A stretch of 47,068 bases of DNA from a virus. The stretch covers positions 1 through 47,068 of the IMG/VR virus record IMGVR_UViG_3300044808_000019. One strand, given 5' to 3'. This document shows positions 1 through 47,068 of this stretch, in pieces. Every line of letters begins with the position of its first letter. The stretch's first letter is position 1. The notes beneath the pieces are model-generated. The model did no database searches. It was given only the letters and a program-made list of their open reading frames with translations, and was not told where the DNA came from. The position numbers and the translations under genes were made by a program.

Positions 1-90
1 ATGACGACAACTCGCACCTACACGATCAAACCCTCCCACACCTACACCATGCCCGGCGTGCGGGAGCGGACGAAAGGAAAAGTTAAATGA
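1..90 (+). CDS. 3' end of a gene or 29-residue peptide
   Basis: An open frame runs from the first base to a TGA at 88-90. It could be the last 29 codons of a gene that starts outside the window or a small peptide starting at the ATG at base 1. It is rich in Thr, Lys and Arg. Its stop overlaps the ATG of the next gene (ATGA), which suggests translational coupling. No function can be assigned. Confidence 0.4.
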   Translation: MTTTRTYTIKPSHTYTMPGVRERTKGKVK

Positions 91-449
91 GTTTCGATGT
101 AGTGGACATGATTAAAGCCGAGATTCGCAAGTGTGAACGAGAGCGCGAATACTGGCAGAACCTTCTCGTAGAAGTTACCGATCCGGCCTTCCACGCGGAC
201 GCGGCCAAAACACACGCGCCGATTCCTCCAAATAGGATTGACGATCCAACCGCCAAGTCCATGACCGATCTCGTCACGCCCAAACAGCTAGGCATGATTC
301 GCGCTCTGGCGAGGGAAGCGAAGGTTGACGCGGACGAAGAATGTCGGGCGACTTTCAACTGCCGCACGGAGGAACTGTCGAAGCGCGCGGCATCGTCATT
401 TATTGACCATCTGAAAAATATTCAGAGTCAGGAAAGGCGCGCATCGTGA
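87..449 (+). CDS. hypothetical protein with DUF3072-like C-terminus
   Basis: This 120-residue protein is preceded by an AAAGGAAAA ribosome site and starts in an ATGA overlap. The N-terminal part (residues 8-30) is charged and probably helical. The C-terminal 50 residues have the pattern TPKQLGMIRALAREA, then about 20 residues, then LSKRAASSFIDHLK. This resembles the short DUF3072-type helical module found at the ends of phage and plasmid replication or recombination proteins; I make that link from memory. It sits first in an operon of replication-type genes, so a role in DNA metabolism is likely but unproven. Confidence 0.6.
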   Translation: MSFDVVDMIKAEIRKCEREREYWQNLLVEVTDPAFHADAAKTHAPIPPNRIDDPTAKSMTDLVTPKQLGMIRALAREAKVDADEECRATFNCRTEELSKRAASSFIDHLKNIQSQERRAS

Positions 450-991
450 ACGAATACGAACGCCATTTTATCTACGACCGATTGCTCAGAAAGTATCTGA
501 GCTTCACCACGTCGGACAAGGCGGCGGTGAGTAGACACTGGCACATCTCCGAACGGGACGCGGAAACTCTACTCATCCGCTCAATCCCTTCCGAGACGCA
601 CAAGCTGTTCGCGTGTCACGACCTCTCCAAGCAATTCGATTTAAGGGGCTGCGGGGGCTTCTACGTCGAGCAATGGAATGATGTCGGATTGAAAGGCCAG
701 CCCATACCCTGCACAAGATGGGCGTTGAACCTCCGCACGTATGGCTTGGTGCGCCCCTACCGAAACGAGCGCAATCGCATCTGCGGCCTCATCGTGTACC
801 GGGGCGTGCAGGACGATGAACCCAAACTCCTGACCTCGCGCGATCTGCCGCTAGGCTCTAAAGCGATTCCCTATAACCCACTCTACGAAAGCGAAATCAT
901 CAATGGTCACAATATCCGAACACCTCAAAGAGAAAAATCGGCGTTTAGAGCAGGCTACGCAAAGGGCGAGACAATCGGACGAGCGGCGTGA
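446..991 (+). CDS. primase/TOPRIM-associated protein (N-terminal-domain-like)
   Basis: This 181-residue protein starts at a GTG in a GTGA overlap, with AGGAAAGG upstream. Residues 60-125 contain LSKQFDLRGCGGFYVEQW and then LVRPYRNERNRICGLIVYRG. That pattern (a 'gvpGFy' box, then 'l.iPyrd..GrI.glq.R') is known from the region before the TOPRIM domain of plasmid and phage primase-like proteins with DUF3854. The catalytic TOPRIM acidic residues are not present, so this is either a stand-alone accessory domain or a truncated primase. Its end overlaps the next gene by 89 bases, which is unusually long. Function is inferred from family resemblance and from the helix-turn-helix replication-type gene that follows. 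Confidence 0.55.
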   Translation: MNEYERHFIYDRLLRKYLSFTTSDKAAVSRHWHISERDAETLLIRSIPSETHKLFACHDLSKQFDLRGCGGFYVEQWNDVGLKGQPIPCTRWALNLRTYGLVRPYRNERNRICGLIVYRGVQDDEPKLLTSRDLPLGSKAIPYNPLYESEIINGHNIRTPQREKSAFRAGYAKGETIGRAA

Positions 992-1826
992 GCAAAGAGA
1001 AGAGGCCGCAGAAGCCGCGCACGAATTAGAGAACGCGCCCGAACTGGCGATGGCCTTAGACCTGCGCGGCGGCCTGACGGCACTTGCCAGAAACGCCCTC
1101 GCGCAGTTCGAGGGCAGCCCGCTAGCACCACAGACGACGATCAAGCTGGCTACCGCCGGAGAATCGCTGGCGCACGACGGCTGCGACTTCATCGAAGGTA
1201 CGCACCTGTTTCTAGCGGTCAGGGATTGCCCCGAAGACGCTCAATCATTCGTGCTGGCACTTGCCGGAATGAGCGGGGGAAATTCTCTTGACTACTTCAA
1301 AGCGACTGACGAGCAGATCGGTGCGAGGCTGAACTGCACCGCACGCACGGTAGTCAAGAAGCGCAAGGCTCTCAAGGATTGGTCAATCAAATCAGGCTTC
1401 GCCGTGGTGCAAATTAAGGAGGGCAGTTTCGACCGTGCGACCGGGAAGTACGAAGTAACTCAATACCGCGTACCCGTCGTAGCGTGCGCCGAGAAGGTCG
1501 TCAAGTGGGCGCGTGAAAATCAGGACTGGCGCAGGAGTCCCAGCACGGCCAAGTCCCAAGCCGCGATGCGCGAACTCAAAGAATATGTTGACGAGAACGC
1601 AAGTGAGTTGCCCGTTGAGACGGTCACGAAGGCACGCAAGGCCAAGAAGCAAAAGGTTGAAGAACGCCTCCCCGCCGATATGCAGTTTACCAATCGCAAG
1701 ATGAATCTCACTCGACAAGTTAAGCAGTTGATGAGCGATGCCGCCGCACTCTCTTACGCGCCCCGTGAGATATGGCAGCGCATGGTTTCGGAGGTGGAGC
1801 GGCATTTGGAGGCCGAAGGGTACTGA
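903..1826 (+). CDS. helix-turn-helix replication/regulatory protein
   Basis: This 307-residue protein begins with a charged coiled coil (residues 5-45). A region with a winged helix-turn-helix look follows: the segment KATDEQIGARLNCTARTVVKKRKALKDW (residues 132-159, part quoted for position) has the sequence rhythm of HTH domains in phage replication initiators. The C-terminal 100 residues are basic. The ATG at 903 has only a weak ribosome site and lies inside the previous gene; the Met at residue 49 is another possible start. A 585-base spacer follows, as expected if this protein acts on a nearby origin or operator. A second frame continues for 34 plausible codons past the stop (see findings). 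Confidence 0.55.
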   Translation: MVTISEHLKEKNRRLEQATQRARQSDERREQREEAAEAAHELENAPELAMALDLRGGLTALARNALAQFEGSPLAPQTTIKLATAGESLAHDGCDFIEGTHLFLAVRDCPEDAQSFVLALAGMSGGNSLDYFKATDEQIGARLNCTARTVVKKRKALKDWSIKSGFAVVQIKEGSFDRATGKYEVTQYRVPVVACAEKVVKWARENQDWRRSPSTAKSQAAMRELKEYVDENASELPVETVTKARKAKKQKVEERLPADMQFTNRKMNLTRQVKQLMSDAAALSYAPREIWQRMVSEVERHLEAEGY

Positions 1827-1945
1827 GAAATTCACCATAGGAAAATACTTCACATGGTTTTCTAAAGGACTTACGGGCGCAGGGTTGATAAATCGGAAAG
1901 TGGCGGGTCGCAATCGGCGGCTTTAGCCGAAGGACTAAAAATAGG

Positions 1946-1986
1946 GGTAGTGCGTGACTACCTATTAAGAAAAGAAGGTAGTCACG
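1946..1986. promoter_or_regulatory. triple-arm inverted repeat (operator or attenuator-like)
   Basis: CGTGACTACC at 1953-1962 is the exact reverse complement of GGTAGTCACG at 1977-1986, with a 14-base AT-rich loop. The left arm can also pair with GGTAGT at 1946-1951, giving GGTAGT-GCGTG-ACTACC. The site therefore has three arms and two mutually exclusive hairpins. It lies 14 bases before a GTG with a strong GGAGG site. Protein binding or RNA switching are both possible. Confidence 0.5.
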
Positions 1987-2000
1987 AACGGAGGTTAGCC

Positions 2001-2216
2001 GTGGGTGAAGTTCTTGAGTTTCGACGGATGCGAAAGCTGCGCGAGGTGCGGCCACCTTTGCCAACCGGAGTTCTCAGCCGCAGGGACGGGACGCCTTGTC
2101 CGCCGCACAGCATCGCCACATGCGAGGGCGACTTGTGCCGGGAAGTTCGCAGTTGGCTTGTCGAGTCGGATAACGCAACCGGGACTCGGCGAAGTTATCA
2201 GACCCCGATTCTTTGA
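2001..2216 (+). CDS. possible small protein, frame uncertain
   Basis: GGAGG at 1990-1994 lies six bases before a GTG at 2001 that opens a 71-codon basic peptide. A GTG at 2005 in another frame opens an 84-codon peptide to 2259 that contains a CxxCxxxxC cluster near its start. Both frames are open and neither matches anything I know. The ribosome site favours translation here, but I cannot decide the frame. Confidence 0.25.
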   Translation: MGEVLEFRRMRKLREVRPPLPTGVLSRRDGTPCPPHSIATCEGDLCREVRSWLVESDNATGTRRSYQTPIL

Positions 2217-2411
2217 GTTCCGGTACGCGCCGGACGCTCCTCCCGCTGGATTGTTCTGACTTGGAATGGGAAGAGGTTTTATGACCGTCTCCCCGTCCAC
2301 CTCTGGCGTTGGGAAGGGCAAGGGGATGAGGATTTAGGTTGATGGGAGCACAAAGATACTCGGATTCGTGAATATTAAATCTCTGTTTCTCACTCAGGAA
2401 AGGCAAGGCTG

Positions 2412-3257
2412 ATGCGAATTAAGACGGCGAACAAGAGAAGAAAGCGCAAGCTGTTCGGGGCGACTCTCCGCGCATCTGTCGCGGCGCGCGTCGCACTCTG
2501 CAACCGCTTCGCCGCGAGTGAAGGCGCATACCGTGTGACGTTCTACACAGCCGTCAACTTCGGCGTGGGCTACGACAACAGTTATCAGGCCGCTTCTGCT
2601 ATCCGTGAAGGTAAGCCCATCGGCTACCACTTCAAAGGCATCTTCTACGCGCTCAAAGATCGGCTCATGGATAGGTACGGCAAGCCCAAAGGTCTGACGC
2701 TCCAACACTGGACGAGCTACGCGGAAGGCTACGACTACGGCGAAGGTATGAAAGACGGCGCACACCACTATCACATCCTTGAGCGCGTCAAGTTCGGCAA
2801 GCGCATCCTTCATCGCCCGACCGGACACTTCTCGTTCTCAAACAACCTCACTGACTACTACAAGGAAACAGTGGGCTTCGATGAAATCAAGAAACAGTGT
2901 GTGGAGCGAATCGAAGGTAAGAAGCGCATCACGCGAAACGTACCCGACGAACGGGAAGCCCGCGCCGCCCTCTACTGGCTGCTTCGTCGTTATGGAAAGC
3001 TATTGATGCAACCCGCCACACCTAGACCCAAGCCGCGCGTCGTCACGGGCGACTACATGCACGACTGCTACGTGCGAGCGGCGATCCAGCGGGAGATAGA
3101 GCGCAACGGCACAGACATTCAATGCCACTGGTGTTTGAAGATTAAGAAGGGCGTCGAGATGTCAAAGATTGACGGCCACGAGTTCTGTAGTGATTGCAGA
3201 AACATCATCTGGCAGAAGAACGAAGTCGCGGGCGTCGGTAGTGACATTCCATTTTGA
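2412..3257 (+). CDS. hypothetical protein with C-terminal zinc ribbon
   Basis: This 281-residue basic protein starts at an ATG after AGGAAAGG. The first 30 residues are very rich in Lys and Arg. The middle is rich in Tyr, Gly and His, with a DGAHHYHILERVKFG segment near residues 115-130. Residues 234-262 carry two cysteine pairs (CHWC and CSDC) that could hold one zinc. I do not recognise the family. Its place between a replication-type gene and a DNA methyltransferase suggests a DNA- or RNA-binding role. Confidence 0.6.
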   Translation: MRIKTANKRRKRKLFGATLRASVAARVALCNRFAASEGAYRVTFYTAVNFGVGYDNSYQAASAIREGKPIGYHFKGIFYALKDRLMDRYGKPKGLTLQHWTSYAEGYDYGEGMKDGAHHYHILERVKFGKRILHRPTGHFSFSNNLTDYYKETVGFDEIKKQCVERIEGKKRITRNVPDEREARAALYWLLRRYGKLLMQPATPRPKPRVVTGDYMHDCYVRAAIQREIERNGTDIQCHWCLKIKKGVEMSKIDGHEFCSDCRNIIWQKNEVAGVGSDIPF

Positions 3258-3348
3258 CTACTGCTTTGGAAATGTCGCCCAATAGAGCACCACTTCTACA
3301 TTGACCTAAACCCTTTTATTGAGCGCGCGAGTTGAGAAGGACAATAAA

Positions 3349-4176
3349 GTGACCCCTGAAGCTATCGTATCCACGAGAACGACCCCGACCTTCGTAGCTA
3401 AACCGCTCACGCCGCCGCTCAAGTGGGCGGGCGGCAAGCGGTATCTCGTGCCGACGCTGCAAACATTGTGGATTGAAGGTAGGCGACTCGTCGAGCCGTT
3501 CGTCGGAGGTGCGTCCGTCGCGCTCGGCCTCCAACCCGCCACGGCACTGCTAAACGATGTCAACCCGCACCTCATCAACTTCTACGCGCAGATCAAGGCC
3601 AACGGTCTTCCCATAGACATACCGATGAAAGGCGGGCGCGAGACTTACGACGCCTACCGCGCCATCTTCAACCACCACGCGGTCGGTGATCATCAAGGGA
3701 CATTGTGCGCGGCCCAACTCTTCTACTACCTGAACCGGACGGGCTTCAACGGGGTCTGCCGCTTCAACGCCAAAGGGGTCTTCAACGTCCCGTGGGGGCA
3801 GCGCAAGACGATCAACTACCGCAAGGAGTTCCACGACCTTCAAGAAGCGTTTCGGCACTGGCAATTCACCAGCGTGGATTTCGAGCAACTGGAGATCGAA
3901 GCTAATGACTTCATCTACGCCGACCCTCCCTACGACACCCCGTTCACCACCTTTAGCGTGGGCGGATTCTCTTGGGCGGATCAAGAGCGCGTGGCCGCGT
4001 GGCTCGCGCGCCAGAGCGTGCCCGTCGTGGCCTCCAATATGGCGACGAAGCGCATCGTCGCACTCTACGAAGGTCATGGCTTCGACATCCGGTACGTCTC
4101 CGCGCCGCGTCGGATTAGTTGCAATGGCGACCGCGAGAAGGCGCGCGAAATCTTGGCGACGAGGAATTTACATTGA
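3349..4176 (+). CDS. dam: DNA adenine N6-methyltransferase (Dam/D12 class)
   Basis: The enzyme transfers a methyl group from S-adenosylmethionine to adenine N6 in DNA. The D12-class motifs appear in order: PLKWAGGKR near residue 24 (AdoMet-binding motif X region), VEPFVGGASVALGL near 47 (motif I), LNRTGFNG in the middle, and the catalytic FIYADPPYDTPF with DPPY at 192-195. At 275 residues its length is normal for the family. I chose the GTG at 3349 because AAGGA precedes it at the right distance; an upstream TTG at 3319 is less likely. No restriction partner is seen, so it is an orphan phage methyltransferase. It probably protects phage DNA from host cleavage or marks it for replication or packaging. 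Confidence 0.93.
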   Translation: MTPEAIVSTRTTPTFVAKPLTPPLKWAGGKRYLVPTLQTLWIEGRRLVEPFVGGASVALGLQPATALLNDVNPHLINFYAQIKANGLPIDIPMKGGRETYDAYRAIFNHHAVGDHQGTLCAAQLFYYLNRTGFNGVCRFNAKGVFNVPWGQRKTINYRKEFHDLQEAFRHWQFTSVDFEQLEIEANDFIYADPPYDTPFTTFSVGGFSWADQERVAAWLARQSVPVVASNMATKRIVALYEGHGFDIRYVSAPRRISCNGDREKAREILATRNLH

Positions 4177-4211
4177 TCACTGGCTTCTCGACGTGGAGGT
4201 GGAAGTAAATT

Positions 4212-4571
4212 GTGACTATCGAATTTCGTTCTAACAACATTGACGACGCCGACCTGCTCGTCGTCAAACGCTACGAATCACTCGCCCTGCAATGCTGGTT
4301 CAACCTCTCCTACTCCTCGTGGCTCACGCTCCCGCGCGTGCTGATGGAGGCAATGCCGTTCGAGTGGCAGGACAGGATGGCCGCGCTCCTGAACGAGTAC
4401 GACGCAGCGTTTCCGAATCAGCCCGACCTCGGCACGCGCGTGCAAGTGACGGATGGGGCGGGACACCTGATTAAAACTCCGCGCTGGCTCATCAACTACC
4501 GGCGACCCGACCGGGAAGCGATTGAACGCTTACGCACGTTCGAGACGGAGGAAAACGAGCATGCCGAATAA
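4212..4571 (+). CDS. hypothetical protein
   Basis: This 119-residue acidic protein starts at a GTG 35 bases after the methyltransferase, preceded by GGAGGTGGAAG. It has an aromatic stretch (CWFNLSYSSWLTLPRV, residues 27-42) and a charged tail. I do not recognise it; small proteins of this size beside phage methyltransferases are common. Confidence 0.6.
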   Translation: MTIEFRSNNIDDADLLVVKRYESLALQCWFNLSYSSWLTLPRVLMEAMPFEWQDRMAALLNEYDAAFPNQPDLGTRVQVTDGAGHLIKTPRWLINYRRPDREAIERLRTFETEENEHAE

Positions 4572-4659
4572 AAGCGGAATCGAATACGTACGAGTTCCCC
4601 CACACCTCACATGTCGTCGCATGAAAGGCGTCTCTCTCAACGGGAGAAGGTGGGAGTAG
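4561..4659 (+). CDS. possible small basic protein
   Basis: A 32-codon frame starts at an ATG overlapping the end of the previous gene, preceded by GAGGAAAACGAGC. The product is basic. It is followed by a gene-free stretch, so it could be the last gene of the local operon. Evidence rests only on the ribosome site and the overlap. Confidence 0.35.
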   Translation: MPNKSGIEYVRVPPHLTCRRMKGVSLNGRRWE

Positions 4660-4693
4660 TTGGATAAGTAGAAGGTCGAACTAAAAACATTCT

Positions 4694-4718
4694 GGATACG
4701 CGACGTTCGTATCCTTTT
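4694..4718 (+). terminator. weak intrinsic terminator or attenuator
   Basis: GGATACG (4694-4700) and CGTATCC (4708-4714) form a perfect 7-base stem with a 7-base loop, followed by TTTT. The T run is short, so termination would be partial. The next 11 bases (TTTTGATTGCA) recur after a second hairpin at 5529. Apart from this hairpin, 4660-4814 holds no gene I can support. Confidence 0.45.
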
Positions 4719-4814
4719 GATTGCAGGAAGGGAGAAGGCTGATGAGCGCATAACTTATGGGGGCTACACGACGCAGGCGCGTGACATTACAACGGTGAGG
4801 TTCAAGGAGAAGAA

Positions 4815-5183
4815 ATGAGCGAGGCGACAACAACGGAATACACGACCCCTGACGAACAGGCAATCCTTCGCGCGGGGCAGGAGTTGGATTTGATGATTAA
4901 CACGTCGGGACTCTCCCCGATTGAATGTCTGCGGCGGGTGTTCGTGCCCGTCTTGGAGCAAGTGCGCGCGGGCGTGAAAACGGCTTGCCCTTCAATACCG
5001 CCAACGGTCGAAGGTGAGCACGATCAACTCGTCAGACTTCAAGAGCGGCAAAAGATGGCGGCGAATCTTATTAAGGGGTGGGAGGCGGAAGCCGATGCGC
5101 TGGATGAAGAACGGGACGCTTCGGCGCACTGTTTAAGATCGTGCGCCGCTCAAATGAAGGTAACGCTTGGAGTGGAGGGGTGA
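4815..5183 (+). CDS. hypothetical protein, coiled coil
   Basis: This 122-residue protein starts at an ATG with an excellent AAGGAGAAGAA site. It is acidic. Residues 70-105 (LVRLQERQKM and on) look like a long helix or coiled coil. It overlaps the next gene by GTGA. No family recognised. Confidence 0.6.
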   Translation: MSEATTTEYTTPDEQAILRAGQELDLMINTSGLSPIECLRRVFVPVLEQVRAGVKTACPSIPPTVEGEHDQLVRLQERQKMAANLIKGWEAEADALDEERDASAHCLRSCAAQMKVTLGVEG

Positions 5184-5506
5184 AGTTTATCGCCTCCATT
5201 ATCTGGAATCTGAGCGAGTCGAGCGGCATCGGCTTAGGGCGATTCGCTCCTTACGTGTTTGGAGTAATGGTCGGTTCTAAACCGGAGAGGGGAAGTGTGG
5301 ACATGAAACCCGTCAACATGATCTGGGCGGAAGAGTCCGGGATCAAAGTCGTGATACGCGAGGCGGCAGATCGTAGTGACCGACGAGTTATTGAAATCGT
5401 TCGTGACGGCCATCCCGACGAAGTATTGGCGAGCGCGACCATCGCCAAACATAACCGGGATCGTGTTGCCGACGCCTTTCAAGTTGCCAGCGAACAAAAG
5501 GGATAA
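5180..5506 (+). CDS. small membrane-anchored hypothetical protein
   Basis: I place the start at the GTG in the GTGA overlap. The resulting 108-residue protein begins with a hydrophobic segment, KFIASIIWNLSESSGIGLG and then FAPYVFGVMVG, which looks like a membrane helix or amphipathic anchor. The rest is a compact acidic domain. A second possible start is the ATG at 5303, which has GGAGAGGGGAAG upstream and would give only the soluble domain. Two products from one gene are therefore conceivable. Confidence 0.5.
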   Translation: MKFIASIIWNLSESSGIGLGRFAPYVFGVMVGSKPERGSVDMKPVNMIWAEESGIKVVIREAADRSDRRVIEIVRDGHPDEVLASATIAKHNRDRVADAFQVASEQKG

Positions 5507-5509
5507 CGA

Positions 5510-5532
5510 CCTCTCCCAAGAGGAATGTTTTT
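5510..5532 (+). terminator. small hairpin with T run
   Basis: CCTCT (5510-5514), a CCCA loop and AGAGG (5519-5523) form a perfect short hairpin, followed by AATG and five T. It directly follows a stop codon. It could be a weak terminator. The sequence TTTTGATTGCA at 5529-5539 repeats the one at 4715-4725. Confidence 0.4.
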
Positions 5533-5622
5533 GATTGCATGAAAACATGATTCCTATTTAGACACCCACGCAGGGTTTAACCGATTCTACGAGAGCGCGT
5601 AAACGCGCGAGGTTGAAAGAGC

Positions 5623-6015
5623 ATGTGTGAATGCGCTTGCGGTGACGCACAAATCGAAAAGGGTTGGAGAGTTGGAGAAAACATTCTCGCTGTCGAACTC
5701 TACCGTGGCTGTAAAGAGTGCAATGCGGGGCTGCTCGTCTCGCTGCACATCTTCACGCCCGAACAGGCCGAAGAGTACGAGATCGAGATCGTCGGAGAGT
5801 TCAAGCCCGACGCCCACGGTTGGGCGCAGATGCCTTTCCCCGTCGTCGGCAAAGACGATCTGGTCAAGGCGGCTGAATCGCTCGAAGAGGAAGAGGGCGA
5901 TCTCTTTGAAGAATACGGTTCACTGCCGGAAGTCTTACGCGAGTTCGGGTTGAAACTCTTGCAGAAGAGCTTTGCGATTCGACAGAAAGAGATTGAAGAA
6001 GGGGTGAAACGCTAA
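5623..6015 (+). CDS. hypothetical acidic protein with N-terminal cysteines
   Basis: This 130-residue protein starts at an ATG after GAAAGAGC. The first 35 residues carry Cys at positions 2, 4, 6 and then CKEC, a possible metal site. The rest is strongly acidic, with a Glu-rich stretch near 88-98 and a helical tail. It overlaps the next gene in a TAATG junction. No family recognised. Confidence 0.6.
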   Translation: MCECACGDAQIEKGWRVGENILAVELYRGCKECNAGLLVSLHIFTPEQAEEYEIEIVGEFKPDAHGWAQMPFPVVGKDDLVKAAESLEEEEGDLFEEYGSLPEVLREFGLKLLQKSFAIRQKEIEEGVKR

Positions 6016-6311
6016 TGGTTGCATACAGCGATGAAGCCAAACGGGCGGCGAAGGATGAAAAGTTCTACCTGTTCAAGTTTGAACTGGATGGGCGTGGCGT
6101 GCCGACGGAATTGATTAACGGCGAGGTCGCAGGCGGAAGCAAGATGGAACTATCCACCGCCATAACCCGCCGCCAGTATCGCGCCTTTATGAGATTTTAC
6201 CTGACCCACTTATGCGGCGGCGACAAGGGCAAGGCAGATCATAAGAAGTACGTCGAACGACTGACCGCAAAGCAGGAGAAGCAGAAGGTCACGGTGAAGC
6301 GGCGTAAGTAA
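6015..6311 (+). CDS. hypothetical basic protein
   Basis: This 98-residue protein starts in a TAATG overlap. It is basic at the C-terminus (KQKVTVKRRK) and has a central ITRRQYRAFMRFYLTHLCGG segment that looks like an amphipathic helix. Coupling to the acidic protein just upstream hints that they may form a pair. No family recognised. Confidence 0.6.
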   Translation: MVAYSDEAKRAAKDEKFYLFKFELDGRGVPTELINGEVAGGSKMELSTAITRRQYRAFMRFYLTHLCGGDKGKADHKKYVERLTAKQEKQKVTVKRRK

Positions 6312-6338
6312 TTCTCCTGACCACCTTCTTTTGAACCC

Positions 6339-6449
6339 ATGCGTCAACAGTCATTCAGGGAACGGTTTATTAAGTTCTGGCACGCGCCAGAAACGGAAGC
6401 CTTGAACAAAGTGTTTCCGTTATCAAGCAGCGGCGGCGGGTGGAGTTAA
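6339..6449 (+). CDS. possible small protein
   Basis: A 36-codon frame opens at the ATG at 6339 and ends at a TAA. It starts with a basic amphipathic helix (RQQSFRERFIKFW) and ends in a Ser/Gly-rich tail. No clear ribosome site is seen. Supported only by size, composition and position in a tight operon. Confidence 0.3.
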   Translation: MRQQSFRERFIKFWHAPETEALNKVFPLSSSGGGWS

Positions 6450-6496
6450 AAGGCTATCCGTCGTCGCACATAATGAGAATAGACGGAGGGGAAGGG

Positions 6497-6625
6497 ATGA
6501 AGAAATCATACGTGCTGACGACGCTCGAAGGCTGGCGACAAGACCTGTGGGACGCGGGTTGGCGGGTGCGCCTGTTGAAGTTGGACGAAGCGGGGTTGAA
6601 GTTTCTGCTATGGGAGTCGGCTTGA
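6497..6625 (+). CDS. small hypothetical protein
   Basis: A 42-residue protein starts at the ATG at 6497, preceded by GGAGGGGAAGGG. A longer reading from a GTG at 6440 is possible but less likely. It contains two short aromatic helices (GWRQDLWDAGWRVRLLKL). Function unknown. Confidence 0.45.
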   Translation: MKKSYVLTTLEGWRQDLWDAGWRVRLLKLDEAGLKFLLWESA

Positions 6626-6663
6626 TTTCGGCCGCTGTCCTTACCTACAAGGAGCGATGAAAG

Positions 6664-6846
6664 ATGAAATTCATCTTGCCACTGTGGGCGATGTTTAGAC
6701 GCAGGCCGCCGTCAATCAGGTCAAGGCTCTATCGCCCTTGTGATAGTTGCGGCCAACCTGTCCCGCTAGGCGTCCACACTTCAAATAACGGGCGGCGGCA
6801 CGCTCAGATGTCATGGGTCAGGCAGAAGATGGTGGGGAGTAGATGA
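6664..6846 (+). CDS. small basic CxxC protein
   Basis: A 60-residue basic protein starts at an ATG after AAGGAG. It has a hydrophobic start (KFILPLWAMF), an Arg-rich stretch and one CDSC pair near residue 26. With only one cysteine pair it may bind metal as a dimer. Function unknown. Confidence 0.45.
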   Translation: MKFILPLWAMFRRRPPSIRSRLYRPCDSCGQPVPLGVHTSNNGRRHAQMSWVRQKMVGSR

Positions 6847-6850
6847 AAAA

Positions 6851-7099
6851 ATGAATGTATTCGACAAGTTAAAGAGCTACGTTGAGCGCGCCAATCTTAT
6901 GGATGAAGACCTCGCCTACCTGACTACGCTTTTGAAAGAAGCGCAGCGCGATCAACGGCACGGATGTGCCGAAGCCGTCAATACCATCGAAGGCAAAAGC
7001 CACACGTTCGGCACTCGCCTTTGTATCCGTAAGGATGAAGCGTATCAAGCAGTCTTCAACGCGAAGGCCGAAGTAGAGCGAGCTAATGAGCCAGCCTAA
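6851..7099 (+). CDS. hypothetical protein
   Basis: An 82-residue protein starts five bases after the previous stop and overlaps the RusA gene by 14 bases. It is largely alpha-helical in composition. Close coupling to rusA suggests co-expression in replication or recombination. No family recognised. Confidence 0.6.
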   Translation: MNVFDKLKSYVERANLMDEDLAYLTTLLKEAQRDQRHGCAEAVNTIEGKSHTFGTRLCIRKDEAYQAVFNAKAEVERANEPA

Positions 7100-7457
7100 A
7101 ACAATCACATCCCTTGAGTTCTCCGCGCCGATCCGCACGATCAGCGAAGCCAACCAATCGGAGCATTGGAGAGTGAAGCATAGGCGAAAGAAGGCGCAGC
7201 AAAAAGAGATGAACGCTGAATGGCTGCAAGCCGCCAAAGGGCGAAAGATTGCGCTGCCGTGCCTTGTGCGCTTCGTTCGGATAGGGGCAAAGAGTTTGGA
7301 TGCCGACAACCTCGCCGGCAGTTTTAAGCACGTTCAGGACGAAGTGGCGCGGCTCCTAGGCGTTGACGACGGCGGCAATCAAGTCCGGTGGGAATACGAT
7401 CAAGTTCCGATAGGCGAGCGCAAGTATAGCGTTCGCGTGGAGGTCAGGAGTTTATGA
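7086..7457 (+). CDS. rusA: RusA-family Holliday junction resolvase
   Basis: RusA enzymes cut four-way DNA junctions and act as dimers; phages use them to resolve branched DNA before packaging. This 123-residue protein has the family length. The catalytic pattern is visible: LDADN at 71-75 (Asp 72 and 74), an acidic helix with Asp 85, and LGVDDGG with Asp 94/95. These match the Asp triad known from E. coli RusA. The lysine/arginine-rich segment at 29-40 fits a DNA-binding face. It overlaps both neighbours, which places it at the end of the replication operon. Confidence 0.9.
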   Translation: MSQPKTITSLEFSAPIRTISEANQSEHWRVKHRRKKAQQKEMNAEWLQAAKGRKIALPCLVRFVRIGAKSLDADNLAGSFKHVQDEVARLLGVDDGGNQVRWEYDQVPIGERKYSVRVEVRSL

Positions 7458-7663
7458 ACCTCTGCCGATGTGAAAAACCGAAGCCCGTACGTAACTCTGT
7501 TGGAGGGAAGGTCTGTAGCAAGTGTGGAAAAAGTCTGCGCGAAAATGAGCCAAACGGTGATATAATCCCCGACGTTAGCAAGCGCATCCGCGACCTTGAG
7601 CGGAACATGCGACAGTTTCAGTTGGAGCTACAACAGTTGAAGGCTCAAGTGCGAGCCGATTGA
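7454..7663 (+). CDS. zinc-ribbon plus coiled-coil protein
   Basis: A 69-residue protein starts in an ATGA overlap with rusA. Residues 4-25 carry CRC and CSKC, a likely zinc site. Residues 40-66 form a clear coiled coil (heptads of Leu, Met and Val). An extended -10-like TGATATAAT lies inside the gene at 7558-7566. It is the last gene before the strong terminator. Function unknown. Confidence 0.6.
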   Translation: MNLCRCEKPKPVRNSVGGKVCSKCGKSLRENEPNGDIIPDVSKRIRDLERNMRQFQLELQQLKAQVRAD

Positions 7664-7710
7664 TAAATCGAACCGCGAGCCGAGATTAGAGCCGAGAGCT
7701 ACTAATACCC

Positions 7711-7761
7711 GCCCGCCGCCGGATTCTTAAGTGAGTCCGTGTCGGCGGGCTATTTTTATTT
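7711..7761 (+). terminator. intrinsic terminator
   Basis: GCCCGCCG (7711-7718) pairs exactly with CGGCGGGC (7743-7750). The inner sequence GGATTC/GAGTCC extends the stem. A T-rich tail (TATTTTTATTT) follows. It closes the replication operon and separates it from the lysis genes. Confidence 0.85.
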
Positions 7762-7812
7762 GCTGACAACTTTTCCTCGTCGCCCCGCGCGACAAGAGAG
7801 CCGACACCGGAA

Positions 7813-7998
7813 ATGAGCGAGAAGATTTTAGTTCAACTCGACAGGTTTGAAGATGGCGACAAGGTCGTGCTGACCCGTTTCGACGGACGTCCCGAGATCG
7901 GCGTTGATGAATGTCTCATTCCTATTGGAGCTAAAGAGGGCGACACCTTCATGTACGACGAAGAGGCGCGCACGTTGGAGAGGTACGCAAGCGCATGA
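7813..7998 (+). CDS. DUF3006-like small protein
   Basis: This 61-residue acidic protein has the pattern LDRFEDGDKVVL, then CLIPIGAKEGDTF, then an acidic DEEARTLERY tail. This fits the short beta-rich DUF3006-type family, whose members are known by a DRFEG..AVL start and an lP.gakEGdv core. The molecular role of that family is not established. It overlaps the endolysin gene by ATGA and starts about 50 bases after the terminator. Confidence 0.65.
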   Translation: MSEKILVQLDRFEDGDKVVLTRFDGRPEIGVDECLIPIGAKEGDTFMYDEEARTLERYASA

Positions 7999-8468
7999 AC
8001 GCAAGAGAAAGAGTAGGCCAACATTTTGAACTCGCCGAAGTCGCACACTCCCCGGCGGCCTCGAAGCGCGGGATCGATCAACTCGCCCTCATCACCCCCA
8101 CGGTCAAAGCCAATGCTCGACGGTTGGCGACAGAGATTTTAGACAAGGTTCGGGGTCACTTCGGAAAGCCCGTTCTCGTCTCAAGTTGGTATCGCTCTCC
8201 CGTGGTCAACAAAGCAGTCGGCGGGGCTGCTACTTCGCAACACCTGACCGGGCAGGCGGCGGACATCAACGTCCACGGGGTAAGCGTTGACGACGTTTTT
8301 AACTGGATAGCTTTTGAGTCGGGTATCAAGTTCGACCAAGTGATCCATGAGTTCGGATCGTGGGTTCACGTTTCAATCTCCGCGAAGCCGAGAGGCGAGA
8401 GGCTGAAGGCGTATCGCAAAGGCAACCGGACGGTCTACGAGACTGTGACGAAGCCGGTAGATTCTTGA
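7995..8468 (+). CDS. endolysin, M15-type D-Ala-D-Ala peptidase
   Basis: A 157-residue zinc peptidase of the peptidase M15_3 type, expected to cut cross-links in the cell wall. Seen directly: SSWYRSPVVNKAVGG near 63-77, the SQHLTGQAADI motif at 81-91 with His 83 and Asp 90 as zinc ligands, and HEFGSWVHVS at 118-127 with His 125 as third ligand and Glu 119 or its surroundings as catalytic site. The length is that of a single-domain enzyme. No signal peptide is seen, so it needs a holin, and a holin-like protein gene follows. Start ATG lies in an ATGA overlap. Confidence 0.92.
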   Translation: MNARERVGQHFELAEVAHSPAASKRGIDQLALITPTVKANARRLATEILDKVRGHFGKPVLVSSWYRSPVVNKAVGGAATSQHLTGQAADINVHGVSVDDVFNWIAFESGIKFDQVIHEFGSWVHVSISAKPRGERLKAYRKGNRTVYETVTKPVDS

Positions 8469-8472
8469 CCTT

Positions 8473-8544
8473 CCCGCGCCGCCGGTAGCTTCGCGCGGGA
8501 GAACGGGGGTAGAGGCTTTAGTTGCCAGCTTTCCCCTCTGCCCC
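8473..8544 (+). promoter_or_regulatory. two tandem hairpins before holin-like gene
   Basis: CCCGCGC (8473-8479) pairs with GCGCGGG (8493-8499). Next, GGGGTAGAGG (8506-8515) pairs with CCTCTGCCCC (8535-8544) with one wobble. The second hairpin ends ten bases before the start of the holin-like gene, which has no visible Shine-Dalgarno site. The pair may limit transcription or translation. Confidence 0.45.
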
Positions 8545-8554
8545 TTAAAACACT

Positions 8555-8839
8555 ATGCACCAAGTTTCAATAACTTCAATCGTCGGCTACGCACGCATCG
8601 CGGTCATACTCGTGATCGGTGGATTGCTCATAGCCAAGCGGCTCACCCTGCTCGAAGCGACTGCGATCCTCACCTTCATCGTTAGCGCGCTTGGGTCTGT
8701 TGGTCACATCGCATCACGCGACGCCAACGCGCCGGAGATTCTTTCACAGGTGACGGTCAGGGAGTCCACGGAGAAGGACGGTCGTCCGGTCGTGGCTGTC
8801 GCCACACAGGTTGAAGGAGAAAGGTTGGAAAGCAAATGA
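8555..8839 (+). CDS. holin-like membrane protein
   Basis: This 94-residue protein has two membrane segments: residues 8-26 (IVGYARIAVILVIGGLLIA) and 33-52 (EATAILTFIVSALGSVGH). A hydrophilic charged tail follows. Size, topology and position right after the endolysin fit a class II-type holin that lets the endolysin cross the inner membrane. Sequence family not recognised, so the function is inferred from context. It overlaps the next gene by ATGA. Confidence 0.6.
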   Translation: MHQVSITSIVGYARIAVILVIGGLLIAKRLTLLEATAILTFIVSALGSVGHIASRDANAPEILSQVTVRESTEKDGRPVVAVATQVEGERLESK

Positions 8840-8997
8840 CAGGCGAGCCGACAACACACTTCACAACCACCGATCCGAGCGAAAGAAAGCCGGAGTGCGG
8901 CAAGGCGAGCGCGCGTAGCAAGTTCACCCGCGACAAGCGGAAAGTGAAGTGCGAAAACTGCCTCCGCACGAAAGTCTACAAGGGGCGAAAGAAGTGA
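8836..8997 (+). CDS. small basic Cys protein
   Basis: A 53-residue basic protein starts in an ATGA overlap. It has Cys at positions 21, 39 and 42 (KCENC) and many Lys/Arg, so it may bind zinc and nucleic acid. It ends in a GTGA overlap with the next gene. The overlaps on both sides support it being real. Confidence 0.6.
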   Translation: MTGEPTTHFTTTDPSERKPECGKASARSKFTRDKRKVKCENCLRTKVYKGRKK

Positions 8998-9200
8998 GCG
9001 ATTTAGTTTTCGCCCGCAGCACGCGCGGGTTCGAGCCGCTAAGAATTAGTGAGGGCGCAGATCGTCCGCTGTGCGTCTGTGGTGATTCGTGGGGTAGCCA
9101 TTACGGCTCGCTGAGCACAGAGCCGCAACCTAAGCCTTGTAGTCAGTGTGAGTGTGCAGACTATAAAGCCGCGACGGAAACGGAATGGCGCAAGAAATGA
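8994..9200 (+). CDS. small cysteine-rich protein
   Basis: A 68-residue protein starts at the GTG at 8994 in a GTGA overlap, with AAGGGG upstream. Cysteines occur as CVCGD and then CSQCEC, with His between, which is a likely zinc site (residues 27-55). It overlaps the next small gene by ATGA. Function unknown. Confidence 0.6.
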   Translation: MSDLVFARSTRGFEPLRISEGADRPLCVCGDSWGSHYGSLSTEPQPKPCSQCECADYKAATETEWRKK

Positions 9201-9280
9201 GCGTCGGTATAGAAGTAATCGCCCCGCCCGCAGAGGTGGTGGTAATCGAAAAAGGTAGACAGTTTCAGGAAGGTGATTAA
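9197..9280 (+). CDS. 27-residue small protein
   Basis: A very short frame starts in an ATGA overlap with the gene before it and ends just before the lipoprotein gene. It has an uninterrupted valine-rich strand (AEVVVIEKG). Being linked in a chain of overlapping genes is the only support. Confidence 0.4.
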   Translation: MSVGIEVIAPPAEVVVIEKGRQFQEGD

Positions 9281-9284
9281 CGAA

Positions 9285-9719
9285 ATGAGAAAAACAATCC
9301 GCGCATCCCTCGCCCTCACACTCGTCTGCGCGCTCGTCGCGTGCAGTTCGAGCAAACTCAACCGCGTCATCGCATCCGTCGAAGTCGCCGCTACGATCCC
9401 CTCGTTCCCCGCGCAGGTGCGCGAAGGCTTTTCGGAAACGGCGCGGGCGCTCCGAACGGTACGTGACAACCCGAACGCCGCGACGTGGCAAAACGCGCTC
9501 CGCATCTTTGACGACTTGAACGCCCGCAACGTCTTCCGCGTGAGCGATCCGAACTTACAAGCCACCATCTCTGCAATCGTGGCTGTCGTGCGCGTATTGC
9601 TGGAAGATGCTGCGCCGCAGATTTCAGGCGACGGAGCGAGGGCTAATCCTGACGTTGGAAAGCTGAAAGAGGCCGACGTGAAAGAGTTAGAACGTCTCGT
9701 GCGAGAGGCGCGGAAGTAG
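9285..9719 (+). CDS. lipoprotein, possible outer-membrane lysis protein
   Basis: The protein (144 residues from the ATG at 9285, with AGGAAGG upstream) starts with a lipoprotein signal peptide: RKT, a hydrophobic stretch of Ala, Leu and Val, and the lipobox LVAC at 17-20. Signal peptidase II would cut before Cys 20. The mature part is mainly helical, with a charged C-terminus. In Gram-negative phages a lipoprotein next to endolysin and holin is often the outer spanin subunit. Here it is rather long for that and no inner spanin partner is obvious, so a phage-encoded envelope protein is the alternative. Confidence 0.65.
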   Translation: MRKTIRASLALTLVCALVACSSSKLNRVIASVEVAATIPSFPAQVREGFSETARALRTVRDNPNAATWQNALRIFDDLNARNVFRVSDPNLQATISAIVAVVRVLLEDAAPQISGDGARANPDVGKLKEADVKELERLVREARK

Positions 9720-9728
9720 TTTGACAAT

Positions 9729-9862
9729 TTAGGGCTGTCACAACGGACGAGGCTAAGGCCGGGAAGCAGGTCGTTCAGTTAATGGGAGGCGTAAGCCGTT
9801 CGCACCAACTGACCGACGGCCAACACCGGATGGGTGGCGGGCGGTTGACCAGATAGCCCTAA
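9729..9862 (+). ncRNA. structured RNA candidate in lysis region
   Basis: TTAGGGCT (9729-9736) pairs exactly with AGCCCTAA (9855-9862), closing a 134-base unit. Inside, GTCGTTCAGTT (9770-9780) pairs with AACTGACCGAC (9807-9817) with one mismatch. GGCC at 9757-9760 and 9818-9821 extend that helix, and GGC-GTAA-GCC (9788-9797) caps it with a GNRA tetraloop. CACC/GGTG (9824-9836) gives a further small hairpin, and GTCA/TGAC extends the closing helix. No open frame of note covers it. I do not recognise a known RNA family. No promoter of its own is clear; TTGACA at 9721 has no good -10. Confidence 0.45.
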
Positions 9863-9906
9863 TTCACTTTTGGTCGCCGGGACTCTGAGTGGTAGAGAGG
9901 GGAAAG

Positions 9907-10341
9907 ATGCCAGTCATTGAGCTTAGTTGGGAAGAATACAACCGATACCTTCGAGACGCATCCCGTTACTGCGGCTCGGACGGTGCGGGTAACTACAACT
10001 GCCGTCTCTGCGGTAACGAGTGGCGGGCTTACAAGCGATACCTCTACTGGCCGATCCGCTTCCATTGGAGTTGGTACCCACTCAGTCGCGCTTCCTTGAA
10101 GGCTGTCGGCATGAAGCGGCGGGCGAAGCGCGTCACGTGGCACGGGTGGCAAGTCGGTTGGGACGGAACGGAGCAGAGAGTGTTCGGGTGGACGCTCTCA
10201 CTCGGCGCGTTAAAGATTTCCTTCGGCTCTAAAGACAGGATGCCGGAGCGCACGACCTACACGTGGAAGCAGGAGGCCAAGCCCGAACTCGTATTGACTG
10301 ACGCGGCCATGCCTCATTTGAACGTCGAAACGGAGCAATGA
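9907..10341 (+). CDS. hypothetical Trp-rich protein
   Basis: I start this 144-residue protein at the ATG at 9907, which has GAGGGGAAAG upstream. Residues 20-40 include YCGSDGAGNYNCRLCG, which may hold a metal. The rest is rich in Trp and Tyr and strongly basic in the middle (MKRRAKRVTWHGWQVGW). No family recognised. Confidence 0.55.
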   Translation: MPVIELSWEEYNRYLRDASRYCGSDGAGNYNCRLCGNEWRAYKRYLYWPIRFHWSWYPLSRASLKAVGMKRRAKRVTWHGWQVGWDGTEQRVFGWTLSLGALKISFGSKDRMPERTTYTWKQEAKPELVLTDAAMPHLNVETEQ

Positions 10342-10395
10342 GTTTTCGTTTCGCCCATGAGGGCGGACAGGGAGCGGGACACGAAAGGAAACTTT

Positions 10396-10809
10396 ATGAC
10401 GATCATGATGATTTTGTTAGGAGCGGTTGGGTTGTTTGGCTTGGCTGTGTACGTCGCGCGGAGGACAGGAAGAACGTCGCAGCGTTCCGCCTTCGCGCCT
10501 TTGTTGACGGTTACGCCATCCGTGCCTTCGGCATACGCGACGATGGCGACCTCTCGCGTAACTCGTACTCCGAAACGTCAAGGCGCGAGCCAGTCGGTCC
10601 GCAAGGCTCAAGAGCCTCGGCGGCATGGCGACGATGCGCCGTCAACTACCAACCTGTCTAGCGACCTGTTTACTTCGACCTCTTCTTTCGTTACGGACTA
10701 CAGCGCGCCCTCTTACGACAGCGGCTCGAGCAGTGATAGCGGGTCGCCCTGCGGGGATTCGGGCGGCAGTTCAGACTTCGGCGGCGGCGGGTCAGGTGGA
10801 GATTGGTAA
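10396..10809 (+). CDS. membrane protein with Ser/Gly-rich tail
   Basis: This 137-residue protein starts at the ATG at 10396 after AAAGGAAA. A single membrane helix occupies residues 3-20 (MMILLGAVGLFGLAVYVA). A long low-complexity region follows and ends in DFGGGGSGGDW. Such FGGGGSGG endings are known from TPM/YgcG-type envelope proteins, but that enzyme domain is absent here. Probably an inner-membrane anchored, unstructured periplasmic protein. A competing frame at 10338-10661 lacks any recognisable feature. Confidence 0.55.
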   Translation: MTIMMILLGAVGLFGLAVYVARRTGRTSQRSAFAPLLTVTPSVPSAYATMATSRVTRTPKRQGASQSVRKAQEPRRHGDDAPSTTNLSSDLFTSTSSFVTDYSAPSYDSGSSSDSGSPCGDSGGSSDFGGGGSGGDW

Positions 10810-10975
10810 TTAGGGAGCGAGCGCGAACGGCAGTCCCGCGAAGAAGTGCCGCCCGCGCCCTTGATCGAGTTGGTATGAGCAACCCGACCCGGCGAGAAGA
10901 TTAAACGGGGTCACGAGCGGTTGACAAGGTGCGGGCGGACTCATTGCCGTCCGTGGGGAATAACGAACGAAGGCC

Positions 10976-11227
10976 GTGGAAAGGATTGACCGCCTCACGA
11001 TGGTAGACGGAAACAACATTGGCGCGGATTCGTGGTCAGAGTGGCGGCGGCACGTTCTTTTAGAAGCGGAGTCGCAGCGCAAGACCCTTGAACGTATCGA
11101 GACGCAAATGAGCGATCTTAAGACCGACATCGCCCTCCTAAAGTACAAGTCATCACTATTCGGCGCGTTGGGGGCGGGCGTGGTGGTTTTAATTTACGCG
11201 CTGGCTCAGGGTTTGATGAAGACATGA
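10976..11227 (+). CDS. XhlA-like coiled-coil membrane protein
   Basis: This 83-residue protein has a coiled coil at residues 28-58 (LLEAESQRKTLERIETQM and on) followed by one membrane helix near the C-terminus (SSLFGALGAGVVVLIYAL). That order is known from haemolysin XhlA-type proteins that accompany phage holins. The start is uncertain: the GTG at 10976 has GAAGG very close, and the ATG at 11000 has no good site. It overlaps the receiver-domain gene by ATGA. In 10810-10975 upstream I see no gene, only a small CGGAC/GTCCG hairpin. Confidence 0.55.
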   Translation: MERIDRLTMVDGNNIGADSWSEWRRHVLLEAESQRKTLERIETQMSDLKTDIALLKYKSSLFGALGAGVVVLIYALAQGLMKT

Positions 11228-11616
11228 AGCGTGTGTTGATCGGCGAAGACAGTCCCGACCTCGTGATGGGCTTGCGCTATTTCTTGGAAGGCGCACCGTT
11301 CAGTTACGACGTAGCGACGACAGGCCAGGAGGTGACGGCGCTACACCACTTGGCGCAGGTGGGCGGGAAGCCCTACGACCTGTTCGTGCTAGACATCGCC
11401 ATGCCTATGAAGTTAGGCACGACCGCCTTGCGTGAGATTAGAGAGGGGGGCGATACGAAGACCCCGGCGATGATTATGACGGGGCTTCCCCCCAATCAGG
11501 CCATGAAAGAGATCAAGGGTTTGGGCGTGTTCTGCGTACTCTACAAGCCCCGCGCCTACGAGGAAATCGTGCGCCGGATCAGCTTGGCTTTGGAGGGCGT
11601 TTGTGATGATAAGTGA
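11224..11616 (+). CDS. stand-alone response regulator receiver (CheY-like)
   Basis: This 130-residue protein is one full receiver domain. All signature residues are visible: the acidic pair Glu 8-Asp 9 (VLIGEDSPD), phospho-acceptor Asp 57 (LFVLDIAMP), Thr 86 (MIMTG) and Lys 108 (LYKPRAYEE). No output domain follows. Receivers accept phosphate from histidine kinases and change partner binding. It overlaps genes on both sides (ATGA at its start), so it belongs to the phage operon and is not a stray host fragment. A phage receiver could divert host two-component signalling or sense host state; this is inference. Confidence 0.92.
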   Translation: MKRVLIGEDSPDLVMGLRYFLEGAPFSYDVATTGQEVTALHHLAQVGGKPYDLFVLDIAMPMKLGTTALREIREGGDTKTPAMIMTGLPPNQAMKEIKGLGVFCVLYKPRAYEEIVRRISLALEGVCDDK

Positions 11617-11938
11617 ACAACGGCGTGGTTGGCGGGAAGTGGCCGTGCTGGCGATCTTCGTTCTCGTCATCTTGGTGGCTATTTACATGGTAGAGCGGCG
11701 TAGCGTCCGAATGGAGCAAGTCAGCATTGCCGAGCGTGCCGATCATCTTCGTCGCATCGAGGCGTTGGAACGCAGACAGGATGCCGACGATGTGGGCTAT
11801 GCGAACCGGGGGATCGTTCAGCGCACGCTTTTGACGGAGGCGATTAAGCACGAATGGTTTACACCCGAACAAGTGAGGTTGCTAGAGGACGTGGCGGCGG
11901 GCAGCCGCTACCCACAACAAACTCAAACAGGCCGGTAG
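11606..11938 (+). CDS. membrane-anchored coiled-coil protein
   Basis: This 110-residue protein starts at the ATG at 11606, eight bases after GGAGGG, inside the end of the receiver gene. Residues 10-28 form one membrane helix (VAVLAIFVLVILVAIYMV). A coiled coil follows (MEQVSIAERADHLRRIEALE). N-in, C-out topology is likely. It resembles inner spanin or holin-accessory layouts. Overlap with the receiver gene suggests a functional link. Confidence 0.55.
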   Translation: MISEQRRGWREVAVLAIFVLVILVAIYMVERRSVRMEQVSIAERADHLRRIEALERRQDADDVGYANRGIVQRTLLTEAIKHEWFTPEQVRLLEDVAAGSRYPQQTQTGR

Positions 11939-11969
11939 CCCCGGGCCGCCACCGTCAGTAGAGAGGTAT

Positions 11970-12626
11970 ATGGGAGTAGCAGGTAAAAAGGGAAGTAAGA
12001 AGGCGGGTAAGCGGAAGCCTGCAAAGAAGCAGGTTGAACCAAAAGTTCTGCCCGTGGTTACTGACGAATTATCGCCCCGCCGTCAGATGTTTGTCGAATA
12101 TTACTTAGGCGAGTGTAGGTTTAACGGGACAGCAGCGGCGCGCGCAGCAGGGTATGAAGGTGACGATAACGTGCTCGCTGTCACCGCATCTCGCTTGCTA
12201 AGAAATGCTAAGGTGCGCGCCCTTATTGACTCCCGGATTTCAGAGGCTGCGATGTCGGCAAACGAAGTTTTATCAAGGCTTTCGGAGATTGCGCGCGGCA
12301 GGGTGACGGACTTTGTTGATGATGACGGGAAGTTTGATCTTCGGGCGGCAAAGAAGCTCCAAAAAGATGGCCTTCTCAAGAAGTTAAAGCAGAAGCGCAC
12401 ATCAAAAAAGGTAGATCGCTTCACCGAGGGCAAAGAGGACTACGCCGAGACGTTTGAAACTTCTCTCGTTTACGAAGAAGTGGAGTTTGAAATCTACAGC
12501 GCACACGAAGCACTAAGAGATTTGGGCAAGTATCACAAGTTATTTACAGAGAAGTATGAGCATAGCGGAGAGGATGGTAAGCCCATCCCCATTTCCATTA
12601 TCGAAGCCGTTAAGCCAAAGGCGTGA
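11970..12626 (+). CDS. terS: terminase small subunit
   Basis: The small terminase recognises phage DNA and loads the large subunit. This 218-residue protein has a Lys-rich N-terminus, then the Terminase_2-type core: LSPRRQMFVEYYLGE, then NGTAAARAAGY and LRNAKVRALID (residues 35-90), which is a known helix-turn-helix region. EVLSRLSEIARG and a distal FEIYSAHEALRDLGKYHKLF close the family pattern. It ends inside the start of the large subunit gene, the normal order. GAGAGG precedes its ATG. Confidence 0.92.
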   Translation: MGVAGKKGSKKAGKRKPAKKQVEPKVLPVVTDELSPRRQMFVEYYLGECRFNGTAAARAAGYEGDDNVLAVTASRLLRNAKVRALIDSRISEAAMSANEVLSRLSEIARGRVTDFVDDDGKFDLRAAKKLQKDGLLKKLKQKRTSKKVDRFTEGKEDYAETFETSLVYEEVEFEIYSAHEALRDLGKYHKLFTEKYEHSGEDGKPIPISIIEAVKPKA

Positions 12627-13920
12627 TTTAGTCGAGATCACGGCGGAAGGCAAATTGAGGCTTCACTTCCACCCCGGCCAGTGGCGGGCGTGGGAGAGTG
12701 TTGCGCGCTTCGTAGTCGTTTTGGCCGGAACGCAGGGGGGGAAGACCTCTTTCGGCTCTCACTGGCTCTACAGGGAGATACAGCGCATGGGCGCAGGCGA
12801 CTACATGGTTGTCACGCCCACCTTCCAACTCTTGGAACTCAAAGCCCTGCCGGAGTTTCGCAAACTGTTTGAAAACACGCTCCGGCTTGGGCGTTATGTT
12901 GGTTCGCCCGTTCGCAAGTTCGTGTTCTCGGCAGACGGGGAGATAAAAACTTTCGGCCGCAAACAAGACACCCCTACCGTTGTTTATTTTGGCTATGCCG
13001 CAGACCCCGAAAGTTTGGAGTCGGCCACCGTGAAAGCCGCATGGTTAGATGAGGCGGGGCAAAAGAAGTTCAAGTTAGGGTCGTGGGAGGCCGTCTTGCG
13101 CCGCCTCTCGCTTGCCGAAGGGCGCGTGTTGATTACCACGACGCCTTACGATCTTGGATGGCTCAAACAGAAGCTATGGGACAAGTGGAAGGCCGGGGAC
13201 AAAGAGGTTGAGGTGACACGCTTCGACTCGACAGAAAACCCGAACTTCCCCCAAGCGGAGTTTGAGCGGGCGCGGCGCGATCTTCCCCCATGGAAGTTTG
13301 ATCTGTTCTACCGTGCCATCTTCACACGCCCGGCAGGACTCATCTACGACAGCTTCAATGAAGAGATATGCAAGATTCCACGCTTTGCCATCCCTGACAA
13401 GTGGCCGCGCAATCTTGGATTGGATTTTGGCGGCGTTAACACTGCTGGACTCTTCTACGCGGAAGAACCCGGCACGCCGCGACTCTACCTCTACCGCGAG
13501 TACAAGGCCGGAGGCCGGACAGCCAAGGAGCACGCAGAGCATTTAAGGGAGGGCGAGCCGATGCTGCCTACTTGTGTCGGCGGCTCTCATTCAGAAGGCC
13601 AGTGGAGGCACGAATTTAGAGATGGCGGTCTGCCTGTGCGCGAGCCGGATATTAAAGATGTCGAGGTAGGCATTGATCGTGTCTACGGCGCGCACAAGCG
13701 AAACGAGATTTACGTGTTTGACGATCTTCACGGGTATCTGGAAGAGAAGCAGACTTACGCGCGGGAGCTTGATGCCAACGGAGAGCCGACTGAAAAGATT
13801 GAAGACAAGAGCACCTTTCACTTTATGGACGCGGAACGCTACATCATCGGGTGGCTGAAACGGACGTTAGTTGACGACGAGGAAGACGCCTATTCCTACG
13901 GGGAGAGGAACTACACATGA
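12556..13920 (+). CDS. terL: terminase large subunit
   Basis: The packaging motor and nuclease. Of 454 residues, VVLAGTQGGKTSFG (Walker A near 58-65), VKAAWLDEAGQ (Walker B, Asp165-Glu166) and LITTTPYDLGWL (coupling motif near 193-202) define the ATPase. NLGLDFGG (Asp 290) opens the RNase H-like nuclease, with DIKDVEVGID near 380. Length is normal. The start is uncertain: the ATG at 12556 and the ATG at 12574 both lie inside the small subunit gene, and the second has GGAGAGG close by. The first 24 residues may not be translated. It overlaps the portal gene by ATGA. Confidence 0.93.
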   Translation: MSIAERMVSPSPFPLSKPLSQRRDLVEITAEGKLRLHFHPGQWRAWESVARFVVVLAGTQGGKTSFGSHWLYREIQRMGAGDYMVVTPTFQLLELKALPEFRKLFENTLRLGRYVGSPVRKFVFSADGEIKTFGRKQDTPTVVYFGYAADPESLESATVKAAWLDEAGQKKFKLGSWEAVLRRLSLAEGRVLITTTPYDLGWLKQKLWDKWKAGDKEVEVTRFDSTENPNFPQAEFERARRDLPPWKFDLFYRAIFTRPAGLIYDSFNEEICKIPRFAIPDKWPRNLGLDFGGVNTAGLFYAEEPGTPRLYLYREYKAGGRTAKEHAEHLREGEPMLPTCVGGSHSEGQWRHEFRDGGLPVREPDIKDVEVGIDRVYGAHKRNEIYVFDDLHGYLEEKQTYARELDANGEPTEKIEDKSTFHFMDAERYIIGWLKRTLVDDEEDAYSYGERNYT

Positions 13921-15491
13921 AGAAGTTCGACGACTACAGGTATGGCGACGCCCGAAAGCTGTTCGTCAATAAAGACGGGACGGAGCGGAGGACACCTACG
14001 GCTATCCTTGCCACGCAGTTCCGTAAAGGTAATCACTGGCAGAACGGGAAAGGCTTCATTGGTGAAAAACCGATCCCCGGTCAGGCGGGCTTCGTCCCCA
14101 CCATGCTCGCCATTAAAAACGGCTTCGTCTCCGAAAACGTAGTCGGGGAGGTTGTCGGAAATCACGATTCAGGGGTGTTAGGCCGTGAGCCTGTCTGGAG
14201 TTTTCTTCAAATAGATAGCAAAGAGCCGATCAGGGTAGATAAAAAGGTATATGAACCCCTCACGACTTGGTGGAACGACCGCGAAGTCTTAAACGATCTT
14301 CAAGAGAGCGTCCGCATCATGCTCTGTGAAGAGATAACCGTCAGGCGCATCTACATCCCGCAAGGATTGTTGGACGAACAGGGGAAGGACGAAGAGGGTA
14401 AGTTAAAGCCGTCGGGAGACGTTGTTAAAGCTCTGGAACTTGTCTACACGGAAACCCTGACCTCAGATGTTGCCGGAGTCTTCACCGACCCGGCTACACA
14501 GCGTCAGATCGGTGTCTACCTGTTCGAGCGGGAGTTGCCAGATGGTTCTAAGCAGAAGTGTGCGGAACTCTCCTACCTGAACCCTGAACGCCAGACCGTC
14601 CACCGGGTAGTTGTTGACGGCACGTCCGAGCCGGAAGAGTTCGGCCCCTACGATCTTGGTGGCCGCTTGCTCATCTACGAGATGCGGCGGGAGGCGTTGA
14701 TCACGGAGCAAGTTCAGTCGAACCAAAAGGCATTGAACCTCGCGCACACGATGATGATGCGAAACGTGAATCTGGCGGGCAACCGCGACACCACGATCAC
14801 GAACGCGCAGCACCCGAAGGCCAAGAAGAAGATCGCCACAGCAGAAGGTGTCAAGGAAGTGATGGAAGACGCGCCACACGTCAAAGGTGCGGGCGCGGTC
14901 ATGTACCTGCTTGGCCGTCCCATCTATAACGAAAAGAGTCAGGTGATCGGCTACACGAACCCGAACGTGATTATCAGTGACCCCGTACCCGTCGAAACGT
15001 TCAAGGAGACGCGAGATCACTTCTATGCGGCCATCTTGGGACAATGCCAGCAGCGGCATAAGCTGATCTCAGGAGACGCCACGGCATCGGGCAGATCGAG
15101 AGAGCAAGCCAGAGCGGAGTATGAAGGCAGTTTGAAGGCCACCAAGAGCGTTGTTGACGCTGCCGGGCGGTGGCAACTGGAAACCGTTCTGAGACTGGCC
15201 GCACAGTTGGCAGGTAAGACGAGTGAGTTTATCAACCTGCGCGCCGACTTCAACTCTCTGATTGATACGGGGCCGCTCAGTCCCACGGAGCGGCAAGAGA
15301 ACCGGGCGGACGTTAAAGACAAACTGCTTGCCCCTCAAACCGCCATGAGTCGCAATAACGTGGAAGACACGGACGCGGAATATACGCGCATGGAAGAGGA
15401 CGCGAAGCAACAGAAGAAGTTGCGCGATCTCTTGCCGCCTATAGTGCCGCCGCCATCTGAGGATAAAACGGGAGATAAGTTGTCAGCGTGA
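13917..15491 (+). CDS. portal protein
   Basis: A 524-residue protein directly after the large terminase, coupled by ATGA. The portal forms the ring at one head vertex through which DNA passes. Support comes from position, length, and a C-terminal section (residues 360-450) with GDATASGRSREQARAEYEGS and a long helix, which is typical of portal stems and crowns. The tail (residues 490-524) is charged and Pro-rich. Sequence identity to a specific portal family is weak to my eye, so the call rests mainly on gene order. Confidence 0.8.
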   Translation: MKKFDDYRYGDARKLFVNKDGTERRTPTAILATQFRKGNHWQNGKGFIGEKPIPGQAGFVPTMLAIKNGFVSENVVGEVVGNHDSGVLGREPVWSFLQIDSKEPIRVDKKVYEPLTTWWNDREVLNDLQESVRIMLCEEITVRRIYIPQGLLDEQGKDEEGKLKPSGDVVKALELVYTETLTSDVAGVFTDPATQRQIGVYLFERELPDGSKQKCAELSYLNPERQTVHRVVVDGTSEPEEFGPYDLGGRLLIYEMRREALITEQVQSNQKALNLAHTMMMRNVNLAGNRDTTITNAQHPKAKKKIATAEGVKEVMEDAPHVKGAGAVMYLLGRPIYNEKSQVIGYTNPNVIISDPVPVETFKETRDHFYAAILGQCQQRHKLISGDATASGRSREQARAEYEGSLKATKSVVDAAGRWQLETVLRLAAQLAGKTSEFINLRADFNSLIDTGPLSPTERQENRADVKDKLLAPQTAMSRNNVEDTDAEYTRMEEDAKQQKKLRDLLPPIVPPPSEDKTGDKLSA

Positions 15492-15736
15492 GCTTCAAGC
15501 CCATACAACACGGACGCGAGATCGTCGCACACGGTTTTGACTGTGGGCACTGTTCGATGAACGCCGCGACGGTAGCAAACGGCGTCCTCTCATTCAAGAA
15601 TCGCCACGGCGGGGAGATACACGCGAACGCGGTTGACCTCAATCAGTTGTTCAAGTGGTATGTGGAGCGGGCGAATAAAACTACGATTGAAAACCTTGAA
15701 AAATTATTGCAGCAGGCAAAGCAATCTGTGGTATGA
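15488..15736 (+). CDS. small hypothetical protein
   Basis: An 82-residue protein in a GTGA overlap with the portal gene. It has a CGHC pair at residues 19-22, with His nearby, and a C-terminal coiled coil. The stop codon overlaps the -10 box of the RNA promoter described next. In other phages small genes after the portal can be head-maturation helpers; nothing specific is visible here. Confidence 0.55.
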   Translation: MSFKPIQHGREIVAHGFDCGHCSMNAATVANGVLSFKNRHGGEIHANAVDLNQLFKWYVERANKTTIENLEKLLQQAKQSVV

Positions 15737-15737
15737 T
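15707..15737 (+). promoter_or_regulatory. extended -10 promoter for RNA gene
   Basis: TGGTATGAT at 15729-15737 is an extended -10 box (TGn plus TATGAT). A weak -35 TTGCAG lies at 15707-15712 with a 19-base spacer. It overlaps the 3' end of the small gene and faces a 325-base region without a protein gene that ends in a terminator. Confidence 0.55.
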
Positions 15738-15755
15738 TCGTGCTGTGTTTGAAAT

Positions 15756-15936
15756 CCTGAATCAAGCTGGTCGGTAAGGCGGCAACGCCCCCAAGAGTTT
15801 ATTCAGGCTGAATAGGTCGCGGCAGTTGGCGGCGCACAACGGGGAATACCTTCGGGGCTTCCTGCTGTCCACGTTCGATTCGTGGTTAGACTTGGTTGAA
15901 TAACAAGCTGGTTCGACTCCAGCCCGCACCGTTCAG
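15756..15936 (+). ncRNA. structured RNA with tRNA-like arms
   Basis: Between a promoter (15729-15737) and a terminator (15965-16012) the sequence folds well. CCTGAAT/ATTCAGG (15756-15762/15801-15807) encloses GGCG-GCAA-CGCC. CTGAA..GGT.GCGG (15808-15822) pairs with CCGCACC.TTCAG (15924-15936) like an acceptor stem with bulges. Inside lie a D-arm-like GTTG-8-CAAC (15825-15840), a UUCG hairpin (15843-15862), CCACG-TTCGATT-CGTGG (15869-15885), CTTG/CAAG, and GCTGG-TTCGACT-CCAGC (15907-15923). The last two named 7-base loops match the T-loop consensus TTCRANY. No normal anticodon arm or encoded CCA is seen, so it is not an ordinary tRNA; a tRNA-like or tmRNA-like decoy is possible. Confidence 0.55.
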
Positions 15937-15964
15937 TAACAATTAAATATCAGGTTCTCTTCTG

Positions 15965-16012
15965 AGCCGACATGTACTGACTCTTGTTTGAGTCTTGCGT
16001 GTCGGCTTTTTT
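15965..16012 (+). terminator. strong intrinsic terminator
   Basis: AGCCGACA (15965-15972) pairs exactly with TGTCGGCT (16000-16007), with an inner GACTC/GAGTC hairpin, followed by six T. It ends the RNA gene and partly insulates the scaffold gene from upstream transcription. Confidence 0.9.
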
Positions 16013-16061
16013 GCGTTTCCAGCCAACCTCCCAGCGGGAGAAACAACGGAGTCCAGCGGAC

Positions 16062-16802
16062 ATGTTGAAACAATACGACAAGCCAGAAGATGTGCCCGAA
16101 GCCTTACGGGAACACTACTCACGACGCGAAGACGGCAAGATGCACGCCGACATCCCGAACGATCACCCGGCCGTCAAGCACAACGCCACACTGCTCAAGG
16201 AAAAGAACGATGCGATTGCGGAGCGCGACACTGCCAAGTCTGAGCTCGACAGCGCGAAGGCCAGCGGCCTCCCGCGCGGACACGAAGCCGTGCCGAAGGC
16301 CGACGCCGAACTCGTCAAAGTTATCAAAGAGGCGGGCATCACGAAGGTCGAAGACTTCGCCACCCTCAAGACCGACCATGACACGTTCAAAGTGAAGGCC
16401 GAGACGGCAGAGCGCGAGAAGCACGCCACCGAAATCGGCGAACTGATGGGATGGGACAAGGAAAAGACCGCCCGCCTCGTCCCCAAAGTCTTCGACCTCT
16501 CGCAAGTCGAATCCCGCACGGGCGCGGATGGCAAAAAGACACTGGTGGCGAAGGTCAAGCAGGGCGACGGGACTTTCATCGAAAAGCCTTTCGCCGATGT
16601 CGTCACCACCACCCCCGATTTAAATGATCTGCTTCCGTCTTTGAAATCCGAGAGCGGCGGGACGCGCGTTCACGGCAGCACGCCGGGCGCGGGCAGTGGC
16701 GGCAACCTGTTTGACTCAATCCGCGAAGGCGTAGCGGCGCAGGAAAAGGGCGCGGCGGCCGAGAGCAAAACGTTGGAGCAACGCCTGCACATAGCAGCCT
16801 AA
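16062..16802 (+). CDS. head scaffold protein
   Basis: A 246-residue acidic protein starting at the ATG at 16062 (GGAG upstream). Residues 45-150 form a long coiled coil (LKEKNDAIAERDTAKSELD and similar). Such charged, helical proteins of the GP20/scaffold type guide capsid assembly and are later removed. The C-terminus (residues 195-246) is Gly-rich, with a final amphipathic helix that would bind the capsid protein. It lies just before the decoration and major capsid genes, the standard place. No protease gene was found nearby, so removal may not need cleavage. Confidence 0.82.
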   Translation: MLKQYDKPEDVPEALREHYSRREDGKMHADIPNDHPAVKHNATLLKEKNDAIAERDTAKSELDSAKASGLPRGHEAVPKADAELVKVIKEAGITKVEDFATLKTDHDTFKVKAETAEREKHATEIGELMGWDKEKTARLVPKVFDLSQVESRTGADGKKTLVAKVKQGDGTFIEKPFADVVTTTPDLNDLLPSLKSESGGTRVHGSTPGAGSGGNLFDSIREGVAAQEKGAAAESKTLEQRLHIAA

Positions 16803-16820
16803 CAGTCAGGAGAACTAGAG

Positions 16821-17585
16821 ATGCCTATTACCGTTGAAGAAACCGAAGGCGGAACTGCTTACGCCAGTCCGTTTGTCGGCCCCGTTGATCATACGGCACA
16901 TGTCCGGGTTGACGTGTCCGCACTCACGACCTCGCAGGTTGACAGTAAAGGCTATCTCAAGCCCGGCGTGGTGCTGACGCTCGACGGCGTAGCCCCGGCC
17001 GACACCGAAGGGACGGCGCAAGTCGAGACTGCGACTGTCGCCGGAACTGTCGGCGCGTCAGGCGCGGGAAACGCGACCGTGATCGTCACTTCGGCCAACA
17101 TGGCGAACTCCCCCAAGACGATTAGCGTCGCCGTCGCCAATAACGACACCGCCTCTCAGGTGGCCGCCAAGATTCGCACCGCCCTTGCGAATGATGGTGA
17201 CGTGAATGACACGTTTTCAGTGGGAGGCACGGGCGCGAGTGTGGTGTTGACCGCGCTACAACCCGCTGCTAACGACGTCACGCTCAACGTCTCCGTGGAC
17301 AACGGGACGAGCACCGGCCTGACCGCCGCCCCGACTTCCGCCAACACGACGGCGGGCGTTGCAGGGGGTGCAAACAGCATGGTCTGCATGGTCAGGGAAG
17401 CGACGAAGATCGCTGCCGACAACACCGCCCTCGCCTCCATCACGACCGACCCGTTTGTCGCCTGCGCCACCATTGCCCAAGTCAACCGCGATATTGTTGA
17501 GGACAACTTGGGGCGTGCCTTGAACGCCGCCGAAATCGCCGCCCTGAACGGAGAGCGCAGCCGCCTCGTTCTGCTTCTGACCTAG
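16821..17585 (+). CDS. head decoration protein with inserted domain
   Basis: The N-terminus (GTAYASPFVGPVDHTA) and C-terminus (ITTDPFVACATIAQVNRDIVE) look like a small head decoration protein that caps capsid threefold sites. Between them (about residues 64-184) sits a Thr/Val/Ala-rich beta domain with AGNATVIVTSANMANSPKTI, DTASQVAAKIRTAL and FSVGGTGASVVLTA. This domain occurs in several phage surface proteins; it may bind cells or polysaccharides. The gene is 254 residues against about 130 for the simple form. AGGAG lies before its ATG, and it sits next to the capsid gene. Confidence 0.7.
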   Translation: MPITVEETEGGTAYASPFVGPVDHTAHVRVDVSALTTSQVDSKGYLKPGVVLTLDGVAPADTEGTAQVETATVAGTVGASGAGNATVIVTSANMANSPKTISVAVANNDTASQVAAKIRTALANDGDVNDTFSVGGTGASVVLTALQPAANDVTLNVSVDNGTSTGLTAAPTSANTTAGVAGGANSMVCMVREATKIAADNTALASITTDPFVACATIAQVNRDIVEDNLGRALNAAEIAALNGERSRLVLLLT

Positions 17586-17604
17586 TTAAGGAGAAACACG
17601 CACC

Positions 17605-18660
17605 ATGCCCGAGATTCTTTCCTACATCGAATCAGTCAAAGAACTGACCGCCCCCGCCCTGACGGTGCGCGCTCAGGCGATTTCGCCGAACGATAACGGC
17701 GAACTCATCTATGACATCTTCTTTCCACGCCAGAACGTCGGAAGCGTGAAGTTGCGCGACATCACGATCCGCAACTTTAGACCGGCGGCGGATCGTCGCG
17801 AATGGAACGGTCGTGGCCGTCTGATCCCGATCCAGACTCCCGACAAGAAAGACCTGAAAATCATCCCCGTCGAGGACTATTCCAAGATTGACGAGGAAGA
17901 GATGCAGGAGCTTTTCGAGAACACGGACGGCGAGGCTGCGTTGATCCGCAGGCGTATCGGCGCGAGCATCCCCGAACGTGTGGACAACCTGACAAAGGCC
18001 GTCTATCGCCGTGTCGAGTTGGACGCAATGAGCGTGTGGTCGAACGGGTACGTGGATCAGGTCGATCCGCAGACGGGACGCGCCTTCCGAACATCTTTCC
18101 AAATCGCAGCCTCGAAGTTGCAAACGGCTTTGACGGCGTGGAATGACGGCAGCCTGAACGCCTATAACGAACTGCTCGCGTGGCTTCGTGATGGGATCAG
18201 CGTCATCGGCCCCATCGAAGGCGTCATGTTGAGACTCGCCACGCAGAACGCTATTCAGGCGGACGCACCCACGCTCCTTAACGGCTACCGCCCGACCATC
18301 AAGGAAATCTCCCAACGCATCACCGACGAACTCGGCAGCCCGTTCAACTTCTTCCAGAACGAGAAGACGATTGACGTGTTCACGGACGGCGGCATCACCA
18401 CGACGCCGACGAAGACGTGGCCGGAGCACAAGATCAACGCGATCCCGGCTGGCAAGCGCGTTGGCGCGACCGCATACGCGCCCGTGGTTCGTGCCGGTGA
18501 AATGGCAAACGAAGTGCCGGAGGCGCGCATTGATAAGAACAGCATTGCGGTCTTCTACGAGCCGGAAAACGGCGGGCGCACGCTGACCATCGAGGCGCAG
18601 GGCAACATTCTCTCCATCCCCGACGAGCAGAAGGTCTGGGGCATTGACGTAGGAGTCTAA
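17605..18660 (+). CDS. major capsid protein (lambda gpE-like)
   Basis: This 351-residue protein matches the Phage_cap_E type in length and layout: a helical N-arm, a long P-domain-like part with GEAALIRRRIGASIPERVDN and VYRRVELDAMSVWSNG (residues 110-150), a central section, and a C-terminal beta part ending in VWGIDVG. It forms the capsid shell with the HK97 fold. It follows the decoration protein gene by 19 bases with AAGGAG upstream, the order known from lambda-type heads. A long antisense frame here is a by-product of codon bias. Confidence 0.92.
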   Translation: MPEILSYIESVKELTAPALTVRAQAISPNDNGELIYDIFFPRQNVGSVKLRDITIRNFRPAADRREWNGRGRLIPIQTPDKKDLKIIPVEDYSKIDEEEMQELFENTDGEAALIRRRIGASIPERVDNLTKAVYRRVELDAMSVWSNGYVDQVDPQTGRAFRTSFQIAASKLQTALTAWNDGSLNAYNELLAWLRDGISVIGPIEGVMLRLATQNAIQADAPTLLNGYRPTIKEISQRITDELGSPFNFFQNEKTIDVFTDGGITTTPTKTWPEHKINAIPAGKRVGATAYAPVVRAGEMANEVPEARIDKNSIAVFYEPENGGRTLTIEAQGNILSIPDEQKVWGIDVGV

Positions 18661-18665
18661 AAGTT

Positions 18666-18959
18666 ATGGCTGACAATCGAAAAATAGTGAGGGGTATCCG
18701 CATCGGCACGGAGACGGTGACGGATGCCGACAGGTTGGAGAGCTTGTTGACCGCAGGGCAGATCGCCTCTCTCGCGGCGAGAGGGCACGTCACGGGCAAC
18801 TTCAAGGGAAAAGGTGCGGGAAGGGAAGAGGGCAAGGGTAGCCCTTCGCCTGACGCGAAGACCAAAGCGGAACTGAGGGAAGAGGCCGAAGGTAGGGGTT
18901 TGGAAGTTCCTGCGAACGCGACGAAGGCCGAGATCGTGGCGTTGCTCGAAGGGAAATAA
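18666..18959 (+). CDS. HeH/LEM-like small protein after capsid
   Basis: A 97-residue protein. The C-terminal 35 residues (KAELREEAEGRGLEVPANA and then TKAEIVALLEG) match the helix-extended-helix (HeH/SAP/LEM-like) pattern often found in phage head-tail genes. Before it lies a Gly/Lys-rich linker. The N-terminal section starts with RGIRIGTETVTDADRLESLL. Probably a head-completion or capsid-associated protein. It ends directly at the start of the next gene (TAAATG). Confidence 0.65.
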   Translation: MADNRKIVRGIRIGTETVTDADRLESLLTAGQIASLAARGHVTGNFKGKGAGREEGKGSPSPDAKTKAELREEAEGRGLEVPANATKAEIVALLEGK

Positions 18960-19304
18960 ATGCCGACTCCTACACCCGAACCTACGCCCGCCGAAATCAT
19001 CTCGCTCATGGAAGTCACGGGCGAGAACGACTACGACAGCCTAAGCACGCGGATCGCTACGGGCAGTCAGGTCGAAGTAGATGCGAAGTGGGCAAAAACA
19101 CTTGCCGACATCGCGGAGTGGGGCGCGAAAGTGCGAGGCAAGTACGCCAAAGTCAACGGGCGGATCGTGCTTGATCCTAAAGATCGTGAATACGCAATTC
19201 GTTCAAGAGTGCGACTCCGTTACGGCCTGACGGAGAGAGTTGACGAGAGTGTGACGGGGGAGTTTCCCGGCTCGCGTGCAGTGCCGGTTGAGATGAGGTG
19301 GTAG
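18960..19304 (+). CDS. head-tail adaptor-type protein
   Basis: A 114-residue protein between the capsid and tail genes, starting right after the previous stop. The N-terminus is Pro/Thr-rich; the rest is helical. The slot after the capsid genes is where phages of this type encode the connector ring. No sequence motif that I can name; call by position. Confidence 0.5.
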   Translation: MPTPTPEPTPAEIISLMEVTGENDYDSLSTRIATGSQVEVDAKWAKTLADIAEWGAKVRGKYAKVNGRIVLDPKDREYAIRSRVRLRYGLTERVDESVTGEFPGSRAVPVEMRW

Positions 19305-19697
19305 GTGAGCACGTCTTCGGACATCACGGAAGCCTACGCGGAAGCATTTGATGCGGAGCGGGAGGTGTTGCTTGGGGAAGATGCCAAGCTGCTTCTCTTG
19401 AAACCTGACGGCGGGGCACAGCGATACACGATCCTTGAAACGCTTGAATCAAGCTGGTCGGCTTACTTTAGCGAGTTTGTCGGGAGTCCGACGTTTCAGG
19501 TAGCAGATGATAGCGTGGAGTTCTACGCGAAAGCTATCGAAGCCTCGCACGTCATGGTGAGTGATTCCGACAATGAGACGTTGAATAACCGCCTCCACGA
19601 AATTAACCGTGAGACGACCGTCCCGGCCGGAATCGAACCCTTCTGGAAAATCAGAGCGACGAACATCGGCAAGAAATACGTGCCACCCGAACCATGA
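19305..19697 (+). CDS. probable head closure/neck protein
   Basis: A 130-residue acidic protein starting at a GTG placed directly after the previous TAG. It contains SSWSAYFSEFVGSPTFQV, likely beta strands, and ends in an ATGA overlap with the next gene. Position suggests a stopper or neck protein. No family recognised. Confidence 0.5.
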   Translation: MSTSSDITEAYAEAFDAEREVLLGEDAKLLLLKPDGGAQRYTILETLESSWSAYFSEFVGSPTFQVADDSVEFYAKAIEASHVMVSDSDNETLNNRLHEINRETTVPAGIEPFWKIRATNIGKKYVPPEP

Positions 19698-20056
19698 GCC
19701 AAGTACTCATATCACCCGCAGTCTTAGACCTACCGCGCGCCATTGACGCGGCGTTCGCGGATGCTCAAGACGATATAGCGGAGGTCTTAGCCAAGGGCTG
19801 GCGCACGAACATCATCGCCCTAGACGTGATTGACTCACGCACTTATCTAGAGTCCGTAGACGTGGCTGACCCGATCCAAGTTGGGCGAGTTCGCACGGTC
19901 GCCATAGAAGCACCAGAGGCGGGCGGGTACGCATCTGCAATCAAGCGCAAAGCCGATTCTGATTATGTCGGGCAAAGGGTCGCGGAGAACGCCGTCGAAC
20001 AGTCTGACGGCCACGTTAACGCCGCGCTCGACCGCGCCGGGGACAGGTTGAAATGA
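19694..20056 (+). CDS. HK97 gp10-like tail completion protein
   Basis: A 120-residue protein in an ATGA overlap. The layout fits HK97 gp10-type neck proteins: an N-terminal helix, then a beta region with DVIDSRTYLESVDVADP (residues 44-60), and then a Tyr/Gly-containing section before a C-terminal helix. Such proteins join heads to tails. The match is by pattern and gene order. Confidence 0.6.
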   Translation: MSQVLISPAVLDLPRAIDAAFADAQDDIAEVLAKGWRTNIIALDVIDSRTYLESVDVADPIQVGRVRTVAIEAPEAGGYASAIKRKADSDYVGQRVAENAVEQSDGHVNAALDRAGDRLK

Positions 20057-20571
20057 CGGGGGCGGAGTACGCAGCGTTGGGAGCGAGTCTACAGGCTGCC
20101 ATCGTCGCGCTCATCAAGTCCGTGGTGGTGAACGAGGACGACGAGTTGATCGCGCTTGTCTTAGACCGCGACCCGGTAAGTCTGGATGAGGCGCAGTGGT
20201 TGGGGGCTTTGAAAACAAGTGCGGACTTGGATGAGAACAATGAGAAGCGGGCGCATGCTTGGATCGTGACGTTCGCGGCTTCGGAAGATTTAGCCACTTC
20301 GCAGAACCGGAGTATCGCGCCGATTTTCAAGCTCAAGGTTCAGGTCTTCTACTCGCATGACTTCGGGACGGACGCGGACAATTCAGAGAAGCGAATACGC
20401 GATGAAGTTTTGAAAGTCCAACTGGCTTTCGCGCAAGCCCCGAAGCTCATCCCACGAACGAAGCACCGACAGCTTGAAATGAGAATCAGGTTAATGAAGT
20501 TTCCGGCGGAGATTGTTCATCGTGGTGAAGGTGAACTCGTGGTGGAAAACGACGCTTTCAACGTCTACTAA
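20053..20571 (+). CDS. probable tail terminator protein
   Basis: A 172-residue protein in an ATGA overlap, followed nine bases later by the tail tube gene. The tail terminator caps the tube and fixes tail length; its gene normally sits exactly here. The N-terminal half is acidic and helical, the centre has beta strands (HAWIVTFAASED, FKLKVQVFYSHDFG). No specific family signature seen. Confidence 0.55.
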   Translation: MTGAEYAALGASLQAAIVALIKSVVVNEDDELIALVLDRDPVSLDEAQWLGALKTSADLDENNEKRAHAWIVTFAASEDLATSQNRSIAPIFKLKVQVFYSHDFGTDADNSEKRIRDEVLKVQLAFAQAPKLIPRTKHRQLEMRIRLMKFPAEIVHRGEGELVVENDAFNVY

Positions 20572-20579
20572 GGGAGCAA

Positions 20580-21668
20580 ATGATGGCGAGACAACTACTC
20601 GAAGATGCAGAGATTATCTACAGCACGCTGCCTGAGACGGCCGTCAACACTCCTTATGTTGCCATAACCGGGTTCAAGTCCGCACTCGTCAATTCGGGGA
20701 TGCCCCCGATCCCTAAGCCCACACGCATCAAGAATGACATGATCGGCGGGCAAAATGAATTTGGGCGCAAGGCTCGAAACAACTACTGGCCGTCCTTAGA
20801 CGTTCCCATCGGTGGGATGCTGAACAGCGAGATCGCCGCCGACTTCGCCCGGCGCGCTTGGGGCGGCGTGATCACCCATACCCTAGTCGCTACCGGCGTC
20901 TATGATCACATCATTGCCCTGCAAACCAAGACGCCGAGCGGCGGGTTTGGCGGGCGCATTCCCATGCTCACAACATTCGCGTGGCTACTTGGGGGCTACA
21001 ACTTCCTGCACGCGAGTTGCGCCATCGATAACTTTGAGATCGGCTTCGACGGTGATACTTCGCCATCATGGTCTGCCACTTTGCGAAACACTGGCTACTC
21101 GTTCCGGCGACTCTCCGACGCGGACATTTCCGCAGACATGACGCCGACGCCCACAGTTCCGACCTATAACCTCTTCCACCCTGCGGGGGTCAAGGCCACT
21201 TTTAACGACGGGTCGTTAAAAGACTTTGGTGCGGACGCCCGATTGATCTCCGGTCGGTGTGGAATAAATAATCAGATCGTAGTTAAGCCACACCAGCAAG
21301 ACCCGTTTAGAGTCACGTCTCCGGCAATTGATCGTACCTCGGGGGCGTATATGCGCGACATTCATCGTAGCAAGCGCGTCTTTGTCCCGACGCTCAAGGC
21401 TTCAATGGACGAGACGCTGGCCGAGTTCGTTACGAGCCGAGACTTAACGGACGTGACCAACCTCACCTATTTGTTTGAGGGGGACTTGATCGGGGCGACC
21501 GTTTACGCGCGTCAATTCGAGGTCAAGTACCCACTCTCGACGATGGAAGTTGACAGCGACACCGACGACACGGACGCGGCAATCTCTTTGTCATTCGATA
21601 TTGACAGGGAGGACGCGGTAGGCGGCATCGCAATACTTAGAATCCGCGACGGCAACCCGACGCTCTAA
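20580..21668 (+). CDS. major tail tube protein
   Basis: A 362-residue protein between the presumed tail terminator and the chaperone genes. It is beta-rich and contains GFDGDTSPSWSATLRNTG and YLFEGDLIGATVYARQFEVKYP (about residues 150-170 and 299-320), as expected for a tube subunit, though larger than the simple lambda type (about 250). The extra length may be an added surface domain. Two adjacent ATG codons after AAGGGAG could start it. Confidence 0.7.
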   Translation: MMARQLLEDAEIIYSTLPETAVNTPYVAITGFKSALVNSGMPPIPKPTRIKNDMIGGQNEFGRKARNNYWPSLDVPIGGMLNSEIAADFARRAWGGVITHTLVATGVYDHIIALQTKTPSGGFGGRIPMLTTFAWLLGGYNFLHASCAIDNFEIGFDGDTSPSWSATLRNTGYSFRRLSDADISADMTPTPTVPTYNLFHPAGVKATFNDGSLKDFGADARLISGRCGINNQIVVKPHQQDPFRVTSPAIDRTSGAYMRDIHRSKRVFVPTLKASMDETLAEFVTSRDLTDVTNLTYLFEGDLIGATVYARQFEVKYPLSTMEVDSDTDDTDAAISLSFDIDREDAVGGIAILRIRDGNPTL

Positions 21669-21677
21669 TAGGAGAGA

Positions 21678-22187
21678 ATGATGGGAGAGGAAAATCAGTT
21701 GCAAGCTACTCCGACCGCCGGAACGGTGCTGACCTTTGAAGAGTACGACGCGATGGAACGACAGATTCAGATCGGCGATGAGGATGAAATGCTCGCCATC
21801 GGGATGACCGTCGGAGAGTATCGAAAGGGCTTGCGGGAGAAAGAGCGGGAGGCGAACCCGACGGAGATTGAAACCGTCAGCATGCGCTCCCAAGCTGCGA
21901 CGGAGAACCCGTCGGTCAGGGTGTCTATTGAAAAGGGGAGACTGATCGCCTCGCCGCTCGTAGCCGAGCCGGAGATACTTGAGCCTCTGCCGCCTGACGA
22001 GTTCATCGAAGACCATGACCCGCCGCCCCCGGATGAGGATAAGCCGTCGCCGACTGGCACGCTTTCCGTTGACCAGAACAGTGAGATGCCGGGAACGGTG
22101 GAGAGTGTGGGATCTGAGCAAGCGTTGGCCGGGAACGTCCCGACGCCCAGAGTGAAGAGATCGAAGCCGCAGACGCCCGCCACCTAG
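21678..22187 (+). CDS. acidic Pro-rich protein after tail tube
   Basis: A 169-residue protein starting at an ATG after GGAGAG (a second ATG follows directly). It has an acidic N-terminal helical part (TFEEYDAMERQIQIGDEDEM) and a long, probably unfolded Pro/Glu/Asp-rich half. The core pattern 'm.ig.tv.eyr.g' is of unknown meaning. It may be a tail-associated or assembly factor; no family recognised. Confidence 0.5.
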   Translation: MMGEENQLQATPTAGTVLTFEEYDAMERQIQIGDEDEMLAIGMTVGEYRKGLREKEREANPTEIETVSMRSQAATENPSVRVSIEKGRLIASPLVAEPEILEPLPPDEFIEDHDPPPPDEDKPSPTGTLSVDQNSEMPGTVESVGSEQALAGNVPTPRVKRSKPQTPAT

Positions 22188-22210
22188 CCGCTACGTGAGT
22201 CCTACCGTGA

Positions 22211-22244
22211 GAGGGGCGATGCTCTAACGAGTGTTGCCCCTCTT
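22211..22244. terminator. hairpin at end of head/tail-tube operon
   Basis: AGAGGGGC (22211-22218) pairs exactly with GCCCCTCT (22237-22244), with an inner CTC-TAAC-GAG. There is no T run on either strand, so it is either a weak two-way terminator or an RNA-stabilising hairpin. The stop codon of the - strand lipoprotein gene lies in its loop. Confidence 0.4.
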
Positions 22245-22430
22245 ACTGTTGAATGTTTGCGGCGGTTGCCCCTTGTCTTCTTCTTGTGGTGGAGCGCATG
22301 GCGGGCAGATGTCGCCGGTACAGAGGCAAAGGTTAGTGATAGGTTTCGTGCCTTCGTGTGCGGATTGGTAGCAGCCGGTGAGAGTGGCGAGTGTGAGTAA
22401 GAGTATAAGAGTCAAATATCGGTACTTCAT
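22224..22430 (-). CDS. small lipoprotein on opposite strand
   Basis: From the ATG at 22430 this gene encodes 68 residues beginning KYRYLTLILLLTLATLTGC, a clear lipoprotein signal with Cys 20. The mature part carries five more cysteines (CLC, ICPPC) and a Gln/Pro-rich tail. It is the only - strand gene in the late region, which suggests a moron: a gene expressed on its own from the resident phage. No ribosome site is obvious. It may alter the host surface, for example block other phages; this is inference. Confidence 0.55.
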   Translation of the reverse strand: MKYRYLTLILLLTLATLTGCYQSAHEGTKPITNLCLCTGDICPPCAPPQEEDKGQPPQTFNSKRGNTR

Positions 22431-22462
22431 GTGGCGGACGCTACTAGATAGCGGGACGGAAT

Positions 22463-22497
22463 GCAAGGCTAGGTGGTTCGGGAGACCTTGCCCACCT
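22463..22497. promoter_or_regulatory. interlocked inverted repeats between divergent genes
   Basis: GCAAGG (22463-22468) pairs with CCTTGC (22486-22491), and AGGTGG (22471-22476) pairs with CCACCT (22492-22497). The repeats lie in the 95-base gap between the - strand lipoprotein and the + strand exported protein. They may be operator sites. No clean -35/-10 pair is visible. Confidence 0.35.
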
Positions 22498-22525
22498 CTT
22501 TCAATGTTTGATATTCTCCGCGGCC

Positions 22526-23464
22526 ATGAAGAGACTCATCTTGCTCGCCGCCTCCTTCATCCTTCTCATACATTGCATCGCCTACCCGGCAGACAAAAAG
22601 CCGTGGCCGCTTGATATAGAGCGGTACAGAACCGTCACCCTTAAAATCCCCGCAGCATTAATTGGATTTGAAAAGATTAACGCTTGGCGAGGGACAACGA
22701 ATTACACTGCGTACATTCAGGGTCTGGCAGGCGGGAAGGTGGCGGTGAACACTAGGAGCGATTGGCGGGCCGCCGGGTGGCCGTTGATGCGGAATCTGCG
22801 ACTGGAAAAGGTTGAGCAGAAGAGTGATTACACAGAGGTCGAATTAAGGCAGGGCGGCGAAAACGTGAAACTGCGGTTTCAGGGGGTGAAAGACTTGAAC
22901 GCTGCATTCGCCCAAGTCGTCTACCCCGGCAATACGGAATCTTTTGAGTCTAGTGATTATTACAAAACCGAAGTGATTGATAGATTCCTCCCCACGATCT
23001 TTAAGGGCAGGCTCGCGACTATTCACTTTGAGACTCAAATGCTGCTTTTGAAGGGCGCGAACTACGATCTAAACTTCGTGGGCGGTGAAGAGTACAAAGG
23101 AAAGTTTTACGTAGTCTTGCGTGACACCACGGCAGATGTTTACAACACGCTCCAACTAAATCAGGCTGCGCGGGTTTCGCGGGTCACGGAAGGGACAATA
23201 CTAACCGCCTTGCGCGGTACCTATAAACTGATCGGCGGAATTGAAGAAATAGATGGCGTCAAGATAGAAATGCGGGTTCTTTATAAAGACTTTGTGAATG
23301 AGCATTATTCGGCTCCGCACGCTGACGACTTACACGCTTACGTTCCTTTCTCCCTCATCCAAGAGTTTGACGAGGCCGAGATCACAAATCAGGATTTGGT
23401 TGATCGCTCAATCTTCCTTGTCAATGGAAACCGGGTGAAAGTTTCCCTAACTCAATTCAACTAA
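22526..23464 (+). CDS. exported protein (moron candidate)
   Basis: From the ATG at 22526 the protein has 312 residues and starts with a signal peptide (KRLILLAASFILLIHCIAYPA). A Cys at residue 16 sits inside the hydrophobic stretch but lacks a proper lipobox. The mature part is beta-rich and soluble, with no motif I can name. It sits between tail genes but is unlike structural proteins, and its DNA seems richer in A and T than its neighbours. Likely an accessory envelope protein of the host cell carrying the phage. The TTG at 22508 is a less likely start. Confidence 0.65.
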   Translation: MKRLILLAASFILLIHCIAYPADKKPWPLDIERYRTVTLKIPAALIGFEKINAWRGTTNYTAYIQGLAGGKVAVNTRSDWRAAGWPLMRNLRLEKVEQKSDYTEVELRQGGENVKLRFQGVKDLNAAFAQVVYPGNTESFESSDYYKTEVIDRFLPTIFKGRLATIHFETQMLLLKGANYDLNFVGGEEYKGKFYVVLRDTTADVYNTLQLNQAARVSRVTEGTILTALRGTYKLIGGIEEIDGVKIEMRVLYKDFVNEHYSAPHADDLHAYVPFSLIQEFDEAEITNQDLVDRSIFLVNGNRVKVSLTQFN

Positions 23465-23634
23465 TGGCTCTCACCAACTGCTCAGAGTGTGGTGCTCGCA
23501 TCGCCGAAAACGCGCGCACTTGCCCCAACTGCCTGCATGACCGCCGAAGCGCAGAAACATATAGATTCTTTCTTTATATAGCGGTGCTGGCGTTCATCGT
23601 TTACGTTATCTATAAAGTGTTTGACGGGAATTAA
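23464..23634 (+). CDS. zinc-ribbon membrane protein
   Basis: A 56-residue protein starting in a TAATG overlap with the exported protein. Residues 6-23 hold a zinc ribbon (CSECG, then CPNC). Residues 36-51 form one membrane helix (FFLYIAVLAFIVYVIY). This layout is known from small bacterial zinc-ribbon membrane proteins of unknown role. Overlap with the exported protein gene marks them as a two-gene unit. Confidence 0.7.
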   Translation: MALTNCSECGARIAENARTCPNCLHDRRSAETYRFFLYIAVLAFIVYVIYKVFDGN

Positions 23635-23660
23635 AAGTCTCGCAGATGGGGATTAGTTTG

Positions 23661-23669
23661 TGCTATACT
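23661..23669 (+). promoter_or_regulatory. extended -10 promoter before tail genes
   Basis: TGCTATACT is an extended -10 box (TGn-TATACT). No strong -35 is visible, which is typical for extended -10 promoters. It lies 27 bases after the moron genes and heads a structured leader of about 95 bases. Confidence 0.5.
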
Positions 23670-23677
23670 CCTCCCTG

Positions 23678-23768
23678 TCGGTGCTCTGTCGAATGATATT
23701 CACCGATGCAGGCTCTTGGCCTTGTGTAAATCCTGCTCTTGAACTTAACGTTTGAGGGCGGGCTTTTT
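23678..23768 (+). ncRNA. short structured leader RNA ending in terminator
   Basis: TCGGTG (23678-23683) pairs with CACCGA (23701-23706). GCAGG (23708-23712) pairs with CCTGC (23732-23736). A 10-base stem with wobbles (23735-23744/23750-23759) and a five-T run at 23764-23768 looks like a terminator or attenuator. The second and third stems share two bases, so they may compete. It could be a free small RNA or a leader that limits read-through into the tail genes. No known family recognised. Confidence 0.4.
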
Positions 23769-23773
23769 ATTTA

Positions 23774-23808
23774 TGGCTGCTCTCAATCCTCAACTCAGGA
23801 GAGCGGCC
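23774..23808 (+). promoter_or_regulatory. hairpin over the ribosome site of tail chaperone
   Basis: GGCTGCTCTC (about 23775-23784) can pair with GAGAGCGGCC (about 23799-23808) with one bulge on each side. The AGGAG ribosome site of the next gene is partly buried in the right arm. This could damp translation of the tail chaperone. Confidence 0.35.
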
Positions 23809-23809
23809 A

Positions 23810-24538
23810 ATGTCTGCGAAACTCAAACCCGCACCCAAATCCCAATCAACCAAAGCCCTTTTGCCGGAGTATGACGCCGGGGCGATCCAGCACATTCCAG
23901 CAGTCGTTACGCTCGAAGGTGGGCGGGCGAATGTCACATTAATCTACGACCCGAACGCCCAAGAGAAAACCTTTGACCAACATCTCGACGAGTACGAGAT
24001 GCGCGCGGGCATCAAGACCGACGATCTGCCGGATGATGAGGTGGACGCGGCAGTCGCGCAGGCGTTGCTCGAGGCTCAATGCTGGCTGTTCGACACTGTG
24101 ATCACCGACATTGAAGGTATCGGCGCGGAGGGCGAAGAGAGGCCGGTTGAATGGCGTTCGATAGCATTCTCACCTGAACGCAAGAAGGCCGTAGTAGAAC
24201 AGGCGATTCTGTACACGTTGCCGATGCAGGCGAAAGCCGTCGCCGCGCGCCCTTCGTGGTCTTCAAACTTCGCCAGATCAACCACCCGCCTCCTGTGTCA
24301 TTTCAACGGCCGCGAGTTGGAAACGTTCCACACCATGAAGCCCGCCGACAGCAAGACTCTTGACGAGTTCCGCGCGCTTTGGGCGAAGGGTGGAACGGGT
24401 CTACAGGTCGCATCACTTTACGAAACGTTGGAAGGGAAAGGTTCGGGCTACAAGGGCGGCATCATTCCGAGGCATCACAAGGCGTCGGCGGTCATCGGCC
24501 ACTGCGCGCTTCAAGGTCGTGTGATCGGAAAAAAGTAG
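23810..24538 (+). CDS. tail assembly chaperone, zero-frame product (gpG-like)
   Basis: A 242-residue protein between tail tube and tape measure genes. Phages with long tails encode here a chaperone pair that coats the tape measure during assembly, the second made by frameshifting. The gene ends GGA AAA AAG TAG, where A-AAA-AAG (24529-24535) is a classic -1 slippery heptamer. The protein is mostly helical, acidic at residues 60-95 and basic at the end. Sequence similarity to lambda gpG is not evident; the call rests on place and frameshift site. Confidence 0.8.
   Translation: MSAKLKPAPKSQSTKALLPEYDAGAIQHIPAVVTLEGGRANVTLIYDPNAQEKTFDQHLDEYEMRAGIKTDDLPDDEVDAAVAQALLEAQCWLFDTVITDIEGIGAEGEERPVEWRSIAFSPERKKAVVEQAILYTLPMQAKAVAARPSWSSNFARSTTRLLCHFNGRELETFHTMKPADSKTLDEFRALWAKGGTGLQVASLYETLEGKGSGYKGGIIPRHHKASAVIGHCALQGRVIGKK
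24529..24535 (+). other. programmed -1 frameshift site
   Basis: A AAA AAG in the zero frame is directly followed by the TAG stop. Slipping by -1 continues as GTA GCC GAG in the long downstream frame. An AAGG lies 13 bases upstream, like the stimulatory Shine-Dalgarno of dnaX. CCCGT (about 24549) and ACGGG (about 24580) can form a downstream stem. Confidence 0.82.
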
Positions 24539-24903
24539 CCGAGTTAACGCCCGTCATCCGTCGCGCGGTTGCTGAGATGTACGGGCAGGAGTTGAAGAGC
24601 GACTGCCCCGGCACAAGTAAGTGTCAGGTCTTTAAGAAGTCGAAAAGATGCAAGGCGTGCCCGCGTGGAACGGACGCGCCCGAAGTGATCGATCCAATTT
24701 ATGAGAATGACGCAATTGATCACATTCACACATTGGCAATCGAAAGAGAGTGCGGGCGCGTCGTGAACCCTGACGACTTGCACCCTCTTGAGTGGCGATT
24801 GTTATTAGGTTGGCACGCGGTTGATCGGGCGTACCAGCGGGCTTACCTAGGACAGTTGGCAGACGTGGCGGCGGTGGCGAGATCGTTTGTTTCGACAAAG
24901 TAA
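24535..24903 (+). CDS. tail chaperone frameshift extension (gpT-like)
   Basis: The -1 frame reads 122 residues from 24535 and would give a fused protein of 364 residues. It has no good start codon of its own near the junction. The extension carries four cysteines (CPGTSKC, CKAC) that may bind metal, an acidic stretch, and a C-terminal WRLLLGWHAVDRAYQRAYL helix. In other phages the T part links the chaperone to the tape measure or tube. Its TAA overlaps the ATG of the tape measure gene. Confidence 0.78.
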   Translation, partial: VAELTPVIRRAVAEMYGQELKSDCPGTSKCQVFKKSKRCKACPRGTDAPEVIDPIYENDAIDHIHTLAIERECGRVVNPDDLHPLEWRLLLGWHAVDRAYQRAYLGQLADVAAVARSFVSTK

Positions 24904-27900
24904 TGTCCAACAAAGATTACAGAGTAAGAATCCTACTTGATTTAGACACCGGGCAACTGGTGACTAAGCACGAGCGCGCCACCGACACGATCAGGCGTGG
25001 CGGAAGTGCGGCGGCTAAATCCGTATCCGATGCTCACGTAAAAGAGTTCAAAGCTATAGAACGCGAAGCTGCAAGGTCTGCGAAAGAAGTCCAGCGGATT
25101 GACGATCAGACGCGCAAACAGGCAGAGCAGAACGAGAAGGTAAGGGAGCGCGCGGCAAAGAGTCTAGCCGACGTTCAGATCAGAGAATCGCGGCGGGCGG
25201 CGAATGACATGCTCCGCACCCTGAATGCTCCTATCGGCAGTGTGAACACACTTGGCTCACGGATCGGCGTACTGTCGAGCCAGTTTAGAGGGTTGGCCTC
25301 TGCCATCAGTCCCGTATCCCTCTCAATCGCCGGATTTGCGACCGCTGGAATCTCACTCGCACTCTCCGCCGTGCGTAGTGCCACGGAAATGGATTCATTG
25401 AAGCGTGGTCTTATCGCCGTTTCAGGTTCAAGCGAGAGGGCGGAGGCGCAGTTGGTACGGCTCCGCGAGGTGGCGAAGCTACCGGGGCTAAATTTCAAAG
25501 AGGCTATTGAGGGGAGCGTCAGACTTCAATCAGCGGGTATCAGCGCGGGCTTGGCAGAGCGCGCCCTTCGTGGTTTTGGAAACGCACTCGCCACAGTTGG
25601 CAAGGGAAGCGCGGAGTTGGAAGGTGTAACGCGCGCCCTCTCGCAAATCCAAGCGAAGGGAAAAGTTCAGGCAGAAGAGATCAACCAAATCGCCGAACGA
25701 CTGCCGCAGATTCGCGTCTTGATGCAGGCCGCGTTTGGGACAGCGCGCACGGAGGACATCCAAAAACTAAAACTTAGCGCGACGGGCTTTCTCGAAGCTA
25801 TCACCACGCAACTGGAAAAGTTGCCGCAGGTGACGGGCGGCGCACAGACATCTTTCGAGAACCTTCAAGATGCTGCCTTCATCGCACTCACAGCTATCGG
25901 CGAAAAAGCCTTGCCGCCGCTCATTAAAGTCGTCGGCGACTTGACGAAAGAGATTGAAGACAACGGCGAAGGTTGGAAGCAGTTGGGGCGCGACATGGCA
26001 GAGGCCATCAAGAACGCTGCCGCCTTCGCCAATCACGTTCGGGATGTCGGCTCGGCTTATACCTACGCCATGAACAAGGCGAAGGAGTGGGGCGATACGG
26101 TTAATAAGACCTACACGCAGAACCTTCCGATTGAAGTGCAGCAAGCACTACTTTTGGCTAAAGCCGGACTGAGAAAAGTGGGGGCGATGACGCCCGTTCA
26201 GCCGCCCTCCGCGCCCTTTGAAGACCCTTACGCTGACAGGGCGGCAACTAACGCGAGGTCGCGCTTCGTGCCTCCCATGACAGCCATGGCGACGAACGTC
26301 GGGGGCGGATCGGAGAAGGTCAAGAAAGCCAAAGCCATCATTGATGAAGTTGATCGTTGGAGCATTTCGGAATTAAAGGACATCCAAGAGTTTTTCCAGC
26401 GTGCCACCGGCAGAGCATTGCCCTTCCGAGCAGGTCAGACGGGTTTCCACAATCTCAAAGGACTCGATCATCGGAATGCCGCAGACGTGGGATTGCATCC
26501 CAACTCTCCCGAAGGTCAGTTGCTTATCAATTACCTGCGCGCGAACGACATCCCGTTTCGGGCTTTGACGGAAGCCGATAAGAAACGCGGCGTCATTATG
26601 ACATCGCCGCACATCCACATCGGCGAACCTTCGCACGCTTTCGGTAAGAACGTCCGCAGTCGTAGAGAGGCGCGGCGCGACGATATGCTGACCGTCCCGC
26701 TGCCGGGCGGCCAACTCGCTCAGGTCAGCCAGTACGAACTCGACGCCGCGTTGCAGAACCTACTGACCCGCCAGTTCGACAAGAGCGGTAAACCTGCGGG
26801 ACTGAAATACTCCGGGGCGGTCAGGCCGACAGAGGGCGGTCTTGGTGGGTTCGGCGGCGCGGATCGCTTGGCCCAACAACTAACAAGCGCGGAACGATCT
26901 CGACGGGCTAAAGATGAAGAGTATCTAGGCCGATGGGAAGAGACGAGCAAGGGCACTTTCGAGCGCGTGGGCGGGGCATATCAAGCACTCATTGATCGTC
27001 AAACGACTCTGCAAGCCGAACTAGGCGACGTGTGGCGCGATTCTCTCTTAGAGCGCGAACATCAAGAGTTGGATTTAATCGTGAACCTAGAACGCGCGGA
27101 GGCTCGTTTGGCGATCCTACGCTCGCAGGCGACCGACGATCAACTCTCCGAACAGCGAAGGCTCTTGTTGGTGCGGCAAGAGGAAATTTCTCTCACCGAG
27201 CGGTTGCAACAGCTTCAAGATGAAGATGCGACGATGGGCGCGAACGCCGTCCTCCGTCAACAGATCGCCCTCATGGAAGAGTTAAACGCCTTAAAGCGCG
27301 CAGACTATGACGCTGTTGAATCTCAAATACGCTCTCAAGCTAGGTTAGACGATGCGGGCGTTCTCCATACAGAGCAAGTGCGTGCTGCCGTCATGGGTCA
27401 CATGGCAGAGCAGCAAACGATTACAGGGGCTTTTGGTGAAAGCATTATTAGCGTTTATGACAGAATCGGAGATGCCATCTATGCAGGCGTGAGTAAGTTG
27501 ACGGGCGGCGTCCGCGAACTCGACGGCATTCTGACATCAATCATCCGGCAGGTTACGAACAAGCTATTTCAGAAATTCTTAGACGCCCTTTTCCCTTCGG
27601 GCAATTCAAGCACAGGCGCGCAGACCGGCGGCGGTATCTTCTCTTCTCTCACGGGCGGCTTCTCCGGCGGTCAAGGCGGCGGGGGATTCTTAGGCAACAC
27701 TAGCGGCGGCATCACCGGGATTATCCGCAACATCTTTGGCGGCGGCGCATCCGTCGGCGGCTCATCCCTCTCTTCCCCTGTCTCACTCTCCGGCAGCGGT
27801 GCGGCCAGTTCGGGTCTAGGCGCGCTGGCCTCTGTGTTCGGCGGTTCGGGTGGAACGGCGGCGCGCGCATCCGGCTTCTCTCTCAGAGGCTTGGGCGCGT

Positions 27901-28994
27901 CGCTAGGCGGCTCTCTAGGCTCTCTCGCTCCCCTTCTTGGCTTAGGACTCGGCTCATCCCTCGGCGGGCGCGCTGGTGGGCTTCTGGGCACGATTGGTGG
28001 GGGTATCCTCGGCGGCATCGGCGGCCTACTAGGTGGTGGTGCGCTCTTAACCTCTCTGACGGGCGTCGGCGCGTTCTCGTCAATGGGTGCGCTTTCAGCG
28101 TTCGCCCCGGTCTTAAGTGCGATCCCGTTCCTTGCTCCAATAGCAGGCGCTCTACTTATCGGCGGGATTATTCAACAGCGCAACGCGCAGCGCAGGCGAG
28201 ACGAAACTACCCGTAACACGCTCGGTACTGACATCCGCACCAAGCTCTATGACCTGATCGCACAGGTGCGATCAGACCGGATTGATGGGGCGGGCGCACT
28301 TTCTCAGTATCAGACGATACGCGCGGAGTACGTGCAACAGGTGCAAGCCCTCAAAGATCGGAAGACGAGGGATCATGCTATGGCATATCTCGTCAATGAT
28401 CTCGAAGGCCAAGTTTTACCCTTACTACGTTCTGCCATCGAAGAACAGGGGAAGCGCAAAAGTAGGTTGGCGAGGATGCAACCGGAATTTGCAGACGGCG
28501 GCGGCGTGTGGTCTGCCTTCGGGGGTCGTGATGGTGGCGTCGCTCATCCGGCCTTCGCTTCTACGCTTGGCCTTCAACCTTTCGGCTCTGGCATCGTGCC
28601 GGGGGCGTACACGGGGAAAAAAGACGACACTCTTATAAGAGTAAGTAAGCGCGAAGTGGTTCTAACCGAACCCGTCTGGAAGCCGATAAGCGGCTACCTA
28701 AAAGCGCGCGGCGTCAGAGGTTTTGAAACGGGCGGGGCGGTGGACGAAGCGACGGCGCAACGGATCGTTGCCTCTGTGGGATCGCCTTCGGGCGGTGCGC
28801 CACAAGTCAACCTTAGTTTGAACGTCGCAGTACATGGCGGCGCGATGAAGCCGGAAGAGGTTGCAGATCATGTTGAGAACGCCTTGCAAGAGATGTTAAA
28901 GGGGCGCGAGTTTAGGGCGCGCGTCTGCGATGCGGTAGGCAGCGCGGGGCGCGGCGGGCTGCGCCGCAATCCCGGCTTAGAGAGAACCCTATAA
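24903..28994 (+). CDS. tail tape measure protein with M15-like peptidase region
   Basis: At 1363 residues this is the largest gene, starting in a TAATG overlap. Its length sets tail length (roughly 200 nm by the usual rule). Residues 30-90 are coiled coil. Residues about 165-300 match the tape-measure N-terminal domain (AVSGSSERAEAQLVRLREVA, QIQAKGKVQAEEINQIAERL). Residues about 480-580 hold LDHRNAADVGLHP and SPHIHIGEPS, a His-Asp...His-x-His pattern like M15-type DD-peptidases. This may open the cell wall during DNA entry. Residues 900-1086 are Gly-rich and hydrophobic. The end has FADGG-like and VPGAYTGKKDDT motifs common in tape measures. Confidence 0.92.
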   Translation: MSNKDYRVRILLDLDTGQLVTKHERATDTIRRGGSAAAKSVSDAHVKEFKAIEREAARSAKEVQRIDDQTRKQAEQNEKVRERAAKSLADVQIRESRRAANDMLRTLNAPIGSVNTLGSRIGVLSSQFRGLASAISPVSLSIAGFATAGISLALSAVRSATEMDSLKRGLIAVSGSSERAEAQLVRLREVAKLPGLNFKEAIEGSVRLQSAGISAGLAERALRGFGNALATVGKGSAELEGVTRALSQIQAKGKVQAEEINQIAERLPQIRVLMQAAFGTARTEDIQKLKLSATGFLEAITTQLEKLPQVTGGAQTSFENLQDAAFIALTAIGEKALPPLIKVVGDLTKEIEDNGEGWKQLGRDMAEAIKNAAAFANHVRDVGSAYTYAMNKAKEWGDTVNKTYTQNLPIEVQQALLLAKAGLRKVGAMTPVQPPSAPFEDPYADRAATNARSRFVPPMTAMATNVGGGSEKVKKAKAIIDEVDRWSISELKDIQEFFQRATGRALPFRAGQTGFHNLKGLDHRNAADVGLHPNSPEGQLLINYLRANDIPFRALTEADKKRGVIMTSPHIHIGEPSHAFGKNVRSRREARRDDMLTVPLPGGQLAQVSQYELDAALQNLLTRQFDKSGKPAGLKYSGAVRPTEGGLGGFGGADRLAQQLTSAERSRRAKDEEYLGRWEETSKGTFERVGGAYQALIDRQTTLQAELGDVWRDSLLEREHQELDLIVNLERAEARLAILRSQATDDQLSEQRRLLLVRQEEISLTERLQQLQDEDATMGANAVLRQQIALMEELNALKRADYDAVESQIRSQARLDDAGVLHTEQVRAAVMGHMAEQQTITGAFGESIISVYDRIGDAIYAGVSKLTGGVRELDGILTSIIRQVTNKLFQKFLDALFPSGNSSTGAQTGGGIFSSLTGGFSGGQGGGGFLGNTSGGITGIIRNIFGGGASVGGSSLSSPVSLSGSGAASSGLGALASVFGGSGGTAARASGFSLRGLGASLGGSLGSLAPLLGLGLGSSLGGRAGGLLGTIGGGILGGIGGLLGGGALLTSLTGVGAFSSMGALSAFAPVLSAIPFLAPIAGALLIGGIIQQRNAQRRRDETTRNTLGTDIRTKLYDLIAQVRSDRIDGAGALSQYQTIRAEYVQQVQALKDRKTRDHAMAYLVNDLEGQVLPLLRSAIEEQGKRKSRLARMQPEFADGGGVWSAFGGRDGGVAHPAFASTLGLQPFGSGIVPGAYTGKKDDTLIRVSKREVVLTEPVWKPISGYLKARGVRGFETGGAVDEATAQRIVASVGSPSGGAPQVNLSLNVAVHGGAMKPEEVADHVENALQEMLKGREFRARVCDAVGSAGRGGLRRNPGLERTL

Positions 28995-29012
28995 CAGCGA
29001 AGGTGGAATGAC

Positions 29013-29624
29013 ATGCCTAGAGAATTAAGCCCCGAACTTGAAGCACTTATAAACTCCGGCCATTGTCGGCAGTATTCGACCGTTGATCTGACTCTGACGG
29101 GCGGGACTCCGCTTTATGTTTCAACGGGGGAAATCGTAGTTGAGCGCGACGGCGAACCCGTTCAATATGCCGCGCAGATTTCCGAAGCCTCTCCCTTTGA
29201 AATGGAATTAAACGAGCGCGAAGATCAAGTTACTTTCAACTTCCAGAACGTTGATCAAGTCATGGGGCGCGCACTAACAGGATCGGAGAGGCGTCTTGAT
29301 GGTGCGCGCGGCATGTTGGGGATTGCCTTTCAAGATACCGAAACAGGCGCGACGTTTTATGATCCCAAAATGCCGGGGGAAATTGCGACAGGGATCATTG
29401 ACCAAAACGCCGCATCGTTCACCCTACTTTCAGACGTGGACGCAACTGTTATCTCAGGCCGCACGCTCTCGACCGTCTTCCCGTGGCGCGAACCCTTGTC
29501 CACTGCGCCGGACAGCGACCCGGACGATCTGGCCGGAGACTTCATCATCCGCCGCAGACCTGACCCGAACGATCTCAGCGGCGGCGGCAACCAGTTCCGC
29601 TATCTGAACCCGTTCGTCAGTTGA
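29013..29624 (+). CDS. minor tail protein
   Basis: A 203-residue acidic beta-rich protein directly after the tape measure. It begins LSPELEALINSGHCRQYSTVDLTL and continues with alternating strands. Genes here encode the distal tail or hub-associated proteins. The end (DPDDLAGDFIIRRRPDPNDL) is charged. No firm family, but gene order and composition support a tail-tip role. Confidence 0.6.
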   Translation: MPRELSPELEALINSGHCRQYSTVDLTLTGGTPLYVSTGEIVVERDGEPVQYAAQISEASPFEMELNEREDQVTFNFQNVDQVMGRALTGSERRLDGARGMLGIAFQDTETGATFYDPKMPGEIATGIIDQNAASFTLLSDVDATVISGRTLSTVFPWREPLSTAPDSDPDDLAGDFIIRRRPDPNDLSGGGNQFRYLNPFVS

Positions 29625-29631
29625 GAATGTT

Positions 29632-31608
29632 ATGAGTGCTCCCTTAGTCATACCGCCAAGCCCTTTGACCCGCGACGGCAAGAGCGCGACGAACTTCATC
29701 GCCAGGCAACCCGTCACGTGGGAGGCGTCGGGTGGCACATTCTCCAATGTTGCGAGCGATTCGGTGACGTGGACTGCCCCTAACACCTCCGGCACTTACA
29801 CCTTGTCGGCGACTAACGAGGATGACGAGACAAGAACGATCACGCTCACGGTAGAGGCTGTCATCCCGGTGCTTTGGGACTGGCGTAAACCTGTCAAGAA
29901 AAAGAAAAAGGTGTTGGTATTCGAGCCGGAAGAGGGCGAGGATCAGACAAGGGAGAAGGGCGGCGCGCGGCGATTTTACGAGATCGGGGCGGAGGATTCG
30001 AGCCGCGAAGACTTCGAGGAAATGGAGGCGTTCTGGGACGCTCACCACCCCAACAAGAAATTTATCTTTGACGATCCGATATTCAACCGCAGAACTTATT
30101 GTAAGACTGACGCGGAGCTGAACTCAGCACCCAACTCCTACGATGGCTTTGATTGGAATACTGCCATCAAGGAGGCGTGGCCGTTCGGTGTAAGTGTTCC
30201 GTCCGCGCAACCGCCCGAAGATAACGGGCTGGTGGAATACGCACCTTCGGATGCCGTCACGCTACTTGACGCCTTGAGCATCAGGGGCGTCTCGGACGGC
30301 GCGACCGTGGCCGTGTGGGAGGATGCTACAGCCAACGGTAACGACGCCGTGCAGCCGACCGGGGCGAACCGATTGACCTACAGGGAGGCGGAGACCTTCG
30401 ACGGTCTGCCTTACCTTGAAAGTACGGGCGGGGACGACTACATGACCGTCCCGTGCGCCGCGGGGGTTAAGACCATCCTTGCCTTCGCGCGCGGCACTGC
30501 CGCCTTCCCGTCAGGTGCAGTTGTCAAGTTCGACGCCAACAATCAGATCATCATCCCTCACGCCTCACTGCAAAAGTGGGCTGACTACCGCAAGTCGGGT
30601 ACGCAGAGCACGCTCCTCGGCGGCTACGACAAAGAGTTTTCCGTACTGGCTCGCGTCATCCACTCTTCTTCGAGTTCATCGTTTTACGTTGACGGCGCGC
30701 TCGTCGAGACCTACACGACGCACACCGATCAGACCTTGCCCACTTCCTTCACTATCGGGGCGGGCGTCGGCAACGTCCGCATGATCGTCGTGTTCAACCG
30801 TGCACTGACGGCAGGCGAGATAGCCCTCCACTCGTTCTGGATTCGCAGGCGGTACGGGATGGTGTGGCGGTTCGACTTCCAGAACACGGACACCGGAGGA
30901 CTGGCGACCGAAGCCGTCATCCTCCAAAAAGAAGGTTTCACGGGCAGCCGCCCCCTAGTTCTTTTGAATCACTATGCGGGAGGGACGGAGCGTAGTTGGC
31001 TAACGGATGGCACTTCCAGAGTGCTGGTCTCGGCGATGCTTGATGCCGGTTATATCGTCGGCATGTCATACCTCTACGGGGACAACTGGGGCAAGCAGGC
31101 GGCAATAGATGCCGAACAGGAGTTATACGATTACATCATTGGGGCACATGACATTGACACCGATAAGGTGGGAATGGTCGGGGCTTCGATGGGAGGGCTG
31201 GTAACCGCCCTGTCTATTCCTCTGACCAGCATTCCTATCAAGTGTGCGGCCGTCTATTTCGGAGTCCTCGATCTGAGGGCGCAGTACGACTACAACGGCG
31301 CAATGGCAACCTCTATCAAAACGCAGTACGGGATCGCACCGGACGGGTCGGACTACTCGACGAAGACCGCCGGGCACGATCCCATCCTGAGATCGGCTTC
31401 CGACTATGCCGGGGTTGGATTCAGGTTCTACGGCTCGCCCACCGATACAGTAGTGCAACACACCCCGAACACGGCCGATTTCGCCGCCCACATTAACGGC
31501 GTGGCACTTGAAAACGACATCGTGATTATCAGCGGAGCGGGACATCTTGAACGGATCGATGAAACCGTTGAAGACTTGATGAGTTTCTTTGAGGGGTATT
31601 TCGCCTAA
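29632..31608 (+). CDS. tail protein with LamG-like and alpha/beta hydrolase domains
   Basis: A 658-residue multi-domain protein. Residues 20-75 look like an Ig-like strand domain. A KKKKK linker follows, then a tail-attachment region (about 100-190: FWDAHHPNKKFIFDDPIFNRRT). Residues 210-400 resemble a LamG/concanavalin-like domain (FYVDGALVETYTT, IVVFNRALTAGEIALHSF). Residues 415-658 form a serine hydrolase: GMVGASMGGL with Ser 519, Asp 605 (SPTDTVV) and His 638 (GAGHLERID). Such a tail enzyme may remove acyl groups or cut esters in surface polysaccharide. The substrate is unknown. TAATG overlap with the next gene. Confidence 0.8.
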   Translation: MSAPLVIPPSPLTRDGKSATNFIARQPVTWEASGGTFSNVASDSVTWTAPNTSGTYTLSATNEDDETRTITLTVEAVIPVLWDWRKPVKKKKKVLVFEPEEGEDQTREKGGARRFYEIGAEDSSREDFEEMEAFWDAHHPNKKFIFDDPIFNRRTYCKTDAELNSAPNSYDGFDWNTAIKEAWPFGVSVPSAQPPEDNGLVEYAPSDAVTLLDALSIRGVSDGATVAVWEDATANGNDAVQPTGANRLTYREAETFDGLPYLESTGGDDYMTVPCAAGVKTILAFARGTAAFPSGAVVKFDANNQIIIPHASLQKWADYRKSGTQSTLLGGYDKEFSVLARVIHSSSSSSFYVDGALVETYTTHTDQTLPTSFTIGAGVGNVRMIVVFNRALTAGEIALHSFWIRRRYGMVWRFDFQNTDTGGLATEAVILQKEGFTGSRPLVLLNHYAGGTERSWLTDGTSRVLVSAMLDAGYIVGMSYLYGDNWGKQAAIDAEQELYDYIIGAHDIDTDKVGMVGASMGGLVTALSIPLTSIPIKCAAVYFGVLDLRAQYDYNGAMATSIKTQYGIAPDGSDYSTKTAGHDPILRSASDYAGVGFRFYGSPTDTVVQHTPNTADFAAHINGVALENDIVIISGAGHLERIDETVEDLMSFFEGYFA

Positions 31609-33650
31609 TGACTCGCGTTCTTGATCTGAGCGACCGCACATCAAGGCTTGCCATCGCCTATGGGCTTCATGCTGTCCGCGGGACTCAGATTCAACACATT
31701 GACAACTTCGTCGGCCAAGAGAAGCAGCGCATCATTCAGCAGGCGTTGGGCGATGGGACGTGGGACGAATTAGTCAGGCTTTACTACGCGGGGCACGAGA
31801 TCGCGCCCGGTGATTACAATTTTCACAACGGGCTTGCCAATGACGCACCCGACGCCTTCTTTCCAGATGACGACCCTCATCCGTGGGCTAGTTACTACTC
31901 GGCTAAGTTACCTCTGGGTGTGGTTGACGAAACATCGGATGAGCAGTTCGGTATATTCAAAACTCGTAGAGTCGCCAACTACAATGAGGACGGCGACCAG
32001 ATAGACGAGAATGGCGATGCCATACCCGTTGACGCTGACCCTAGAGATTATTTCTTTTACTCCGCAAACCCGGCATTACATTCAACCGATCACATCATCA
32101 CACTAGGCAAACGTTCCCCCTCTATTATTAACTGGCCGTCGTGGTGCCAGTGGCGGGACTACAATGACGTTGGCATAGATTGGGACGACGCAAGATATGT
32201 TCCGAGAGCAATCAGTCTGACGCCTGCAACCACCGGATCGCTTGCGAACGGTGTTTACTATGTGCGCGTCGCTGCCGAGGAGGATTCTGACCTGTCGGGC
32301 GCGTCTCCTGAGAAGTCCATCACGCTCTCCGGTGCTAACGACGCCTTTCAAGTCTCGTGGCTATTAAAGCCGAACATTGACAACCCGCCAGTGCCGACGG
32401 GCTACCGCGTCTACGTCGGGACTGCGCCCGATGTCTATACGGGTTACTTTCACCTAGCCGACGGCGACGCAACGGAATATCTTGTTACGACCCTGACAGG
32501 CATGACTGCGGGGACTCCCGCCGAAGGTGCTACGTCCGGCCTCTTGCGCGAGATTAAGCGGTTTGAGACTCACCTGTTCTTCGTCCCGCCCTTCAATCTC
32601 TCGGATGCTTTGAATCGCATCATGCAATTGTCTTGCGCTGATTGGCAGTGGGCGAACGGGAAGATTAGATTTATGACTCCGGCCGCGAGAACGCCCGTCT
32701 TTACTTTGAACATGGCGGAGATCGGGAGCGGCACATTCAAGACGTTCCCCGTTGACCGGAGAACCCGGCCTAATCAAATCGTCGTCAACTTCCGCGACTT
32801 GGAAGATCAATATTTGGCTGAGTCCGACCCGGTTATTCTCCCTGACCCGAACGCACCGGAAGACGACGCACGGATCGTCATGCAGAATAACGAAGGCCGG
32901 GTCAAGACCTACACGATTGACGGCGGATGTATGACGCGCTCACAGGCGCAGCGTGTCGCAGCGTATTGGGCGCGGGTGCTGATTGACGCTGACACTGCGG
33001 CGACGCTCGAAGGTTCTCCGAAGACCTACCACGTTTTGCCGGGTGACGTGGTGAACGTCACGCACACATTACCGGACTGGGAAGATATTCAATTTAAGGT
33101 CATTCGCAAAGAGGAACACGTCGAGGATCGTCTGGGCGACCCGATGGACTTGATCCTGTACGATCCTAATGCCTATTCAGACACGGATCACTCCCCTTCT
33201 GTAAGTACACTACCCTCTGGCCGCGTTGACCCTTTCGCCGTGCCACCTGAAATAGTCGGCCTGACACTTTCGACTGTCGCTCTATTCACGGATGCAGACG
33301 TATATGCTCCTGCTATTGCCGGAGTCGTAGAGTTCGATGAGTTTCAATATCCGCAGTTTGGTCGTGTCTACTGGAAACGGCCGGGTGAATCGGAGTTCGT
33401 AGCGACGGGAATTATCGTGACACCGGACGCCGACTTGCTCGCATCGTTTCAAGTGCAAGGTGCAGCGGTAGGCGATCACGAGTTCAAAGTGGTAGCAGAG
33501 AGCGCGGCAAGGGCAAGCGAAGGTTTAGCAGGGGCTACAATTTACTCCCATACCGTTGACGGGCTGCCGGATATTCCAGAGGTTGAAGGGTTTGAGATTC
33601 AGGCGGCGCGCGCTTCCGGCACGCTTCTCAGATGGGATGCGCTTGAGTAG
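31608..33650 (+). CDS. tail tip / host specificity protein
   Basis: A 680-residue protein at the position of lambda gpJ-type tip proteins. The N-terminal 190 residues are acidic and aromatic. Residues 200-310 form a fibronectin III-like insert (NGVYYVRVAAEEDSDLSG, PTGYRVYVGTAPDVYTG). Residues 320-520 include the hub-like part FNLSDALNRIMQLSCADWQW and VAAYWARVLIDADTAA. The C-terminus is again FN3-like and ends abruptly in TLLRWDALE, where the fold seems to continue in the next gene (see findings). It contacts the host at the tail end. Confidence 0.75.
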   Translation: MTRVLDLSDRTSRLAIAYGLHAVRGTQIQHIDNFVGQEKQRIIQQALGDGTWDELVRLYYAGHEIAPGDYNFHNGLANDAPDAFFPDDDPHPWASYYSAKLPLGVVDETSDEQFGIFKTRRVANYNEDGDQIDENGDAIPVDADPRDYFFYSANPALHSTDHIITLGKRSPSIINWPSWCQWRDYNDVGIDWDDARYVPRAISLTPATTGSLANGVYYVRVAAEEDSDLSGASPEKSITLSGANDAFQVSWLLKPNIDNPPVPTGYRVYVGTAPDVYTGYFHLADGDATEYLVTTLTGMTAGTPAEGATSGLLREIKRFETHLFFVPPFNLSDALNRIMQLSCADWQWANGKIRFMTPAARTPVFTLNMAEIGSGTFKTFPVDRRTRPNQIVVNFRDLEDQYLAESDPVILPDPNAPEDDARIVMQNNEGRVKTYTIDGGCMTRSQAQRVAAYWARVLIDADTAATLEGSPKTYHVLPGDVVNVTHTLPDWEDIQFKVIRKEEHVEDRLGDPMDLILYDPNAYSDTDHSPSVSTLPSGRVDPFAVPPEIVGLTLSTVALFTDADVYAPAIAGVVEFDEFQYPQFGRVYWKRPGESEFVATGIIVTPDADLLASFQVQGAAVGDHEFKVVAESAARASEGLAGATIYSHTVDGLPDIPEVEGFEIQAARASGTLLRWDALE

Positions 33651-33672
33651 GCAATTTTAGGAAGGAGCGATC

Positions 33673-35286
33673 ATGCTGTACTTAACGGGCTATAAAATCG
33701 AACGTAAAGATGGTGGCGGTGATTGGTACGAAGTGGCGCGCGTTGCCGCCAATTCAACCACATGGGACGATCCCATATTGCCCGTTGACCCTCTTACAAT
33801 GTGGCGCATCGTCGGCTTAGGACTCGGCGAGCGCGAGAGTGTGACCCCGGCAGAAGTTAGCTTCGACGCGACGGTTGAATACGGCGAGATCGTCCCCGTG
33901 ATCGCCCTAGAAGATACATATTTTAACGAAGCGCACATATCAATCGCCACGCCCTCCGGAATGACTGAGGCCGGACGAAACTCTATCCTCAAAACCGGCA
34001 TCATCGCAGAGGCTAGACTACTTGGTTTTGGTGACTATACAGAACGTTACCGCGCTGAACTCGACGGCATCGCCACCGCACATCAAGTGCCTTTGCTCGC
34101 CTCCAAGTACGGTAAGGGTGTCAATGACATGCTTGTCTCGGCCTACTTCGTACTGCCGGGCGGTCTTGTTGGCATGTCGCCGCAAGTTTCAGTTAGCACG
34201 GAATATGTTTCTGGCGAAGATTTAGGCGAAGGCTCTCCAAGTGCTACGACCTTTTTACGCGGCGATCAGACGTGGGCAGAGCTACCGACGCCGACGGATG
34301 CCGTGTTGTCGGTTGCAGGAAAGACCGGAGCTGTTACACTAGTCAAGGGCGATGTTGGATTAGGGAACGTTGATAACACGGCAGACGCGGCGAAGAACGT
34401 AGCCACGGCCGCCGCACTCACGACCTCTCGCAATATTGACGGGCAGCCGTTCAACGGGACGGGGAATATAACCGTCATCGCTCCCGGCACGCACGCGGCA
34501 ACTTCTAAAGCTACGCCGGTAGATACGGACGAATTACCCCTAGTTGATTCTGCCGCCTCAAACGTCTTGAAGCGTCTAACGTGGGCTAATCTCAAGACCA
34601 CGGCCAAGACTTACTTTGATACGCTTTACCAATCCTTAGATTCCGACTTGACCGCACTCGCGGCCTTGGCGGCAACGGCGGGGATACTGGCGCGAACGGG
34701 AGCGGGGGCGTTTGCCGTTCGCACCATCATCGGCACGGCCAACAAAGTAAGCGTCACGAACGGCGACGGCGCGAGCGGCAATCCAACGCTGACCTTGCCG
34801 AGCACTGTCGTCATCACAACATCGCTCGGCGTCGGCGTCACGCCCGACCCTTCGATGGCCTTTGAAGTCTCAGGCTCATCCCGCGTCACAGCCGCAGGTG
34901 GTAACGCTCCGATGTACATGATCGGCGGTTCGGGCTGTGTGGAGATGTGGCCGGGGGCGATTGGATCGGGAGTTGGTAAGGCGTTCGGGGCAGCCGTACC
35001 CGGTTCAGCATCGGGCAATGACTTTATATTTTCCATCTACAAGGCGGGTGCTGGTGGATGGAATGGATACTTGAGGATTCAAGAAAACGGCAACGTAGTT
35101 ATCGGCAACCTCGCGGCACTAGCCACGACTACTACTGACGGATTCCTCTACGTGCCGACGTGCGCCGGAACGCCGACAGGAGTCCCTACCGCCTTCACTG
35201 GCAAAGTTCCGATGGTGGTTGATACTTCTGGCAGTAAGTTGTGGTTCTATATCGGGGGCGTTTGGAAGAGTGTCGCGCTGACTTAG
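33673..35286 (+). CDS. tail fibre protein
   Basis: A 537-residue protein starting at an ATG after GGAAGGAG. Residues 1-55 look like the second half of an FN3 domain (YKIERKDGGGDWYEVARV). Residues 211-240 hold the phage fibre repeat KTGAVTLVKGDVGLGNVDN, known from many tail fibres. The rest is Gly/Thr/Ala-rich, low in charge, typical for trimeric fibre shafts, and ends in KLWFYIGGVWKSVALT, a frequent fibre tip ending. It would bind the receptor. It is the last + gene of the late operon; a gap of 33 bases separates it from convergent genes. Confidence 0.85.
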   Translation: MLYLTGYKIERKDGGGDWYEVARVAANSTTWDDPILPVDPLTMWRIVGLGLGERESVTPAEVSFDATVEYGEIVPVIALEDTYFNEAHISIATPSGMTEAGRNSILKTGIIAEARLLGFGDYTERYRAELDGIATAHQVPLLASKYGKGVNDMLVSAYFVLPGGLVGMSPQVSVSTEYVSGEDLGEGSPSATTFLRGDQTWAELPTPTDAVLSVAGKTGAVTLVKGDVGLGNVDNTADAAKNVATAAALTTSRNIDGQPFNGTGNITVIAPGTHAATSKATPVDTDELPLVDSAASNVLKRLTWANLKTTAKTYFDTLYQSLDSDLTALAALAATAGILARTGAGAFAVRTIIGTANKVSVTNGDGASGNPTLTLPSTVVITTSLGVGVTPDPSMAFEVSGSSRVTAAGGNAPMYMIGGSGCVEMWPGAIGSGVGKAFGAAVPGSASGNDFIFSIYKAGAGGWNGYLRIQENGNVVIGNLAALATTTTDGFLYVPTCAGTPTGVPTAFTGKVPMVVDTSGSKLWFYIGGVWKSVALT

Positions 35287-35319
35287 TGTCCGCCCTACAG
35301 ACGAAGCGGGGGAGCGTGC

Positions 35320-35601
35320 CTAAGCGGAAGGGTCAATAAGAGACTTAGGGGCGGTGTCCTTCCAAACGCTAATGACTGCGGCGGCAACAACGAGAAACCA
35401 AAAGCCGAGCGTGTAGAGTAAGGCGTGTGCCCACACCTCTTGAATCCCTTCGGAATAGTTACAGGCTGCCGCCATATCCGCTTGTGCCCACCCTAGCCAC
35501 CAAAGCAGGTTGTAGAAAATAATCGTCGGTATGACAAACACGATTGCCCCGACCTTTGTAAGCTGCCACACGAGATCGCCAAGCAGCAAGATAACTTCCA
35601 T
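35320..35601 (-). CDS. membrane protein
   Basis: A 93-residue protein with two membrane helices: residues 11-38 (LVWQLTKVGAIVFVIPTIIF) and 59-79 (ALLYTLGFWFLVVAAAVISV). GGAAG precedes its ATG. It is convergent with the tail fibre gene. It could be a second holin or an inner-membrane exclusion protein; nothing in the sequence decides. Confidence 0.6.
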   Translation of the reverse strand: MEVILLLGDLVWQLTKVGAIVFVIPTIIFYNLLWWLGWAQADMAAACNYSEGIQEVWAHALLYTLGFWFLVVAAAVISVWKDTAPKSLIDPSA

Positions 35602-35637
35602 CGCTTCCCCCTTCTCTTACTCAATGGCGGCGAAAAC

Positions 35638-35952
35638 TCAAACCTCTTGATACCACTCCGGCAACTCTCCGATATAAACAGGCGGCATTGACTTGCCCAT
35701 AGCTTCGTTAAATTGATCGGCGGTAGGATCAAGGATTCGACCATCTGGCAGCCGCAGCCAAGTGTGGTATAGCTCGTCGCCGTCAGTATCAAATAACACT
35801 CCGTCTCTCAACTCGACCTCATAGCCTAAGATTCCAAGATAGCCCTGAAGCGGCAAGCAGACGGCGCGACACATCCAGTTCGACGGCTTTCCGTTTAAGA
35901 TGCCCTTGCGGAAGTCTACGGCTATTCGATAAATAGGATCACGCTTTGCCAC
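35638..35952 (-). CDS. small papain/transglutaminase-like protein
   Basis: This 104-residue protein has SNWMCRAVCLPLQGYL (Cys 28 and 32), then YHTWLRLPDG (His 63) and ILDPTADQF (Asp). A Cys, then His in 'H.Wl.l.dG', then Asp in 'D.T..qF' is the layout of minimal transglutaminase or papain-like folds, which I infer by pattern. The GTG start is preceded by AAGGAGTCGAAGCC, a box that recurs before two nearby genes. Substrate unknown. Confidence 0.55.
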   Translation of the reverse strand: MAKRDPIYRIAVDFRKGILNGKPSNWMCRAVCLPLQGYLGILGYEVELRDGVLFDTDGDELYHTWLRLPDGRILDPTADQFNEAMGKSMPPVYIGELPEWYQEV

Positions 35953-36057
35953 GGCTTCGACTCCTTATCACATCTTCCCCCGCCCGTGCGGCGACTCCTT
36001 CGGAGGGGCAAATTCAGGATTCAAGTAATGCGGAATCAGAACCCGTTGGCGTAGGTA

Positions 36058-36243
36058 CTAAATCTCCGCGTCCCGCTTCCGGTGCGTTGAGTGCTTGTGC
36101 GCCGTCCAGTTCATTCTTGATGAAGGTGAGTGCGCCTGTAGCTTGAAGCGCGACGTCATTTCATCCACGCGACAGGGGAACTTCGGCAACTCGGCAAGGT
36201 TCTTAGTCACACATTCATGGATCATCTCAATCATGCTGCCCAT
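36058..36243 (-). CDS. small basic protein
   Basis: A 61-residue protein starting at an ATG that overlaps the end of the next gene upstream, with GGAGGTCGAAGC directly before it. It contains two cysteines and several His near its basic end (AHKHSTHRKRDAEI). Function unknown. The 105 bases between it and the papain-like gene hold no gene I can support. Confidence 0.5.
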   Translation of the reverse strand: MGSMIEMIHECVTKNLAELPKFPCRVDEMTSRFKLQAHSPSSRMNWTAHKHSTHRKRDAEI

Positions 36244-36428
36244 GCTTCGACCTCCGCACTTTTGCTAACTGTGACTTGCTTCCAGATAAAACCAGTCGCA
36301 CCCATCTTGCGCGGGCTGTAGTGAGCGCGCCCGTCCACAATAGAGAAGGCCGCGCCGCACTCGCATGTACAGCAAAGCAGCGGGCTAAAGAACTCAACGC
36401 GCTCCCATTTGTGCCTGTGAATGTTCAT
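36231..36428 (-). CDS. small zinc-binding protein
   Basis: A 65-residue protein from the ATG at 36428, with GGGAGTCGAAGC before it. Four cysteines cluster (LLCCTCECGAAF, residues 17-28), a likely metal site. An upstream start at 36458 is possible but lacks this box. Function unknown. Confidence 0.55.
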   Translation of the reverse strand: MNIHRHKWERVEFFSPLLCCTCECGAAFSIVDGRAHYSPRKMGATGFIWKQVTVSKSAEVEAWAA

Positions 36429-36570
36429 CGCTTCGACTCCCTCATTAACCAACTTCAACGTCGTTTCGGCTCCTTCGGAGGGGGAGGGGGCGGGACGGAA
36501 GCATTAGTTTAATGGAAGCAAAAGGCGTCATGCTCACGCCACTAACCGCCCTCCGCTTCCCGCTTCCGGT

Positions 36571-37350
36571 TTACAGCCCTTGTGGACGTTTAGGAAGTCG
36601 CTGCGCTCCCATCTCAGATGTGATGATTTGCTCTAATTGTCGGGCATACTCTTGCCAGAGTTTGCAACCCGCGCAGAGCGTAGTTTCGACAATAGTGTCC
36701 GTCTCCGTTACGGGCGCGGCCTCTGCTTCGTCGGCGTCGCGTAATGCCTTGTGCGTGCGCGCGCCTTTAGGCTCGGTGCGGGGCGGCGTCGCCGTGTTGT
36801 CAGTCACCTTTTCGCCCTTCGGCTTTCTGATGCGGGTGTTGATGTACCAATTAACAATCACCCCGAACTCTTTCTTGTCGAAGGTATCATGTGACTTGCA
36901 ATAGGTGTCGAAGATTGTCTGATACGCCTTCTTCTTGCCTTCGATATTGTCAACGTGGCGGCTTACTTGGAGTAGCATATTGCCCAAGACTTGATCGCCG
37001 ACGAGCAGGAAAGTTTCCTTACTAAACAGCTTGACCATGTGCTCGCGCATCGCCAGCGTTTCGCCGTGGGGCATGTCGAACGCGACCAACCAAGCATCGA
37101 GCGACTTGTAGCCGGATGCCGTCCAAAAGTCGCGCCGCTTCTTTAACTCCGTGTAGTGGAAGGCCATGTTGTACTTGACCTCCAACCCGTCGCGGCGAAA
37201 TCCTAGCATGTTACCGATGAGCGTCTTTGTGTCTTTCGGGAGGCACATTGACGCGAGTTCCTTTTCGTACTTGAGCGTGCGGAGGCTGAGATTGATCTTG
37301 CTTTCTCCGCCGCCAGAAGCGGCCTTAATAGCTCCCTGTGCAACTCCCAT
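36571..37350 (-). CDS. hypothetical 259-residue protein
   Basis: The ATG at 37350 has a strong AAAGGAG site. The N-terminal half is basic and helical (YKSLDAWLVAFDMPHGE, residues 81-97), the middle carries two helical stretches, and the C-terminal quarter is acidic with a CAGC pair near residue 229. I do not recognise the family. Size and position beside the HTH/ParA region suggest a regulatory or maintenance role, but this is weak. In the unusual overlap its first 148 bases lie inside the previous gene. Confidence 0.55.
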   Translation of the reverse strand: MGVAQGAIKAASGGGESKINLSLRTLKYEKELASMCLPKDTKTLIGNMLGFRRDGLEVKYNMAFHYTELKKRRDFWTASGYKSLDAWLVAFDMPHGETLAMREHMVKLFSKETFLLVGDQVLGNMLLQVSRHVDNIEGKKKAYQTIFDTYCKSHDTFDKKEFGVIVNWYINTRIRKPKGEKVTDNTATPPRTEPKGARTHKALRDADEAEAAPVTETDTIVETTLCAGCKLWQEYARQLEQIITSEMGAQRLPKRPQGL

Positions 37351-37829
37351 CTTGATGCTCCTTTGCTGTCTGAATAGTGTTTCAATAGGTCAAAGAACTT
37401 GCCCCAAGTTGGGGCTTGTGCGTAAGACCTTTCCATATCAATAGCCGCCTCTATCGCATCTCGCGTTGGCTTGCTGCCCATAGCAGCGCGAGATGCAATC
37501 CCACCGTGTTGCGGGCAATGCCTAACTCTGAGATCGGGCAACAAGCCGGGGGCGACGTAGCCCAATCCGCGCTCGTCACACGCTATACAGCTAAGGTGTA
37601 ACGGACGTTCAAGTTGCCAGATCGTATCCTCATATCCACGCCGCTCTTTGCTGAGATAGCCCCTCAGCGAAACCCAACACATGCCGCAGAGATGCCACTG
37701 AGCGCGGGTACTGTCTGAACTCGCCAACCCTTTCCCCCAAGCCGCCACGCATCCCGGCATCGCGCACGTATCGCCTTCCCAAGTGAGAAGCGACCTTAAA
37801 AACTCTGGCGTGTACTTTATCGCTGGCAT
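37203..37829 (-). CDS. cysteine-rich protein, first of leftward accessory operon
   Basis: From the ATG at 37829 (AAAGGGA upstream) this frame gives 208 residues. Five Cys groups (CAMPGC, CGMC, CIAC, CPQH and others) lie in residues 20-110, suggesting two zinc sites. The last 45 residues, rich in Ser and Arg, come from the region shared with the next gene and may be an extension without function. A promoter with -35 TTGAAC and -10 TATAGT lies directly upstream. No family recognised. Confidence 0.5.
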   Translation of the reverse strand: MPAIKYTPEFLRSLLTWEGDTCAMPGCVAAWGKGLASSDSTRAQWHLCGMCWVSLRGYLSKERRGYEDTIWQLERPLHLSCIACDERGLGYVAPGLLPDLRVRHCPQHGGIASRAAMGSKPTRDAIEAAIDMERSYAQAPTWGKFFDLLKHYSDSKGASRWELHRELLRPLLAAEKARSISASARSSTKRNSRQCASRKTQRRSSVTC

Positions 37830-37852
37830 CTTTAGTCCCTTTAGCAAGAAAA

Positions 37853-37881
37853 ACTATATCATAATAAAGCTGCGCGTTCAA
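37853..37881 (-). promoter_or_regulatory. leftward promoter
   Basis: Read on the - strand: TTGAAC, a 17-base spacer, and TATAGT with TGA before it (extended -10). It lies 24 bases before the cysteine-rich gene. ACTATAT (37853-37859) and ATATAGT (37887-37893) form an inverted repeat around this promoter and may be operator halves. Confidence 0.7.
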
Positions 37882-37898
37882 TCTAAATATAGTATTTC

Positions 37899-37925
37899 TT
37901 GACAACTTCCCTTCCGGCCTATATC
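37899..37925 (+). promoter_or_regulatory. rightward promoter candidate
   Basis: TTGACA (37899-37904) and TATATC (37920-37925) with a 15-base spacer, which is short. It faces the HTH/ParA genes. One operator-like half site (37887-37893) lies just upstream. It is back to back with the leftward promoter. Confidence 0.5.
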
Positions 37926-37934
37926 TTCGCTCGC

Positions 37935-38117
37935 ATGAATCTACTGACCACCAAAGACGCGGCCGAAAGACTCGGCATCACGGTTGTGCGCGTCCACCAG
38001 TTGATCAAACTCGGCACGCTCAAAGCTGAGAAGATCGGGCGCGACTACTTGATCCAAGAGAAAGACCTAAAAGCCCTACAGGGTCGCAAAGTCGGCAGAC
38101 CGCGAAAGGCCGCATGA
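37935..38117 (+). CDS. MerR/excisionase-type HTH protein
   Basis: A 60-residue protein: LLTTKDAAERLGITVVRVHQ and LIKLGTLKAEKIGRDYLIQE (residues 3-42) are a complete HTH_17 (excisionase/MerR-like) domain with wing. The end KVGRPRKAA resembles an AT-hook. Such proteins act as excisionases, plasmid copy or partition regulators. It lies next to ParA with an inverted repeat in front of it, so it may regulate its own promoter. Start ATG chosen over an upstream TTG, which sits in the -35 box. Confidence 0.82.
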   Translation: MNLLTTKDAAERLGITVVRVHQLIKLGTLKAEKIGRDYLIQEKDLKALQGRKVGRPRKAA

Positions 38118-38118
38118 T

Positions 38119-38919
38119 ATGAAGACCATCGTCATCGCCGTCGCTAATCAAAAAGGTGGAGTTGGTAAAAGCACGACAGCCGCCATGCTTGCGACCGAAC
38201 TCGCCATGCGCGAGTACGAGACACTACTGATTGACGCCGACCCCCAAGCCAACGCCACCCAGATATTCATTGCCCCTGAGATGGTGCAAGTCTCTCTGGC
38301 CGACGTGGTGATCGGCGAAGGGCGGCCGATCAAAGAGCGGCGCATGACAACGGAAGTTCCCCACCTCGACATCGTGCCCGCGACTCTTGCCTTGGCAAAC
38401 TTCGACCGCGAAAATGCCCTGTCCGTGACCAAGCTGCGCTCCGCCCTTCGTGATCTCGGCAACGCATACGATTTCGTCATCATTGACACCCCGCCGAACT
38501 TCGGCCTGCTCCTGACCGCTGCACTGACTGCCGCTGACTACGTGTTGATTCCCGTACAGGCTGCCCCCTTCGCCCTCTCCGGCCTCAGTGACTTGCTAAC
38601 CGTCATCGGGAACGCCAAAGAATTAAACGAGTCCCTTGCTATCCTTGGGGCGGTCTGCACCATCTACGACACCCGCGTCAGCCTTGCGGGTGCGAGTTAC
38701 CGCGGCCTGACCGAGAAACTTCCCGACAAGACTTTCGAGACCATCATTCACCGGACGGCCAAACTGGAAGAAGCACCGTCCATGCACCAGCCGATCCAGT
38801 TCTATGCGCCGAACTCAAGAGCAGCCGAGCAATACTCTTCCCTGACGGACGAGATGTTGAAGCGCCTTGGAATCTCTGCCAAGGGCAGTTCCCTGCGCGT
38901 CGTGAGGGGTAGCGAATGA
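38119..38919 (+). CDS. parA: ParA-type partition ATPase
   Basis: A 266-residue ParA/Soj-like ATPase. The deviant Walker A KGGVGKST (12-19), LLIDADPQANAT (Walker A', near 36-47) and FVIIDTPPNFG (Walker B, near 119-129) are all present. No N-terminal DNA-binding domain, so it is of the short type. ParA proteins move plasmid or chromosome copies to daughter cells by forming gradients on DNA. In a phage this indicates maintenance as a plasmid prophage. The next gene overlaps by ATGA and should encode the partner. Confidence 0.93.
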   Translation: MKTIVIAVANQKGGVGKSTTAAMLATELAMREYETLLIDADPQANATQIFIAPEMVQVSLADVVIGEGRPIKERRMTTEVPHLDIVPATLALANFDRENALSVTKLRSALRDLGNAYDFVIIDTPPNFGLLLTAALTAADYVLIPVQAAPFALSGLSDLLTVIGNAKELNESLAILGAVCTIYDTRVSLAGASYRGLTEKLPDKTFETIIHRTAKLEEAPSMHQPIQFYAPNSRAAEQYSSLTDEMLKRLGISAKGSSLRVVRGSE

Positions 38920-39932
38920 CGCCATCGAAGAAGCCAAAGCCCGCGCGCCGCGAGGTTTCCGTGATCAACGTGCCGGATGCCAGACCCGACGACGGACTAT
39001 TCAATCCGTTCAAAGAAGCCAAGGCCGCCGAAAACGCCACGGCGACCCAACCCATCCCAACGCAGCCCAACCCATCCCAACCCAACCCAATTGCGGCGAC
39101 GAAGGACTTCAACCGACGGCATAACAGTCTCGACCGTGATGCACTCCCGGCCGGACTCTTCCCCGGCACGAGCCAGAAGCTATACAACGCACTATTCTTG
39201 AAGACGCGCGGGGCAATTGTCCCAAGGCGAACCGTGCAGGCGACGAAGCGCGAGTTAATGGCGTGGTCGAATATTCGTAGCAAGAACACGATTGCGGTCA
39301 ACCTTAATATCCTGACTTCTATCGGCTGGATCAAGGCCGAGCATGACATCGGCAGTCATGAAGGGTCGGTGTACGAAGTGTTCACTTTTGAAGAGCTACC
39401 CGACCCAACCCAACCCAACCTATCCCAACCCGTCCCAACCCAGAAATTGGGAGTAGACCCAACCCAGAAATTGGGATGGGATGGGTCGGGTAATCCCGTT
39501 GACAACAAAGGCACTTCCGAAACTCCTAAGACTTCTTTTAATACTAAAGAGAAATCTATTGATGATGAGGCTGCGCCGCGCGCCCTGCGCGAAGTCGAAA
39601 GGGAACTGACGGGCAAGAACTCATCAACGGCACAATGGGACGAACTCTGGGAACTCCTGACCGCCGAACTCAAGATTGCCGCCGCTCGAACTACCGTCTC
39701 AAGTGTCCCGGCCTTTCTCACTGAACACCTGAGACGAAGGCTCTGGAAACTCGACAAAAAGGCCATGGACACCCAGAGTAGGGAAGCGGGGGAAACGCCA
39801 GCGACGCAGCCCGCCAGCCACCCTAGCAACTGTGTGTGCGGCTCATCCTTGTGGTGGTATCCCAACGGACAGGATAAGGGCGTCGCACGCTGCACGGAGG
39901 TCAAGATCGTCGAAGACTCAGAGGGCGCGTAG
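38916..39932 (+). CDS. winged-helix partner of ParA / replication protein
   Basis: A 338-residue protein coupled to ParA by ATGA. Residues 15-65 include a TQPNPSQPN repeat. Residues 78-150 (GTSQKLYNALFLKTRGAIVP, ELMAWSNIRSKNTIAVNLNI, and a wing with SVYEVFTFEE) form a winged helix domain as in plasmid replication initiators. A second repeat, PTQKLGVDPTQKLGWD, follows. The C-terminal half has one helical region and a CVCGSS...C site near 305-325. It could be ParB-like, binding the partition site, or a replication initiator. The DNA repeats in the gene itself may be its target. Confidence 0.6.
   Translation: MTPSKKPKPARREVSVINVPDARPDDGLFNPFKEAKAAENATATQPIPTQPNPSQPNPIAATKDFNRRHNSLDRDALPAGLFPGTSQKLYNALFLKTRGAIVPRRTVQATKRELMAWSNIRSKNTIAVNLNILTSIGWIKAEHDIGSHEGSVYEVFTFEELPDPTQPNLSQPVPTQKLGVDPTQKLGWDGSGNPVDNKGTSETPKTSFNTKEKSIDDEAAPRALREVERELTGKNSSTAQWDELWELLTAELKIAAARTTVSSVPAFLTEHLRRRLWKLDKKAMDTQSREAGETPATQPASHPSNCVCGSSLWWYPNGQDKGVARCTEVKIVEDSEGA
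39046..39090 (+). repeat. CCCAAC direct repeat array 1
   Basis: CCCAACCCATCCCAAC occurs at 39046-39061 and 39066-39081, followed by CCCAACCCAA. The units lie inside the coding sequence of the winged-helix protein and encode the Gln/Pro/Asn repeat. Period is 20 bases. Confidence 0.85.
39399..39490 (+). repeat. CCCAAC repeat array 2 within an inverted repeat
   Basis: Five CCCAAC-type units are followed by an exact 19-base repeat at 39434-39452 and 39458-39476 (period 24), each with CCCAA...TTGGG dyad symmetry. CCCGACCC (39399-39406) and GGGTCGGG (39483-39490) bracket the array as an inverted repeat. Could be a partition site or a translated structure. Confidence 0.85.
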
Positions 39933-40211
39933 TAAATCCTCTAGGTGCGCGCAGATGCCTACGGCAGCTAATTCATCAAGATAGCGAGCATCAACGCCTC
40001 TACGATTTAAGTTACTCGCCATATCTTGATGATGCCGCTTTTCCTTGCCGACCGCTTCCACACACCGAGCCTTACCTGCGTCGCACCCCATCTTGAATAG
40101 CTCGAAATGGTGTTTGTGATACTTGTCGCGCGGGTGCGGTTTGACTCCTTCGGCCTTCTCGTAGAGTTCGCTAAACCTCTCCCAAAGCGCATCTTGGGTT
40201 TCGTCGCTCAT
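39918..40211 (-). CDS. hypothetical helical protein
   Basis: A 97-residue protein starting at an ATG after GGGAGAG. Rich in charged residues and His (YHKHHFELFKMG). It overlaps the 3' end of the convergent winged-helix gene by 15 bases. Last gene of the long leftward operon. No family recognised. Confidence 0.6.
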   Translation of the reverse strand: MSDETQDALWERFSELYEKAEGVKPHPRDKYHKHHFELFKMGCDAGKARCVEAVGKEKRHHQDMASNLNRRGVDARYLDELAAVGICAHLEDLLRAL

Positions 40212-40251
40212 CTCTCCCTCTTCTTCTGCCGCCCCGTAGGACGGGAAACGC

Positions 40252-40458
40252 CTATTTTTTAAGCGTGGACAGTAACTCTGTAAGCCGATCTTCCAACGTG
40301 TCGAGCGCGGCGGTATTCAAATCTTCCCCGTAGTGAACGTCTAATAGGCGGTGGCAGCGTTCCATTTCCTCTGAGAGATCGTCCCGCTGTTGCCGCATGT
40401 CTCGCGCTCCTGTGCGGAGGTGTTTTATCTCAAGTATAATGGGGTGTTGAGTGCTCAT
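40252..40458 (-). CDS. small coiled-coil protein
   Basis: A 68-residue protein, nearly all coiled coil (ILEIKHLRTGARDMRQQRDD and on). Starts in an ATGA overlap with the upstream gene. May be an adaptor or antitoxin-size protein; no family recognised. Confidence 0.55.
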   Translation of the reverse strand: MSTQHPIILEIKHLRTGARDMRQQRDDLSEEMERCHRLLDVHYGEDLNTAALDTLEDRLTELLSTLKK

Positions 40459-40637
40459 AGATATTCAATCTCCCACGTCGGATGGTAGAGGCGCACGCGG
40501 CCGTCGCGGTCGAGGCGAATCCGTAGATGCGCCCCGCGCGCCCCGGTAATCGTCCCGCAGTACTTGCCCGCATATCGCACGCGCCCGCCTCTTTTGGCCG
40601 GGACATTGTAAGTTTCCCTGATATATTGCATGGACAT
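40455..40637 (-). CDS. small basic beta protein
   Basis: A 60-residue basic protein with GGAGG upstream. The part GRVRYAGKYCGTITGARGAH, with alternating strands after it (HLRIRLDRDGRVRLYHP), suggests a small beta barrel like SH3 or KOW domains. Coupled by ATGA to the coiled-coil gene downstream. Confidence 0.6.
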   Translation of the reverse strand: MSMQYIRETYNVPAKRGGRVRYAGKYCGTITGARGAHLRIRLDRDGRVRLYHPTWEIEYL

Positions 40638-40697
40638 AACGTTTCACGCCTCCTTCTATGTCTATTCGTTTAATGGACATTTTGCGAACTAACCTTG

Positions 40698-40817
40698 CTA
40701 CTTGCCAAGATACCTATTGCTTACCCCACCTATCCCCTCTGCAATAACGGCCACCAGCAAGAACACGCCGAGCCACACCCAGAAGCTACTAAAGATAAAC
40801 TTGAGAATTTCCAGCAT
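40698..40817 (-). CDS. 39-residue membrane peptide
   Basis: From the ATG at 40817 (AAAGGAA upstream) the peptide has one membrane helix (FSSFWVWLGVFLLVAVIAEGI) and short polar ends. Such peptides in phage early operons can be inhibitors or membrane sensors. A longer reading from 40883 lacks a ribosome site. Confidence 0.5.
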   Translation of the reverse strand: MLEILKFIFSSFWVWLGVFLLVAVIAEGIGGVSNRYLGK

Positions 40818-40831
40818 CTTTTTATTCCTTT

Positions 40832-41062
40832 CTACTCTCCCCCTGCGCCGCACGGCTGTTGTTCCTGTGGGGCGGGCGAACACCTTGCACAGTCAGCCCG
40901 GTCGTGCCAGTAACAACCTTCGGGCGGGGAGTGTTCGGCGGCTCCTGACGCAATTAAGTCAGCCAAGATGTTCATGCCCTTGTGATAGTCCCCGCCGTCC
41001 GCCTCATCCGTATGTATGAGCTTCACTGCCTGTGTAAGCCGTTCTAGTTCCGATTTCCGCAT
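40832..41062 (-). CDS. hypothetical His/Cys protein
   Basis: From the ATG at 41062 (GGGGGAGAG upstream) the protein has 76 residues. A helical start (KSELERLTQAVKLIHTDEAD) leads to a C-terminal metal-site-like CYWHDRADCARC. A start at 41083 is an alternative. Function unknown. Confidence 0.5.
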   Translation of the reverse strand: MRKSELERLTQAVKLIHTDEADGGDYHKGMNILADLIASGAAEHSPPEGCYWHDRADCARCSPAPQEQQPCGAGGE

Positions 41063-41066
41063 GGCT

Positions 41067-41456
41067 TCACTCTCCCCCGGCATCACCTGAAAGGGCGGCG
41101 AACGGACAGCAGGCTTGATGCTTGGGTGCGTCCGAGTTGCAGGCTTTACACCTCACGCCGCCGGGAAACTTATACGCGCAGAACGGTGCGGCCTCCGCTA
41201 AAGCCTTCCGGTACTTCGCCGCTTCCGCTTCCAACTCTTCGACTCTCGTCGTCAGCCAGTCAACGTCAGAAGGGGCAGAGGCGATGAATTGACCGTTGGC
41301 GTAATCCTCTGGGGCGCAGTAGTACGTGTTGCCGATACACCCCTTCCGGTGCGTGATGAAATAGACGTTGGGCGCGTCGGCCTCAAACGTTTCCATTGCC
41401 CACGGCGGCTCGGTGATTTGTGCCCGCCGCTCTTTAATCTCATCAAGTTTCTTCAA
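41067..41456 (-). CDS. Ead/Ea22-like phage protein
   Basis: A 129-residue protein that starts at a TTG in a TTGA overlap. It has the pattern LDEIKERRAQITEPPW, then FIASAPSDVDWLTTRVEELE, known from Ead/Ea22-type phage proteins of unknown role. The C-terminal 30 residues add a CKAC...CC metal-site-like cluster. Confidence 0.65.
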   Translation of the reverse strand: MKKLDEIKERRAQITEPPWAMETFEADAPNVYFITHRKGCIGNTYYCAPEDYANGQFIASAPSDVDWLTTRVEELEAEAAKYRKALAEAAPFCAYKFPGGVRCKACNSDAPKHQACCPFAALSGDAGGE

Positions 41457-41704
41457 ACAGTCACCACCTCTCTTGCTCCGTACAACGCCCGCAGACGTTC
41501 GCGGTACGCCTCTTCCGCCACCCGGTTACGCTCCGAACACTCCCGCCACAGGTCAGTCACTTTCTGCGCTTCCTTCTGCCTTCGCTTACACACGCCCGCC
41601 CATGCCTTCGACTGTGCCTCTGCCCGCTTCCGATTGAACGCCTCCGTCTTTGCGTCTCTCTCGGCCTGTAGCGCGTCCTGAATGAGATGGTAGAGAAGAA
41701 TCAT
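41453..41704 (-). CDS. small basic coiled-coil protein
   Basis: An 83-residue helical protein (ERDAKTEAFNRKRAEAQSKA and on). GGAGG lies directly at the ATG, so the start may be inefficient. Its first 119 bases lie inside the SWIM-like gene in another frame. Overlap downstream is TTGA. Confidence 0.45.
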   Translation of the reverse strand: MILLYHLIQDALQAERDAKTEAFNRKRAEAQSKAWAGVCKRRQKEAQKVTDLWRECSERNRVAEEAYRERLRALYGAREVVTV

Positions 41705-41933
41705 CCTCCGCTGCTACGAGAGCCAGGTGGGCGCACAGGGAGCCGCAATATCCTGCTTGGCAGAAGCACTCGGCTTCACCTCCGCGCTTCACGACCTTGT
41801 GCCAGGTGCCGGGGCAGGAGTGGGAAGTCACTTTGAATATCCCTCCCCCTTCATCTATGAGTTTCAGGTGTCGGCTCTCTGCCTGTTTTAAGAGACGGGC
41901 GAGAGAGGCTGTATCTGTTAAAGGAAGTTTCAT
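41586..41933 (-). CDS. SWIM-like zinc finger protein
   Basis: A 115-residue protein. Residues 54-70 read AECFCQAGYCGSLCAHLALV-like (CxC, then CxH), the SWIM zinc finger pattern. SWIM domains bind DNA or proteins and are often encoded on plasmids and phages. The last 40 residues overlap the next gene and may be an uncertain tail. No good Shine-Dalgarno before the ATG. Confidence 0.6.
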   Translation of the reverse strand: MKLPLTDTASLARLLKQAESRHLKLIDEGGGIFKVTSHSCPGTWHKVVKRGGEAECFCQAGYCGSLCAHLALVAAEDDSSLPSHSGRATGRERRKDGGVQSEAGRGTVEGMGGRV

Positions 41934-41962
41934 GATGCAAAAGACTCTGTAGGGCGACTGAG

Positions 41963-42331
41963 TTATCCCACTTGCTCGCTGGCGACCTTCGCCTTGGCGC
42001 GTTGGAGGCGATCTATCTCGGCAGCGATAAGCGCGCCCGACATGACGAGTTGGCGAATACGTTCGTCAGGGGAAACATTCTCAGGATTGTTCGCTAAGAC
42101 AACATTGCCGTTACGTGGCCGCTTGTCCCATTTCGGCCACCACGGCCACGGGTCAACAAAGCGGACCTGGTTGGCAGATGCACGTTGAACGTAGACAAGT
42201 TCGGGGGCGGCGTAACAAACGGCGGCCTGCGCCATCTCACCATCCGTGTGCTCGTCGTCGTGCCCAGGCATCCAACCTTCTTCTTCAATCTGCCGCCGCC
42301 GTTCGGCTGCGATAAGTTCTATTCCGCCCAT
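41963..42331 (-). CDS. conserved phage protein (EGW-x-HDDEH type)
   Basis: From the ATG at 42331 (GAAGGAGG upstream) it has 122 residues. AAERRRQIEEEGWMPGHDDE at the start, an aromatic WPWWPKWD in the middle and MSGALIAAEIDRLQRAK at the end make up a conserved phage protein type that I know from many genomes, with no proven function. The acidic/His start suggests metal binding. Confidence 0.75.
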   Translation of the reverse strand: MGGIELIAAERRRQIEEEGWMPGHDDEHTDGEMAQAAVCYAAPELVYVQRASANQVRFVDPWPWWPKWDKRPRNGNVVLANNPENVSPDERIRQLVMSGALIAAEIDRLQRAKAKVASEQVG

Positions 42332-42472
42332 ACATCCTCCTTCAACCTCGCGCGGTAACGCGCTCAATATCGAATCGGTTAAACCTTCCAACACTAAAGT
42401 CTCGCCTCAATTATCAAAGCCTTCTATTCTGTTCTTCCGTTCGCTGTGAGCGCGGGGGAGAAACATCGGAAT

Positions 42473-42769
42473 TTAAGTTGATGAAGAGGGACTGTCTTGG
42501 GCTGCGATTGCACCCCCGCTTAACGCGCCCGTAAGCCACTTGATGCCGTCGGCCACTTCGTTGAGGTGATGCACGATGCGCCGCGTTCGCAAGTTCGGAG
42601 GGTTTCCGTCGAGGCTGTCGTAGACGACGTGGTGGACGCCCTCGCCCGGCTGCGTGCCGTAGAGCGAGACCGACCCTCCGGCGCGGATCAGGAAGTTCCA
42701 AGTAATGCCCTCTGCGTCTATAAACAGGTTGCTATAGACGGTTGAGCCGTCAACAACTTCTTTCTTCAT
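42473..42769 (-). CDS. hypothetical protein
   Basis: A 98-residue protein. I prefer the ATG at 42769, seven bases after GGAG. The first half is beta-rich (GITWNFLIRAGGSVSLYG), the second helical. Function unknown. The 110 bases upstream hold no gene I can support. Confidence 0.5.
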   Translation of the reverse strand: MKKEVVDGSTVYSNLFIDAEGITWNFLIRAGGSVSLYGTQPGEGVHHVVYDSLDGNPPNLRTRRIVHHLNEVADGIKWLTGALSGGAIAAQDSPSSST

Positions 42770-42884
42770 AATCATTCTCCATTCATGCGCGGGACGCGGG
42801 GGTGCGGTTCATTATTGAACCATCCTCCGACTTGCGCCTCTCTCTCTTTCGTATTCGACGGCCTAAGCCGACAGCCGACGGAAT

Positions 42885-43160
42885 CTACAGATTGATCTCT
42901 TCCGGCCACTCAACCACAGCTTTCGCCCGCCGCGCCTTCCGTTCCTCCCAACGCCTCCGCGTGTCGGCGCGTTTGAGCCTCGTGATCGCCTCATCTATCA
43001 AGACGGCGGGGCGCGTCCACAGTTCGGCGTGTGCCCACACTTCACGGATGAGTTCGCGGGCGAGTTCGCCGTCCGTCAACGTCCGCGCCTCTTCTTTCAG
43101 ACGCACCTCTTGCATCAAGCGGCGGATGGTATAGTTCGGTGTCTGCTTCTCGTCGCTCAC
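42885..43160 (-). CDS. helical basic protein
   Basis: From the GTG at 43160 (AAAGGGAG upstream) it has 91 residues and is almost fully helical, with alternating acidic and basic blocks (DELARELIREVWAHAEL-like, then RRRWEERKARRAKA). Could be a DNA-binding or adaptor protein. No family recognised. Confidence 0.5.
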   Translation of the reverse strand: MSDEKQTPNYTIRRLMQEVRLKEEARTLTDGELARELIREVWAHAELWTRPAVLIDEAITRLKRADTRRRWEERKARRAKAVVEWPEEINL

Positions 43161-43186
43161 CTGTTTTCTCCCTTTAGGCCGCAGCC

Positions 43187-43480
43187 TCAACTAAAAGTTT
43201 CGTTCCTAAGCGCGATCCGCGCCATCACAAGTTCATTCATTTTCGCCTCACCCAACTTCTCGTATTGCCAGTGACAGTTATTGCAGAGCAGTAAGACCGG
43301 CGCGGCTTCGATGTCCTTGATGTTCCTGCGCTTCAACGCATGAGCGAATCCCAACCCGTCGTTACCCATGCAGCCCTCAAGTCTCAACTCGCACGCGGTA
43401 ATGCCAGCGGCTTCAAACTCTCGTTTCAACTTGCGCCTCTTGTTCGCCCACGCCTGCCCCTTCTTACCGACCTTCTTCAA
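43187..43480 (-). CDS. HNH endonuclease-like protein (NinG-like), N-terminus unclear
   Basis: The 97-residue frame has ACELRLEGC, then LGFAHALKRRNI, and LLLCNNCHWQYE: two cysteine pairs around a His-Ala core, as in small phage HNH/NinG proteins. The frame continues upstream without a start to about 43566, and that extra stretch (SPLNRSKGLNRSQLERRR) looks like the usual basic N-terminus of this family. The only ATG in place (43560) is one base out of frame. Either a TTG at 43480 is used or a base is lost (see findings). Role would be in recombination or packaging. Confidence 0.6.
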   Translation of the reverse strand: MKKVGKKGQAWANKRRKLKREFEAAGITACELRLEGCMGNDGLGFAHALKRRNIKDIEAAPVLLLCNNCHWQYEKLGEAKMNELVMARIALRNETFS

Positions 43481-43564
43481 CGCCGCCCGCCGACGCTCAA
43501 GTTGCGATCTGTTCAGCCCCTTCGAGCGGTTCAGCGGTGAACGACGTGCGCGGGGATCATGGTC

Positions 43565-43756
43565 TTAACCCCCGGCGAAGGTGGCCATCCGCTTTTGCCG
43601 CTTGGCTCGATTGGCGTCGCGCTTGATGAGTGCAGCCATACCTTCCGGTCTGACATCGTGCGACCGCTGTGTGTACGGCTTGTCCTCGCACTCTTCTTTG
43701 GTTTGAGCAACGGAGCGCATTGTCGTTCCGCAGGATGTGCAAATTACAGTTCTCAT
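43565..43756 (-). CDS. small zinc-binding basic protein
   Basis: A 63-residue protein with GGAGGGG before its ATG. It has CTSC at residues 6-9 and a basic helical tail (LIKRDANRAKRQKRM). Function unknown. Confidence 0.6.
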   Translation of the reverse strand: MRTVICTSCGTTMRSVAQTKEECEDKPYTQRSHDVRPEGMAALIKRDANRAKRQKRMATFAGG

Positions 43757-43765
43757 CGCCCCTCC

Positions 43766-43978
43766 TTATCCACAGAATGAAACCGACTCAACTAATTTCC
43801 AGTTGGCTAAAAAGTGTGGCGCATCCCATCGTGTTCCGTCTTCGAGGACGTAGACTTCAACCACGCGCTCCCCATCCTGCACCGTGTCTTTTGAGTGAAG
43901 CCGTAAGACTTCGTTCGTGTGGATGTTTCGGTATCTCACTTGCACCTCGTTTCCTACCAGCCCGAAATACAAGCCCAT
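43766..43978 (-). CDS. small beta-rich protein
   Basis: A 70-residue protein with GAGGGGGG before its ATG. Alternating strands (VQVRYRNIHTNEVLRLHS, then RVVEVYVLEDG) suggest a small barrel. Function unknown. Confidence 0.6.
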   Translation of the reverse strand: MGLYFGLVGNEVQVRYRNIHTNEVLRLHSKDTVQDGERVVEVYVLEDGTRWDAPHFLANWKLVESVSFCG

Positions 43979-43990
43979 GACGATCCCCCC

Positions 43991-44440
43991 TCAGTAGCGC
44001 GCGACGGCTGCCTTATTGTTCTCTTCATCAACGCGCCCGTCGGCATAGACGATATAGATCGGCTTGCCTTGCTGCCCTGCGTAGCGCACCGTTGCCCACG
44101 TTCCAGATCGCATCTCTTCCGAGTCGTGCCGGGGTGTGGCGATTAACACGTCCGTCTCGTCCACGATGTTGTGATTGCGAATAAGATAAGGTTTGGGCTT
44201 GCGCGTTTCGTCGCCGTCACAGAAAGCGCGCAAAGATTCGTCTTCGGGCGGGTGAATGACGCGCTTGATTCTCTCGCCCCACCAGTCGTAGATAAGGCCA
44301 TGTGCCCGTTCATCTGCCCCGACGCAATCGCCGTGATGGAACTCCGTAACTGTGGCCGTCAACTTCGTAATGAACTCGACAATGGCAACCTCTTGTTCCT
44401 CCGACATTCCTTCGCGTGAACCCGTAAACCCGACTTTCAT
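43991..44440 (-). CDS. SLOG/Rossmann nucleotide-binding protein
   Basis: A 149-residue protein with KVGFTGSREGMSEEQ, FHHGDCVGADERAH, VIHPPED, YLIRNHNIVDETDVLIATPR and SGTWATVRYAGQQGKPIYIV in order. This is the SLOG superfamily pattern (DprA/LOG-related Rossmann fold) that binds nucleotides or their derivatives. Members occur in defence and signalling systems. No effector gene is fused. No ribosome site stronger than GGG is seen before the ATG. Confidence 0.8.
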   Translation of the reverse strand: MKVGFTGSREGMSEEQEVAIVEFITKLTATVTEFHHGDCVGADERAHGLIYDWWGERIKRVIHPPEDESLRAFCDGDETRKPKPYLIRNHNIVDETDVLIATPRHDSEEMRSGTWATVRYAGQQGKPIYIVYADGRVDEENNKAAVARY

Positions 44441-44464
44441 AAATCTATACCCCTATGCGTTTCT

Positions 44465-44701
44465 TTAGTGCTGCGCTCGCACCTTCAAGAATCGAATCAA
44501 CGCCGCCGCTTCCTTCTTTGTTAAATGGGAAACTGGCTTAGTGTAGGTGTGCCACGAAACGTACTCAGCGTTTAGATCGGCCAACAGTGCATGTGTCCTT
44601 ATCCTCTCCATCTGAAATGAAGTTGCTAACGTATCCTCTCGCGCCATACCGGGCGTGGGATGGAGGGGAGGCTTGGAGAGTGTGTTGGCTGGGAAGGGCA
44701 C
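44465..44701 (-). CDS. hypothetical protein with DUF3072-like end
   Basis: A 78-residue protein from the GTG at 44701, with GGAG six bases upstream inside the previous gene's end. The C-terminus HLTKKEAAALIRFLK resembles the helix at the end of the first complete gene of the window (LSKRAASSFIDHLK). Function unknown. Confidence 0.5.
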   Translation of the reverse strand: MPFPANTLSKPPLHPTPGMAREDTLATSFQMERIRTHALLADLNAEYVSWHTYTKPVSHLTKKEAAALIRFLKVRAQH

Positions 44702-44702
44702 A

Positions 44703-45035
44703 TTAAGCTCCGATCACCATCTCGACAGACGGCAGGCCGATCTTGACGAGACAGGCTCGGCAGCGGACGAGCGAGCCGCATAGCATGGAGTCGCGCACTT
44801 CGTCTTCGTCACACAAGTTTCCGCAGAGGCAAAGGCTTCCCACTTGCATCAACGCGGCGACGGTGGAGCAGCAATCGTTAGCCTTCTCAAACCCTCTGAC
44901 CCCGCGATGCGCTTTCTCACAGTTCCCACACTCCCACAATTCAACCGCATCACGCGGGCAGCAGTTTTCGGCGTCGTATTCCTCGTCAAACACCCGCTCA
45001 CACTCAGGACATCCATAAACCTGCTTGGCGTTCAT
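44703..45035 (-). CDS. multi-zinc-ribbon protein
   Basis: A 110-residue protein starting in an ATGA overlap, with GGGAG upstream. It has about 15 cysteines in pairs (CPEC, CC, CGNC, CLCGNLC, CRAC), so two or three zinc sites are likely. Probably a DNA- or protein-binding regulator. No family recognised. Confidence 0.65.
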   Translation of the reverse strand: MNAKQVYGCPECERVFDEEYDAENCCPRDAVELWECGNCEKAHRGVRGFEKANDCCSTVAALMQVGSLCLCGNLCDEDEVRDSMLCGSLVRCRACLVKIGLPSVEMVIGA

Positions 45036-45160
45036 CGCTTAAATCTCCCGTCATACTTCCGCTTCCACTTCGTCTCATGCTGCCAGCGTTCGCGGATGAG
45101 AAAACATTCAACACATAACTTGTCGGGCGTGATCGCCTTGTTGCCGCACTTGCAGTTCAT
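45032..45160 (-). CDS. 42-residue zinc-binding peptide
   Basis: The ATG at 45160 opens a 42-codon frame ending in an ATGA overlap with the next gene. Residues 3-19 have CKCG and CVEC, a compact zinc knuckle, and the rest is basic (ERWQHETKWKRKYDGRFK). Zinc site and overlap support a real gene. Confidence 0.65.
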   Translation of the reverse strand: MNCKCGNKAITPDKLCVECFLIRERWQHETKWKRKYDGRFKR

Positions 45161-45163
45161 AGG

Positions 45164-45412
45164 TCAGCCACACTCCTTCAAATGGCGTGTTCCTTCGGCA
45201 ACCCCACACGACTCGCAGATCGTCCCCTCGCCCAAGATAAACACCCGGCTGAACCCTTCCGGCACTTCCTTCGTGTAAACGAACTGTGCATCACATGACA
45301 CAACCGTGTGCCACACTTTGCCGTTCGGGTACTCGGAGACGAGTATGCGAGTGCCGGGGATGAACTCGGCGGGCGGCATGATCGGTTGTTGTGGCTCGAC
45401 TATTTCAAGCAT
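45164..45412 (-). CDS. hypothetical protein with C-terminal CxxC
   Basis: From the ATG at 45412 (GGGAGAA upstream) it has 82 residues; a TTG at 45475 in a TTGA overlap is the other choice (103 residues). Beta-rich (GTRILVSEYPNGKVWHTVVS) with CESC and a final HLKEC as zinc ligands. Function unknown. Confidence 0.6.
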   Translation of the reverse strand: MLEIVEPQQPIMPPAEFIPGTRILVSEYPNGKVWHTVVSCDAQFVYTKEVPEGFSRVFILGEGTICESCGVAEGTRHLKECG

Positions 45413-45471
45413 TGGATTCTCCCGTTGCGTGTAGCGGACATTCACAGCTAATCCAGAATTGCGGCACACCT

Positions 45472-45639
45472 TCAACTACATAGCCAGTTGTCGTAGACCG
45501 GACACTTGCAGCCGCGCTCTACAGCTTCCTTGCTGCCGGGGTTGGGTTGGCGAGAGTTCGGGGCTTCCCTGTCTCGGAGTGTGGGGGAGGGGGTGATGGC
45601 TTTACGGGAGTTGGGGGCGGTGTTGGTGTTCGTTTCCAT
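45472..45639 (-). CDS. conserved small phage protein (PGSxEAVxxGCxCPVxDN)
   Basis: A 55-residue protein, the first gene of the leftward operon, 24 bases from its promoter. The C-terminus NPGSKEAVERGCKCPVYDN is a motif that I know from many phage and bacterial small proteins, of unknown function. The N-terminal half is Pro/Thr/Asn-rich and probably unfolded. AGGAG lies before the ATG. Confidence 0.78.
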   Translation of the reverse strand: METNTNTAPNSRKAITPSPTLRDREAPNSRQPNPGSKEAVERGCKCPVYDNWLCS

Positions 45640-45646
45640 GCACAGG

Positions 45647-45687
45647 AGTATAGAATACTATTCAACAATCTGTCAACTAGTATTCTA
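45647..45687 (-). promoter_or_regulatory. main leftward promoter with inverted-repeat operator
   Basis: On the - strand TTGACA (45671-45676) and TATACT (45647-45652) are separated by 18 bases, a near-consensus promoter. TAGAATACTA (45651-45660) and TAGTATTCTA (45678-45687) form a perfect 10-base inverted repeat, one half over the -10, the other upstream of the -35. This is a strong repressor-operator layout. Confidence 0.85.
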
Positions 45688-45714
45688 CAATCAAGGCAAA
45701 AAAAAGGTGGGTTT

Positions 45715-47068
45715 CTAGGGGGTGACGGAAGCAAGTACGGTAAACTCGCCGTTTTTATATTTGCGCGGTGGGAGAAGGCCGTATGACCATTCTAGGCGGA
45801 TTCCGTCAGGTTCATGGTGTGCAACGGCAAGCAGTTCGCCGTCTGGCGTCGAAACTAGGACTATATCGCAGTTTTGGAAGGTGGATTTAACATCTAGCTC
45901 GATAACGTCGCCCTTGCGCACGTCAACCCCGATCAAACTATTGTCGGGCACTAACACTATTCTCGCGTCAGGAATCATATGAGGAACGCGGAATGGTATC
46001 ACGTTATTGTCATAAGTTAGCGGAGGGCGGGGCATTTCTTCGTCAGCCATTCGTTCGCCAATTTCTTTGTCCATAACCCTAGCGGCTTTCGCCATAACCT
46101 CGCCGTTGCCCGCTTGGTCTGCCACTCGGTACGCGCGTCTGAATTGCGCCCTTGCTTCTGCAACTCTTTGCTGTCGCGCTTGCGCGACACCTAAAGTCAG
46201 CAGTGCTTCGGGGAGTGCCCAAAGTTCCCCGCCACCTTCAAGTGCTTTGACGCTGGAAAGGGCAAACCGTTCCGCTTTGAGGTAATCTTGCTGCGCCAAA
46301 TATACCTGAGCAAGAGATTCCTCAACTTGAGTTTGATAGCCGGGATTGCTTAGTGAAGATAGAATGTTATGTGCGCATTCTAGGTGCTCAATTGCTTTTG
46401 GAAAATCGCCGACATTGAGGAAAAGGTTGCCGAAGTTGTTTTCAATAGATGCGCGGTTTGCCTCATCACCGGCCTGCTCATAATGATAGCTGGCAGCTTC
46501 GTACTCCATGCACGCAGCATCCACATGCATCTCTTTATCTGCGGCTTTATCAGATAAGGCTATAAGTGCGTCATGGGCTGCGGCCAACGTGCCGTGATAA
46601 CGACCTTTGTAGTTATGATCTGCTATCAATTCAAATGTTAACGCAAACTCTTTATATAAATTTACGATCTCATTATAGTTATGAAGTGCATACTCAACCC
46701 CGCCAAGCATGATCACAGATTTAGCGGTTAGTTCGTCCGGCCGACCTTCAAGACGTTTTAGGCACTTCGCCAACATCCCCCTTGCTATAAGCAATTTGTT
46801 TTCCCGGCGCAAACATTTTGCATATTCAATATCCGCTTCAATCTCTCCCTGCTCGTATCCTATTGCCGCAAAAAGTATCCTGCTTTCGGCTATTAGATTT
46901 CGCGCTGAAACCTGCATTCCTACAATCTCTTCTGCCTGCCCTACATATCCACTGAGGCTTCCAACTCGCAATAAAACATTAGCCGCGAGATGCGTCGGCA
47001 AGTAATCAACATCAGGGCGCGCGCCCGGTACAGTCCAAAACCGGCCGAGGCATTCCCCGGCTTCAACA
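45715..47068 (-). CDS. TPR regulator with LexA/S24-like C-terminal domain (5' truncated)
   Basis: The frame stays open to the window edge, so the N-terminus is missing; at least 450 residues are present. Several TPR-type helical repeats run through most of it: YEAASYHYEQAGDEANRASI and ENNFGNLFLNVGDFPKAIEH are clear examples. The last 90 residues (IVLVPDNSLIGVDVRKGDVI, CDIVLVSTPDGELLAVAHHE) resemble the S24/LexA repressor domain, without a certain catalytic Ser-Lys pair. From memory, such TPR proteins with S24-like or HTH ends are common in Acidobacteriota. It probably binds the operator next to its 3' end or senses a signal; a DNA-binding domain would lie outside the window. Confidence 0.7.
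   Translation of the reverse strand, partial: VEAGECLGRFWTVPGARPDVDYLPTHLAANVLLRVGSLSGYVGQAEEIVGMQVSARNLIAESRILFAAIGYEQGEIEADIEYAKCLRRENKLLIARGMLAKCLKRLEGRPDELTAKSVIMLGGVEYALHNYNEIVNLYKEFALTFELIADHNYKGRYHGTLAAAHDALIALSDKAADKEMHVDAACMEYEAASYHYEQAGDEANRASIENNFGNLFLNVGDFPKAIEHLECAHNILSSLSNPGYQTQVEESLAQVYLAQQDYLKAERFALSSVKALEGGGELWALPEALLTLGVAQARQQRVAEARAQFRRAYRVADQAGNGEVMAKAARVMDKEIGERMADEEMPRPPLTYDNNVIPFRVPHMIPDARIVLVPDNSLIGVDVRKGDVIELDVKSTFQNCDIVLVSTPDGELLAVAHHEPDGIRLEWSYGLLPPRKYKNGEFTVLASVTP

What the first reader, a model, noticed from the sequence alone, without database searches (positions are those of the whole stretch)
15729..16012. RNA gene with tRNA-like arms inside the head operon
A promoter with extended -10, a dense set of helices and a strong terminator mark a transcript of about 270 bases with no protein gene. 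It has a bulged acceptor-like stem, a D-arm-like hairpin, and two 5-base stems with 7-base TTCGATT and TTCGACT loops (T-loop consensus). It also has a UUCG and a GNRA hairpin. It is neither a normal tRNA nor a tmRNA that I recognise. It could mimic tRNA to bind synthetases, RNase P or elongation factor.
Basis: partly seen in the sequence, partly recalled or inferred. Interest (0 to 1): 0.78.

Follow-up and report, generated by a model that had tools for sequence, protein, structure and literature searches.

The report
Phage RNA gene before capsid genes
Between the portal gene and the scaffold and capsid genes of an uncultured phage lies a real, conserved non-coding RNA gene, with its own promoter, a base-paired frame and a terminator, whose interchangeable middle part sometimes looks like a tRNA; it is absent from Rfam and probably controls when the capsid genes are switched on.

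Summary
At 15729-16013 there is an extended -10 promoter, a ~265-nt structured RNA and a strong terminator, between a small ORF and the scaffold gene. ARAGORN and Rfam find no known RNA. Two perfect tRNA-type T-arms, the only two in 47 kb, sit 38 nt apart (0 of 20,000 shuffles have two).

Homologues at the same place in four other uncultured phages (L002, L125, L236, L211; probably L101) define a family: TATRAT-N7-GUGUUUGA (P1), CUGAAU.../...RUUCAG (P2), an A/U-rich linker, then the terminator. P1/P2 covary. The inner domain is hypervariable (about 40-165 nt). It is a cloverleaf with a T-arm in L236 and tRNA-like in the window, but has no T-arm in L002, L125, L211 or L101. So tRNA mimicry is an optional module, not the core.

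L211 and L236 carry scaffold genes unrelated to the window's (L211 an unrelated capsid too), so the cassette is a module of its own. No promoter was seen between terminator and scaffold ATG, so capsid transcription must read through it. The best reading is a promoter-leader-terminator control point for the capsid operon that also releases a stable RNA (0.5); a trans-acting sRNA is the main rival. Function is inferred, not shown.

The parts
15707..15737 (+). promoter: weak -35 TTGCAG, 19-nt spacer, extended -10 TGgTATGAT; overlaps the end of the upstream small ORF (15488-15736)
   Evidence: sequence; TATRAT exactly 7 nt before GTGTTTGA recurs in L002, L125, L236, L211
15745..15752 (+). conserved 5' end of the RNA, GUGUUUGA; 5' strand of P1 (predicted +1 at about 15744)
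   Evidence: identical in L002 and L125, which were found without using it; covariation of P1/P2
   Evidence: fold, inverted repeat I1; no counterpart in the homologues
15808..15817 (+). P2 5' strand CUGAAU(A)GGU
   Evidence: fold, covariation
15815..15930 (+). inner domain: tRNA-like, acceptor-like helix GGU(C)GCGG/CCGCACC, D-like arm 15825-15840, UUCG hairpin, two T-arms, CUUG...CAAG hairpin 15891-15907
   Evidence: hypervariable in homologues
15869..15885 (+). T-arm 1, CCACG-UUCGAUU-CGUGG
15907..15923 (+). T-arm 2, GCUGG-UUCGACU-CCAGC, directly abutting the P2/acceptor 3' strand as in tRNA
   Evidence: same arrangement in L236
15928..15936 (+). P2 3' strand ACCGUUCAG
   Evidence: covariation
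15937..15957 (+). conserved A/U-rich linker UAACAAUUAAAUA followed by the P1 3' strand UCAGGUUC
   Evidence: compare L236 UAACAACUAAAUAAUCAGGCAU and L118 UUACAAUUUAUCAGGCAU; unique in the window
15964..16013 (+). intrinsic terminator, hairpin dG -28.6 kcal/mol, T-run
   Evidence: a terminator also precedes the scaffold gene in most of the 19 loci compared (L002 read by eye)
16023..16061 (+). 5' leader of the scaffold gene: CCAACC, hairpin CUCCC-AGC-GGGAG, SD GGAG, hairpin GUCC-AGC-GGAC; a separate element that travels with the scaffold gene
   Evidence: covariation; absent from L236 and L211, whose scaffolds differ
16062..16802 (+). scaffold protein gene, the presumed target of read-through; major capsid gene follows at 17605-18660 (phrog_29)
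   Evidence: Phage_scaffold (PF06810) in the same place in L211, below its curated cut-off

Best explanation
A genuine, conserved phage RNA gene that serves as promoter-leader-terminator control point of the scaffold/capsid operon. RNA polymerase starts at GUGUUUGA, makes a structured RNA held together by P1 and P2, and normally stops at the intrinsic terminator, releasing a stable RNA of about 265 nt. The capsid genes are expressed when polymerase reads through this terminator, starting here or coming from the portal side. Shown: conservation, structure, position, terminator. Inferred: that read-through is regulated, that P1/P2 and the conserved linker are where the antitermination factor (or the RNA itself) acts, and the timing (late). 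The tRNA-like inner domain is an optional, exchangeable cap on the P2 helix.
For: Same cassette at the same place, upstream of the scaffold gene, in L002, L125, L236, L211 and probably L101. It persists next to non-homologous scaffolds (L236, L211) and an unrelated HK97-type capsid (L211), so position is selected rather than inherited with one gene. P1/P2: 93.6% of cells paired, covariation score 0.318 against 0.200 in shuffles (0 of 500), slid versions at most 0.108. Folds z = -3.8 to -7.0 in six members. Strong terminators (dG -22 to -34 kcal/mol) lie 24-65 nt before the scaffold start in 11 of the 19 loci compared, plus L002 by eye; in several without the P1/P2 RNA (L118, L130, L137) a promoter-like -10 and short transcript remain. 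L100 has promoter and leader without terminator. No promoter-like site is seen between terminator and ATG.
Against: No transcript data. No antiterminator protein recognised in the phage: 18 structural, early and other proteins scanned gave none. No conserved alternative (anti-terminator) fold was found, so regulation would need a factor. Seven relatives, the window's MCP kin L103 and L116 among them, have no strong terminator there, so the control point is not universal. Conservation of an RNA frame with a variable cap also fits a trans-acting RNA.
Confidence: 0.5

Rival explanations
1. A stand-alone trans-acting small RNA: the terminator is simply its 3' end, the conserved single-stranded linker (UAACAAYUAAAUA) or 5' end pairs with or binds a target, and capsid genes are fed by leaky termination.
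For: Own promoter and terminator, P1/P2 frame that closes the ends, conserved unpaired linker in several members. The module is independent of the neighbouring scaffold gene.
Against: Always found just before the scaffold gene, never elsewhere in the hits examined; the inner domain is not conserved; no target could be tested.
Confidence: 0.3
2. A tRNA mimic: the inner cloverleaf-like domain binds RNase P, EF-Tu, a synthetase or tRNA-modifying enzymes, or is processed like a tRNA, and thereby cuts or regulates the structural transcript.
For: Two T-arms in the window and one in L236, against 0 of 20,000 shuffles with two in the window; T-arm abutting the acceptor-like helix in both; L236 arm resembles a class II (tRNA-Ser type) D-arm and matches only the T-arm part of the Rfam tRNA model.
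Against: No T-arm in four of six members; acceptor-like helix continues into P2, no free 3' end; tRNA model scores 14.0 bits in L236 (gathering 29) and nothing in the window; ARAGORN calls none.
Confidence: 0.1
3. A plain transcriptional boundary: promoter and terminator insulate or boost capsid transcription and the RNA between has no sequence-specific role.
For: Relatives keep promoter and terminator with unrelated short sequence between them (L130, L137).
Against: P1/P2 covariation and identical 5' end across five phages are not expected of a spacer.
Confidence: 0.1

Closest known systems
Lambda late leader pR'-6S RNA-tR' (Q-controlled)
   Same: promoter, short RNA of a few hundred nt ending at an intrinsic terminator, then structural genes that need read-through (lambda details from own knowledge; Q engages paused polymerase at the late promoter and makes it resist terminators, abstract of PMC6606751)
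   Different: lies between portal and scaffold rather than ahead of all late genes; conserved RNA frame and covariation; no Q protein or Q-binding site identified
HK022 put RNA
   Same: structured RNA close to the transcript 5' end, upstream of terminators, in a phage operon
   Different: put is ~70 nt, two stem-loops, needs no protein (PMC9378689); here a P1/P2 frame with an inner domain up to 165 nt; antitermination not shown
tmRNA tRNA-like domain / YrlA Y RNA tRNA-like module (own knowledge)
   Same: T-arm stacked on an acceptor-like helix, anticodon arm replaced by other hairpins
   Different: no free CCA end, no tag ORF recognised, only two of six members have it; YrlA model 13.9 bits against gathering 69, E 5.5
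Structured RNA motifs near phage head genes in Rfam (Mu-gpT-DE, DUF2800 RNA)
   Same: conserved structured RNA in phage; Mu-gpT-DE is named after phage head genes (own knowledge)
   Different: no Rfam match at gathering for the window or nine related loci apart from an ordinary tRNA

Membership tests
tRNA (RF00005) | matches covariance model or ARAGORN with full cloverleaf and anticodon arm | tested here: not met
   L236 only its T-arm at 14.0 bits
tRNA (RF00005) | T-arm 5 bp + UUCRANY loop next to a 7-bp acceptor helix | tested here: met
   window (helix with one bulge) and L236; not L002, L125, L211, L101
tmRNA | ARAGORN/Rfam match with tag ORF and resume site | tested here: not met
   only meaningless hits at a 50% threshold, 'tag not identified'
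YrlA / Y RNA-like (RF02553) | reaches the gathering score | tested here: not met
   13.9 bits against 69
DUF2800 RNA (RF02960) | reaches the gathering score | tested here: not met
   14.3 bits against 60.2
HK022 put antiterminator | two adjacent stem-loops, ~70 nt, near the promoter | tested here: not met
   architecture differs (against PMC9378689)
HK022 put antiterminator | suppresses downstream termination in cis | not testable with these tools
   needs transcription assay
Q-type late leader | promoter, terminated leader, structural genes downstream | tested here: met
Q-type late leader | Q protein and Q-binding element | tested here: inconclusive
   no Q family among 18 proteins scanned; most are unknown

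The most novel reading that the evidence does not exclude
A new class of modular phage RNA: a conserved P1/P2 platform with its own promoter and terminator presents interchangeable inner domains, one of them a tRNA-like cloverleaf locked into the transcript without free ends, and the platform acts on RNA polymerase in cis so that capsid genes are read only through this gate.
Probability: 0.15. Interest if true: 0.8.

Novelty: new variant of a known kind. Interest (0 to 1): 0.56.

Why it matters
It adds a structured RNA family absent from Rfam, at a place (the portal/scaffold boundary) where a strong terminator sits inside a structural operon and must somehow be passed. It gives a directly testable case of how phages without known lambda-type regulators might time capsid expression. 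The swapping of a tRNA-like domain in and out of a fixed RNA frame is unusual and could show how tRNA mimics arise.

Tried and rejected
DNA similarity in INPHARED phages with the window (no match), L125 (noise) and L236 (mostly T-arm matches to ordinary tRNA genes); plasmids (noise). Protein searches with scaffold and MCP in phages and scaffold in plasmids: none. Two genome-contig scans found no prophage relatives. DNA patterns: GTGTTTGANATC... gave 95 stretches, none new beyond L002; ATTCAGTTCTAACT only L002 and L125; a looser -10 pattern gave no new member. A free stem scan over all loci was too noisy to use. L184 scored high on the linker but is coding sequence. T-box idea (GGGUGGAA in L002/L125): dropped, no T-box hit and the window lacks it. 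A boxA-like reading of the pyrimidine stretch before the terminator: suggestive only, not tested. ARAGORN at 50-70% thresholds returns weak cloverleaves for most members, including on the wrong strand, so it is no evidence. phi29-type packaging RNA considered and set aside: the phage has ordinary small and large terminase genes.

Full report
Observation. The window is an IMG/VR virus record of 47,068 bases. At 15729-16013 the sequence holds an extended -10 promoter (TG-g-TATGAT), a highly structured stretch and a hairpin with a run of Ts. The transcript 15743-16010 folds at -99.0 kcal/mol, z = -3.78, no shuffle as good. The terminator hairpin alone is -28.6 kcal/mol. It lies between a small ORF (15488-15736) and the scaffold gene (16062-16802), followed by the major capsid gene. 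No tRNA, tmRNA or Rfam family is found. Of 20,000 dinucleotide shuffles of the element, 14 contain at least one and none contains two.

Homologues. Scaffold-protein searches found L002 and L125, with the same promoter spacing, the same first eight bases GUGUUUGA, a stem CUGAAU.../...AUUCAG and a terminator, at the same place. A pattern search TATNAT-N7-GTGTTTGANANC then gave L236 and L211. Both again lie just before a scaffold-position gene; L211's has Phage_scaffold similarity, below the Pfam cut-off, and is followed by a PF05065 capsid. Neither scaffold is detectably related to the window's. L236 repeats the window's GUUCAGUAACAA.UAAAU almost exactly. As a check free of that pattern's bias, the 3' half was scored with matrices trained only on window, L002 and L125: L236 ranks with them among 73 pattern hits, and L211 is supported by its 6-bp P2 and position rather than by linker sequence. 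One high-scoring outsider, L184, is coding sequence. L101 shares P2 and linker but has no recognisable promoter at that spot; L118 and L100 keep only 3' parts.

Structure. P2 (9 pairs) and P1 (GUGUUUGA with UCAGGCAU or, in L211, CAGACAC) form 93.6% of possible cells; covariation score 0.318 against 0.200 shuffled (0 of 500), while sliding the partner drops pairing to 25-40%. Caveats: the strands were joined by hand, one bulged A was removed from the window's P2, P1 in L125 is poor, the choice of partners was made by eye on these same sequences, and only six sequences were available. Individual folds have z from -5.7 to -7.0 in the homologues.

Inner domain. It ranges from about 40 nt (L211) to about 165 nt (window, with its extra 5' hairpin). 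L236 has the best tRNA likeness: P2 as acceptor, an arm GGUAUGCCGGAGCGGUUUAUCGGUGAUACC that resembles a tRNA-Ser D-arm (own comparison from memory, a lead only), a long arm, and T-arm ACAGG-UUCGAAU-CCUGU. The window has the same T-arm-next-to-acceptor arrangement with a 4-bp D-like arm, plus a second T-arm; its MFE fold does not form T-arm 2, but folds within 0.1 kcal/mol do. L125 shares a CUUGG..GA.UAACAAG hairpin and a UUCGA-loop hairpin with the window, but no canonical T-arm. L002, L211 and L101 have none. The tRNA-like module is therefore real but optional.

Function. Across 19 related loci (window included) a strong terminator stands before the scaffold gene in 11 by computation, and in L002 by eye. 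No promoter-like site follows it. Upstream transcription and transcription from this promoter both meet that terminator, so capsid expression requires read-through or a promoter not recognised here. With the promoter kept at the same place, this is the layout of a terminated leader such as lambda pR'-tR'. The conserved P1/P2 frame and linker are the natural site of control, but no factor and no alternative fold was found. A trans-acting RNA remains a serious rival. The scaffold gene's own leader (16023-16061) carries two covarying hairpins around the SD, absent in L236 and L211; it is a separate element linked to the scaffold gene.

Verdict. A real phage RNA family not in Rfam; the tRNA mimicry is a variable cap. 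The mechanism is inferred at about 0.5 confidence.

Noticed in passing
window 16023-16061: Scaffold-gene leader with two small covarying hairpins (tri-loop AGC) flanking the Shine-Dalgarno, conserved in ten phages: 94% of cells paired, 12 cells changed on both sides. Possible translational control, for example by scaffold or capsid protein.
   Followed up: partly
L003 4218-4311 (minus strand): tRNA-Leu(GAG) gene between portal and scaffold in a relative that lacks the RNA gene.
   Followed up: no
L236 7214-7747 minus; L211 2455-2988; also L100, L004, L118: Ntn-hydrolase/proteasome-like proteins (..IVG..GGDS) encoded between portal and scaffold; only a weak Pfam Proteasome hit, in L211 (E 0.0084, below cut-off).
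   Followed up: partly
window 38119-38919: ParA-type ATPase, possibly a phage-plasmid or partitioning system.
   Followed up: no
window 11224-11616: Response-regulator receiver domain protein just upstream of the terminase genes.
   Followed up: no
window 15794-15893: The first T-arm of the window can also be drawn in an alternative cloverleaf (GAGUUUA with UAGACUU) that excludes the other fold; significance not tested.
   Followed up: no
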